This document shows positions 1 to 64,000 of a stretch of DNA of 64,000 bases, piece by piece. How positions within the stretch are numbered: position 1 is the first letter of the stretch; the number at the start of each line of letters is the position of its first letter. A model generated the notes under the pieces. That model searched no databases. It was given only the letters and a program-made list of their open reading frames with translations, and was not told the DNA's origin. Source of the stretch: Darksidea phi. Taxonomy: Eukaryota > Ascomycota > Dothideomycetes > Pleosporales > Lentitheciaceae. Where the stretch lies: positions 1-64,000 of the forward strand of contig JASJFT010000062.1 in assembly GCA_030770425.1 (NCBI GenBank), read 5' to 3'. The translations under genes were made by a program, and so were the position numbers.

Positions 1-50
1 TGTTTTTTGTTTTGTGCTTTGTTTTATACTCGTTTTGTTTATATTTTCTT

Positions 51-132
51 TACCCCCCCCAACCCCCCACCCCCCCCCCCCCCCCCACCCCCACCCCCCC
101 CGCCCCCCCCCCCCCCCCCCCCCCCCCCCCCC
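51..132 (+). repeat. Near-homopolymer C tract
   Basis: About 80 bases that are almost pure C with a few A and one G, ending 35 bases upstream of the first ATG of the STAND gene. A tract like this could form an i-motif or, on the other strand, a G-quadruplex. It is also a classic place for assembly or base-calling error, so its exact length should not be trusted. The preceding 50 bases are T-rich. Confidence 0.9.
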
Positions 133-167
133 ATTAATCATTTCTTTTAGCGCGTTGCACCGATTAC

Positions 168-3100
168 ATGACCATGGGAAAATACACTCCGGATTCGTGG
201 AAGACGCTTTTTGATCGCAAAGAACAAGCCCTCATCGACGTCGACTGCAACGATGCGTTGAGCATCGCGTCCTTCGATGAACTGCAGGCGTCACTCCATT
301 CTATGGCCAATGAATTTGGCAATCAGGGGTTTCCAGACATTGTCACTCGTGTCGAACCGGGTCTGCGATATCTAGATTCCTTCCATCAAGCAATCACGTC
401 CGCCTCCCAGTATGACCCTCGCGCGTGTTTGGTTTGGGGCATTGTCCAAGCATTCGTCAAGGTATATACACGCTTGGTACCACCTTTATATGATTTTAAC
501 TCCGGACAGTCTGCAATTCAATCTAATGTCGTTCTGGACGACATGCTAGGATTGATCACCGAGCTTAACGAATCGATTCCCGAATTTGACACTTACCGGC
601 GCATGGTTCCACAGTCTCCTGCACTCCAAGCTCATTTCCAGGATATCTTCGAGACGTACATGGAGTATTGCATTTCCAGCATCAAATACATGAAGAAAAG
701 TCCTTCTAGTAAGCATTATTTCATAAGTATCTCCATAAACAAATCGTCTGACACATATGAAGTGTCTTTCATTACGTACTTCTTTGGTTCCAATCCTTCC
801 CACGGCCTCAAACGTGCCAAAGAAGACGTTCAACACCACATGCGGCTCTTTGAATGAGCGGCTCGGTTTTCTGTCCGGCAGCAGCAGCTAGTGCAGAACA
901 TTGGGGAAGAGCTTCAGTCCATGCCACTAACTGGACCACTAAATGGCTCCACTGGCAACACTGCCACGGATGTTGATTTTCCGATTAACACAGTCAAAAC
1001 ATTCGGAAGATACGCTTTTCTTGGTCGAGATAACGAGCTAGCAGACATCAGGACAGCCTTGCATTCAACCCTAGCTACAGCACCGTCTATTCAACAACCA
1101 CCGAATCATTCCAAGTACGGACAGGACGTAGCGTGCTGCATCTTGCAGGGACTTGGAGGTATTGGCAAGACACAGACCGCCCTTGAATACACTTTCAGAC
1201 ACAGGGAAGACTACGATGCCATATTCTGGGTTCATGCAGAGACGGGCTCTAGCATCGCGTCGGCGTATGGAAACATATCGAAACTACTTGGCCTTGTCTC
1301 CTCATCGGGGGTTAACAAAGGAGAGAATCAGGGTCAAGCCGTTGAACTGACTAAGAAGTGGCTTACTACCACGAGTATGTATCGTGTTGCCACACTAGTG
1401 CTACGCTTACAACCTCATAGAGAGAAATTGGTTGCTCGTCTACGACAACGTCGAGAGTGTCGATGACATCGCTGTCTACTTCCCACAGACCGTACGCAGC
1501 AACAGTGCTGTGATACTCACAACACAAAGAACGGACGTGTTTCCGTTCACTGAAAATTTCACAACAATGCAGATCAAGGATCTGACACGAGACCAAGGTG
1601 CTGACCTTCTCTATGCATGTCTGCGGCGTGATGCTGCAGATGAGGACGAGAGGGAGCACGCAAGGAAGATTTCTGACTTACTTGGTGGCCTGCCGCTAGC
1701 CTTGACGACTATCGGAGGCTATATGTACCAAAGTGAAGACAGTGTTCTGGAGTTCTTTAACTATCTGAAGACTTCATGCAACGCCTGGGTCGCCAGTGCT
1801 GTCGGTCCCGCCAAGCAGTATGAGAAGACCTTAGCGACGGTGTTTGAAATTGCCTTGAAGGAGCTGACCCCTGATGCAAGAATTCTTATTGATATTCTTG
1901 CATTTCTCAGTCCGGATCACATCCCCGAAGAGCTGTTCACAGATCAGATTGGTAATCATACCTTTCCCTTCCTCAAAAACAAACCAATGTATGACCCACT
2001 TCGAAAAGCGCTTGTGACGTTACTGACCGCGAGATAGGTTTTCGGACACGATTCGGCGACTTCGTAACAGGCAATTGGTTGGCAGAGACACTTCTTGTTC
2101 GCAGCACTTTTTGACAATTCATCGCACCGTCCAAATGGCAGTTTTGCATGACCTCTCCCAAAACCCAGGACATCGAAGAGAAGCTTGCGATAAAGCATTT
2201 GCACTTGTCAAAGAAGCACTTCCGGCCGTTTCTCCAATCGACAATCCAGAGCCAAGTGCTTGGGTCGAGTTCCAGAAATACGTTCCGCACATTTTAACCA
2301 TGCGCGCGCATTGCCTCTGGCCAGAGCCTCCTATGGAGCTCACGATGGAATTTGCACAAGTCCTCTCGGATATGGCTACCTTTATGTGGCATGCTGGGCA
2401 GCTAGCTGAAGGAATTGACGCCCTGAGAACTGCCGAACATATCTTAGATGTTCACAACATCGGTATTGAACATCATCTTCGTGGCAACATCCATGAGCAT
2501 ATTGCTATCTTTGCTAGTCACCTGGGCGTCAGTTGTCGCGATGAATCCATGGACCGCAGGCACAAGGCCATTGAGGCTAGAAACGCATCACATAAGATGA
2601 TCGAAACCCACGGTTCTGTAACACGCGACGACGAGATCCGTTTGTGGAACGTTCAGTCCGACATGGCATTTGGCTTGGTTCATTGCGAGGACTTCACTCA
2701 GGCGGGTGAAATCATCGAGAAGTGCCACAGCCAATACAGGGAGTGGGGAACTCCTGAAGATTTACCCTTTGAGTATCTCAAGTACAACCACATCATCTCA
2801 TACACGCACATGGCCGAGGGCCGGGTTTTGGAAGCTATCAGAACCTCTAAAGAAGGTGCCCGCCTGGGTGAGATATGTGCGGGAGTTACTCATCCTATGA
2901 CGCTCAAGGTTCGATTCACGATGGCAAATCATCTCTACTTCGCCGGCATGATTGAGGAGAGTTTGCATGAGAACTTGATTATACTGCAAGTAAGAATTGC
3001 AAGCTTAGGAGAAGTTAACCCTTTTACACTTGAAAGCCACTCAATGTGTGGCTGGCTTTACACTGAGCTCAATATGCTCGAAAAGGCCGAGTATAGAATC

Positions 3101-3522
3101 CCAGCTTGCATTTTGACTTTCTGAGCATGCTGACTAGTAGTAGATATCACTTCATAACATGTCTCGATCCTCACAAACGGACCGTCTGGGACGAGGAAAG
3201 CACTGCCCGCGCCCGCTTTCTGTATTCCTACGTTCTACGCCGCCTTGGCCGAAGTGATGACGCGGAGGTGCAACTCAAGCAAGCTAGAGCTGTGCGAGAC
3301 GAGTACCTGGCCAAATACCCCCAGTGGCTCAAGGCGGACCCGGACAATGAGATGGTAGTTTTTGATCAGATGGTCTGCATGTGGTCAGGGCGCTACACGG
3401 GAAAATTGAAGCAAAAGCCCGAAGGACTCAATTCTCTTCAGATTGCACAGTCCAGAGTATCAGAGACGGGATCGGCAGAGCCTAGCCCGGCAGAGGCTGA
3501 GAACACGCAACAAACTACCTGA
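168..3522 (+). CDS. STAND protein with NB-ARC NTPase and TPR repeats, one in-frame stop
   Basis: A fungal NLR-like STAND protein. Such proteins act as signal-sensing NTPase switches, often in non-self recognition; the target here is unknown. Proposed exons are 168-461, 510-708, 763-1374, 1421-1988, 2038-3090 and 3144-3522, which keep one frame for 1,034 residues. Domains: a helical fungal N-terminal region to about residue 230; NB-ARC with P-loop GLGGIGKT (K about 300), Walker B LLVYDN (D about 377) and GLPLA; then a long helical TPR-type C-terminus ending in LGRSDDAEVQLKQAR. In the third exon, frame 0 meets TGA at 855-857 between HMRLFE and AARFSV. Protein-like sequence continues on both sides and I found no intron that removes it. 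The gene is therefore a nonsense allele or pseudogene, or carries a sequence error. The intron at 709-762 is the least certain junction. Confidence 0.8.
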
Positions 3523-4107
3523 AGAAGTAACGTACTCGTACGTAGCCAACAGGTGGAGGACATGGAGCGCAAGAGAGTGAAATCAAAGCTAGTTTTCCTA
3601 CGTACACTTCTACAGTATTTACCTAAATTCTATTAGTCACATGTCTTGAGCTGCTGAAGATCAACGCGCTGCGTATGAACCTTCTCCACCACTCAGCATT
3701 TTAAATAAAATCCACTAAAACATTCTATACTCCTTTATAATCGTGCATATATTAGATCCAACTTGTGTATTCGAATGAGAATGAAGGGTAGTTCGAAAAT
3801 AACAATCAAATTGGCGGTGACCGGGAGATAAAATACTTACAGTCGAAATATTTAAGGCCAAGTGGGCTTTCACTCCAGAGTTCTGAATAGAGAGTAAAGC
3901 CCATGCCCCACGCATTTCTTTTAACATACAACTTTGCAGCCCTCTTTAACGAATCCATCATTGCCATCTCAGTCAACAAGTGGCTTCCAAAGCAACCCGT
4001 TGCCTCGAACCCGCAGCGGTGCCGCCACCGACCTTAGCATGGCACCTTCTGTTCGGCACCACCGCCGCCCGGTCGTACCTCGTCCAGCCGCTCTAACACT
4101 TTTATAG
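3523..4107. other. Intergenic spacer and unresolved 5' end of next gene
   Basis: The STAND gene 3' region has an AATAAA-like polyadenylation signal near 3705. The right part probably holds the first exon of the F-box-like gene. An open stretch from the ATG at 3903 and another ATG at 4039 are candidates, but neither gives a convincing splice to 4108. Confidence 0.5.
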
Positions 4108-4884
4108 GCCTCCCAGTCCTTCCCCTTCCTCCGTCTGCCCAAGGACCTCCGCCGCAGAATCTATACCCTGCTCCCCAATAGAGTAACATACCTCCTCAGC
4201 CACCGCGGCACAGGAGCGTTGGAAGGAAAGCCGGTCATCGTACTTGTCCTCCACTACATCGAGCGCTCGATTATCCAGACCTGTCACCTCCTCTCCGAAG
4301 AAGCAGAACCAGTTCTCGAGATTGAGACAATGAAGCTTAGCCCGCCGCAGATAATATGCCATTGCGAGTACTTCTACCTCGTCCCGGAATTGCTTAATGG
4401 CGTGAGAGCAACGATGGATGAGTACGTTTGGCAACGTCTTCGTCTCCGCGACGGCGATCGCAGGAACCTACCCACAGACAATATAAACTGCTTGCTCTGG
4501 ACGCGCTTAGCAGGGCTCCAACTCCTCTCGCACAAAAAGATCCGAATCGGATTATACATCTCCCGCAACGCGCACCGGGCCAAATTCATGGCCACCTTGC
4601 GCCAGACCGGCGCTAACATATTTGGGCCTCAGTGGTGGGAGCAGACTTGTCTGACCACGCGGCCACGGTTTGAGGTGTGGATGGAGTGGAAGGATGTGAG
4701 AGAGAACTATGTAACGAGGCAGGCGGTCGAGTGGTTGGAGGCAGAGAGGTTGAAGGCTTTGAATATTACGGCAGCCGATAGAGTGATATTTACCAAAGTT
4801 TGGGGGATGCCGAGTCTGGGGTGGGTTATTGGGGATGAGCATGAGGACGTCTGGGAACCAGTTATTGGTACGACGTCCAGATGA
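4108..4884 (+). CDS. F-box-like hypothetical protein, 5' end unresolved
   Basis: An open frame of about 258 residues starts just after CTCTAACACTTTTATAG, which looks like an intron branch site and acceptor. It opens with FPFLRLPKDLRRRIYTLLPN, the usual start of fungal F-box-like proteins (LPxELRxxIYxLL), which normally serve as substrate adaptors of SCF ubiquitin ligases. The rest (leucine-rich start, RIGLYISRNAH, a Trp-rich C-terminus) matches no named domain I know. No ATG lies in frame upstream of the acceptor, so a first exon is missing from this model. Function is inferred only from the short N-terminal motif, and no other F-box feature is visible. Confidence 0.5.
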   Translation, partial: ASQSFPFLRLPKDLRRRIYTLLPNRVTYLLSHRGTGALEGKPVIVLVLHYIERSIIQTCHLLSEEAEPVLEIETMKLSPPQIICHCEYFYLVPELLNGVRATMDEYVWQRLRLRDGDRRNLPTDNINCLLWTRLAGLQLLSHKKIRIGLYISRNAHRAKFMATLRQTGANIFGPQWWEQTCLTTRPRFEVWMEWKDVRENYVTRQAVEWLEAERLKALNITAADRVIFTKVWGMPSLGWVIGDEHEDVWEPVIGTTSR

Positions 4885-7800
4885 CAGAGGAGGGAAGAGC
4901 AAAGATGAGCCAGAGGGGGGTCAGTGCCTATTATCCTGTAAAATGTGACGCGGTTCATACTCTCCAGTTACATGTCGTGAAGTCGGGGTAGGCCATTACC
5001 ATCATCTTATCACGCTCTGAATGTGTACAGGACAAGTAGTCCAGAGTACGAGTTTTAGTACTGACATGGCGGGTAATAAATTATTGATGTCATCACTATG
5101 GGTATAGACGCATATTTTGATAACGGTTGAGTGCTTCGAATGTAGCTTTCTTGGGTAAGATCCGTTGACGACGCTCTCTCGGCGCAATGTTGTTAGCAAG
5201 TGGAATGTTTTACTATATGAGCCATTTCAATTGTTTTTGAAAATCTGGAAAGCGGGAAATAGCAAGTGATATTTTTCGCTTGAGCGAGAACGAAAAAGAT
5301 CGCAAGAAAGCTTCCAAGTTAGCGCCCTTTTCGCACTAGTGCCGCCCTACTAATCACTCTTCTTCAGCTCCGAGAACATTGATATCTGCGTTGCTATGCG
5401 ACATTCTCCAAGTACTATGCACCAAAGTTTCATACTCCGCTACACATGAATGTAAGAAGATGGAAACCTTGTACAGCTTGCGTACGGTTTTTGACAGTCA
5501 GAGCGGAGTCCTCCTCCTACACCCAAATACGTAGTTCTTTCAGTAAGCGAAGGGACGGAAAGGTTTCCTCAACTGGGGTTGCTGTCGCTTTCGTCTCTTG
5601 CGTACACTGAACTTGTGCGTATACTGAATTGTTTGAGGAGAGTGGCATTCTAGATACCATTATTGCAAGTGTAAGATAGATGTCGTTCCATATGTGACCT
5701 TTTGAGATTGTTAGAAGTTGTTCATAAAGGGACAGTGTCCTGCAGTGGGGGGCGAAAAAAATGTCGGTATTTATTTTGATGTTGTGTGGGCTCGACCGGG
5801 GAAGTGAATCCGTCTCGAAGTGTAGCATTTCACTGGGGGAAATGTCAATTATACGCTAACGTGGCGCCCGTATGATGCTATCATACTCAAAAATTCTTTA
5901 GTAGTGTGACATATTTTGTCCAATGTTAGCTCTCGGGTCGTGGCTTAAGGGCGAGGCTGTACGATGATCTAACCGAGCAGAGTCAGGCCGCATGCTCTGA
6001 CCTAGTGTTTCCAAGTAGTCTCAGAAAGTTGAAATGTTACTCCAACTATTCCCTCGCACCCTAGCTCTTGCATTGTCTCCAGTAGCTCTGATTGGAGGGG
6101 GTACATCTAACATGCCGTTGGATCCACCAAGCGCAATGATATACTGTAACGAACAAATACCGACATGACGCTCTTCAGCGCTATGATAAGCCCAAAAAGC
6201 ATTGTGTCCATGGCATCTGATGCGTGCTGGAGCCTCATACACGCGACTCCTCCATATGTCACTAGCCATAGAGAATAGGTCGCTGAGGGTGGTCCGGACG
6301 AAACTCAATGGATTTGAGTGCAATATGCCCCTCGTCGCTCGTTGCAGATTTTTATTAGCACGACCTAGGATGCGAAATCTGAAGCAATGAGCGGTCTGTG
6401 TCTTGAGATACTATGTGAGCATGTAAATTTGCAGCAGCCCTAATAATCCACTAACAAATATGCGGATCTATAGGTCTTTAGCCAAAGAGTTTCCATTGCT
6501 CGAATGCGGCGATGAACTTTCGTAACTGCTATCTGGCCAGCATAGCAACCAATACAAAGGCCCCTCACTGCTATATAGAAATTCCTAGCCTTGGACGTTA
6601 CCGATAGCTCGAGGTGTTCCGTTGTAAAAACTACGCAGCTCCTCCAACTTTGGTCGAAGGAAGGGTTCCAATTTCTGGTTGGTGAGTTTGCAGGTAGCTA
6701 GAAGCCGAATCGGAAGGCCGTGAGAAATGAGGGTTAAGGAGCATCCACTGGTGACTGGTCCGTTTCTCTTTACTGGCTACATCGTCCTTTTCGGCTTCAT
6801 GATCATGTTACAATGCATAATTTCATGCAAGATGTAGCACTAGAGGTGTCCGTACGCCATATTGCGGGGTTCTCCCGGCATGCCGAAAAGTTGGAAGGTT
6901 TTGCTTGGAGGGTACATGTTTGAGTGGCTTAAGTAAGAAGGAAACAGTTGAGGAAATGTTCCTAACGCGTTGAAAAGTAGTTGGAGGTTGTACTGAGCTT
7001 AGCTACCTAAGGGATGCGACTGAACTCTCGGTGTTTGGGTTACATTACTTTCAACCGAAACATTAGCAAGACTTCAAGAAATATTTCCCTGGCTAGGCGG
7101 GTACAGTTTCAGATCTCGTCCGATCGTGTCATTGGGACGATGCGGGCATTCCACATATACCCTACTAGCAATAAGGGCTACATTACGTAAATCTTCAGTG
7201 ATATTTACGCCTAAGACTTAACCGGACTCCACCCTCATTCCCAGTCTCTTTCCTGTCAAAACTGAACCATCTTTCCAGAGAGCGTGGGACCAGGTCTTCC
7301 ATCGTGCGACCTCGTCTCGAGGTGGTGGTTGTAGGCTACATGCAAATCCAAAGCCACGCCCATTCCAGAATAGAGTGGTAGATAAAGGGCGAATAACACG
7401 ACCATAGACTGTCCTACGCTCCTTTGTCATGGGCTTTGTATTGTAGGCCCTTTTTTTGCTGCTACTGTATATGTAGAAAGCTTGCATAATCTCTATGACT
7501 AGGACGAGCGAAATCTGAATCTGTACACATGAATTGCAATATACTAGGCGCAGTTTTCGACGGTTGATTCACGCAGACTCTCGTCCAATCCCCGAACTAG
7601 TTAATAAAAAGTTTCCGCCTTCAAATCAATTTTTACGATGCGGTGCTAGACAAACCTTAACTGTCGTGCACTATGACCTTGTATTGTCCGCTTCTGTCTT
7701 CACTCCAATCTAAATCTAAAAAGAAAGAGCAAAAGCAATAAAATGCAGTCGCTACAGAGGCTCGAACCGTCACCCTTTTATCATATCGTCTCCATCACAG

Positions 7801-9486
7801 TGTCAACACACACCCATCTAGACCAACAGCCAACACGGCCCAATAAAAAGACCATCCAACATCTTCCTCAGATCGAGCCATTCAGCATCTTCACATCGAG
7901 CCATCCGCCATCCTAGGGGAAAAAGAAAAAGGCAAAAAAGAAGTTGACATACAACAGCGCTTACTAAACCGGTGCGTCACCAGGTCTTTCGCCGCCTACC
8001 TAGTCACCGGGTGATCAAGTCCAATGCTAGGCGCGTCAGCTCGCTCGGCACCGGGGGAGTACTCCAAACAAGCGGTGCGAACTGCTCCATCTACCGTGCA
8101 TCGCTGTCGAGGGGCGATGGAGTGCTAACAGAGATCGTATGTTGAAGAATGTCTGCGTTTATTAATTATTTATACACCGATAATTGGGGTGCGGGGTCAA
8201 TTTTGGCTGGTTTGTGGGCGGCTGCGGAGTGAAGGGTGTGGTTGCGGACTAAGCGGAATGAGGGTAGTGGGTGTAGGCGGTACTCTGCGTCTACGAGTGA
8301 AAGGGCCGTCTGTGTCATTTAGATGTGCGTGCATATAATAAGCATCAAGCTGTGTCCTTTGGCTATGTATACATACAATAACGATGATTCTGCGTCTTTA
8401 GGTAGGCTTCGTAACATCGAGTTTAAGGACATAATCTCCCTTAGCGGCAATGCAAAATCCGCAGGAGCTCGTGTATTAAGGGTTAGAAACATAGAGCAGT
8501 ATGTTCGACCTTTCGTTGAGGTAATTGAAAGAACATCTAGTACTGGGCACCAAACAACACACACGAGGGAAAAATAAGAGAATACTGTAAACGCAATGAC
8601 TACGCCTTACCATGCCACCAGTCGAGAGTGCACATCACCTATCCATCATCAAAATCGCACACCAAAGAACCAGAAGAAAGATGCAATTAAAATATACACG
8701 CGATAACCTACCAAGATACCGCCGAAGAATTCGTTGTCGTAACAAGTTGATTAAAACCTAGAGCATACCTCCCTCTACCCGTCCAGGCTTACACCCGTAC
8801 TCCACACACTCCTCCTCCCTCCCAAATATATCATAATCGCCGCCAAACCCCGCATCATTCCCCATCCATACCATCCCCCACCTAACCCACCTAACCCACC
8901 TAACCTAGCTCACTCACTAACTTACCCACTTACCCACTCCCACCATACTCTCCAAGCTAACCGCCCAACAAATAAAAAAAACTCTACAATCTACACCGCA
9001 GATAGATACTCAGCAAGTTGCCCAGCCATAAACACAGTACCAGCATCAGCATAGCATCAGCATCAACAACATCAAGAGTATCCATCACACAGCCCCATTC
9101 TACAACGCATACGACGTCTAAACCACCAGCACACAAAGCTCAGTACTACCAATATATTCGATTAAAGACCGTTGAACTGATTCTACGTCACACTTTTCAA
9201 GTAATTGACTTTTATCCATCCACCATTTCAAACAACACACTAACCGAAAAAAGGGATTAAAAAAAGGAGGCTTCCAGAAGAAATGAATACAGAGTGGTAT
9301 CACCGAAATCACCGAATCAACCCCGACCTCACAGCACCATACCATGATACCCATAACCAAGTCCGCAAGAATCCGCCAAACACCCTCCCCCCCCCCCCTC
9401 TAATCCAGCCGTCATGCAACATGGTCGATAAATGACCAATTCTTCACCATATCCAACCTGCCCATGCATAGCCAACAATGGTGCGT
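4885..9486. other. Gene-free stretch of 4.6 kb
   Basis: Only short open frames occur on either strand, none with recognisable protein character. Composition is mixed. Around 8,880 there is a short CCTAACCCA tandem (three units) within a C/A-rich segment. The right end is the 3' flank of the minus-strand methyltransferase. I see no transposon structure; decayed repeat DNA is possible. Confidence 0.5.
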
Positions 9487-10937
9487 CTAATCAGTAGCAT
9501 GATGAGGCTTCCTCCCAACGATCCATTTGAAACTCGCACACCAACCCTCCCTTTTGCCCTGCCGATCCGGTCCACGAGACCATTCCAGAATCTCAGCCTT
9601 GCCTACCTCGATGGTGGATCTGACTTCCTCGGCGGTCCAGATCTTCTCTGCATCGCCCCAGGTGGTCAACAGTCTCAGCAGAACGGCTTCCAGCGTCTCC
9701 ATGACGGTTACCAAGAGCAGCTTGCCGATCTTGCGCTGTTCCTCGTCCTCGGGCCACTGGCCGATGGGCACGTTGACATAGGTCGTTTTCACGTCTTTGA
9801 AGCCTGCGTCTTCGAGGTAGGTCGGGTGCATGTAGTATGTACCGATGGGACGACCGGATTTGAACGAGGCTTGCATGACGCCGAGGTAGAGTTTGGCAAG
9901 CGAGGGAAAGGGGAATTCGTCGAGCGAGTTTAGTTCTTCGAGGTTGGGGAGCGTCATGTCGTAGTCTGAGAGTTCGACCCAGCCGCCGGGGGCGAGGTTT
10001 TTGTATATTTCGTCGTAGACGCCTTCCCAGTACGCGAAGGCGCCTTTCATGGCGCGCAGGTGGATGAGGTTGTAGGTCTCGCTGAAGTGCCATCCTGGTT
10101 GCTCGTCTGGTTCCAGCACGTAGAGGTCGTAGGTGTGCTCGGAGGGCGTTTGGGGATTTGTGTGGGATGCCGAGTCGCTGCCCGTTTTGTCCCTGTATTT
10201 TGCGGGCGAGTCCAGCGGTTCTCGGTTTGCGTGGTCGCGAGCGATGTCGTAGCGTTCTAAGCGCAGGGTGATGTCGTCTACCTCGTCGTCTACGCCCCAG
10301 ACATCTAGATCGTCGATCTCCCACGTGACCCTGGAATTGCCGGCGACCGCCTCTGTGGTCTCGACATCCCAGACGGCCATGTCGATTCCGACGACTTCGG
10401 CATGCGGGTACTGCTGCGCCATGGCGACAGCCCAGTAGCCGGGGCCGGTGCCCAGGTCCAGAATCCGCTTGGTGGCCGACGTGACTGGCGTGGTGGTGAG
10501 CTTGCCTTTGAGAGCAAGCAGGAACACCTGATGCTGGATGGCCAAGCAGTCCTGCTCGGCCTGGTCGCAGGGCATGAAGTAGCTGTCGTTGCCGTAGATG
10601 CGTCCATTCTCGTAGACGAACTGGAGGTCCTCGGACTGCAACGTCCGCGTAGATCGACTGCGAGCGACGGGCGGTTAGCAAGCAACAAGACGGGGTGGAT
10701 GGGGAAGGGGTGTGGCGTGTGCGACGAGACGCTTGTCGCGACGGGCTCGCCGCGACGAACAGCGGAACAAGGCGGCCGCGAAGAGGGCCCATTTCAGGAC
10801 ACGATGGGAAAACAGGCTTACAGAGACTCTACCGACGTCGAGCTCTTGGAGCTTTGCGAGCCTCGTCGCGTGCGCTTGTGGAGCACGCCGGTGTGGTCTG
10901 AAGCCGGATCGTCGGGTGGTGGCGGACCCTCTTCCAT
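9487..10937 (-). CDS. LaeA-like SAM-dependent methyltransferase
   Basis: A 428-residue methyltransferase in two exons: 10937-10822 and 10657-9487, with GTAAGC donor and a branch plus CTCGCAG acceptor. The Rossmann motif I is LDLGTGPGYW, about residues 105-114, followed by VVGIDMAVWD; later WHFSETYNLIHLR and LAPGGWVELSDYD are the typical LaeA/velvet-family core. The N-terminus is rich in Pro and Ser. The second exon has no ATG near its start, which supports the spliced model; the chosen ATG (MEEGPPPP) is the nearest in-frame Met, and another lies at 11174. The family includes LaeA, a global regulator of secondary metabolism, but most members are uncharacterised, so a regulatory role is inference. 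A long GC-rich region lies upstream. Confidence 0.85.
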
Positions 10938-12410
10938 GGTGCTGGGCCGGGAACCGGGAGAGCGACAGCTGGGAACAGGCTCCCCGAAAGCCGTCGCCGA
11001 TGGCAAGACTGGACGAGCCCGGGGGTTCGCAAGGCTTATGAAGGGCCTGCCGTGCTGGCTCGCGTCCTGGCCGCGCTCTGCGGGAAAAAGGGAGTGGGTA
11101 ATTGTTGTTGTGAGTCGTTGGCCGGTATGCTGTGATTGGGCGTGCGCATCCACGGCTCCACGGGACAGGCCCACGCTTCAGGAGGAGGCGTCAGGACCGA
11201 TCCTGCGACCCAGGAGAGCGTCTTTGATCGGGGGCCCGGCGCGGCGGAGTCGGCGTGAGGCTTCGTCGCCGTCGAGGCCCGGTGCGAGTGAGCCCTCGCA
11301 CGCCCACGCCCACGCCCAACGGGGTTTAATACTCCAGCACCGGCCGATGCTGCTCGACACCGGCCACACCGGCGACGCCTGCGGTGCGCGTTGGGCGGCC
11401 GGCTTCTGCAGTGCGACAGTGCGACAGACGATGCAGCGTACAGCCCGGGACGCACATACAGGGTTTCTCCCCGGGCGAAGAAGGGCTGTCCGCCAAACGC
11501 GGCGCCCACCGTCCGCAATCAGCAACCAGCCAGTGCACGATGCATGCCACCGGGCCCCTCTCTGCACGCCCTCCAAGCGATGGCTGGGGATGCCGCCGGG
11601 CGACTGCAACGGCGCTGCAGCGCTGGCCGCTCGTCCGCGCAGCAACCTGGGGCGCAATATATCGTCTGCGTGCGTTGTCTGAGGAGGAGGGGGGCAGGAC
11701 GGGGGCAGGACGGGGGCAGGACCGGGACGCGTCCGCGATGAAGCCGTTAGCGGGCGGGCACGACCTGCCAAGATGCAGTGCGATGCATCTATGTCGTCAG
11801 AGGGCGGAGCGCCGTTCGCGATTCCAGAAGCTCATGTCGAACCGGACTGTCGGGATGGATACAGGTCTGCAAGTCGCTCTGTCTCTGCGGCTGGGGAGCA
11901 GTGGGCAATGGGCCTGCGGAACTGCAGAGGAAGCAGTTCGCTGGCCCACTGTGAGCGGGAATCGGGGGGCACTAGGAGCCATTCCCTTCGCGCTAGCAAA
12001 CCTCCAAGCTCGCTGCCTCTGTTCTGTGGTACGCTTGTCATCACGATGCAGATGTACCCAGTTTTCCCCTCCCCCCCCCCCCACCTCTACTGGTCCTAGC
12101 ACAAATGCATGGTAAATATAGTAGATAGGCATGTTTCCAGTCCCAAGCAAGCTCCCACGCCAGTCTTCTGAGCGATGACGTACCGAAATGAAGGGGCACG
12201 AGCCATCTGCATACGTTAGCGCCAACGACACTCATCCACTCCACCCTCTTGAAACCAAGCATGCAGACGGCCGCCCTCGACTGGCAAACAAACTTCCCAG
12301 GCCACGCAGCAAACTGTTCCGTCCTGCCCGCCTTCTGCAGCTCTGTGCAAGCTAATTCGTGCGTAGCCGAACGATCCAAGCCGCCGCTGCAGCTGCGGCT
12401 TTCCCCGACG

Positions 12411-12444
12411 AACAGAAGAGAACAGAAGAGAACGGAAGAGAACA
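12411..12444 (+). repeat. Tandem repeat, 10-base unit
   Basis: About 3.4 copies of AACAGAAGAG, one copy with a single change (AACGGAAGAG). Confidence 0.9.
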
Positions 12445-13018
12445 GCCCCGCTTGGGATGCATGACGGGTAAGTAAGAAGCCGGGAACTTGCACCGTTGGA
12501 TTCGTGGGAAAAGTAGGCTGCTGCAAGCGCTGGGAACCTTGAAGTGGGTGTGAAGGCCTGCGGAGTTCCTCCCGTTGGACGCCAGGTTGGCGGACCAGGT
12601 CACGCCTCTATACCCTACCCCTCCCTCCAGCTACCCCTCTAGCACTGTCCGCATCCCGTTACTCCCTGTTTTTCATACCACACTTCATCATTCCACCTTT
12701 GTACCCCCACCAAATCCTGATAGTCACACTTTCCATCTCGGAGCCCACTCCGCCGGCACCCCTAAGCCCCGACCCGGTCCGATTTGTCAATCGATTGGGT
12801 CTCGATTCTGCCCGTCCCAGGAACGCTCCCGCTCCCCGACCCATGCATGTCAGACCGACTCATCGCGGGATGCGTATCCTAGCGGACCGGCGTCGTGCGA
12901 TAGGCCCTTTTCCATCTGCGAAATGTACGTAATGCGCAATATGGTCCTCGCCGATTACCTGGCCCATGTGCACCGTTGTTGAGTAGCGACCGGGATATGG
13001 AACACATATTGGCCATGG

Positions 13019-13060
13019 AGATCGTGTCATAGAGATCGTGCCATAGAGATCGTGCCATAG
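13019..13060 (+). repeat. Tandem repeat, 14-base unit
   Basis: Three adjacent copies of AGATCGTGYCATAG; the first has T and the other two have C at the variable position. Confidence 0.92.
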
Positions 13061-13257
13061 CACCTCGCTTAGGCCATCGTGGTGCTTAGGCACCATCTAC
13101 CACACTAGCCAGAGCAACACGCCAGTGAACATGTCTTTTTGGGGGCTCTGTAAGTCTAATACATCTCCAGAAAGTGTAAAAAAAAAGTACTCCATCAACC
13201 GTTCGCCATTCCGTGTCCTAGCACTTCGATGCACATCTGAGACGGCAGAGGGAAGCC

Positions 13258-15644
13258 TTACTCCACCTCTTGACCTTCAAACTTTGGCAGACGTGCTGCA
13301 ACATCGGTCCACTTCTCGGTGCCGCTGACCAGAGCAGAGATGGCCTTGGTAATTTCGTCCAAGCTAGCCCGTACCTGCTCTGTCGAGTCCCGGTCTCGCA
13401 GCGTAAAAGTGTTGTCCTTGACGGATTGGAACTGGGCCGGATTAGCTTCAGTTGCGCACAGTTGTTCGACGAGCATACTCACATCGATGGTGATACCCAA
13501 GGGCGTACCGAGTTCGTCGTTTCGCTACACCGCGTGTCAGTGCAAGTCTACTGAAAAGTAAATGCAGACGCTTACCGAATAGCGCTTGCCAATGGAAGCA
13601 CCGGAGTCGTCCACTCGGCTGGCAACACCAATGTCCTGGAGCTTATTGCTCAGCTGTCGCACAAAGGGCTTGAAGTCGTTGTGTGAGCTCAAGGGTACGA
13701 TGAGGACTTTTGTTGGTGCGACTGTTGGGGGGAACGATAGGACACCGCGAGCCTCATCCTGCTCTCGCGTCCAGTACGAATGCTCGCATAAAGCCTGTAC
13801 AGTAAATTAGCGAATGTCCTGAGGCGTAAGCTGACATCTACTCACATAGAATATCCGTCCGATACCGAACGAAGGCTCGATGACATTCGGGGTATACTCC
13901 CTCACGTTTTCCACTCGCGTCCGCTTCTCGATAGTAATCAGCTCCTTGGGTACCTCCACCTTGCCATCGTTGACGCCGGGGACGTCAATCACCATCTTGC
14001 CCTCCTTTTCAAGGTCCAACGATAGCTTCTCTCGCATGTCCTGCGACAAAGCTTCGATTGCGGCCTCGACCGTTTTGCCATCCTTCTTGAACTTGGGGCC
14101 AAACTTCTTCTTGTCAATGTCGCATTGCCATTCCTCGATCTTGAGAGGTTCTTTTCGCGGCTCTCGCACGACTAGAGGTGCACCAGTCTTCTTCTGGTGA
14201 ACGGTCAAGTCGTATGCGCTGCGGTCAGCACATCCAACGCACTCAATCCAGCCATACGATGTCAGCAGTTCGGCGTCCCAACAATCGGCTGCATAATGCG
14301 CCATCTCGTTGGCCATGTGTTGCCTGAACCGTATCTTCTTCGAGTCGACGCCAATTCTGAGGAGAAAAAGCTGAATACGAGCCAAGAAGTAGCCGAGCGT
14401 CTCGTTGTCCACAAGGCCACTCTCCACGGCCTTTCCAATCTTAGTGGTCTCGACGTGAGTCTTACCAGCAAGCTGAACCTCGCGGTTCAGCAGCTCGAGC
14501 TCGACATCCTTGACCTCGTCAAAATAAGGATGCTTCTTGCCACCCTCGGGATCCACAAAGTGTTCAATTTCTGCCATCAAGAATTCTCGCACGCGTAGGA
14601 GACCAGCCCGTGGAGAAATCTCGTTGCGGAATGACTTGCCGATAGATGCGGAAGCAAAGGGCATCTGCTGCTGGTTGAACTCGAGCAGCTTCGCAAAGTT
14701 GAGGAATTGGCCCTGGGCAGTTTCGGGGCGTAGATAGCCGGGAAGGTTCGAGGACGGTCCGATCGAGGTTTGGAACATGAGGTTGAACGCGACCGGTGGC
14801 AGCAGCTCGCCATTGTTTGCGGGATTCCTAATGTCGTACTTCTTCATAAGGAGGCCGAGCTCCTCGCCGTCGTAGTTGTCAATCTTTGCCAGGACCTCCT
14901 CGTATTCCGTTACAACGGCGTCATCCAGCTTGACAGCAGCAATGTTCTTGACCTTCTTCTTTTTCTTCTTCGCGTCTTCCTCCTCAACCTCCACCTTCTC
15001 GCCGCGCGCCTCCTTGTTGCCCTTTAGCCTCGACTCGAGCACCTCCTCAACCAGATGGTCGGCGCGGAAGATCTCGCCAGTCTTCGGGTCCTTACACATC
15101 CAGTCGGCGAACTTGTCTACGTGACCGGAAGTCTTGAGCACCTCGTACGGGGTGAGCATCGTGCAGTCCACTATATGCTGTCAGATCACCACTTCCACCC
15201 TGTTGCGTGCGCTGTACCTTCAAGCATGTTCTCCTTGAGCACGAAGTGTTTCCGCCAGATGTCGATGATGTTGTTCGTCAAAGCGCAGCCTGCGGGGCCA
15301 TAATCGTAAAGGCCAGAAACGCCGCCGTAGATGTCGAACGCGGGGGTGTAGAACATGCGCCGCTGCGAGCTGTTAGCATGACTCCAATAATTCCAAAGCT
15401 CTCAGAGCTGGCTTGCTTTCATAAGAGACTCGAGCGAAGCCCTGTCAAAAGGCTTGCCCTTGAGCGTCGTCATATCTGTCGACATTTTGACGTCCTTCTT
15501 CCGCTTGGGGACCTGGTATTTGTGGTGGACGGGTGTAGTGGAGAAGCTCCTGGTGGGATAAACAAGCCAAGGTGGGGCATTAAAAAAGGGTTTACGAAGA
15601 GAATGGAAGCAATTAGCGCGCAACGCTCTTGACAGATGACGCAT
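13258..15644 (-). CDS. GRS1: Glycyl-tRNA synthetase, cytosolic and mitochondrial
   Basis: Class II aminoacyl-tRNA synthetase that charges tRNA-Gly. Proposed exons (minus strand) are 15644-15417, 15362-15218, 15170-13846, 13794-13576, 13524-13483 and 13431-13258, giving 710 residues. Signatures: [20 protein letters not shown] near the start, [12 protein letters not shown], motif 2 [10 protein letters not shown], motif 3 GIGRIFY, and a C-terminal anticodon-binding domain. The first ATG gives a basic leader ending RSFSTT, a mitochondrial presequence; a second ATG at codon 54 (15485) begins [10 protein letters not shown], the expected cytosolic start. Intron 1 has a GC donor (GCAAGC) in place of GT. 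The 51-nt intron 13432-13482 has no stop and is in frame. The gene shares a short divergent promoter with RPF1. Confidence 0.95.
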
Positions 15645-15944
15645 GCACGAATGGTCCTCCTATGTGTGAGAGGAGGAAAGACTCAGTAGGTGATTGATGT
15701 AATATATACAAATGAACACCCTCTGGTGACTCTTCCTGCGCTGGCGTTCTGACTGGCTCGAAACGCCAAGAGTTTCCGGAAGAACGTAGCGCCGCCAAAA
15801 TTTCGAGATGCTGCCCGCCGATGCGCGATTCCAACAGCCTTTGTAAAAAAGTCGGAAAGTAAAGTCTACGTCTTTAGGGTAAGCTTCTCTTTCTTCATTT
15901 GTCTAGCAGTCCCACTGAAAGATACAGAACTTACACACCGCGCA
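15645..15944. promoter_or_regulatory. Divergent promoter between GRS1 and RPF1
   Basis: A 300-base spacer separates the start codons of two divergent translation-related genes, so it must contain both promoters and leaders. No specific factor site is clear. Co-regulation of tRNA charging and ribosome assembly is an inference. Confidence 0.6.
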
Positions 15945-17255
15945 ATGGCTTCCTCTAAGGCCGCCGCCACGCCCGCGGGCATCAAACCCAAGAACAAGCT
16001 TCGGCGACAGTCCGCATACCTCAACATAAAAAAGGCCAAAGAAGCAGCCAAGCGTGACGAACGCTTTCGTCGCAAACGTGAGGAAGCGAAAAACCCTACC
16101 CTAAGAGAGGAGCGACAGGCAAGGAACGTGCCGGCGACGATCGAAGCGAAGCGCCAATGGGACAGTGAGAACCTGGGAGACGAGGAGGATGCGCTAGGCT
16201 GGGCGATTGACGTGGAGCGACTAGCAAAAAAGAGGAAGCTAGAGCAGGAAGCTGCCGAGCAGGGTGAGGGAGAAGACGGCGAGGAAGGCTTGTTAGAGAA
16301 GCTGAAGAAACGGGATGGGAACGGAGAAGAGGACGAAGATGAAGACATGGATGACGACGCGGACAGCATGCTCGACTCCAATTCAGAGAATGAAGACGAC
16401 GCATCAGACTCCGACTCCGACTCCGCGCCTTCAAAATCAAAGCGCAAACCAGAACCAGCCAAACGCGCGTCGAGCCCCGCGGCCTCTACCGCCACGAACC
16501 TTGAGTTGTCCCCCGAGTTTCTCAAGAACAAGTTCCCCGCCGTCTTCAACCCGCCAGACGTCCCCAAGATACTCGTTACGACAAGCCTGAATTCTACGCT
16601 CCATAAAGAAGCCGAAATCCTCACAACCTTCTTTCCAAACAGTACCTACATCCGTCGCACAGCGCATGCCCACGCGCACAAATACAGCGTGAGAGAGATT
16701 GCAAAATTCGCCACCAACAGAGAATACACCGCCCTCGTGATTCTCATGCAAGCACACCATGCAAAAACCCCCGACGGCCTCGATATCGTTGTCCTACCCT
16801 CAGGACCGCACTTCCACTTTTCAATCTCAAACTGGGTGGAAGGCAAGAAGCTGCCCGGCCACGGTGTAGACCAGGGTTTCCATCCCGAGCTAGTCCTCAA
16901 CAATTTCCGTACACCGCTCGGTATGCTCAGCGCACATCTGTTCAAATCGCTATTCCCAGCTCAACCTGAGCTCGTAGGCCGCACCGCAGTCACGCTCCAC
17001 AATCAACGGGACTACATCTTCCTACGCCGCCATCGGTATGTCTTTCGTGAAAAGAAGGCTTCGGAGAAGAGCGTTACGGGCACAGACGGCAAACCCGTAA
17101 AGGGTGTGGAAGACATCAGAGTGGGTATGCAGGAAATCGGTCCGCGCGCTACCCTCAAGCTCCGTAGGATAGATAGAGGTATACAGTGGAAGAGTGGGCA
17201 GGAGTGGCAGTGGAAGGCTGGTATGGAGAAACAGAGGACGAGGTTCAATATGTAG
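15945..17255 (+). CDS. RPF1: Ribosome production factor 1 (Brix domain)
   Basis: Nucleolar assembly factor for the 60S subunit; in yeast Rpf1 is needed for 27S pre-rRNA processing. It is a single uninterrupted exon of 436 residues. Features in order: basic N-terminus (NKLRRQSAYLNIKKAKEA, then ERFRRKREEAKNPTLREE); an acidic low-complexity stretch of Glu/Asp and Ser/Asp at about 100-165; then a Brix domain from about 205 to 400 with PKILVTTS, YIRRTAHAHAHKYS, PSGPHFHFSISNW and HNQRDYIFLRRHRY; and the closing RATLKLRRIDRGIQW motif typical of the Brix family. It is longer than the yeast protein (about 295) because of the acidic linker. The ATG used lies directly after a C/A-rich leader. Confidence 0.95.
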   Translation: MASSKAAATPAGIKPKNKLRRQSAYLNIKKAKEAAKRDERFRRKREEAKNPTLREERQARNVPATIEAKRQWDSENLGDEEDALGWAIDVERLAKKRKLEQEAAEQGEGEDGEEGLLEKLKKRDGNGEEDEDEDMDDDADSMLDSNSENEDDASDSDSDSAPSKSKRKPEPAKRASSPAASTATNLELSPEFLKNKFPAVFNPPDVPKILVTTSLNSTLHKEAEILTTFFPNSTYIRRTAHAHAHKYSVREIAKFATNREYTALVILMQAHHAKTPDGLDIVVLPSGPHFHFSISNWVEGKKLPGHGVDQGFHPELVLNNFRTPLGMLSAHLFKSLFPAQPELVGRTAVTLHNQRDYIFLRRHRYVFREKKASEKSVTGTDGKPVKGVEDIRVGMQEIGPRATLKLRRIDRGIQWKSGQEWQWKAGMEKQRTRFNM

Positions 17256-18053
17256 TTTCATGCCATCAAAGGCCTTCCTCTTTCACCTTCACGAATGAAA
17301 ACGTTACCAAACACGGAGAATACAGTACTCCTATAACTCAATTCGCGGAATGATAACTGTCCAGCATGCCATCATATGCCCTTCCCATCCCTTCTTTCAC
17401 TACCTACAAATCTAACATCAAACCATCTCCATAAAAACCCGCAATCACGTATGTGTATATCTCTCGCCCACCCACCATCCACAATCAGCACCTCCATTCC
17501 GCCCTAGAACAAAACACATCTCCCCTACCAAAACACTCCACGCAATCCGAATCTACCCACTATTCTATCTATCCTTTTAACGCGTATATACTCCATGTCC
17601 AACCAAGAAACATACGAGGCGCTTCGCAGGATCTTTTTAAGACGAAAGCAAAGAAAAATTATATCCGGAGGAAGAATGCACAATCTACTCAAGGACCTAG
17701 GTTTCCTTGTCACAGCGTCGAAAAAGACCTATTAAACTCCTTCTATGCTCAGCAACAATCTAGAACGTCTCGTCCGTAAGAATAAATACAGTGTACATAG
17801 CTCCATGGCACAACCAGCATCGCACTACACTCATCAGGGGAGTGCAGTCCCCAAGGCCGTATACAAAATCCCTTCGCCCCGATAAATGCTCACAACCCAA
17901 GACAGGGCTAAGAAACTAACTAGCTAGCTACAACCCTCATTTCGTAGCAATACAAGGCTTTACTACAACCCAGTCTCTTATCCGTGCTAAAGATTGTGAT
18001 GGAAGCGGTTCCAACTGTAGGAGAAATGGCTATATAAACACAAATTTAAAAAT

Positions 18054-18499
18054 ATTCGTTTGGATTTTTACAGTAGGAGTCTTTTTTAGCAAGCTCCTTG
18101 ACGAAAGACAAACATATAAAGAGTTTGTACATAATAGAGATGCTATACCTATACCCTACGTTCTACGCGATAAAACATCCCTAGCGCTGTATATATGCAC
18201 AATATCCGTCAGGGCAAGTTACGCAGGTATATTAAACATGGAGAGGTGACGAAAAACGATAAGCGCTGTCAACCATAGATTTGGGGTAAAGGTCATGAGT
18301 CCCAACAAGAAAAAGTGCTCTATATACCCCTAGATAAGCTCGACCAGACACCACAGGTAACCGACAGTATAGTATACAGCTCTACATCTCTATTATCGTA
18401 TATAAAGTATAAGTATAGCCTCTCTACTATATGTAAACTCCTACTATGTTTCGTGCAAGCCTGACAAAAGAGACTCTCACTGTACAAATCCAAAGAAAT
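18054..18499. mobile_element. MITE-like element, family A, with terminal inverted repeats
   Basis: About 450 bases bounded by inverted arms of about 37 bases sharing TTTGGATTTNTACAGT followed by a GAGTCT-like core. Inside these, a second, weaker inverted pair carries the AGAGTTT..GCTATACCTATAC motif. No coding frame is present, so it is a non-autonomous, foldback-type DNA transposon. Related pieces lie at 23519-23665 and 47641-47750. Confidence 0.65.
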
Positions 18500-18626
18500 A
18501 GTTTAGGTATACACACCTTGAGCGTTATTGTAACTTTCCTAGTTACACTGAAACGTAAGATCTAGAGATTTCCGGCCTTATAACCTCTTATCAACGCAAT
18601 GATTCGCCAGATAGAATGACGCTTCG

Positions 18627-18649
18627 CTGCAATCTCTAGCGCGGACGAG
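18627..18649 (+). repeat. Dispersed motif family C, copy 1
   Basis: Matches the core CTGCAATCTYTAGCGCGG followed by RCGAG. The same core occurs three more times in the window, always on the plus strand. Confidence 0.8.
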
Positions 18650-19612
18650 TAGTTCAACCAAGCCGAGGCTGCCTACGCCCAGCCGCTCAAAAGGGATCGC
18701 AACAGACAACAAGTCCTTATCGTTCGGCCTCACACGCACACACAGCACACCCCAACGAACCAAAACAAATAACAAGAATGAAGCTCAATTCCCGGTATAC
18801 TACAATAACGCAATTACCCCAAGGCCCTCTCTCCCTTTCCCAAGCCAGAGCGACCACGCCATCGACAAAAACACCAAATACGTAGATTACCATAACCTTA
18901 CGCATATCGTCCTAAAAACGCCAGGAAATGCGGCCGAGAAAAAAAGACTCCAGCTTTTTCAACTCAATAATGAACGCCATAGAGGAAAGTTCTATACGGT
19001 CCATCTCACCGTCGCTCCGATAGTAGGAATTCGTAATAAGCCGGAAAGTACTAGTTTGCTGGTATCGTTAGTCCCGGGGACGCCCCTTCTTCTGATGCTG
19101 AGGACGTAGTCAAAGCGTCGGCCGCCTAGGAACATAACAGGGGGAACGAAGCGGAGATGGTCGAGGCATTGGATGCCTAGGAGCATAACGAGGGGAAATA
19201 TGTGGAAAGCTGGGATGACAAACGGAGCGGTGAAATGGACCATGGTATGGATGTTGGTGTGGACTTTGTTCGGGGTATTGTCGTGGACGTTGTAAAGGCG
19301 TTGTTCGGGGTGTTCGCGGTAAACGATGGCGACGAGACCTTGTTGTAAAAGCCGGTGCATCGACTGAGAATGAACGAGGTGCAGTATGATTGCTCCCTCC
19401 CGCATGCGGTCCATGAATCTCCGCACACCTAGTGGGAGAAGGACAGATTCCGCCGGGTACTGGTGCAAACGTGACCGGATGGAGAGATGAAGGAGGAGGC
19501 GTACAGGATTCAGGAACAAAGGGCCTGGCTACCGTCGTTGAGCTGACTTGCGCTGACGAGTTTTCTTCCGTATCTACGCAAATCTGTTCAGTAAGAAGCC
19601 AGAATAGCGCAG

Positions 19613-21352
19613 TTACTTGCCACCATATCTGAACTCCCCGAACGCACCCGTGGCCCCTGGAGTCATCATTCCTCCATGTGAAGGGCCCGGTGTTGTAGCT
19701 AGGCCTGCTGGGTGACTTGTTGGTGTGCTAGGTCCCTCGCCGCGATGTGTCACCGTTGAGCCAGGATGAAACATCATGCCGCCGTTCATGCCCTGGAAGC
19801 CCGTCATGTTCGGTGCTCCTTGGGCGGCGAGTACAGCAGCTTGAGCGGTCGCGCTGGCTGGCGGGCCAACACCCGTAAGGCCCCACATCTGGCCGTTCAT
19901 ATCCTCTGGTACACTCCCACCAAAGATCTTTTTCCGCAACTCCCAGAAGACTGATCCGGTAAGCCACGCGTCTGAGCCAGCGGTATGTGAAGTGCCCACG
20001 CGCTGGCAGCCTAGCTCGTCGGCGAGATCCTGGAGCCCAGACTTGGTGCCCAGGTTAGTGAGAATGCTAGTCGCATGTGAGCCTATTACACCTTTCCGCA
20101 CTAGACCATTTGCGTGACGCCAGAGGTATTTGACGTCCAACAGACACGGGAAAAATAGCTCCACCAGCTTTCGGTACTCATCCTCACCTTCTGGCAGCGG
20201 CTTCGATGTGAGCATCTTGATCAGATAGGCAAAGTCATAGCCGGAATGGAACGATATCCAGTTGACTTCATCAGTGAGGGTCATGCCAGAGGTGGTTAGG
20301 AGTGATCCGAACTCCTCAGGGTCGATGCCTTGCGTGGCATGCTTCTCAAAGTCGGCGCCAGACTTCTTCAGCATCTGAATGGATTCCTCGTTGTACATGT
20401 CCTCCTCTAGCGAGAACTGGAAGTTGAAGGTCCACGTGCAGGGGCACACGAGGATGTTGTTCGCATACTGCTGTACGACCTTTGGCTGATAGCTTAGTTT
20501 TGACGCATCCAGTTGTGCGGATGGGATATCGCCTTGCACGGAGAAGAGAGTAACGCCTAGCTGTATGATCTTGAGGAGGTCGACGTTGCAGCGCACCGTT
20601 TGATAGTGATAGGAAGCTTTGGAGTTGAATTCACCGATCGGCCGGGCAACGACGCCGGGAAACTCAGTGTCCTGTATCGCTAATCAGCATCTTGATCAGA
20701 TCACCGTGGAGAAATGACAATAGAGATACCCAGATACAATCATCTGCGTTCAACCCATCCCAGGATGCGACGGGTGCGGCAGATGGTGCAGAGGTCATTG
20801 TGTCCTTCACCGTACAAAGACATTAGTTCCATGTCCGCGACATGAAACCTAGCCGGTTTATAAGAAAGAGGGGTGGATACTGACCATGCTGATGTAGGGA
20901 TACTGTTCAACGAGCGAGCGCAGCAGTTCCATCTCTTGGTGCAGGTTCCCCTTCCACACATCACGTATGCGCTGTCCCGCGAGGCCTTTGGCGCCATCTT
21001 GACCGCGGCCCAGGGCAGCGTCCTGTTGTAGTTGAGCACCATGAGCAAAACGCATGCGCGCTTCGTGGCCGTCCAGCCCGGTTCCGCCACTTACCCCGCC
21101 GAGCCCAGCGGCTGCCCCAAGGCCTGCGCCTCCCAGTCCTCCGCCAATTCCTGCATTCGACTGGAAATTGTTCTGGCCGTGGCCGCCGAAGAGGTTGATG
21201 TTGTGGCCGGTGTTCGCGCCGCCATAGCCGGGATGCGCCATGCTCTGCTGGTGCTGCTGCTGGATTTGGGGCTGCTGGTGTATCGGCTGCGAGAGGTGCG
21301 CGAAGGGATTGGAGAGGTTATGGCCGGGGAAGCGGCCCCCGTGCGGTGGCAT
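19613..21352 (-). CDS. CAF1: CCR4-NOT deadenylase subunit Caf1/Pop2
   Basis: DEDD-family 3'-5' exoribonuclease that shortens mRNA poly(A) tails within CCR4-NOT. Two exons, 21352-20885 and 20671-19613, give 508 residues. The 213-nt intron splits YPYISM from DTEFPG. The first exon encodes a Gln/Gly-rich low-complexity N-terminus with HQQPQIQQQHQQS and then RIRDVWKGNLHQEM, the start of the nuclease domain. Catalytic acids are visible in DTEFPG (D157, E159), GYDFAYL and AGSDAWLT. The C-terminus after KKIFGG is a Gly/Pro/Met-rich tail, as in other Pezizomycotina and unlike the short metazoan proteins. Divergent from the complex I subunit gene. Confidence 0.95.
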
Positions 21353-21664
21353 TGTTGTGTGCGCTATCGCTGGAGAGCTCTTGTCCGATTCGATCGCGAC
21401 GGAATATCTCGCATACAGGAGCGGCGAGGGAGCGGGTGCAGTTGCTGTTCAGAAGCGATGTCGTGGTCGTGGTTTCGAGGCTGTTGAGTGTTTAGCGTGA
21501 GCAGAGATCGAATATCGGCGGGTGTGGGAAGTGCAGACACGGTTCACGACCGCCTGTCGCGGTTGAACCGTCCAAGCTCGGATGCCAAGCATCGCGGACC
21601 TCGCGCAAGAGCTACAACCACGACTCCAACCTCTACATGCACCACCTCGCGCCGACTTGACACA
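21353..21664. promoter_or_regulatory. Divergent promoter between CAF1 and the complex I subunit gene
   Basis: About 310 bases separate the two start codons and must hold both promoters. No diagnostic binding site was recognised. Confidence 0.55.
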
Positions 21665-22061
21665 ATGAAGCCCTCACCGTAAGTACAGCTACTCAGCCAG
21701 CTACTGTACCTCGCATTGCCTCCCTCGGATGCATTGCTGACCCTCCCGACAGCATCAGATTCGCCCAGCGCCCCTCCATCACCGGCTTCGACCCCAAGAA
21801 GTTCGCTGCCGCCTCCGCAAGCGCAAAAGGCGACCCGTGGGCGCGCTAGTATGCGACCCTGTTTTCTCGTAACGTGCGACCGGCATACTAAGCCCTCACA
21901 GCGAAGCCTGGCGATATACCGGCCCCTTCACACGATGGAACCGCTTCAAAGGCGCCTTCCCCGGCCTCGGCATCGCGACGGTCGCATTCGCCGGATATCT
22001 CGTAGTGGAGGCCCTCTTCTTCCCAGACACACATCACGAATACCACGACGAGAAGCATTGA
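21665..22061 (+). CDS. NADH:ubiquinone oxidoreductase B12 subunit (NDUFB3-like)
   Basis: Accessory subunit of the mitochondrial complex I membrane arm. Its three exons are too short to stand out as one long frame: 21665-21678 (14 nt), 21753-21848 and 21902-22061, with donors GTAAGT and GTATGC and acceptors GACAG and CACAG. They join to 89 residues: MKPSPIRFAQRPSITGFDP at the start, then DPWARYEAWRYTGPFTRWNR, one membrane helix (GLGIATVAFAGYLVVEAL) and a His/Asp/Glu-rich tail ending HHEYHDEKH. The DPWARxExWRY segment and size fit the B12/NDUFB3 family. Exons sum to 270 nt with a clean stop. Confidence 0.9.
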
Positions 22062-23279
22062 GAGGGAGGAACAGGGAAGAGAAGAGCACGTTATGGCGTA
22101 CCGGCTGATTCGGGGTTTCCCGCTGTAAAGGCTGTATATATGGAGTAGCACACACACCAGTAAAAAGATCCCTTTGGTCGCAGTTCTTCGACACTACTTG
22201 AACTGTCCTGTTGCCGTACTTGAATACTGGGGCTTGATGATGTCCCCGTCGATTGGTTGCTCTATTGGCCGATACACCATGGCAACTGTACGTTCACAGA
22301 AAGAGTCTCGAGGAACTGAAACAAAGGACGAGCCTGCTTTGAGTCAGCCATCGCTAAGTTGCGGGGGTTTTTTCCGGTCCTCGTCCCATGCTCCGTTTTA
22401 TGGCACTTGCTTCTACCTGTTGGGATAGTGTGCATTGCAAATGCTTCCTGCTACCTACGGACGATGTAAACATCACCACGTCCATCAGGCGCGTGACGTC
22501 CTACATACTTACTCTTTAGATATAGCACAGATCAAACCTAACAGGACGAGCTACCATTGCCACAATCAAAAGTCCACTCCAAATATGGCGCGCCCAGCAC
22601 TTTACACCAGCACGAAAGAGCACCGACGCGAGTGACATCTCAAGCCTCATATTCTTATGACCCAGATATACAAAAAAAAGCCCCCTGCACACCCTCTCTT
22701 TAACGATCCCACACTCGTTCTCTATCCTCTATCCATCGTCAACCGCTCACTCTCCAGCCCTCCAAACCAACCCACCCCACCATCTCCACCTCCATCTCTC
22801 CCCTCTCCGCCCATCACATCAGCACCTCCGGGCCCTCCCGAAGCCTCCCCCAGCAGCCCAGACCACCCCCTACCCCCCTCACCTCATCTCAGACGTCAGC
22901 CTCAGCTGACCGTAGTACAAACCCTACACATGTCATCACCAGCCACCCAGCAATCCAACCATCCAAGTACCGACATGCACGTCCTAGTAAGCACATCAAA
23001 GCACGTCAGAGGGGGTAGAACCCAGGCTCTCGGGTAGAGTATGCAGGGTACTACAGGGGAGGAGGGGGACAGGGGGAGTGTATGGGTAGTTGAAGGCTTA
23101 GCCAGAGTGGGAATTTCGGTGTATATGAGGGGTGAGGAGTAAGGAAGGCGTAATAGGGGAAAGAGATGTATGGGCGAGGATGTGGAGATGGAGTCTTAGC
23201 TAGGCACTACTATGAGGTATGGTGTGTGGTTATGTTGCGGTTGGATTATAGCTTTTGGTGGGATGCTTATTTAATAAAT

Positions 23280-23325
23280 ACAGTTATATTTCATAGGTCT
23301 GTGGATGCTGTGCTAGCAAAGAAAG
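23280..23325 (+). mobile_element. Family B element fragment, copy 1
   Basis: Begins ACAGTTATATTTC and continues GTCTGTGGATGCTGTGCTAGC, the same end as copies near 39.0, 48.0 and 53.6 kb. A terminal fragment only. Confidence 0.6.
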
Positions 23326-23518
23326 GTACAATAGTGGTTTGTTTCTACATCTAATAAAACCATCTGTTACATAAAAGTTGCATAACTTCCCGTTAGTAAT
23401 GTCTATTAAAGGCTATTAGGGTATATTATATATAGAGATACGTAACTCCTAATACGTTTATTTGTTAATATAAGATACTAGTATAGGTAGACTTATATAC
23501 TAGTACTATTTTTCTTAT

Positions 23519-23665
23519 TATTTGGATTTGTATAGAAGAAGTCGCTTTTGAAGGTCCGTACGAAACACAGTAGGAGTTTGTACATAGTAGAGGTGCTATA
23601 CCTACACCTTATATACAATAATGGAGCTGTAGAGCTGTACATAGTACTGACTGTCGATCGGTTCT
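23519..23665 (+). mobile_element. Family A element fragment
   Basis: Starts with ATTTGGATTTGTATAG and contains GGAGTTTGTACATAGTAG and GGTGCTATACC, matching arms of the element at 18054-18499. The second inverted arm is not evident. Confidence 0.65.
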
Positions 23666-26430
23666 AGGTGCTTCGGATTTCTACAGGAGAAGAAAAGGTT
23701 TTCTATAGTATAATACAAGGTGGGTGGGTGAGTTTGAAATCGGACTACCACTACTTAGTTTCAATAGCTTTCTCAAGAAAACTATCAGAACTGTTTTCCA
23801 TTCCTCCTGACTTACACCGAAGCGGGGGGTAGTCCACGCGGAGTTTCTTGCAGCTGCTCCGGACGTAGGCGTGGCGACCAGTTGTTGCGGTATTGGAGCA
23901 TCGTTCAAGTGAGCTTGGTCGAGCGGGATATGCCGTTTCTGCCAACTTCGTTCCTGTGGATCAGTCATGTTTGGTGCTTGCGAAGCAGGAGTGATTTAGG
24001 TAAATGATGCCGAGGGTCTTGACCGCGATGGTGCGAAAGGACTTTATGGTATTGAGAAACTACTGTACTAGCCATGTGAACATGTCTATACTAACTCGAA
24101 GAAGGCGTGACGTCCTTCATCGGATGTCGTAATGTTTTGCGTATTACGAGAACCCATGGCTTTTCGAGAGCAAATGTCGTGGGAACCCAGAAGTGCCACT
24201 CGCGAGTCCGTCCGGGATTGAGGAATCAACCAGATCTACGTGCAGCATATAGAGGGACACGAACTCTCTGATTACTGGTAGATTGCTTCATGCGCAACGG
24301 CGCTGTAGGGCAAAAGCCGACACATACAAGACCGAAATTAAAGCCGTATAGCTATCGATAATCGCGGAAGTAGACATGTCAATGGCACGCAGGACCGGCC
24401 TTTGAGTTTAGTGTGATTTTGCTTTGGTAGTGTAAATCTCCGGTGGGCGAATGAAGTGAACTGCGAATGATAGCTCGGAACAATGCATCAAGAATGTATC
24501 GAGATGTTGGAAACCGAGGGGTTCGTGGGTGTTGGAACTTGGGCGAATGATCCCAACCATCGTGCGCCGCCTGAGATCTAGTGTCGCAAGGTGGAGCGCT
24601 CGTTCTAGCGCTTAACCGCGGTGATCGTGTCATTACGCGATTCTAAGAGAAATTGCTAGAGCACATGCCAACCTAACGTCTGCACGTGACGATATCCAGT
24701 CACGTGTTGGAAAGTTCGGAACCAGCTCCTCAGGGTTGGGGCGGTGTTGAAAGAAACAACGGACCGTGAAACAGGCCGAAGATGGCACCACAGGAGCCTT
24801 AGCCATACGAGTCATTTCGGAAACGTGGTTCGTTCACCTAGACGTCCCGAACCTTTGCGAATCTGTCCCGGGCGGACGGCAAATTTAGGGAAAGGTTCGG
24901 ATGACGGAGGTAACAGCGAGTTTACTGTCAGTGTCACTGCTGCTACACCTTGGTGAGTGAGCGAGTTTGGCAAGTTTCCATCGTCACAACGACCCGAGGT
25001 TGCACCGCAACACGACGCTAGATAGTTCTATGCGAAAAGGACGTCATTTGCAGTCGCGTGCGACTCGCTGAACAGCGGGTCCGTTGCGCGTTCTTTCGGG
25101 GGTACGCCACGTTGCTAGATCACACTACTGCTTGGGCGGAAAATAGGAGGATTTGCCTATTGCGACTAGTCGGAACGAGATATTTCTGGGAGATTCAGAT
25201 CGTGATGCTGGGAACCACGATGTATACCAGCCTCGCACGTGCGTTGGACTTGTGTCAGAATGCACGTCGCGTTTGATAATCCAGCAGCTTCAGAGCTTGA
25301 ATCTTGTCTATGAGGGAGTTTTGAGGGACTCAGCAAGGCCTCGGTGCCTCCCAAGAGGTATCGCATCCAGTGGGGTACCAGCATTCTCATCAGTACAGTG
25401 TTCGCAGAAACGACAACCGGCGACCTGATCTGTATCGACGGATTCAATGCTAGTGCTTGGAGAGTTGGTTGTATTGAATCTGCGGCGCTTTCCCTTGGAC
25501 TGGGAAGCCCCTTGAGCATCGCGCCTGAAATAGCAAGCTGGGATAGAAGTTTCTGTTGAGATGCCGTGGCAAGGTAAGCAGTGGTGGAGAAACGAGAAGG
25601 GGAAACCAAGCGGAACGCAGAGAAAGAGAGAAAGCAAGGGGTTATCGTTGTCACGGGGGTAATGCCACTTGATAGGTAGCTTGGGCGAGAAAAAGCGGGT
25701 AGGTGCAGCGGTGCACCTCGAAGACACGGGCGTGAACGGATGCGGGAGGACGGCATGCAGGAGACGCAGTCGGATCTCCGATGGCATCGTGGAACCGTCC
25801 TGACCAGTCGCGTCGAATGCTGCGTCAAGCTCGTTCTTCGAAGCAAGCAGTGCCTCCTGCGGCAGGACGATGCCGCGGTGGTCTACGGTAGGGTAGTTGG
25901 GCGAAAAGGCAGAGTTGATGTGGGGAAGCGCGACGGGCCAGTCGTGACGGAAAAGAGCGGGTCCGAGCGCAGCGGCCGAACGGGACATGCAGGTACGGGC
26001 TGAGGGGCTGACAAACCCTCGGGCCTTGCTTCGAGAACTAGGGCTGGGAAGGCTGTCGTGCAATGGGTAGGGCGGCTGCGCGGTGAGGGTGCAGACCGGG
26101 CTCTTGATTGAAGCACCACAGACTTGTCGTTCAGCGTCAGGAAATGAAGCTGCAGACCGCCGAGGGGTAAGCGCTTGGAGGAAAATCCCTCAGCACGGGC
26201 ACGAGGTTTCGCCAAAGCGACGCAGGTGCATGGATGCCATGTTTGCTGGTAATGGAGCGGTGCGGTGGAGACGGGATTCCACGATCGCGGTCGTGTGGGT
26301 GTGGGTGTAGGTGTAAGAATAGTAGATGCCAGTAGGTGCAGTAGACGCGACGAATGGGTGCTTTTCGGAGCTGCAGGAACAAGGGGCCAAGACCAAAGGA
26401 CCGCCGAACAGTCGGACTGTCGGGTCTGGC

Positions 26431-26489
26431 TGCGTGCCTGTACCTGTGTGCCTGCGTGTCTGCGTGCCTGCGTGCCTGCGTACCTGCGT
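26431..26489 (+). repeat. Imperfect 8-base tandem repeat
   Basis: Roughly seven imperfect copies of TGCGTGCC within the GC-rich leader region. Confidence 0.85.
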
Positions 26490-28283
26490 CACTGCCCAAG
26501 GGAAGCAGACGGAAGCCAGGAGAAAAGCTGCCGCTCACTCTTGGAAGCCGACAGGTCGCCGTCGTCGGCGCATGCTCCAAGGGTCGCGGGCGGACGCTGA
26601 GGAGAGCAGACTGCAGCATGTGTAGGGGATGAGAACCATAGCCATGCACACACGTCGAGGCCCAATGCAGCGAGCACCATCCAGCACGCCTGGCGCCAGT
26701 CGCTCGGGTCGCCGTCTGCTCGGACTGCTGATTGCGGCCGGCTTGAGGCCGGAGGCTGGCGATACAGTGACAGTCGACGCCCGACCCTCGACGGGCGTAG
26801 AGGGCGCATGTCGGTGTGCTTCCTTGTGCAGTCGTCCCCCCCCCTTCCCCCACGGGCGGCCCAATGGCCATAGCTGGGGGATCTAGGACGCCGAAAAGCA
26901 GTCCCCTGCGCGTGCTGCCCTCGCCGTTGCACGATACGACTGCCACCGCGTGTCGCTCGGCGGCTGGGACTGCAACCGTAACGGCACATAGGGCGCTCGA
27001 GAGGACGTCGGGTGCTGCCAGCCCGCGGTGCTAACAATATGCCTCCCGTGCTCCATCGGATTCCCGAAGGGGCGCGTCGGCTGCCTCGCCGTGGGGTGTC
27101 TAGCATGAAACGAGCCGGCGTTGACTGGCGTTGTCTGGTGTTGTCTGGTGCTGTCTGGTGTTGCGTCAGCCTTTGATCGATCCATCACGTGCCCGGGGCT
27201 ATCGGCAGCTCGTTTCGACAGACGACAGACGCCAGCCGCCAGACGCCCGACGACAGAACAGAGACAGCGGACGACAGAACTGACGAGAGCTGACGACAGA
27301 ACTGACAACAGCCGTTTCGTGCCGCTGCAATTGTGAACAGCACAGCACAGCACAGCACAGCGCGGCCGGGCCGAGCCATGGCCTGTTTCATCACGCCGTC
27401 GCTGCGAGCTTGCACACGAGCACCGAGCCCTGAGCTGAGCAGATGAGATCGCCGGTGGCTGAACCGTCTGCTAGCCGCAAACACCGGAGACAGCGCCTCG
27501 TTGCGGATACAGAGGCCCAAGGCGAGAGGCCGTTCGCCCTACTGTGTGCGGCCGCCGCGGGCCCGTCCCATGTCGCTCGGCACTTGGAAAATCCTGCTGC
27601 GCGTCGACCTGCCTAGATGCACGATGTACCGTCTCATCCGCGCACGTTGCGCTGCTCGCCGTCTACCAACACTGAACATTTGAGCACCGCATCGCGCCCA
27701 CCGCAGGCATCGCCCTCGTCGCCTCATCGCCCTTATCGTCGTCGTCGCCCTCATCCACGCCAGCGTGTGTGGCCGTCGGCGACGAGACGCGCCCCGCCCG
27801 GCAGACGGCCAAACCATGACTGCGCTGCACACTGTTCACTATTTAGCCGTTAATTCGCGCGTCCAGCCAATCACAGCGGCGGATTTTTCCCCTGTCCAGT
27901 AGCGCCGTCTGCTATTGCGCACCGCTGGGCCGGCACCCAGGCCGGCAGGGGTGCCCCTGTCGCACGGGCCCCGGGGGTCCCCGCCGTTGACGAGCCTGTG
28001 TGGACCATCCACCCTCGCGCAACCCGCATCCTCACGCCGAATCCATGCCTCGAGAGCCCGGCCCCGCTGGTCGAGCACAATTCATCCTCTCCACAATGCC
28101 TCCGCTGCTTTGTGTAGCTGCTCTTGCTGATGCCATCCCTACCGGCGGCGCCCCGTCCGCTGCAACAAAGCTTCCCACGCCCGTCTCGCAACATGCCGTG
28201 CCACGACCGCTGCTCCTGAAGCGTCCATATACCCACCGTCTCCTCTCGAGTCTTTGCACCACCAGATCGCTGCTACTTCGGTA

Positions 28284-28318
28284 CCATCCACCATCCACCA
28301 TCCACCATCCACCACCCA
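28284..28318 (+). repeat. 7-base tandem repeat
   Basis: Five copies of CCATCCA, the last altered, in the CT-rich leader upstream of the CRIB protein gene. Confidence 0.9.
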
Positions 28319-28926
28319 CTCCCCATCACTCCTTGTTGTCCTGCTCGAGCTTCTTCCCTTCTCTTCCGCGACAACAGCCTCCAGGCGCGCGGGCGGCCAT
28401 AACAGCCATCCCCCGCGTTAATACTGCAATACCGCCGTACGGACCCCTCGCTGTCAGCAGCACCGCGCTTTGTTGTGGTCCGTTACCCAGTCTGCGCGTC
28501 GCTCATTGCCTCCACTGTGGATGAGACAGCCGCCATAGTAGGTACCCATATAGTGCTCCCAGCATGGTCGCCGTTGAGCCATACCCGTCTTCCCCTTCCC
28601 TTACCGTTGTTTTTCCCGTCACCGCCCAGTTGTTCTTCGCTTTCATCCTCTCTATCCCTGTCTCGTGTTTACCACATATACACACGCCTGGTCCGCTGAC
28701 ATGCCCAACCCAGATATTGGGCCGGAAAAAATACTGTAGCTGCTATTTGCGACACGTTTCCCCAGACTCTACGGCGCGTCATATATCCCTGGACCCTCCA
28801 TGGTTGCGGCCTTCTCCATTGCGGCCAGCGTGTTGCCGGGCTCTGCGCACCACCTGAAAGCATTCCCTAACCTATAGCTCCCTCCTTCGGACCCGCTGCT
28901 CGTAAGACGCCCCCGATACCCGCGCC

Positions 28927-31660
28927 ATGTTTACCCACAACAAAAGTAACGCCTCACCGGCCTCAAGACAGTCGTCGGTAGACTCCCTGGTCACTGTCCC
29001 CTCAGCTTCCACGTCTGCTTCGGATCTTTGGGTGTCCCAATGCTCAACCGCCTCTTCTTATGGAGACATAGCTTCGCCTGAACGACACACTGGAGCCGCC
29101 CCGGGAAAAAGAAGTTCTGTGTTCAATTTGCGATCGAGGAGCAATACGGCTACCTCGGCTGCCTCGTCATTCGTGTCTGTCGCACCGCCGAGCATGGCAG
29201 CATATGACAATTCGTCGCGGCGGTCGTCGCAGGACTTGCGCCATCTCGCGAGCCAGAGCTTTATGGACCTCCACGCCGGAAAGCGGTCGCTGTTTCGAGG
29301 GAAGAAGGGCAAGAGGCTGAGTGGCTCCTTGTCCCCCAGCTTCGGCTCGTCTGAAATTGAAGAGCTCGATTCTGGCACTAAAAGAACTTCGGTCCTGCGG
29401 AAGAACAGGAAGTCAAACAATCAACCTGAAAGACCCAGTGAGTCTTACCCGAACCCACTCCATACAGCTTCGGTTATTAATAAGCGTAGCCTCCGGTCTC
29501 AAACACCGGATATCCAGCCCATTTGATTTCCAACATCTCACCCATACCGACCGACACCAGTTTGCCGCCCTACAAGAAGCCTCTGAAAACGAGCTTGTTG
29601 TCGAGTTCTCCGCCGTTCGCGCCTCGCAGGCTCCCCGTCGAGATCTCACTGGCATTAAAGCTGAGGATTTGCGCTTCACCAACTTCTCTTCTAAGAGGTC
29701 GGCGACTCCCGAGTCACGTTCAGCATCCACGTGGAGCTTTCGATCTCCTCCCATGAGCCCCAACCTACATGAGCAGCAACAGTCTACCACGTCTCCCGAA
29801 GACTCTTCAGGAGCGACTCTTCGGCTGTCCCGCTCTGTCGAAAGCTTCTCTCGGCCAGGAGTGAATTCTCGAACTCACCGCCACACACAGTCTGCTAACC
29901 CTCCGCGTATGTCCTCCCGCTTACCCTTGGATCCTATTCACGACGCCCCAGAAGACTCCAGCGGCGAGCAAGGTCGCCCGTTCTCACCAAAAGCACGAAA
30001 TAACAGACGGTCAGGCATCTGGGAGGCGTTCCCGCCATTGAGCCCCCCGAGCGCTGGTGGGCAGCTTCCCACTATGGCTGAGGAATCAGATTACGTTGGC
30101 CACGCTTTCACTACCCCCGATAACTCCGCCTGCCATCCCATGACACCTCCTTTCAGTCCCGCTCTAGAGGATGTTGCCGAAGAGCCGGAGCGATTCGTTG
30201 ACCCTAGACCGGCACCGCTACCCCCATCTAGAACACCAAAGTCTCCGCAGTCCCCTTCTTTTGATGCCTTCTCATTCGGCAACCCACGCTCGCCGATTGC
30301 CAAATCCCACAGCAGGAAAAGCTCGTACACTTCCCCAAAGTCTTCAAGCCAGCGAAACTCGATCACGCGCCCTATATCGCAAATGTCAGATACGCTAGGA
30401 TCTCCCGGTCTCGTCAGACGAAGTTCTATTCGTAGAACACCTGGAACCCGGAGAAAGTCCAACACTTGGCGTGTTACCGAGGAATCGTGGGAGGACGACA
30501 TTGACTATATTTATGACAACGCCCTTGAAGCTGACTGTGACTATGATTGGGACCGTAACTCGATGGATGACGTGTTCGAGGATAGAGATCGCACTCCCGA
30601 GCAGCAAGATCATAAGCGCATATCCACTGCAACGTCGCACGAAACTCAGACGTCGACATTGACTTCCGATGAAGAACCGGCTTCGCACACCAACTTTTAT
30701 CCCGACACTCTCCGCCGGTCCCTTTTCGTTCCGAGCGTTAGCAGCGTTCCGGAGTTGGAGTCCAGGTCGGCCATCTCTACGCCCACTGCCGATATTAGCG
30801 TGCAAACGCCGTCCGACCTCTACATTCCCTCCCGACAGTATCCCTTCAGCGAGGCCGAGGGACTTGCGATCACTCCATCGCTTTTGGTTCCTCAGGACTT
30901 TAAGGAACAGGTCTCCCGCGAAGATATGTATGCTGACCTTCTTACGGATTATGAGGAGTCTGACGGCCAGTTTCCATTCCTGGAAGCAAGTCAAAGTGTT
31001 TCAAGCTCCACGCGCAGCAGCCATGTTCGATCCAGTAAATGCAGCTCTTATGACAGCAGCTTGATGTCTAGTGGCCAAGGCTCTGGGTCATGGACTTCTG
31101 GTACTCGTCGCTCTGCTAGTTCTGCGGGAAGTCACGGCAGCTTGCCCGAGTTGGTGCACTCCTCAAGGCATGCGCGTCGTGATTTTACTAATATGGTCGA
31201 CCGTCTTTCAGAGCAAGTGGCCTCTTTCGCATCGTTCGACGAGGATGTCGAAGCGGCTGAGGACGACGAGACGACTCCCCCGGGACACGTAGCTCAAGGC
31301 CGCACATTCTTCGCTTCTGACGACGAGCAGCCCGAAGCCAATCATGGCCGCGTTTCTATCGAGGCTGAGGTGCGCTCCTCGCTTGAACTCGCTCGACATG
31401 GATCAGCTCGATCCACCCGCGCTCCATTCCGTTATCACAAGTACGCCTTATCCGATGGCGCTGCTAAGCTGCTTGCACCTGCGGCGGAAGCCACGCCGGA
31501 ACGCCAACCATCGCCCAAGTCGCGTGCTCGAGCGGTGAGCTCTAGCAAGGCCCAGCGCAAGAACCGAGGACCACGCCTCAGCCTTTTCCCAACGCCACCA
31601 ACACGCTCGCCTCTTGCATCACCTACTTCCCCTGCAGACCACGAGCTCAACAGGCTGTAG
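28927..31660 (+). CDS. Ser-rich CRIB (p21-Rho-binding) domain protein
   Basis: Two exons, 28927-29437 and 29490-31660, joined across a 52-nt GTGAGT intron, give 893 residues. The junction restores KHRISSPFDFQHLTHTDR at about residues 175-192. This is a CRIB motif (ISxPxxFxHxxH), which binds GTP-loaded Cdc42/Rac. There is no kinase domain. The rest is Ser/Pro/Arg-rich and probably disordered, with many RRSS and SPR/SPK motifs that look like phosphosites, and an acidic central patch (EESWEDDIDYIYDNALEADC). It is probably a Cdc42/Rac effector or scaffold in polarised growth; that role is inference. Cla4, another CRIB protein, is encoded 10 kb downstream. The acceptor was chosen by frame, as the closer AG at 29517 does not fit. 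Confidence 0.85.
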
Positions 31661-32612
31661 TGTGGTTGCCAATATTTTCCCTTTCCCCAATACGCCCAGG
31701 TGGCCCTCTCGAACGATGGCTGGGCCGACTCTTCGATTCTTACGATGTTACGACGTTTCATAACTTCAGTGTAAATATTCACCATCACAGGGGTCGGCTT
31801 GGTAGTTTTGCGACCCAACAAGAAAAAGGATCGCGTTCTGGATTCCCTGGGAGGAAGACAAAAGTTGATTCCTTTTCAGGTTTCTGGTTTTTCATTATCA
31901 GTCACCACAACTCCGTCAGCGAGTTCCCACCATTTCCTTGAGTCAATGTCGTCATTACCTTGTTCAGTCGTCTCCGTGCGGAGTTTCCTATCTACAGTGC
32001 GGGTGCGGCGTTCTTCCTGCGGCGACTGCACTTCGTGGAGTGCAAGTCTTTGTCCGCTCTTGTATCATTACTACGCCAGACCACTCAGTGCGCATATCAC
32101 TCGCGTCTATTTTCCTTTGTCAGATATCAAGTGGAGGTATAGAACAGGTGACGAGTAACGAGGACAACCAGCGCAGGACCTAATTATTTTTTCCCTCGGG
32201 GTACGGGATTGGTAGTGCGACATGGTTGGAGTTAATCTTGGTGGCTAGAGGAAATGAATCGATGCTAATTACTGCATGCTGCCTTTGTCGAACCTGTCTT
32301 ACATCTGGTATTGGTTTTTTTTTAGCTCAGCTGGGCGGTGTTGGGGCTTGAGTTGGGTGGCATGGAAGGGGAGGGGTTCGCTTGGATGAATGTCTACCTG
32401 GCTTTGCCGCGTATATGCATTGATCTGAATGTTGCGGCCTTTTTTGTACGACATCGCTTACAGCATCGACGGCCATTGGGTGGGTCAAGAAAAACGCCCC
32501 CATTATTTCATGCAATTCGTTCGCCCCATTGCATCCTATCCCATCGACACGGTTCGAGTGCGGCATCGCGAACGCGACCGCGTACGTGTTTCTTTCGTGT
32601 ATGCTGTGTGGG

Positions 32613-32694
32613 AATAACAACAACAACAATAACAACAGCAATAATAATAGTAATAGCAATAATCCATGTACGCACGTACGCACGTACGCACGTA
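32613..32694 (+). repeat. AAC/AAT microsatellite followed by 8-base GTACGCAC tandem
   Basis: A trinucleotide run (AAC then AAT variants) at 32613-32663 is followed by three and a bit copies of GTACGCAC at 32668-32694. Confidence 0.92.
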
Positions 32695-32948
32695 ATCATT
32701 GTGGAGCCTGAACATGCGTATCCGACTTCGTGTCGACTTCGTGTCGACTTCGCGTCGATGTGCGCTGCTATCGCTATCGTTTTATCGTTCTACCTCACTC
32801 TCCGCCTTTCTAGACAGATGTCGCACTTGCTAGCTATTATTTTACGCGACAAGCACCTTTTTCTTGGATATTTGTGTTTGCGGAATGCGAGACTAATGTC
32901 AGCGTCTAGACTAACATCGAGAATAGAATAGACTAGAGTAGCAACGCA

Positions 32949-33083
32949 CTGCAATCTTTAGCGCGGACGAGAGGTTGATGGTCCAATCAGCATATTGCCT
33001 TGAAGGCGGTAACGCTCAGCACTGCCACGCACCTACCACAACAGACACGGATTACGAAGGTAGGTGCGATTGGCTGCATGGCT
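32949..33083 (+). repeat. Dispersed repeat family C, copy 2 (extended)
   Basis: Opens with CTGCAATCTTTAGCGCGG, continues GAGAGGTTGATGG, and ends with AAGGTAGGTGCGATTGGC. Copy 3, about 500 bases on, shares all three blocks. GCACCTACC at about 33031 pairs with GGTAGGTGC at about 33059, so a hairpin is possible. Confidence 0.75.
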
Positions 33084-33453
33084 ACTAACATCGGGATCAG
33101 AGTGGACTGGACTGGTCTGGAATGGACTGGACAAGACTAGCCACTCGCATCATTGCCCTACATGTATTTCATTATTTCCACCACGCTCCGCACCCGTGTC
33201 CGCGCCGCATATCGGCTACGCCTCAGCCTGCCAGCTTACTTACCAGCTACCCAGCAACAACCCAGCCGCCCAGTAGCCCAGCTTACCAGCAGCCGAGTAG
33301 CCGTATACAGTAAACTGTTCGGCGACCAGCTAGCTATGGACAGCCTACATAGTTAAGAAATGGGTGCAGGGACGTGCCTGGGTTTTAGGGCAGGTGATAA
33401 GGTGGTACACAGGGAGGGGGGCTTTCCTCCAGCCTGAGATGAGACGAAAGGCA

Positions 33454-33553
33454 CTGCAATCTTTAGCGCGGGCGAGAGGTTGGTGGATCAGTCAGCATGT
33501 TCGGTTCCACGGGGAGACACAGATTAGTAAGGTAGGTGCGATTGGCTACATGG
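33454..33553 (+). repeat. Dispersed repeat family C, copy 3 (extended)
   Basis: Same order of blocks as copy 2: the CTGCAATCTTTAGCGCGG core, GAGAGGTTGGTGG, and AAGGTAGGTGCGATTGGC, with a shorter middle. A short non-coding element duplicated in direct orientation. Confidence 0.75.
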
Positions 33554-34471
33554 CCCAAAGCGGAGAAGAGATTCAAGGCCAGCGTACTTTACTCTTCCTC
33601 TTCCTCCAGCAACACTACTACCCTCCTAGCTGATATAAATTTACCGCACAGTCCCTTCGGTGTTGCCGACTGCAACCTCAACCAAGCCCGGAGTATATAT
33701 ATTTGTTCATGCTTTGAATGCACGGTAATGCTCTTCCCTGCGCGGCAAAAGAATATCCCCGCGTGTTATGTCACGGATTTGTTGCGAGTGGCATGCACGG
33801 CAATCTATATAAGACCTAAACTAGACCCGCGCGTTTGTTACACTATACGCTGCAGGCGCCACGCAATATGGGAATATGTCACGCGACTGGAGTGTGCTGG
33901 TGAAGATGTCGGGGTTCGGTTGTTGGGATGATTGCTGGTTTGGGATCGGATGGGAAGCTGATCAAAATAGGTTACTCGGGACAGGTGTGGAGGATGTGAT
34001 GAGAGTCACGATTGTGCGTTTGATATGCAGGGACCTACAATGATGATTCTTAAGCCGAGGCGTGTACAGAGTCGTTAATTTCAGGCCTTTGACTTTTCTC
34101 TTCTACGCATTTTGATCTTAACACCCTTGCCATTTACCTATAAAATCGAGGTCCGAACACCAACGACGAAGTTCGCATTCCAGAGCTCAGCCTTGGCCTC
34201 GATCAAAGCGCTGGCGCCTGGGTGGCTGCTTCAGACACGTTACACGACAACAGCGCCGCATACACACACACGTTCTTCTCATGCGAACTGCTGTTGACAG
34301 GTCAAGTCCCGATGGATGATGCACATGTTTCAGTGAGCGAATGGGAGAAAATCGCTCAGAAACGTCTCCTTTCATCTCCGCCCAGAAGAAAGTAGCCGTG
34401 AGAGAACCACGCACTCAAGTCCTTTTTCCCCCACACTACTGTTCTCCCATACAGCGGACTTTTGGTTTTCA

Positions 34472-34494
34472 CTGCAATCTTTAGCGCGGACGAG
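34472..34494 (+). repeat. Dispersed motif family C, copy 4
   Basis: CTGCAATCTTTAGCGCGG plus ACGAG, then CAGTTCTACC, resembling copy 1 (TAGTTCAACC) more than copies 2 and 3. Confidence 0.8.
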
Positions 34495-35341
34495 CAGTTC
34501 TACCACCCAACCAGCCTTGCAAACATGATTCGCTCCTCCTAGTTAGAGCCTACTATTACGTAAACAAGAGACGGCCCCCCGTCCCATCCCATCTCATGCC
34601 TCGCCCCTCTCCTCTCCACTCTACCCACAACCTAATATACATCTCTGTTCCAACGAGGGCAAACCGTTCCTACGGTGCTATGTGCGTAGCCATGGCGAAC
34701 AGACATGACCCCAAACCCGAACCCAGAACCCAGAAACCGATCCACCGCCACGCGCCACAAATACCAACCAAAAAGCACACAAACACCACCACTAAACCAT
34801 AGAGGCGAAAAAGCGGGCTGAAAACATGTGCCTGTCACTCACGAACTGTGGGTCGGAAGAATTCCATGTACCGATCGAACCCGCGTCCATGGTCCAGGGC
34901 TCGTCTGAATCACACGTTGCGACACGACGGACAGCGGGTGATTGTCTGGAACATCCGACTGGGAAGGGGGCACGTTGAACACCAGCACCTATGCACAGAG
35001 TTGCGATCGGGCAGTGGCAATGCAGCGTCGGATTGGGTATTACATTAGCGACGAAAGGGGGTATAACTATTGTGATCTATCTGAGGGGTTATTCGAAGGA
35101 AGGGTCTAAGCTGTCTTCGTATCCAAAAATCGAGTCCAGTCAACTCGACATGCTCTTTTGCAATCCGTGCCACCATAGACAAAGAGAAAGAGATGGAGAA
35201 TCCAACCACAAACGCCAATGCAACCTCATGCAGAATCAATCCAGAAAGGAGGACCGACCGAGGCATGTTATCCAATTTCATCTCTCCCAGAGTCAGGCCA
35301 TGTCGCTCGTGAATGTCATTTCGGGATGGAGATGGTTTTGT

Positions 35342-37465
35342 TTACCCTCCATTCACCCGGCCATTGTCTTTATCTCCGCCCATGTATCGCTGCATATAGG
35401 AGATGTAGTCGAATTTTGGCACATCGCGGTCCTCTTGCAGGTCGGGGCCTTTGTGCTCGGGCATGCTTTCGATGAGGTCTTCGATGATCTCGTCGGGGAC
35501 GAGCGAGTGACGTAGGTCCATTTCGGTGACGTAGGGCTGCTCATACGTTAGCTTCTTTGCTCTTGACTAATGGATAGAACATCTGAGATGGCTTACCTTG
35601 CCATCGGCGACTTCTTTGAATGACTCGAAAACCTGCTCTGCAGTGTTCTGGTCTTCCGTCTCGTCCACCATGAACCGAATGAATTGCTCAAAAGTAACGT
35701 AGTCGCGATTCCCGCTCGTGGCTCTGAATTTTTCATGCATTTCGTCCTCGTCATACACGAGACCTAAGCTCGCTAACGCTGCAGAGAATTCGAGCTCTGC
35801 TAATGAATTCGAAACGTCGCGGTCGAAATGCCTGAATACGGATTCAAACTCCTCCAATTGTATCGGCGTGAGATTCGTCATATTCCGGGCGACCATTTGA
35901 TTCTCCAGGAATGCAAGCTTCTTAGACACCGACGAGCGTACCAGTCCGAGTTCGTATTCCAGCTCGTCGTACGTGTATGTCGTAAAGTCGTTCTCTTCGA
36001 TATTTGCTTCGACACACTGGTCGTCTAGCGATGCTATGATCTGCAGGTATTGATCCAAGGGCGCGAGATTCTCGCTGATCCTCGTTGTGTGTTCGAGCTG
36101 GTCTTCAACCTCGCCTTCCAGGCCGGATATCGATGTTGACAAGGTGTTTAGCGCAAGCGCAAAGTCGTTAGCTTTGTCGGCAAAGGACTTCCGCAGAGCG
36201 TTCTTGATGTCTCGTATAGTCTCGTTTATGGTCTGCGACCGGTCGCGCTCCGCTTTCATAAGACCTGCCCATGCTGTGTCCAATGCATCTAAGCTGAGCT
36301 CCGCGGGAGGGTCGTATGGCCGTAAACGATACGTCGATAACTTTGTCTTGATGTTGCCCAAGAGACCGACTAGGTCTGACTTCTCCGCTACCCATGCTCT
36401 TTTGTTCTTTCGCTTGTATGCTGTGAATTCTAATGATTGGTTCTTCGCATCTGTGTACGATCCATCGAAAGTGGACTCCTCCCACTGCTTCTGCTGCTCC
36501 GCGACTTGTCTGAGCAGCTCACGCATGCGCTTCTCAAAGTTGTTCTGCATCTCCCACGCCCCGTGCATGTTTTGCACAAACTTCTCCACTCGGCGACCGG
36601 CGTTCTCCACCCGCTCCATCTGCGAGAAAGCGTGGAACCAATAGGCAATATACGTCATGAGGGATCGCTCGTCGGGCTTCGCTACGTCGCAGACGTCTTC
36701 CACATCGAGGAGGTCGGGGATGCCGATTTCCTTGGAGGCGATATCGAAGGCGAGCTGCATGTTGCCGCGGTGGTCGTTCTTGTCTAGGCTATCATAGTCG
36801 ATCAAATCGGGTCGGTGGATATCGAGAAGAGCACAGCTATCCCATGTCAGTCATGCCGTGGCGCGCAGTTGCATGCCACTCACAATGCCAGCCCGTCGTT
36901 CCAGCTTGTCGAAAAGTCGCGCACCTCGACCTCGTCGTAGCATGCCGTCTTCCGCTGACACCAGAGCAGTAGCCCCTCTTTCGCACTCAGACCCTCCTCG
37001 TTGATGTCGCTGATGGTGAAGCGCAGAATCAAAGTCCATATCAAACCCAGTATAATCTTGCTGTTCCCGTCAACGATATCTTCGGCGCCAATGTTGGTCA
37101 TCTGTATGCCCCTCCTCTTGATATAGTCCAGCGACTTGTTGACATTCTCAAACTTCTGCACACGGAGCTTCGGGCGCGAGGCATAGCGGCCGAGCGATTC
37201 GTTGCTGAGGATCTCCAGGAGGTGAACGAGTACAATCTGGCCATGTTAGCATGCAAGGGCCGTCCTACGAGGAGTGAAGGGTTACGGACACCGTCGGACA
37301 GGTCCGTGATCAGGTCATTGATCTCTACCTCGCGGATCTTGAGCTTGCTATTAAGCCTGCAGAGTCCGGTTAGCTGCGTGGCACGGCGAGCGGCACGCGG
37401 GATGCTTACCATTTGGTGAAGGTCTTCTGCTGGACCTTGACCCATTGCTGCTCAAGCGGGGCCAT
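35342..37465 (-). CDS. acnA: Alpha-actinin (actin cross-linker)
   Basis: Actin-bundling protein of the cytokinetic ring and hyphal tip. Exons on the minus strand are 37465-37410, 37356-37290, 37236-36884, 36836-35597 and 35536-35342; they sum to 636 residues, the usual fungal length. Start MAPLEQQWVKVQQKTFTKW is the classic actin-binding entry of calponin homology domain 1, followed by LNSKLK and LVHLLEILSNESLGRY; CH2 contains GLLLWCQRKTACYDEV and NDGLAFCALLDIHRPDLIDY. Two spectrin-like coiled repeats follow. The C-terminus is a calmodulin-like EF-hand region: the first loop (DRDVSNSLAELE) keeps the Ca-binding pattern, later ones are degenerate. Introns are 47-60 nt. Divergent from the antiporter. 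Confidence 0.95.
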
Positions 37466-37822
37466 GTTGGACTGGGTGCATTAGAATAGCTCTTTCAGTG
37501 TGCGCAAATGCAAAATCAAAAGCGTGCGTAGAAATAGGGGGGTTATTGGGTGTGAATGCAGGCGGTGGGCGTGAATGCAGCCAAAACAATGGCCTGCGGC
37601 GACTCGGTTGGCGAGGGCGGGGGTCCCCGCGGTTGTCGTTGGCTCAGGCCACCAAGAAAATCAAAAAGAGCCCACCAATGGTCCTGCAGAGCCCCCGACG
37701 TCGATATTGCTCCTAATCGTCAGAGGAAGTGCTCGCACGATTTTCTCGCGCACAATTCGACCGTTGCTTGTATTTGTTATCCTTTTCAAATCATTCATCG
37801 ATTGCGCCCTCCCGGCATCATC
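37466..37822. promoter_or_regulatory. Divergent promoter between alpha-actinin and the antiporter
   Basis: 357 bases between two start codons. Contains a short direct repeat (GTGAATGCAG, GCGTGAATGCAG) near 37550-37580. No known factor site is clear. Confidence 0.5.
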
Positions 37823-39913
37823 ATGGTTGCACCTGCTCCATCGTTGCCGTACCATGAGCCTGGCATCGTCACCATCCTAACCCAGTCGTCGTTTCTACTC
37901 CTCCTCAACCTTGTCAATTCTGTTCTCGATCGACTTGTCTATTGCGGCCTGCTGGGCCAGGTCCTCGTCGGCATTGCCTGGGGGACGCCCGGCGCGAAAT
38001 GGCTCTCTGATGAAGCGGAAGAAGTCATCGTCCAGCTAGGCTATGTTGGCCTGATACTACTCGTCTACGAAGGTAACGAAGCTTTAACCCTTTACAAACT
38101 ATACTAGCTAGCTATGTCATAAAGCTAATTCTACACCCGCATCACCTCTCCTGTGTCAATGAACGAACATTGACTAGGAACAGGTGGTCTCTCGACATCT
38201 TATAAGGCACTCAAAGCCAACCTTCTCCTCTCCTCAGCCGTTGCACTTACTGGGATTACGCTTCCTGTAGGTCTGTCATACACTCTCCAAGGTCTGCTCG
38301 ATGCCACCCCAGTACAAGCTTTTGCTGCGGGCGCAGCACTATGTTCAACCAGCCTGGGAACTACCTTTACAGTCCTCGCCTCCAGTGGACTGTCATCCTC
38401 TAGGTTAGGCGTCGTTTTGACGAGTGCTGCTATGATGGACGATGTCGTGGGCCTCGTCATGGTTCAGGTCATCACGAATCTGGGCGGAGGCAGCATCAGC
38501 GCCATCACCATTGTCCGCCCCATTCTGGTCTCCATCGCATTCGCCATCATTGTACCTTTAGCGTGCCATTTTGTTGTAAAGCCCTGGACACTATCGCTGA
38601 ACCGGCATCGAGCGACGTATCCTGATGCTTGGCTCAATAGAGCCTTGCAACTTCGGCCGACAGCCTTCGTACTACACACTACACTCCTGCTCGCACTGGT
38701 TGCTGGTGCTAGCTATGCTGGCACTTCGAACCTGTTCGCTGCTTACATCGCAGGAGCAAGTATTAGTTGGTGGGACGCCGAACTTCCACACCCTAAGCAT
38801 CCTGATACAGTACGAGAGCTTAAGTATGTGCACAATCTCGTATATTGAATAATATGTTGAGAGCTATATAGCTCTTCTCAGTACTGCATATTCTGATATT
38901 CCTTAACACATAATACTACATTACGGTTATTTGATTTCGTAGATAATTTAATTAGAGGTAGAGATTGCTGTGTAGGTTTCTGCTAACACTGTGTGCCCAG
39001 ACTTCTGACACATGACTGTACGCTTGGAGACACGTCGAGCAAGGGAAAGACAAGCGCGACTATTCCGGTGGAAGGCGGTGATCCTCAGCCACAGCAAGCT
39101 GCTGCCTCTCCCGCGGAGGAAATAATCAAAGGCCGTCCAGAAAGCGGTGTGGATCGCACCACTGACCCAAGTGTTAATCTCCAACCACATCTTGAAAGCC
39201 ATCACATTGACGAAACTTCCGGTTCGGCCATCTATGAGAGATACTACCAGCAAGCTGTTGGTAAGGTTCTACAACCGCTCTTCTTTGCTTCCATCGGCTT
39301 CTCCATTCCTATCACCCGAATGTTCCAAGGATCAATCGTTTGGCGCGGTTTCGTTTATACTGTCTTAATGAGTTTTGCAAAGCTGGTTTGCGGACTGTGG
39401 CTTGTGAGGTTCTCTTTGGCACCTACGAACGCTCTACGCACCCTTCCAGCGAAGATCAAAGCACTATCGATACCCCATTTATGGGGTAAGAGCAGCAGTG
39501 CCGGGGCCAGCACAAGGCTAGCCTCCGATCGAACACAGTCAGAACTGCAAGATGCGCAACAACAGCCTACACAGTCTACTGGAGTTTCTGATCCCCACAC
39601 GTCGACCGCGCCCAAGCCATTCTCTCTCCACCCACCACTCATCCTCGCCTGCGCCATGACTGCCCGTGGCGAGATAGGTTTCCTCATTTCAGCTGTCGCC
39701 GAATCCAATGGAGTCTTCTCGCCATCCAACGAACCCCAGGATACTGAATCCGATATTTTCCTGGTGGTGACATGGGCCATCGTTCTCTGCACCGTCCTCG
39801 GACCATTGGGTGTTGGCCTCGCCGTGAGGAGGGTGAAGATGCTTGAAGAGCGGAAGAACAGAGAGCAGGAAGGTGCGGGACGAGATGTTCTTGGAGTATG
39901 GGGCGTGAAGTGA
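37823..39913 (+). CDS. Cation/proton antiporter (Na+/H+ exchanger superfamily)
   Basis: Membrane antiporter exchanging Na+ or K+ for H+. Three exons, 37823-38072, 38184-38823 and 39001-39913, give 600 residues. About a dozen hydrophobic segments are visible. Family marks are GLILLVYEGGL, AAGAALCSTSLGTTF, SAAMMDDVVGLVMVQV (the DD ion-binding region of CPA-type carriers), LFFASIGFSIPI and AMTARGEIGFLISAV. A hydrophilic loop rich in Ser/Gln lies between the last helices. The subtype (plasma membrane or vacuolar, Na+ or K+) cannot be set from sequence alone. Intron 2 is 177 nt, far longer than its neighbours, because a family B transposon lies in it; the element seems to supply the acceptor and the first 20 bases of exon 3. 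Confidence 0.88.
38882..39020 (+). mobile_element. Family B MITE-like element inside antiporter intron 2 and exon 3
   Basis: The segment GTTATTTGATTTCGTAGATA through GACTTCTGACACATGACTGTA matches the copy at 47.9-48.08 kb nearly base for base, and inverted copies elsewhere. The right terminus is clear at about 39020; the left end near 38882 rests on a weak match to the terminal repeat. It has no coding capacity. Confidence 0.7.
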
Positions 39914-41616
39914 TCAAACTTCCCAGGCTGTTTCGCATATGTTGAACTAGCGGATACAAAGCTCAGGAGAGGGCTCAGGATCGAACGAATCGTATTGCCT
40001 CTGTTCCTGGATGGAAGACCATGTTCCTTCCTATGAAACTGCCGCCAAACGAAACAGATGTTCGCCGGAACCAGCGTTCGGAAGCTACAAGACACGCGGT
40101 AGAGACGCAGCTGGACGGGACTTCGGTGCCTACACATAACGAGCTTCCCAACAACAGTGCCTTGGTATGAATCAAAGTTTGTTCACGTTCGCCTGCAAGC
40201 AAGCACCGTAAATTATGTAACGAGACAATCGGACGCGCCTCCGGGTCGGCTACAGCGCGTAAGCAGGCCGTAGTCCTGCGCCGTGACGGGGTGCCACACC
40301 GAAACAAGCTTTCGAAACATTTCGAAGCTTGAGAAGATGACGTCGGGCATGGAATGGCGCCGGCGTATTTCTCCACAGCATCTCCCTAAACGCTGGCACT
40401 TGATACAGTATTCTAGCTGAAACGCGGAAGGACGGCCGTAGGCAGCGTGCAAAACGGGAGGGGGATTTGGGGGGGTGAGATCTGGGCGAGCCGACCACAC
40501 GGCTGTGGTAGAAGTTGGAATAAAATGAGCAGCTGCAGGAGTGTTGCACGACGGTGAGACTGTACTGCAATCCAAGTGAAGCGTCGGCATTCTAGAAGTG
40601 AATATACAACGGCGGCGGCGGCGTTTTAACGCAACTTGGGAGTGTTTCAAGAGGGACGCTTCGCGATTCATAAGGGCCCCTGAAACGATGAGTGGACGGT
40701 GATCGCTACAGCCGCCGACGCAGCGCGCATCCAACCGTCGAGGTGCATCTAAGCCCCCCGCACCGCTCGTACTTGTATGCGCCTGCGCCGTGACGGATAT
40801 ACTAAATACCGTTGGGGAATCCTCCATCTGCTTGTCAAGTCATTGGCCACCGTCTTCCTTGAGGGTTGGAGGCGCCACCGTCACGTGCGAGAACAGCGCT
40901 GCTTTAAGCGGCCGCCCCCCGAAGAGGAGAGCGGCGGACTCGGCCACGCTAGCCAAACCCTTGAAGGAAGACGACTCTACCGCGACAAAGCCCAACACCT
41001 CGGCGACAGTCTCGCTTTGTAGACAACAACGCTCTTGCTCACGCCGGCCGCCCTGCGAGCCTTCAGCCTCGCCCCGGAACTGCTCCCCCCCTCTCTATGA
41101 CGGGTACTGGCTAGCACTCTCCGCTCCGTCCGCCATCCACACGCCGTGGGCCCTCGCTCGCTTTCACCGATTGCTCCCAGGGAGCCCAACCATTGTACCG
41201 TCCTCTTTGCCAGCCTGCGCCGACACCTGGACACACCCGTTACTCTCGTCACGCAACGCGCTCCGTTTTCTCCGCCGCCCGTCCCACCTGTCCCATCGCT
41301 CGTCGTCGGTACCGAGCCGTCACACCTGTCGAACCAGGCCCCGCACCCGCCGCATTCACCAGTCGACGACGCCGGCACCGAGCCAGCAGCGACGCCCCGA
41401 CATCTTGTCCAACTGCTAATAGCTACTTGTCTATTGTCCGTATGAGTGTGACGCCAAGTAAGTACTGTGAGCATCGTTCCATGTCAGCCTTACTTCGCCC
41501 GCCCCTACGCACTGCTGCCCGTTATTTTCGGCTTTGGACTCAGCACGCGACTATTTGGTTACCGGCCACACCTGCACCGCGTTCTCGAGTCACCCTCCTA
41601 ATTCACAGACACCAGA
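39914..41616. other. Spacer and GC-rich leader of CLA4
   Basis: The left half is the antiporter 3' flank, with no gene. From about 40.9 kb it turns GC- and CT-rich with long shadow frames up to the CLA4 ATG, as expected of a promoter and long 5' leader. Confidence 0.55.
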
Positions 41617-44293
41617 ATGTATTCGCGCGATCAATTCATGAACCCCGGGCCCGCACCGCGGCCGCCCACCGACCGCCCCCGCCTCGCCTTGACCCCCAAT
41701 ACCAGCAGCACCCTGCCTGGAAACATGGCCGGGCTGAGTATGCAATCCCCCGGGCTCAACAGCGGCGCCTACAGCAATGGTTCGTCCACCTCGCTTGTCC
41801 GCACACAGTCGGAGAAGAGCATATCCACCAACTCGACGGTAAAAGAGGGAAACGTCAAGGTCAAAGACGAGGGGCTGTTCAAGTCTTTCGTCTGGGCGGA
41901 CCGCTGGCTCGTGCTGCGCGAGTTCGAGCTGAACTTCTTCAAAAGCCCCAATTCCTCCAAAGTGGCAAACACCATCATGCTTCGAGACGTGCTCGGCGTG
42001 GAGCGCTCAGATACGCAGCCGCTATCGTTTGAAATCACCCGCTCGCTGAACCCGAATAAAGGCTCATCACCACCTCGCGACGGCCCCACAAAGATCATAA
42101 CATGTAAAGTCGAAACCGATGACGAGGTGTATTCCTGGATAGACAGTATATACCAGCGGTGCCCGAGCATGGGTGGCGTCAGCAACCCCACCAACTTCAC
42201 CCACAGAGTACACGTGGGCTTTGACCCCACGAGCGGCGCCTTTGTTGGCTTGCCTGTGGAATGGGAGAAATTGCTCACAGCTTCGGCACTTACAAAGGAC
42301 GACTACGCGAAGAACCCGAAAGCAGTCCTTGAGGTGTTGGAGTTTTATACCGAAAAGCTAGTCAAGCGCGCCGATGACCCTCAGCAGTACCCTAGTCTCA
42401 CCCCAACCCCGCCGGTGAGCTCTGGCGTGGAGAAGCAGCTCGGGTATGGAGGCAGTGGGATCGCACCCCCACGCCCGGCACCTCCTAATGGCTTCGCCCG
42501 TAAGGATAGCTACAGTCTGTCGCGCCAGGAGACCCCACCTAGCTCTGGATATGCGACCCCGCAAGGCGGTATGCAGCAGCAAGATCCTCGATATGAGGAG
42601 AGACGCAGGATGGAGCAAGAGGCTCGCGCACGTGAACAACGCGAAATCCAGAGGCAACGAGAGAACGAGGAGTACGCGCGACGAGAACGCGAAGAGTTGG
42701 CGGCATATAATGCCTCTTTACCCCAGAAGAAGATTCCCATGGCCCAGCAAGAGATTGGAGGCGGTTATGATTCGCGAGATTCAAGCCCATCAGGGCAACA
42801 GTCGCGCTATAACCCCAGCCGGCCGGCTCCCTCTACCCCCGGAGCTCAAAGACAACAGCAAGGGCAGCAGCAACAGCAGCAGCAACAGGCACCGGCTTTG
42901 CGACAGATGGCCGCTCAGCGTCCAGCACCTTCAGCCCCAAAGCAACAGAATGGCAGCGGTTATAGTGCATCACCACAAACCAAACTCCCTACCCCCCAGC
43001 AGCAACGTCCGCCCGTGCAACCGAACTCGCGGTATCAGAACTCGGCCGGCCAAGTGCCACAGACCCGTCCTGCTAACGGTCAGCCACAACAACAGAAGCA
43101 GTATCAAAGCTCTGCTGCGCCCAAGCCTTTGAACGTTGCCGCAAAGCAGCCCGCTGCGGCTCCAGTCAACGACGCTGTGAAGAAGGCCGAGCAGGCGCTT
43201 ACTAGCAAGAAGGAAGAGGCGCCCCGCAAGGATGTGCGCATGTCGAGCATGTCTGAGAGTGAAGTCATGGCTAAGCTCCGCGAGATTGTTTCAAAAGATA
43301 AGCCTCTCGATTCGTACAACAAGCAGAAGAAAATTGGTCAAGGTGCTTCCGGATCCGTCTACGTGGCCCGCATTCGCGAGGGCGCAACATCTCCGATGGC
43401 GCGACGCATCATTCAGGAGAACGGACCCCGCGCACAAGTGGCCATCAAGCAGATGGACCTACGCAACCAGCCACGCAAAGAGCTGATCGTGAACGAGATC
43501 ATCGTTATGAAAGACAGCAAGCATCCTAACATCGTCAACTTCTTGGATGCATTCCTGCAAGAAGAACAATCCGAACTCTGGGTAGTTATGGAGTTCATGG
43601 AGGGCGGCGCCCTAACAGACGTCATTGATAACAACCCCTCTATCAGCGAGGATCAGATTGCGACCATATGCTTGGAGGTAAGTTAATTGCCCGACCTTGG
43701 GGAGCCGTGCTGACCGGAAATCAGACCTGCAAGGGTCTGGAACATCTTCACAATCATAATATCATTCATCGTGATATTAAGAGTGACAACGTCCTTCTTG
43801 ACGGGCGCGGAAATGTCAAAATCAGTACGTCTACTCATCACTTACGGTTCATTAAAACGCAGTAGCTAATCCTTCTACAGCGGATTTCGGTTTCAGCGCC
43901 AAGCTTACCGAGCAACGCAGCAAGCGTGCAACCATGGTTGGAACACCCTACTGGATGGCACCCGAAGTCGTCAAGCAAAAAGAGTATGGAAACAAGGTCG
44001 ACATTTGGTCATTGGGCATTATGGCAATCGAAATGATTGAGTCCGAGCCACCGTACCTGAACGAGGAACCGCTCAAAGCGCTCTACCTCATCGCCACGAA
44101 CGGCACACCCCGCCTCAAGAAGCCCGACAAGCTATCCAAGGAGCTCAAGGCGTTCCTGTCGGTCTGCCTCTGCGTAGACGTCAAATCAAGAGCTAGTGCC
44201 TCTGAGTTGATGAACCATGATTTCTTGAAGAGCGGGTGTAGTCTGAATTCGTTAGCGCAGCTGCTAAACTTCAGGAAGAATGGCAGCCACTAG
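41617..44293 (+). CDS. CLA4: PAK-family Ser/Thr kinase Cla4
   Basis: p21-activated kinase acting downstream of Cdc42/Rac in polarity, septation and, in pathogens, infection structures. Three exons, 41617-43677, 43725-43824 and 43881-44293, give 857 residues. Order: a Ser-rich start; a PH domain at about 85-185 ([20 protein letters not shown]); a CRIB motif at about 188-220 ([17 protein letters not shown]); a long Pro/Gln-rich linker with a polyQ run; and a kinase domain from about 570 with [13 protein letters not shown] (K611), HRDIKSDN (D704), DFGFSAKLT and [11 protein letters not shown] plus CRIB plus kinase separates Cla4 from Ste20, which lacks PH. The introns fall in the kinase lobe. A long GC-rich leader precedes it. 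Confidence 0.97.
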
Positions 44294-45351
44294 ATGTTTT
44301 CTGAGCTTTTCGTCGAGGTTATTATGAAGCTCTTCTGGTCCCGATCGATACCCTTTCCATACATACGATATTGGCACTTGCACGAGCGATGCGAATGAGC
44401 GAGTGAGCGATTGAGAAGTCCCGAACGCGATGGGACAGTTGGCAGAGTTGCCTTTTTTGCACAATGTTAATGCGGAACGCGTGGTTTTAACTTTTGGGAA
44501 AGTATGTGTTGGGCGCGCAACCCGCATCTTCTTTTCCTCTCTCAGCATGTTATACTTCGGGGAGGAATTCCGATGACCTGAGCTTCGGTTTGGATAGAGC
44601 GAGCTTGCCTTTGTGCTCCTACACTCGTTCTAGCTAGCTAGCAGCAGCCTTAGCAGCAGCAGCCTTGCAGCAGAGTACTGAGCGCATAAGTGCGGCGTAG
44701 AGCGAGGCGTGTGTATGGGCTTTTGTTTTGTTTGCTTGGGAAATGGGCATATGGTTTATGAAGATAATAGATTCTATGAATGTGAAAAAGTATCTATGAT
44801 GGATTTGAAGTGGGCTTGCGTGGGGTGCTACGGGTGTGAGTGGTTTTGTAACTTAGGTGGAGTGAATGGCTTCTTCTTTTGTACGGATATGTGACGAGGC
44901 GGTTATCTAGGTTTGACTCGGGTGTTATTGTGTTGCTCATTGTCTTTTGTGACTCGTGGGTTGTTGGCACATTATATGGACTGGAAGGATACGAACTGCG
45001 ACTGGAATGCGTGATAGTGGGGCTTTTTGTTCGAGGGGACAGGTACTGGCACCCTCCTCGGTGAGATATACGAACCGCGACGCGATTGTATCACCCTAGA
45101 GCTGCTAATTCGAGGGAATGCGTACGGACAGGTGACGCGGTGTTCGCTCGATGTGGCCAGGTTTGATGCTTTCTTTTTTGCTGACGGTGCACTTTTCTTT
45201 ACATGCTAGGTCGGTTCTTGATTTGCAGTGCTCGTTGTAGTCGCGTTTTTCTCTCGGACTTTGCCTGGCTTTGACACGGCACGGTCTTTCTGTACTGGCG
45301 CTGTAACTCTACTTGATGATGCTGGGTTCTTAGCTTTGTCCTGGGTAGTCT
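44294..45351. other. Gene-free spacer after CLA4
   Basis: G/T-rich sequence with a short CAG-type run near 44640-44675 and a loose duplication of about 75 bases around 44980-45130 (TACGAACTGCGAC and TACGAACCGCGAC blocks). No credible gene; it may hold the lost 5' part of the following dehydrogenase remnant. Confidence 0.5.
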
Positions 45352-46023
45352 GTGCTGGTGCGATCATTCGCAACGAGATTCTTCCAGAAAGGATTGTCGG
45401 TGCTGCTGTACAACTTGAGAATAAAAAATAACCTCCCTGAGATACGCCATGTGAACTTAGTTGTCGCAAATGCCGGCATCATGGGTCCAAGGCCTCTCGA
45501 GACGACGCCAAACGAACCTCTGCCTTCTCTTTCTGAGTACCGGATGCATGCGGTGAATACGACATCAGTGTACTACACAGCGCTGGCCTTCTTCAATCTT
45601 CTCAATGCTGGCAACGAAAAGGGCAACATGGGTGTAGACTGGCGACGCCAGATTTTAGCAACCAGCAGCATCGGCGGCTTCAGCAGGCTGAAAGGTGCAT
45701 CCTTCGCATATAACAGCAGCAAGGCAGCAGGAACACATATGATGAAGATGCTGGCAACTGCGTCTGTGCCATACAAGATTCGTTGTAATGTTTTCGCGCC
45801 CGGCATCTTTCCGTCTGATCTCGCTGGAGGCACGATCGCTAATCTCGGTCCGGGGAACAGTGGAGTTTTTGAGCCCTCATTCGTGCCAGCTGAGAGACCT
45901 AAGAATGAGCAAGATATGGCAGGCGCTATCTTGTACCTTGCCTCGAAGGCGGATGCTTATTTGAATGGGAGTGTGATTGTGGTGGATGGAGGACGCCTAG
46001 GGACGCTTGTCTTAACCTGCTAA
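45352..46023 (+). pseudogene. Short-chain dehydrogenase/reductase remnant, 5'-truncated
   Basis: The frame encodes the C-terminal two thirds of an SDR enzyme: NLVVANAGIMGPRPL (the NNAG-type motif), ILATSSIGG with the active-site Ser, YNSSKAAG (YxxxK catalytic pair), PGIFPSDLAGG and GSVIVVDGGR. The N-terminal Rossmann nucleotide motif (TGxxxGIG) and first strands are absent. The frame starts without an ATG, and the first in-frame ATG (45481) is inside the NAG motif. I found no upstream exon carrying the missing part. It is best read as a truncated, probably inactive copy; an unrecognised spliced first exon is the alternative. Confidence 0.75.
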
Positions 46024-46283
46024 AAAGACACTCAAGGTTCCAAATCTCGTTGTCTAATTTCTTGCCGTATTATTTGCTACTCTATCATACATCTAGCTCT
46101 TCGTATATAGTTCCATCGTTCAGATTGATTGCGAAGAGTGCCATCACGCTAGCTAGAAGAGAGCTAGCGTAAATACCCCTGTCGCATAACGTTCCCACTT
46201 CGACGGCGGTAGCACACTTCGACACATTGCTGCTCCACGTACTTGTCTTGAAGCATGCTCTTTCCACATTGACGCTCTCCACG

Positions 46284-47397
46284 ATGCCTGCGCACGAAAG
46301 CACTTCGCACAGGCGCAACAACGGCCTACTACAGTCCCAAGGCTTCGCCGGAGCTGCCGCGCGCTTCTGGCAGGTATAACTATATGTCGCGTGCCTACCT
46401 TGAGCGAGGTGCTGACGATGGCTTCAGCGCTCATATGCTTCTGATTATGTCGGCCTCGCAATTCTGATTAGTGGGTGGATCTTGGTGCGTTCAATTGCTC
46501 CATAGGCTTGGGGATAGCCGGCTAATTCCCTTAGATCCAATTCCATGGTGAACCCTTCCACCGCATGTTCTCGCTCGACAACCTCTCGATTCAATATCCG
46601 CATGCTGAAATAGAGCGCGTTTCTGTCTGTACGTACCGCATACCGCAATAGATAGAGCATTGGAAGCTGACGTGTACGAAGCATGGCTCTTCATCTACGC
46701 AGGCGCGGTGCCCTTAGGCACCCTCGTAGTGTGGGCCCTCGTCTTCCAACCCGGAGCCCACAAAGCGCACGTTACAATCCTCGGCTGGTTCATCTCTCTC
46801 ATCCTTACGCTATTCATAACGGATCTGGTGAAGAATGCCGTCGGGAGGCCAAGGCCAGATCTCATTGCACGATGCAAGCCGGCGCCAGGCACGCCAGACC
46901 ACCAGCTAGTCACCTACAAAGTCTGTACAGAGGAGGACCATCATACGCTACATGATGGATGGAGGAGTTTTCCCTCTGGGCATAGTAGTTTCGCTTTCAG
47001 CGGGCTGGGCTACCTCGCGCTATTCGTAGCGGGGCAATGCCACGTCTTCCGCCCACGGACTGACCTTGCACGCGTCCTTCTCGCTCTCGCTCCTTTACTT
47101 GGTGCTGCGTTGATCGCTATTTCACGTTGCGAAGATTACCGTCACGACGTTTACGATGTTTCGACTGGATCTTTGTTGGGTATACTGGTGGCATATTATA
47201 CGTATAGGAGGTATTATCCGCCGCTGAGGAACAGCAAATGTGGGACGCCGTACCCGAACCCTGCAGATTCACGAAATGGGTTTGGCAAATTGAAGGATGA
47301 GGAGGAGAGGATAAGAGGTGCCGGCGAGTATGAACTTGAGGATATCGAGGAGGGCGATGAGGAGGCTGAGAGTAGACTCTTGAATAGTAGAAGATAG
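46284..47397 (+). CDS. PAP2-family lipid phosphate phosphatase
   Basis: Membrane phosphatase of the Dpp1/Lpp1 type, dephosphorylating diacylglycerol pyrophosphate, phosphatidate and related lipids. Four exons, 46284-46373, 46428-46484, 46535-46628 and 46682-47397, give 318 residues. The first three are small and were joined from the start MPAHESTSHRRNNG through YVGLAILISGWILIQFHGEPF to PHAEIERV. All three phosphatase motifs are present: KNAVGRPRP, SFPSGHSS and SRCEDYRHDVYD (SRx5Hx3D). About six membrane helices are visible. The tail is acidic (ELEDIEEGDEEAES). Confidence 0.92.
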
Positions 47398-47640
47398 AGA
47401 GTGGTCGCATATATCGGAACATCGACTTAATGCACGACATGTCCTGACGCGGAAAAATGTGTAAAGCTCACGTTGAGGCGGAATTCGGCTCATATTAAGA
47501 GCAAGCAGTACCTGAGTCTTATTCAGCCATTCGTCTAATCATTGCTTTAGGCATTCCTTGGGTCATCCGTTGCCTCATGCAGCACAAGACTCATAGGCCG
47601 TGGTGACTGCTAGCTAGCAAGAGTCAATGACCACGACTAT

Positions 47641-47750
47641 AGAGGGGCCGCACGAAACATATTACGAGTTTGTACACAGTGGAGGTGCTATACCCACATC
47701 TTATACACGATAGTAGAGCTATAGAGCTATATATAGTACTATCGATCGTA
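47641..47750 (+). mobile_element. Family A element fragment
   Basis: CACGAAACATATTACGAG, TTTGTACACAGTGGAGGTGC and ATACCCACATCTTATACACG match the 23.5 kb copy and the arms of the 18.05 kb element. Confidence 0.65.
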
Positions 47751-47929
47751 AGCGACGAGGTGATATTTCGAATATTAACGAGCGATAAGCAATGATATGT
47801 GCTGCCGAGCCGTAGAGCATTAGGAGACTCCAATAGCGGTAGCGATGAGTTAGCATACCTATACTGCCGCCTATAGTACAAAAATTGCCTACGGTGATAC
47901 TAGCATCCTACTCACATCTATCTCCTATC

Positions 47930-48079
47930 TCCAGCTAGCTTCCTACTATATACTACGTATTCTAATAGCCTTCGAAAGGAAATATAGCTTAAGGTTATTT
48001 AATTTAGTAGATAATCTTATTAGAGGTAGAGATTGTTGTCTGCTAGGACAGTGTCCACAGACTTCTGAAATATGACTGT
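47930..48079 (+). mobile_element. Family B MITE-like element, copy 3
   Basis: AAGGTTATTTAATTTAGTAG through GACTTCTGAAATATGACTGT aligns with the antiporter-intron copy. Its end, read inverted, is ACAGTCATATTTCAGAAGTC. Confidence 0.7.
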
Positions 48080-48859
48080 AGTCGCCCATAGCAACTTTAA
48101 AGCACATGTACACCAGACATTTGAACCAAACCTCCTCTCCCATCTCTTCTTACATGCTCTCTCTTGCGTCCTTTGGGCTATCGCTTTTACGTCGAAAGCT
48201 CTGTATTTTAGACACAGGCTGCACCTTGATAACGCCCGCGGCATCTACTTCAGGTGATTATAAGAGTTAGTCGCCTACGCGGTATCTACACACCTCTTCT
48301 AGCCCTATAAGGACAGTACACTGCATGACGTGCATAGCGCCCAGTTATATCACGACGGATCCGCTATCTGGAGATCTTGTTCAACTGAGTCGCCCCATCG
48401 CATGGACCAGGCGAATGCGGCATAGCCAAGCAAGGCGTTTAACCCCTTTTAGGGGAGAGCGCCGCGTAGTGAATACAGAAGTCGTGGATTATATGATCGC
48501 ATTTTCGCGATAGGTTGTCCGCGAGAGTGCATCCGCTGTCAGTGTGGGGAGCTATGCAACGCTAACCTTAAGAGGAGAAGAAGTCCCCGAAGCGTTCTTA
48601 TCGTCGATAACGAATGGCGTCGCCTTGGACACCACGCAATTGCTTTCGAGCGGTGCGAAGACCTTAGTCTCTATGATTATCAATTGTCCACGCTATTGCA
48701 GGCGTAGACATAGGCTACTATTCTTTGTTAGTCGCGTCGCATGTGGCCTGTCGATTGATCTGCATTGGACCTATAATACCCCTCTAATACCCCTCTGCTC
48801 TCACGTCAAGCTTCGTGATCAGCATTATATCCAGTTTCACATTGTTCAGTTCACAAACA

Positions 48860-51082
48860 ATGACTCTTGAACGTCTCAAACAGACAGCGGCCCACGTTAC
48901 TGGACTAGGCCAGCCGCCACATCCTTTCGACCCTCTCTCTGAGACCGAAATCGAACAGGCTGTTGCGATTGTTCGGAAGGAGTACAATAACGTCTTCTTC
49001 AATGCCGTCACACTATGGGAGCCTCGTAAGGCGGATATGATGAAGTGGATCAAAGATCCAGAGCACACTCTCCGACCGCACAGAGTCGCAGATGTTGTGT
49101 GCATCGGAAAGGGAAGCAAAGTGTTTGATGCGATTGTGGATCTGACAGAGGGCAAGATAATTAGTTGGGAAACGACTGAAGGTGTTCAGCCATTGGTATG
49201 AGGTCCATATTTCATTGAGCCTTGAGATGGGTATGCTAACAACTGATCGAGATTACCATGGAAGATCTACAAATCGTGGAAAGCATCGTGCGCAAAGACC
49301 CCAAGGTGATCGAACAGTGCGGCATCATTGGTATACCACCGGAAGACATGCACAAGGTCTACTGCGACCGTAAGTACAACATTCAGTTGAAAAGAAGGGT
49401 CATTGCTAACCACTAGCTAGCCTGGACCATCGGCTTCGACGAGCGCTTTGGAACCGGTGTGCGCCTGCAACAAGCTTTGATGTACTACCGCCCACATGTG
49501 GACGACAGTCAATACAGCTTCCCCCTTGACTTCTGCCCCATCTACAATTCCGATACCCAAGAGATCATCCACATCGATATCCCGCCAGTACGCCGCCCAG
49601 TATCCACGGCTCCACCGAACAACTATCATGCGGCTGCTATTGAGAAAGAAGGCGGGTTTCGAAACGATCTGAAGCCGATCAATATTACACAGCCAGACGG
49701 TGTCTCATTCACCATGGATGGACGGTATATCTCGTGGCAAAATTGGAAGATGCATATTGGCTTTAACTATCGCGAGGGTATGGTGCTCTCAAATATCACA
49801 TTCAACGACAAAGGTGTTGAGCGGGACACGTTTTGGAGGCTGTCACTTGCCGAGATGGTCGTCCCATACGGCAACCCAGAGCACCCACATCAACGAAAAC
49901 ACGCGTTTGACTTGGGCGAGTACGGAGGTGGCTATATGACTAACTCACTTAGTCTGGGCTGCGACTGCAAAGGTGCCATTCACTACCTCGACGCCGCATT
50001 CGTGAACCGTGCTGGAGCCGCCACGACGATAAAGAACGCAATTTGCATCCACGAGGAAGATGCCGGTATCCTTTTCAAGCATACTGACTTCCGAGATAAC
50101 AGCTGTACCGTGACCCGTGCACGCAAACTGGTCATTTCGCACATCTTCACCGCCGCCAACTACGAATACTGTGTATACTGGATCTTCCATCAAGACGGCA
50201 CTGTGCAGCTCGAGATTAAGCTCACCGGTATCCTGAACACTTACGCGATGAACCCAGGCGAGGACCTTCACGGCTGGGGCACTGAAGTCTACCCCGGCGT
50301 CAACGCGCACAATCACCAACATCTCTTTTGCCTGCGTATCGATCCCAACATCGATGGCCCTGACAACACCGTTTTCATGGTTGATGCGGTACGTGGTGCT
50401 GGCGAAGTCGGCAGTGCGGAGAACAAGTACGGCAACGCGTTCTATGCGAAGAAGACAAAGCTTGAAACTCCTGAGCAATCGAAGACCAACTACAATGGCG
50501 CTACGAGTAGGACGTGGGAGATGAGTAATGAGAACAAGCTCAACCCGTATAGCAAGAAGCCTGTGTCATATAAACTTGTGAGCAGGGAGGTTCCAGAACT
50601 TCTGCCCAAGGAGGGCGGTTTGGTATGGAAGCGTGCTGGTTTTGCTCGGCATGCTGTGCATGTTACAAAATGTAAGTTGACGTCCCACCTCCTAGACCTA
50701 TGCTAACTCCCACTCAGACGATGACGCACAAATCCACCCCGCAGGCCGGCATGTCCCGCAAACCTCGGGCGAGCCTTCACAAGGCCTTCCTGCCTGGATA
50801 GCGCAAAACCCCAATGCCAGCATTGTAAACACTGATGTTGTCCTCTGGCACACTTTCGGCATCACGCATTTCCCTTCGCCGGAAGACTTCCCTGTGATGC
50901 CTGCTGAGCCAATGACGTTACTCCTCCGACCGAGAAACTTCTTCACGAAGAACCCTTGTTTAGATGTGCCGCCGAGTTATTGTAGTGTGCCGAGTGGTGT
51001 AAAGCAGGGTGGTACGTTGGTAGACAAGATTTCACAGTTAGCTTTCGGCGAGAGGAAGAATGACGAATGTTGTGCGAAGTAG
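48860..51082 (+). CDS. Copper amine oxidase
   Basis: Oxidises primary amines to aldehyde, H2O2 and ammonia, allowing amines to serve as nitrogen source. Four exons, 48860-49195, 49252-49369, 49421-50671 and 50718-51082, give 689 residues. Catalytic features: the TPQ precursor Tyr in AANYEYCVYW (Y399); the catalytic base Asp in HAFDLGEY (D315), exactly 84 residues before it as in bacterial AGAO; Cu ligands HQH (H450, H452); and the third His region GITHFPSPEDFPVMPAEP near the C-terminus. Conserved LSLAEMVVPYG and NSLSLGCDC are present. The end is ECCAK, which is not a peroxisomal PTS1, and I see no signal peptide. The ATG chosen is the first in frame. Confidence 0.95.
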
Positions 51083-51621
51083 ACGGGGAAAAGACCCGGA
51101 GATGACGAACGTACATATAATAGTAGGAAGGCAGGTTGCTATTTAGGGTGCAAGGAGAATGCTTGTGTGTATAGCGATACTATTTCTTCCCCGGCTTCCC
51201 CAATGCGGGCTAGCGCCTTCTTTCCAATTGGTCCAATGTTGGAGTTTCTACTTTTCAACCCATTCTCATTCGTGTTATTTTGCTGTGCATAAGCTTAGAG
51301 ACAGCTGTTGTTGAATAAGAAAGCATTACCATATTCAAGATCGGATGTTGCATAATCCTTGCGACTGAAGCCGAGGGACCGACCCATGTGCCCGGTCTAG
51401 TGCCCGCGTCCCCCACGCGAGAAATCCATATCTAACGGTCAAAGCTCCTGTCCGAACGACAACTCACTCACCGTCGAACTGACTCTCGACATTGTCATGA
51501 TATATATCCTTCGCCATCTGCTCCCCTCTCGTGATTGATTATCTTTACACAACCAATGGATTCCCGGTGAAGGATGTGCCATTCCTTAACACTTCTACTG
51601 CCGTAGACCCACCCTCCAACA
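51083..51621. other. Spacer with promoter of the mitochondrial carrier gene
   Basis: 539 bases without a gene: the 3' flank of the amine oxidase, then the upstream region of the carrier. Nothing specific recognised. Confidence 0.5.
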
Positions 51622-52718
51622 ATGCCCCGCGCCCTCCCACCTCTCGAAGGACCTACGAAACCGGCCACCGCCACCGTAACCAACCTGCCTCCCGCGCTCG
51701 TCGAGTCCATAGCGGGTTTCAGTGCCGGCGTAATCTCATGCCTCACCGTGCACCCGCTCGACCTGTTGAAGAACCGGCTTCAACTCAACACTACCTCGAA
51801 ATCGCGGCGCGGCGACTCGTTCCGGATACTAAGGCATGTGGTACGAGATGAAGGCGGCTTGAGGGCGCTGTATAGGGGCCTGTGGCCCAACATGCTGGGA
51901 AATAGTTTGGGGTGGGGTTTATACTTTCTGTTCTATGGCAGGGCGAAGGAGATCCTGCAGAAGAGGAGAGGAAAGGGTGAGCATTTAGGGAGTGCAGAGT
52001 TCTTTGGGGCTAGCATCTTTGCCGGTATGCATCATCTCTTTACATACATCGGACCAGAGAGCGAGGGTAGAGAGGTTGCTGATACCGTTTGCGAACAGGC
52101 CTCCTCACAGGCGCTTGTACAAACCCCATCTGGGTGGTGAAAACGCGCATGCTCGAACGCGGTGCAAACCATCCCTCAGCCTATAAATCCATGGCCGAAG
52201 GTCTCGCCCACGTCTACTCCACTCGCGGCTTGAAAGGCCTCTGGGCTGGCTTCATTCCCTCAACACTCGGCGTCGCGCACGGTGCGGTTCAATTTGCAAT
52301 ATACGAGAAGATGAAGCACCGGCGTGGCCAGCAGCTCGGTGGTCAGGAAAGATTGACCAACTGGGAATATATATATATGAGCGGTGGGAGTAAATTGATC
52401 GCTGGTGCGATAACGTATCCGTATCAGCCGATTCGGGCTAGAATGCAGCAGTATAATGCGGCAAGCCAGTATACTGGGTTGTTAGATGTTTTGAGGAAGA
52501 CGTGGAGGAACGAGGGATTTCTGGCTTTCTATAAAGGGTACGCGCTGATCGGTGATTTGAAGCTCCAGAATTGGGGACACTAACGCCACTACAGAGTTGT
52601 CCCGAACACACTACGAGTTATACCCACGACGATCGTTACGTTTGTTGTATATGAGAATACGAAGATCTTTTTGCCGAAGGTGTTTGAAGGGGACGAACTG
52701 GCACATGAGGAGGACTGA
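51622..52718 (+). CDS. FLX1: Mitochondrial carrier, FLX1/folate-FAD type
   Basis: Inner-membrane solute carrier (SLC25) most like yeast Flx1 and SLC25A32, linked to mitochondrial FAD supply. Three exons, 51622-52024, 52099-52537 and 52595-52718, give 321 residues. The three carrier repeats each show the signature: HPLDLLKNRLQ; NPIWVVKTRML, where Trp replaces the acidic residue as in this subfamily; and YPYQPIRARMQ. Six membrane helices are evident, and the last exon restores RVVPNTLRVIPTTIVTFVVYE. Substrate is inferred from subfamily motifs only. The final residues are acidic. Confidence 0.9.
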
Positions 52719-52940
52719 AGCTGTGTTCACCTTCGTTCCTTAGGAAAGCGAAGAGGAGGACGACACGTGGACAATCAGGCAGTACATCGATAGATGATTT
52801 CTGTAGGATGAATTCTCTGGCGTCGGGAAAGAAAGGCTACGAAAAGATAGATCGACGGATTAATAAATAGCGGTTTCTGTGGCACGGGCGGAGGTCAGTG
52901 CATGACTTAACTAGGGTGAATCAATACCTAACATGGTAGT

Positions 52941-53041
52941 ACAGTTATATTTCAGACCTATCAGTATACGTAGTACATAGAACTTCGTAGTTCTTAAAGG
53001 GTTTTGTTAGGAGACTAGTGTACGCAAACTTATGCTCTATT
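52941..53041 (+). mobile_element. Family B element, internally deleted copy
   Basis: Starts ACAGTTATATTTCAGA then jumps directly to CTATCAGTATACGTAGTAC and ends with ACTTATGCTCTATT. Compared with the 53559 copy it lacks the AGCAGAAACCTACACAGC middle block. Confidence 0.65.
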
Positions 53042-53171
53042 GCTGTAATTCGGTCGCTATTGTCTCGTGCCTTCCAGTGATCGGGGTAGCATGCACCTGT
53101 TTATTGTTTACACTTCTATTAATCGCCCCTGGGGTATTACAATCGCGATCCGGCTTCAACTAGGCTGCCGC

Positions 53172-53411
53172 ATGGAACCTGTCGAAGCCAATAGTATCAG
53201 CACTACTATCGATCAATCCCCCATGTCTCCGCTGTCGAAACTCTCCAAAATCGCGATCAAGCGCAACGCCGGGCTCGCCACTGATACCATATCTGGGGAC
53301 GGATCCTCGATATTTGCATTATCGAATCCCCGGTTTCGGAGCAAGTCTGGCAGCTTACGTTCGCTTTTCAACCGACATCGTGAGAAGCCATGCGAGGCCT
53401 TTGATGCTTAA
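53172..53411 (+). CDS. Small ORF between two family B repeats, unknown
   Basis: 79 residues from MEPVEANSIS to EKPCEAFDA, Ser/Arg/Lys-rich with SPMSPLSKLSKIAIKRN. The frame stays open upstream to 53067 without changing character. I recognise no family. Its composition looks more protein-like than the surrounding shadow frames, but length alone does not prove it. It could be a gene fragment carried or trapped between repeats. Confidence 0.25.
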   Translation: MEPVEANSISTTIDQSPMSPLSKLSKIAIKRNAGLATDTISGDGSSIFALSNPRFRSKSGSLRSLFNRHREKPCEAFDA

Positions 53412-53558
53412 TGACCGTGCTTGTTATCATGCAAAGATTTCTTGGGTCCGTCTGTTGGCTCCAAAGCGTTATTTGGTGGTACAACCACGAGTTGGGGTAA
53501 CGCCATCCGGAGATCGGCTGTGAGACTTATGGAGCATACATGCTATAAACTCAACTTT

Positions 53559-53745
53559 ACAGTCATTTTGCAGAAGTCTCTGTATGCTGTGCTAGCAGAA
53601 ACCTACACAGCAATTTAAATTCAATAACCTCTAGCCAGTATTATTTATCGGAAGCTATCAGGATATGTAGTACATAGAAGAACTACGTGGCACCTAATGG
53701 GTTAATCGATGTAAAAGACTGGTGCGCATAGACTTATGCTCTATT
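53559..53745 (+). mobile_element. Family B element, longer copy
   Basis: ACAGTCATTTTGCAGAAGTC, then GCTGTGCTAGCAGAAACC, CTACACAGCAATTTAAATTC, CTATCAGGATATGTAGTAC and ACTTATGCTCTATT. It is the fullest family B copy in the window and the one that links the short copies together. Confidence 0.7.
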
Positions 53746-54244
53746 ACGTAGTGTAAGCTTTTTTGCACAAATACAAAGGCCAAGTCTTCCGTCTTCTTCG
53801 AAGTGAATTACGCTGGTCAGGAAACACGTCTAAATACAATCGGTCACTTTCCTGTATATCATATCATGCATTTATTCTGCAGCGCATGTATGATTCTGAC
53901 GGTTGAGCGTATCTAAAGCGATGGTGGCATTGATTGCCGCACTATAGAAGCTGCGCTGTTTTGGGACATGCGACGTAGGTGGCATGGCAACAAACGCTTG
54001 CCCATAAGATGATTACCACTCTCCACTCCTAAGAAAGTGAGCGAGGTCCGTGCGATTGCTCCTTCCTCTGGACATCGATGTCTGCAGTCACTAGGCCTAC
54101 ACGTGATCACGCGTATCTGCCAGCCTTACACAACCAGCTCAGCCTCCGCCACTTCTGCCCCACTAACTCATCACCCCTCCATTACTCTCCGTTACTTTCA
54201 ATTTTAACTCTCAACTACCTTCGTCGAAACACATTCCGCACAGA

Positions 54245-57200
54245 ATGGCGAGGTACGTCGTGCAAGTAGTCGTACCCGACGGCCGCACGTTTCGTCTTCT
54301 TCTCATCCTTTCGCCGGACCAGCTGTGCTCAGCCTTGCGGGACAAAGTTGAGAGCCGTCTATCTGCCCTCAATCTGGGTCTCACCTCATCAGATACGGAT
54401 ATCACCCTCCATCTGGACTCTGCGGATGGTCCTATACTTGATCCTGAGGACCTGCTCTCTGACGTCCTCCCTGACACTAAGGACGTAGTGTACGCCATTA
54501 TTGGTGGCGGAGTTGCTCCAGCGGGCCCTGCCACGCAGAAAGATTTGGTAACGTCTAATCAACAAGCCAGCCAGGCGGTCACCGGAAAGGCGGTTCGTGT
54601 CCGCGTCATTACACCAGAACTGGCCCGCTCTCAGCCGAATGTCAGTGCTATACCACTACTTCCAGAGAACGCAGTTACTTTCAAGAGCACACTCAACGAT
54701 CTCCAGGTCCAGGTGAAACGATATCTCGCCCTTGCTGTCGATGATGGAGAAGCCCATGAGGAGCTTCAAGATCTCCGCTGCAACTGCAGCTTTGCGCGCC
54801 AGATCGATGAGCATACAGCCCTTAGTGAGCATGCAATAGGAAATTCTGGGGCTCTCCACAATCTTGTCGTAGTCTATGGCGACAACCAGGCGGTGTGCCT
54901 TCCGGTCACTGAACCCACTCGGGCCGGCCTAAACGAGGCCTTGCACATACATCTGCCGACTGAGGCCGTGGGAAAAAAATTGTCATTTCTTGGGGGCATT
55001 CGGGACTTGCAAGCGGAAGGTAATGAAAATACGCGCTACCTGAAGCTCCCCGTCGTTGCTATGTGCTCCCTACAACGTCACCGCAATAGACTAGACAAAC
55101 AAGAGTCGGAATCTTCACCTCGCCAGTGGACTGTGCTGGACATGCATACGTCGGAAATGCCGATACACATCACTGCTCACAACCGTGATAAGACAATTGC
55201 AGCTATTGGTCTTGAGGACTGTATGGTGAATGGGGTACTTAACATCTATGCAGTCAAACGAACGACGTCAGAATGTATGCAGAACGTTCGGTCTGTTTCA
55301 CAAGGCAAAGATGCTATCTACCGACAAGATCTCGCTTGGTCACATCCTTTTGGGTATTCGGAGCGAGGTTTGGCCAACTTCCTATGCTCTCTCCGGATGT
55401 TCGCAAGCCTCACTCATACTAAGAACATGGAAGAATCTGAGCAGGACGCCATTCTCCACCTCTTTATGCTGCTCACCAAATTCCCACCGGCTGTTCGAGC
55501 TGTACATGTACTCATGAGGGGAGAGACACCTCATGCAGCAGAGAGAGCTGCGATCGTGCAGTGTGTATATGAGGTTCTCAAATCTGTCGTTCCGCTTCGC
55601 ATTGTCAACTCAAGTTCCCAACGGTTGCTGGAAGGGTCTCGTCTGCTCTTCGGTCTCATCCTCGAGAAAGCAAAGCACTTGAAGATCTCTATGCACGATC
55701 AAGAGGGTCAATTGCCGTACATGGGCACCGCCAAAGTGCATGAGCTTCGCAATCTCATCACTATGGAGGCTGTCCTCGATCCAATACAGACTGCAACAGG
55801 CTTGGTGGATCGGGGATTTTTCAATGCATTCAAAGAAGAAGGATTGCTTCGGTGGACCAATGAAAGCACCTTAAGCAAGACCAACTCGCTCGACAGGAAG
55901 CTCCATCGCGCTTGTCTGTTATCCGGGGGTGTCAAATCTTGTGTTGTCGGCTTTGACATCGATGCTGTCCATAATAGTGGTCGATACGCCGATCGAGGAG
56001 ACGTCAATAAGGTGATTTCGAAGGCCGAGTTCTCAGACTTGCAGTACCTTGCGAACCTCTGTGGGCGAAATAAGCTTGGGGTTCTCCATCCGTCCGCCCT
56101 CCCATCCGCCGATCCACCGGTGTTGACTCTCGATCGCGTAGGCTTTCTTGCTATGTATGTGGGCCGACAAGCCTGTGGTGAAGCTGGCCGAGACATCAAT
56201 ATGTTCCGTCCCACTAGCAGTGTGGTTGAGGAGGCAGTTGATGTTTCGATCATTACGCAAGTACTGGTCCCCATCCTCGAACGACGTAACGCCGATGGTA
56301 CTGCAATCTTCGAAGCATTCGGCGACCACACTCGCCAGGTCAAAGATCCTGAGGAAATCGTTGTGCTGTGCGTTGATGCTAGCGCTAGTATGGACGATCG
56401 TTGCGGGTTCATCGATGTGGAAGAGAACGAAGATGTAGTTGAAAATGAAGACGATGACTACGACGAAGACGTGAGTGATGTGGAGGGCGAAAAAAGCAGT
56501 GGTTCGGAAGCTGAAGATCCCCAATTTGATCGGCCCGCGTTAGACGAGTTGAAGGAGTATCTGTCCTCTCATGAGTCCTTTGATGACTTCCTTGCCATCA
56601 CCCAGACTGGAACTGACGACTATCATCGACACAAGAACGCGGAAAAGGTTCTTACTATTCTTCGTGCCCTCGTCCAGCAGTGCATTAAGGATAAGACCAA
56701 AACTCTAGAGAATTATCGACGCCGAGGAACAAACTACTTCTACCGGCAGCAATCGAACGTAATAGAGCGAGACCTTGCAACACTCCGAAACCGCAATATT
56801 CGGTTGCTTCAATACAAGGATGCTTTGGTTGCATTCTTGCTCTATCGTGCGGAGAACCGCGTGCTTGATGAGCCACTCACCTGGACGGTTGGCCAAGACG
56901 TCCCCCAGAACTCAAACAAGTCTACTCTGCCGTCCCATTGTAGCCCCAAATTCGAGATTCCCGCAGAGTTCCTTTGTCCAATTTCCACAGAGCTAATGGA
57001 AGACCCAGTAATCACAACCGATGGGTTCACGTACGAGAGGCGAAATATTGAACGATGGTTTCAAACTCATGAGACATCCCCTTGCACGAACTTGGTCTTG
57101 GTGAGTCTCGACCTGCACCCGAATTACGCTCTGAAGCAATCGATATTCAGATGGGTTGACGGAGTCGACATCGTGTCGAAATATACTTCCAATGGCGGCA

Positions 57201-59142
57201 ACATGAATGTGTGCTTCAAGTCTCCTCTCAGTACACTTACCACTGTCCTACCTTCCTTAATCTCCATGGAAGACCTCTATCAGAAGGCATTCCGAATGAG
57301 CAAGGCACGATATCCGACGTTCATCCTAAACCATCGCAATACCGTTTTGATTCCATCCGAAGAGTTGGCAATGCCCTATGTCAATTCTGTGGATCCTATT
57401 GTCGTTACACCTGTTGACGCAGGGGCGCGACCAACAGGAGGTGGTGGAAATGATGATTTGTGCCTCGTCAAAGTCTATATTGGTTATGAAAACACTGTGC
57501 TCTCCTACTGGGAGCCCAAGACAACGACCAAGACACTGGCTTCGATCGTCTTCCGGTACTATCGTCATGCCTTTCGTCAGAAACCCTGGCAGGTCGTGAA
57601 CGAACCGTTTACCATATGGACAGGCATGACCTACACCGGTGACAACCATTACCGGGGGTACACGCGAGATCACTGGGAACTACTGTCCCGTTACTTCACT
57701 CGCGAACATGCCACTGGTAAACTTGTCAATGAGCCCGTCTACAACAAAGAAGACGACGATGAGCAGGATTCAATGTTCCATCATGGCTTGCAACCCCTTG
57801 TACTTAAGGTACAATTGAGTGGTACGCCTGCACGTCCTAACCATAAGACCCTGACCCGAATTGGGGTTCTTAAGCAGATGTTTGATGGATATGTTAACCG
57901 CTTGCTTGCCTATGGGTATCAGACGCACTTAGGACTTGTCACTTTCAGATCCACTGCGTCTCTGACTCAAGAGATTACCCACGCCATTGAGAACTTCCGC
58001 CATCAGCTCAACAACATCCGCGCCTCGGGTGATACAGCAATATGGGATGCCATCGCTCTCGCCCGCGACACGCTCTTGCAGTACGCCAACAAGTATCCGG
58101 AGGCCAAGTTGCGCATCATTTGTCTATCAGACGGAACTGATACAAATTCCAAACAGCAGGTCCACGATGTGGCGCTTGGTCTCATTCGCGATCGCGTTGT
58201 TGTAGATTCGTTCTGTCTGGGCGACGTCGATAACCAGGACCTCCAAACTCTTTCTTACCTTACTGGTGGTTACAAGTTCCAGCCAGATGAGATGGAGCAC
58301 GCCATGGCTATCTGTGAAATGGAGCCGGTTCTCTCGGGCCTCGAGCGTCCTGACGTTGTGCTCCCCAATTTGACGAAGCGGTTCCACTCTAATCCGATTC
58401 TTCACTTCGGGCGAGCCATGTCTAAGGTTCAAGTTGATGTGGTCACGAGAGACAATTTTCCGCAACGCAAAGAGCATCCTCTTCTCTCGGAGGCTTTCAT
58501 CGAGCTTGGGCACTTTGCCCGTGGCTCTAACATTGCGAATAGAAGTGACAGCAACTTGAGGTTAACACGCATTCACAATGAGATCCGCAATTCGGGAGCA
58601 AAGGTCCATCCGCACTACGACATATACATCTGCGAGTCGAACTTCTGCATGTGGAAGATCGTTATGCAGGGTAAGTCATCATGAACTGTTAACAAATTTT
58701 CAGTATACTGACATTTTGTCTAGGCCCACCCGGAAGTACCTACACGAACGCAACCTTCCTTCTCTACTTAGAGATGGGTGAAGACTATCCGACTTTCCCG
58801 CCCAAGTGCCGCTTCATGACTCCAATCTATCATCCCAACATTAACCGTCATGGCCGTATCTGTCACTCCATCTTCGATCGCAACTGGACTGTAGATACAA
58901 CTAGCAAAGACATCATCGATACCGTCTATTCGCTGTTGCTTGTGCCGGAGTTCAGCGATCCGATCAATACAGTGGTGACCCTCAACTTCCATTGGGACGA
59001 AGTCCAGTAAGAACCCCCGCTGCATCTTCCGGTAGTTCTATGCTAAAATTATATCACTAGGTTCAAAGAGGAAGCTCAGCGCCATATCGAGAAGCATGCC
59101 TCCAAAGACCGGACTCAGTGGAAGCGCGAGATCACTGCTTGA
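54245..59142 (+). CDS. vWA / U-box / ubiquitin-conjugating E2 multidomain protein
   Basis: Three exons, 54245-58670, 58724-59006 and 59061-59142, give 1,596 residues. The first exon alone is 4.4 kb with no stop. Visible parts: N-terminus to about 90 with a ubiquitin-like pattern of short strands; unassigned region to about 700; a vWA metal-site start VDASASM (D711, S713, S715); an acidic stretch; a U-box at about 905-980 (FLCPISTELMEDPVITTDGF, RRNIERWF); another unassigned region; the remaining vWA parts LGLVTF, SGDTAIWDA (T1264) and CLSDGTD (D1296); and an E2 domain from about 1440 with HPNI, GRICHSIF (C1522) and YPTFPPKC. U-boxes recruit E2s, so the protein probably ubiquitylates targets unaided. 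I know no characterised homologue; substrate and location are unknown. Confidence 0.9.
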
Positions 59143-59772
59143 GCGACAGCGTCAGAATTGCAACAGGTATGGAAATGGGGATGCGACACGGGGAGAACAT
59201 GAAAATTGAAGGGGTCTAGTGACCAGGCTCTCTAGATTGTTCATTTCACGTATTGAAATATGGATTCAATTTTTCGGTAGGGTATTACGAGTAGTAGCTA
59301 GCGAATGACAGAAACTATAGCAAAAGCTCACATGCCTCTTAGCACATGAATATATACCTCATTAGAGCCAATTATTTTCCTAGTACGTACGGTATAAATT
59401 CAGATTTCGCTCAACTTAGTCGTAGAGACTATGCAAGCTTTCTACATTATTTTCCTAGTTCGTAACGAATGGGAAAATGTCATTCAAGTCTTTGATAAGA
59501 GGTACCAAGAATCATACAAAATGACAGATTTGTAGGGTCACACAATACATAGGAATGGTATGACAGAACGCGAACAAAGGCTGGCCCGTATGAATGCTGT
59601 GGGTGAAAGCAGGCTCACGTGGTTTTGCGCTTATCGATAAGCGGGCGTTCGGCTCGGGATATTTTGAAGTGTCCAGATTGCAACTTGGACACTTCAACAC
59701 CACAATAATATACTCCGCCTTGTGCGAAGCCCACTACCATCCACTTACCTCCCACGATACTTACAATCCAAA
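59143..59772. other. Spacer between the E2 fusion gene and SEC72
   Basis: 630 AT-rich bases with 3' flank and promoter sequence. Near 59620-59700 the words AAGTGTCC and TTGGACACTT form a short imperfect palindrome upstream of SEC72. No gene seen. Confidence 0.5.
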
Positions 59773-60384
59773 ATGGAGTCTATCGACACTTTTACCGCTC
59801 TCCCGCTCGAGATAAACCCCACCACCAAAGCAGTTACCGCGAACCCCTCTAGCAACACGCTAGCTACCGAGCTCGACGCCCTTAACGCCCTACACAAAAA
59901 CCTCCTCAATGTCGGCACACCTACCGGTACACCACCGCCGCCCGTTCCCGTAAATCCTACGCGTTCCGCACAAATCGGCAAGCTACGCGAATCAGGCAAC
60001 GCCGAGTTCCGCAAAGGTAATCACGCACAAGCTGTCAAGCTCTATAGCCTCGCTATCGATATGGCACTCGGCCGGCCGCATTGGGAACCCTCAGGTCTTG
60101 TCCGCGAAGAGATCTCGGGCCTGTTGAGCAACAGGGCGCAGGCGAATATGGCACAGCAGAACTGGGCGGAAGGAGCGGTGGATGCGGAGGCGAGTGTAGA
60201 GATGAAGAAAGTGGGGAATGCGAAGGGTTGGTGGAGGAGGGGGACTTGCTTGCTGGAGATGGGCAGGTTGGAGGAGGCCGAGCTTTGGGTTAAGCAGGGT
60301 TTAGAGTTTGAGGCTACGGAGCAGGATCTTGTTCAGCTGAAGCAGGAGATTGAGAAGAGGAAGGCTGGGAAGGTGGCGCAGTAA
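59773..60384 (+). CDS. SEC72: ER translocation subunit Sec72 (TPR protein)
   Basis: Cytosolic TPR subunit of the Sec62/Sec63 post-translational translocon at the ER, where it receives Hsp70-bound precursors. A single exon of 203 residues. It starts MESIDTFTALPLEINPTTK, typical of fungal Sec72, followed by a Pro-rich spacer and TPR helices: LRESGNAEFRKGNHAQAVKLY, LLSNRAQANMAQQNWAEGAV, KGWWRRGTCLLEMGRLEEAE. The end is basic and coiled. Membrane segments and signal peptide are absent, as expected for a peripheral subunit. The length fits the family (about 190-210). Confidence 0.85.
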   Translation: MESIDTFTALPLEINPTTKAVTANPSSNTLATELDALNALHKNLLNVGTPTGTPPPPVPVNPTRSAQIGKLRESGNAEFRKGNHAQAVKLYSLAIDMALGRPHWEPSGLVREEISGLLSNRAQANMAQQNWAEGAVDAEASVEMKKVGNAKGWWRRGTCLLEMGRLEEAELWVKQGLEFEATEQDLVQLKQEIEKRKAGKVAQ

Positions 60385-61500
60385 GGCAGGCTGGGTCATT
60401 CCAAGGGTGGAAATGGGGATACCCACATTTTTATGCATTGGGAGGCGTTATAGGCGAAGAAGGCTAGCAATCATAGCGACGATTGCAAATCATCGCCCCA
60501 AGGCATTGTTTTTAGTGTTGCAACTAATAATGACTTTCCTCATCCACAAACCATGGTAAGGCGAGAACATGCACCAGAATCCCATACTTGGCATTTTAAA
60601 ATGCTGCTGTTCACACAGTCTTCTCCATCTCTTCATACAACTTGCATCAAACGGGCCTTGCATTGCATCGCATCGACGCCGACATCCACCATTGATCAAT
60701 ATCGACTGCGGCCATGCTTGGATCCATCAATGCTTCAACGTCGGGTACGTGACTGACTAACCTAACATGCTTGCAGCACATAGAGGCGATGCACGCTGCT
60801 TGAGATACAAGAAAACTGTGGTTAGCAGAAGCATTGTGAACGTTCCCCACCTCTCCATGCAAATTTTCCCTCTTCCGGTCTGCTTCGATTCAAATTGAGC
60901 ATGCCCAGGCTCCAGAGATTCATTCATCGATAACACCAGTAGCGCTATTACCCGCTACTACCGGCTTTCTATCCACTTAGCACGTTCTTCGCGAGACCAT
61001 GAGTCACGAAAAACAAGATCAGTCAGGCAGAACTGTTTCCAAAAAGAGCGTGTGCAAATACCACGCAGTCGGCAGCACACCCACAGATGAGAGATGACTA
61101 GAGAGATCCCTTGCTTTAGTGCTGCCTCGTATTATGGAGTGGGCGGTTTTCCAGATCTTACACTCGATCCTTCTTCACAGCATTGACTCTGCGTCAACAT
61201 GTATAGTCATAGCAGGTATCTTGAAACGACTTCAGGGGTCGAGACCCGCATCTATCATATGCTTTTTTCGACTCCATCAAAACCAAGGAACCAAGAATGA
61301 ACAGATCATCTCAGCTAGTGGGATCCCGGGGGGTTTACAAAAGTCGTGACAGTGGGCTGTGTGATCGGCCAAGCGGGATTTATAATTTCAAGTGAGCCGC
61401 TCGGATGAGAGACGCTAGATAAAGACCCTTGCTTCCCCGCTGCTTCGCATGTGGGGCGAATGGGTGTATGTGCTCCTACATACACATCTACGTTAACAAA

Positions 61501-61633
61501 TCTACTAAGAGCTACGTAGTTCTATGCAGTACGTATCTTGGTAGCCTTTAGCAGATAACACTAACTAAAGTAATTTATGTTTGTGAATAATTTTATAGGA
61601 GGGAGAGATTGCTGTGAAGGTTTCTACTAGTTA
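61501..61633 (-). mobile_element. Family B element fragment, inverted
   Basis: Read on the minus strand: GTAGAAACCTTCACAGCAAT, later GCTACCAAGATACGTACTGC and ATAGAACTACGTAGCTC, the same block order as the 53559 copy. The ACAGT terminus is missing. Confidence 0.6.
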
Positions 61634-63835
61634 ACCCCCCTCTATAGTTCTTATATGTTCTCTTCCACTATGACCATTTTAGTCCAACGCCACACTCCCA
61701 TTTTGCTACCTTCTTTATCCTTAATATTCAGTCTAGTTCACTTGTTCCCGCGCTCCTTACCAGGGCGATTACTTGCGTAGTATACGAGGTTGGCTTACTT
61801 AACTACCAACTATCGACTGTATACTGGAATGTACTATCATAAGTCGTCTGAAGAAGCGTAGTCTCTTAGTAAGGCAGCAGATGTGCTCGAACGTTGTTGC
61901 GCGTTTTAGGTGTGTAGATAGACACCAGCAAAGGGGCGATGGCCGGGGGCAAATTCTGATATGAAGTTGAAGTATATTGCAAAATGCACACCAGCCCGCC
62001 AGAACGGCCTATGACATGTGCGCAGCGGGACACAATACGTATAGCTAGTGAAGATGAAGATGACATGGACTGTCCCGAACGTAGAGGGGAAACACCACCA
62101 GGGACGCCTTCAGGGCGCCCCAGTAATGTAGTGTTTTTTACCCGCTCATTCAGTTATCTCTGGGGCTTGGTAATCCCGTACTTCGCGCAGCTCATCCTGC
62201 TCCTGTCTCCCGCCCCACATATACATCTTTGTCCTTTCCCGAGTCTTATCGACCCTGGCATCTCGCCAGATGAATTCCCTAGATATAGACGTTTAGTACC
62301 CGAGCGTTGAAGATAATAGAGAACTCACAGTTCGCTAGCGCGTGATCCTTCGTAATGCAGTCCCTGCGCTTATCCATATTAGGAATCGCTCCTCGCCCAA
62401 TTAACCCGCCGCTTTTGACGTCTATAAAATACTCGCCCTCCCGTCGCTAGGCTTCCTCCTCATCTCTTTCCCTTAATTCTCTCACCCGACCCCGGTACCT
62501 CTACTACCAAGCGGCCCACGCCCTTTCTACGCCTCGCCTGCCTGCTCCCCCATCTTATCTCCGTTCACCAATTAAAAACTTGCTCTCCGACCAGCCAATA
62601 TACTACGTAGCCTTCGTAGTTTCCGCCTTATCGTTTATTTTACCGCGGTAGACTGTAATACTGTTGGTATAACTATTATATAGACCTAACGACCCCGCTA
62701 GTTTTAGTTAGGTTTAATTCAGACGGCTTTCGACTCTTATTTTTAAAGTATCCTCCTTCTACTTCGTTTAAGTTCTTTTCTAGTACGCTTTTCTAGGGCC
62801 CTTCGTATTTATTTTCGCTATCTACGATCCTACCTTTATACCTCTCTAGTTTCTTTATTTCGATCTTCCGGCGACGGTAACCCAATCCGGCCATAACGCT
62901 AAATCTCTATCTTTCTTCTTTCCTGCTCCGACAGCCACCGCCGCAACCAGACCGGACTAGAGCTAAGCCTACCCTGCCCCTGAACCTATATGCCTGTGCC
63001 AATTACAAAAATGCCCCATCTCCTAGCGAGTGGAGAATCACGGCTCCAGGCGGAGCAGAATGTGGGCCATAGAGAGAAACGAGAGAAGATGGATTTATCC
63101 TTACCACTATTACCAGGTCCGAAATCCAGCGGTTGTCCTATTAAGCTATACCTTATAACTCGGTCTAACACGTTATATTCTACGGCTAGCATCTCCCCCT
63201 TAAACCAGATTAAGTTCGAGTAACGGCCTAATCTAGTATACATGGAAAAAGAGGACAGAAACCGGAGCGGCGTATTAGATTACCCCTTAGTTAGTAGAGG
63301 CGTAGCCCTTTAGCTAAGCGTCGAGGACTACTATAGTGGGAGTGCGTAGGATCAACTCTACAGTAGGATAGAGCAAAATTCATGCGATATAAGGAAGGCT
63401 CTACCCTCCGATATACGACGTATCCAATTAAGGAAGTGCCTTGCTATTGTCTCTACCGCCTCCGCCTTGCTACGCCCAGGTGGATACCATACCGGTAATT
63501 ACTCTGCTGACTTCCTCTATAAGATAGGCAAGTATCTTTAACGCCGGTTGTTCCGGACGGGTATGTTCCGTACTAGGGTACGAATCTACAGTATAAGAGT
63601 AATGGGTCTATAGATCTTATCCTTGTACTCCTTCGGTATGGCCGTGACGGATCCCTTTAGTCTGCTTCAGCAAAATTGTTGGACTTGCTCCCCCTGACCA
63701 TCTCCTAGCCCGTATGGTCCACCGGTTCAGATGCCATTGGTAGCTGGAATCGGAATCAACGGATGCCCTGAGCGTGCATAGCCCATCGAGTGCCGGGATC
63801 GCCTATCAAACCACCTTATTACACGACTCATCTCT

Positions 63836-64000
63836 CAAGGGAGGTGTTGTAACAGGCCAGGGCCATGTTCAAGGCCGTGCCGACAAATACGGTTAGCACA
63901 TGGTTCGCGAATGGTTCGCGCACAAAAACTTTGTAGCTTCCAGATTCTCTTCTCTTTTCTTCCCATCTTGGTTGTAGATAGCATCTGGACTAGATAGCTG
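63836..64000 (+). mobile_element. Possible polypurine tract and LTR start
   Basis: AAGGGAGGTG is followed by TGTTGTAACAGGCC, resembling the polypurine tract and TG start of a 3' LTR of a Gypsy-type retrotransposon. The window ends before the other LTR edge, so this is a suggestion only. Confidence 0.25.

What the first reader, a model, noticed from the sequence alone, without database searches (positions are those of the whole stretch)
54245..59142. U-box E3 and E2 ubiquitin-conjugating enzyme in one polypeptide with a vWA domain
The sequence shows a U-box (FLCPISTELMEDPV..) and, 550 residues later, a complete E2 fold with HPNI, GRICHSIF and the downstream helices, spliced in frame across two introns. 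Established knowledge: U-boxes are E3 domains that bind a separate E2, and E2 catalysis needs the Cys seen here at 1522. Inference: the protein is a one-piece ubiquitylation machine, with vWA and unassigned regions for substrate or scaffold binding. I know of no characterised protein of this architecture.
Basis: partly seen in the sequence, partly recalled or inferred. Interest (0 to 1): 0.87.

Follow-up and report, generated by a model that had tools for sequence, protein, structure and literature searches.

The report
Fungal one-chain ubiquitin E2 plus U-box
A fungal gene makes one long protein that carries both a ubiquitin-conjugating enzyme and a ubiquitin-ligase domain (a U-box), the latter nested inside a von Willebrand A domain; relatives in other fungi and in some other microbes share the same core but carry their ligase domain in different places or not at all.

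Summary
Confirmed. One gene (54245-59142, +, two introns, 1596 codons) encodes a U-box (residues 905-971) and a complete E2 fold (1443-1578, Cys1522). Intron 1 lies inside the E2, so exon 1 alone joins the U-box to the E2 start. It is no one-off fusion: by my count 96 of 120 listed relatives carry both domains, across Ascomycota; one search adds Agaricomycetes. Many records are named "peptidylprolyl isomerase"; no such domain was found. New findings: the vWA is complete but split after its first strand by about 490 residues holding the U-box; ubiquitin-like folds are predicted at the N-terminus and in the insert; relatives outside Dikarya keep vWA plus the same E2 but have the U-box C-terminally, a RING, or no E3 domain found; some fungi also show an N-terminal RING-like motif. 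E2 catalytic residues are conserved (Cys 90 of 93), but the S-P-A motif needed by the CHIP U-box is absent (0 of 93), as in most other E2s compared here. So "E2 and E3 in one chain" stands; "the U-box works on its own E2" is unproven. A new variant of E2/E3 hybrids, undescribed in the papers searched.

The parts
54245..59142 (+). Whole gene, 3 exons, 1596 aa: ubiquitin-like folds - helical part - vWA split by a U-box-bearing insert - E2
   Evidence: 130 homologs
54245..54508 (+). N-terminal ubiquitin-like fold (residues 1-88)
54584..55270 (+). Probable further ubiquitin-like folds (residues about 114-342), tentative; holds Cys-Asn-Cys (179-181), downstream of which some relatives carry a RING-like motif
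   Evidence: Foldseek match to linear tetra-ubiquitin over about 300 columns, E 1.9e-5, but TMq only 0.09; Cys-Asn-Cys listed as invariant. No sequence support
55361..55675 (+). Conserved helical part (residues 373-477), function unassigned
   Evidence: AF2 model
55712..55864 (+). Degenerate second U-box-like stretch (residues about 490-540), tentative
   Evidence: hhalign against the family's own U-box: probability 61.5, E 7.8e-5 over 23 columns; four other parts 0.2-0.4; strand-strand-helix
56348..56395 (+). vWA, first strand and MIDAS D-x-S-x-S (residues 702-717)
56396..57856 (+). Insert in the vWA (residues 718-1204): acidic linker, helices, U-box, two stretches of ubiquitin-like strand/helix order
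   Evidence: (ortholog model), mapped
56957..57157 (+). U-box (residues 905-971)
   Evidence: Pfam PF04564 4.7e-20; PDB U-boxes
57200..57823 (+). Two ubiquitin-like folds by strand/helix order (residues about 986-1056 and 1072-1193), tentative
   Evidence: secondary structure only; sequence comparison gave no support
57857..58351 (+). vWA, remainder (residues 1205-1369), MIDAS Thr1264 and Asp1296
58556..59133 (+). E2 (UBC) fold, residues 1438-1594, interrupted by both introns
58861..58863 (+). Codon of the catalytic Cys1522
58671..58723 (+). Intron 1 (inside the E2)
59007..59060 (+). Intron 2 (inside the E2)

Best explanation
A multidomain ubiquitin (or ubiquitin-like) conjugating enzyme, a natural E2/E3 hybrid. 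Shown by sequence: an E2 with intact catalytic residues, a U-box whose usual E2-contact Ile and Pro positions are conserved, and a vWA with a complete metal site, all on one chain and kept together across many fungi. Inferred: E1 charges Cys1522; the vWA metal site and the N-terminal ubiquitin-like and helical parts hold the substrate or a partner complex; the U-box projects from the vWA loop right after D-x-S-x-S, so binding at the metal site could move or expose it; the U-box then promotes discharge of ubiquitin from an E2, either the built-in one (in the same chain or across a dimer) or a free one. The constant core of the family is vWA plus this E2; the E3 domain is an add-on that sits in different places in different lineages.
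Against: No activity data. The U-box may not serve the built-in E2: S-P-A on loop 7 occurs in 0 of 93 aligned family members (rule from PMC2396629). Domain orientation could not be judged: no coordinates or error matrix were given, and pTM was 0.66. The model is of an ortholog (P0003, 59% identical), not of the window protein. Two of seven named Agaricomycetes (P0123, P0124) show no U-box by Pfam.
Confidence: 0.62

Rival explanations
1. Two separate activities on one scaffold: the U-box recruits a free canonical E2 (UbcH5/Ubc13 type), while the built-in E2 works without it, as E3-independent hybrid E2s do.
For: The E2 lacks S-P-A (0 of 93), found necessary but not sufficient for CHIP (PMC2396629, passages). 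Asp at the Ala96 position in 88 of 93 is kept in the E2 signatures of P0137 and P0138, where Pfam found no E3 domain, so it is probably not an adaptation to the U-box. The U-box keeps the Ile and Pro that contact canonical E2s (contact role partly recalled).
Against: The E2 and an E3 domain are joined in distant lineages at different positions, which suggests a cis advantage. The rule comes from CHIP alone. Lack of exact S-P-A is common: only 1 of 7 other E2 fragments caught in this genome has it. On loop 4 a Phe stands one position from that of UbcH5 Phe62 in 58 of 100, so that loop is no clear evidence either way.
Confidence: 0.35
2. The E2 is charged with a ubiquitin-like protein other than ubiquitin.
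For: Unusual E2 signature C-H-S/A with Asp in loop 7, not seen in the 7 other E2 fragments of this genome that the pattern caught; predicted ubiquitin-like folds in the chain.
Against: Closest solved E2s by sequence are Ubc13/UBE2D types, which take ubiquitin (recalled).
Confidence: 0.1
3. The E2 domain is a catalytically dead scaffold.
For: 3 of 93 aligned sequences lack the Cys; relatives outside Dikarya have H-C-N or H-V-N instead of H-P-N.
Against: Cys, Asn of HPN and the Asp of the S-D-P turn (89 of 93) are conserved.
Confidence: 0.05
4. Artefact: two genes wrongly joined.
For: No RNA data here.
Against: Exon 1 alone holds the U-box and the E2 start; many separate records carry the same joined protein.
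Confidence: 0.02

Closest known systems
UBE2O and BIRC6 (E2/E3 hybrids)
   Same: An E2 domain in a large protein that also acts as E3 (recalled; UBE2O is called a hybrid E2/E3 in the start of the abstract of PMC12635394, search listing; Ube2O and BIRC6 named as larger multidomain E2s in PMC11354881, passages)
   Different: No BIR domain hit. Here a canonical E3 fold (U-box) is present, plus vWA and predicted ubiquitin-like folds. The same genome has two other large-frame E2s, L014 and L017, that look UBE2O/BIRC6-like by recalled motifs.
Fungal PARP clade 6A with C-terminal UBCc
   Same: Large fungal proteins ending in an E2 domain with Cys (PMC2964712, passages; PMC4245714, passages)
   Different: No PARP domain hit here
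vWA + U-box proteins: Monosiga Mb_UBOXa, a Chlamydomonas PUB
   Same: U-box and vWA in one protein (PMC3087547; PMC4378952; passages)
   Different: No E2 mentioned in the passages seen
RGLG plant ligases (vWA/copine + RING)
   Same: vWA joined to an E3 domain (recalled; PMC12647413 and PMC8169666 seen as search listings only)
   Different: RING not U-box, no E2 (recalled); no copine hit here
TFIIH subunit Ssl1/p44 and Rpn10 of the proteasome
   Different: Fold resemblance only; no U-box insert or E2 (recalled)

Membership tests
E2 ubiquitin-conjugating enzyme (UBC fold) | UBC fold | tested here: met
   Pfam 1.2e-29; 154 residues, rmsd 1.6 on an ortholog model
E2 ubiquitin-conjugating enzyme (UBC fold) | Catalytic Cys and HPN Asn | tested here: met
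   Cys1522 in 90 of 93, Asn1514 in 96 of 98
E2 ubiquitin-conjugating enzyme (UBC fold) | E1-dependent thioester | not testable with these tools
   needs biochemistry
U-box E3 | U-box domain | tested here: met
   Pfam 4.7e-20; best PDB match, a 'RING-type E3 ubiquitin transferase' 7c96, 5.3e-17, then U-box domain-containing protein 12
U-box E3 | Conserved E2-contact Ile and Pro | tested here: met
   Ile913 105 of 121, Pro946 119 of 121; that these match CHIP's contact Ile and Pro269 is my reading, the Pro role is in PMC2396629
U-box E3 | Ligase activity with an E2 | not testable with these tools
   needs biochemistry
Cognate U-box/E2 pair of CHIP type | S-P-A on E2 loop 7 | tested here: not met
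   T-V-D here; S-P-A in 0 of 93; rule in PMC2396629
vWA domain | Complete fold with MIDAS DxSxS...T...D | tested here: met
   the fold is split by the insert
UBE2O/BIRC6 hybrids | BIR domain (BIRC6) | tested here: not met
   not among the 8 Pfam families at E up to 1
UBE2O/BIRC6 hybrids | E3-independent conjugation | not testable with these tools
   needs biochemistry
Fungal PARP clade 6A | PARP catalytic domain | tested here: not met
   not among the 8 Pfam families at E up to 1
Peptidylprolyl isomerase (the name many records bear) | Cyclophilin, FKBP or parvulin domain | tested here: not met
   none among the 8 Pfam families at E up to 1

The most novel reading that the evidence does not exclude
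A eukaryotic family of self-contained conjugation machines: an ancient vWA-E2 core with its own E2 subtype, to which E3 domains have been fitted at three or more different positions (N-terminal RING, U-box inside the vWA, C-terminal U-box), with the vWA metal site gating the inserted U-box and the ubiquitin-like folds holding the acceptor or regulating it. The E2 and E3 act in cis through a contact surface unlike that of known U-box/E2 pairs.
Probability: 0.3. Interest if true: 0.85.

Novelty: new variant of a known kind. Interest (0 to 1): 0.66.

Why it matters
Ubiquitin E2s and RING/U-box E3s normally meet as separate proteins through weak contacts (recalled). A natural, widely conserved chain that holds both, with related lineages that placed the E3 domain elsewhere, is a ready-made test of what tethering buys (processivity, fixed linkage, no competition for E2s) and of whether a U-box can use an E2 that lacks the CHIP-type docking loop. 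It also corrects a wrong name carried by many public fungal records.

Tried and rejected
Rejected: separate genes (exon 1 alone joins U-box and E2 start); peptidylprolyl isomerase (no such domain); dead E2 (catalytic residues conserved). Tried without result: relatives of P0128 in viral contigs and of P0138 in phages: none. Sequence support for the inner ubiquitin-like folds: hhalign between the N-terminal fold and five other parts gave at most 2.4%, so these rest on predicted structure alone; the high scores n2/n3 and n3/n4 in that call come from overlapping stretches and mean nothing. NCBIfam gave only vWA-type matches far below cut-off for the window exon and P0003, and a weak rad18 match for P0128. 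VIA rows for the N-terminal model concern residues 1-89 almost only, so other parts were barely tested. My first RING pattern found none in 139 sequences; a relaxed, Rbx1-type pattern, written after seeing P0121 and P0136, found 13 of 138 proteins, with 0 of 2760 shuffles. Of the proteins with that pattern that I scanned with Pfam (P0094, P0120, P0121, P0123, P0124, P0136), only P0136 exceeds a RING cut-off; P0094, P0120 and P0121 match zf-rbx1 below cut-off; P0123 and P0124 show no RING match. The RING in fungi is thus likely, not certain. In one search the pattern printed 9 rows; one (L002) is not an E2 and one (L013) is the window gene, so 7 other E2 fragments were compared, not the 8 that my notebook entry says; several E2 loci broken by introns were not caught. 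For the tree I named 45 rows; 3 (P0095-P0097) dropped out because the E2 pattern failed on them; rooting was my choice and Aureococcus is on a long branch. The count of RING changes on that tree (6) is inflated by records that I take to be N-terminally incomplete (P0122, P0125, P0076). P0123 is fused to Sec5 and looks like a joined gene model; P0124 shows no U-box by Pfam; both speak against a uniform architecture. I had first read loop 4 as evidence against cis pairing; the recount shows a Phe one position off in 58 of 100, so I dropped that point.
Full report
WHAT IS THERE. The gene lies at 54245-59142 on the + strand. Exons 54245-58670, 58724-59006 and 59061-59142 give 1596 codons and a stop, with GT...AG introns of 53 and 54 bases. 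Pfam finds, above cut-off, UQ_con (1443-1578, 1.2e-29), U-box (905-971, 4.7e-20) and vWA (VWA_2 and VWA, from about 1217). The long exon-1 frame (54167-58684) contains the U-box and the first part of the E2, so no alternative gene boundary can separate them without breaking the E2 fold. Homologs align over both joins: of 100 spanning join 1, 5 have a gap within 8 residues; of 84 spanning join 2, none.

CONSERVATION. A search of about 5.8 billion proteins gave 130 relatives, 120 listed (only the 7990 candidates sharing most words were scored). By my count of that listing 119 of 120 carry U-box, 96 of 120 carry both U-box and UQ_con, and 95 of 120 carry vWA as well. Of the 24 without UQ_con, 23 bear only the source labels jgi, lgn, ena or tara (taken as metagenomic) and one (P0044) is from NCBI. 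Two of them, P0001 and P0002, stop aligning at residue 1476, which is where the window's intron 1 falls, as expected if a gene caller did not cross that intron. The named ones are Dothideomycetes, Leotiomycetes, Sordariomycetes, Eurotiomycetes (including Endocarpon and Chaetothyriales), Pezizomycetes and Orbiliomycetes, with Jaapia as one basidiomycete (names; classes recalled). A search from Jaapia gave 8 hits including itself, seven of them named Agaricomycetes (class recalled); five of the seven carry both U-box and UQ_con in that listing. The window protein is sister to Didymosphaeria (support 100/99) in a tree of 42 rows, so the window is probably from a pleosporalean fungus; its genome record has 51.35 million bases in 477 contigs.

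KEY RESIDUES. In an alignment of 121 sequences, the window protein and the 120 listed (counts are of sequences with a residue there): vWA metal site Asp711 120 of 121, Ser713 and Ser715 121 of 121, Thr1264 113 of 114, Asp1296 111 of 111. U-box Ile913 105 of 121, Pro946 119 of 121. E2 Asn1514 96 of 98, Cys1522 90 of 93; three have another residue at the Cys and 28 have a gap.

E3 DOMAINS ATTACH AT DIFFERENT PLACES. P0127, from an unnamed source, matches the fungal proteins but has order vWA-E2-U-box; of the 13 hits found from it I scanned P0127, P0128, P0129, P0131 and P0132 and all 5 have the U-box after the E2. P0136 (eukprot) has an N-terminal RING-H2 over cut-off (zf-rbx1 54.2 bits against 31) and no U-box match; P0137 (Aureococcus) and P0138 show no E3 domain. 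Of the Dikarya proteins scanned, the window, P0094, P0103, P0111, P0120, P0121, P0122 and P0125 have the U-box before the vWA match; of the other three scanned, P0124 shows no U-box, P0126 has U-box and E2 but no vWA match, and P0123 has neither U-box nor vWA match. An Rbx1-type RING pattern occurs in 13 of 138 proteins (0 of 2760 shuffles). Where the stretch was printed beside a C-x-C-x-x-A motif (P0094, P0120, P0121, P0123), the pattern lies downstream of it. That motif is found in the first 400 residues of 53 of 70 long proteins of P0001-P0119 plus the window. The simplest reading is an old N-terminal RING, kept in some Chaetothyriales, Kalaharituber and Agaricomycetes and lost in the window's lineage; of the six proteins with the pattern that I scanned, only P0136, not a fungal record, exceeds a Pfam RING cut-off.

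DOES THE U-BOX USE ITS OWN E2? A study of CHIP states that E2s lacking S-P-A on loop 7 are not cognate and that S-P-A is necessary but not sufficient (PMC2396629, abstract and passages). Here that loop reads T-V-D; S-P-A occurs in 0 of 93 family members and Asp at the third place in 88 of 93. Against making much of this: only 1 of 7 other E2 fragments caught in the same genome has exact S-P-A, though none of the 7 has the Asp. At loop 4 the window has Thr at the UbcH5 Phe62 position, but Phe follows at the next position here and in 58 of 100 (the equivalence is mine, from the alignments), so I draw nothing from it. The Asp is present in the E2 signatures of P0137 and P0138, which have no E3 domain found, so it looks like a property of this E2 type rather than of a U-box pair; Jaapia has Ser there. 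I therefore rate cis action as possible, not shown. Without coordinates I could not check which surfaces face each other.

LITERATURE. Ten searches were answered. None returned a paper that I could see describing U-box, vWA and E2 together; the library lacks most subscription journals, and I saw titles, abstract starts and passages only, so this is not proof of absence. Nearest in print: fungal PARPs with UBCc (PMC2964712, PMC4245714), vWA with U-box in Monosiga and Chlamydomonas (PMC3087547, PMC4378952), all read as passages only. The records' name "peptidylprolyl isomerase" probably comes from U-box cyclophilins, a real group in fungi (PMC1618848, passages); that cause is inference.

VERDICT. 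A real, conserved, apparently uncharacterised E2/E3 hybrid. New variant of a known kind (hybrid E2s exist), with an unusual nested architecture and an unusual E2 subtype. Paralogs in the same genome were not tested with the whole protein; a U-box search of the genome gave 3 places, this gene among them.

Noticed in passing
L017 (G000:C463:66432-66878) and L014 (G000:C23:39045-39467): Two other E2 domains of this genome lie in very long frames (1089 and 985 aa); by recalled motifs they look like UBE2O/BIRC6-type hybrids.
   Followed up: partly
listing (P0003 onwards): Many public records of this family are named peptidylprolyl isomerase although no isomerase domain was found in the window protein.
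   Followed up: partly
window 55712-55864: Possible decayed second U-box upstream of the vWA.
   Followed up: partly
window 54779-54787 (residues 179-181): Cys-Asn-Cys, listed as invariant in the alignment, in a protein without a detected RING; in some relatives a RING-like motif follows it. Why it is kept is unexplained.
   Followed up: partly
P0121, P0120, P0094: Fungal relatives that appear to carry an N-terminal RING-like motif (below Pfam cut-off) and the U-box as well as the E2, i.e. perhaps two E3 modules and one E2.
   Followed up: partly
window 59668-60384: Neighbouring + strand open frame of 238 aa whose sequence looks like a tetratricopeptide-repeat protein by eye.
   Followed up: no
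P0123 (Antrodiella, 2234 aa): The E2 part is followed by a whole Sec5 exocyst domain; probably two genes joined by the annotation.
   Followed up: no
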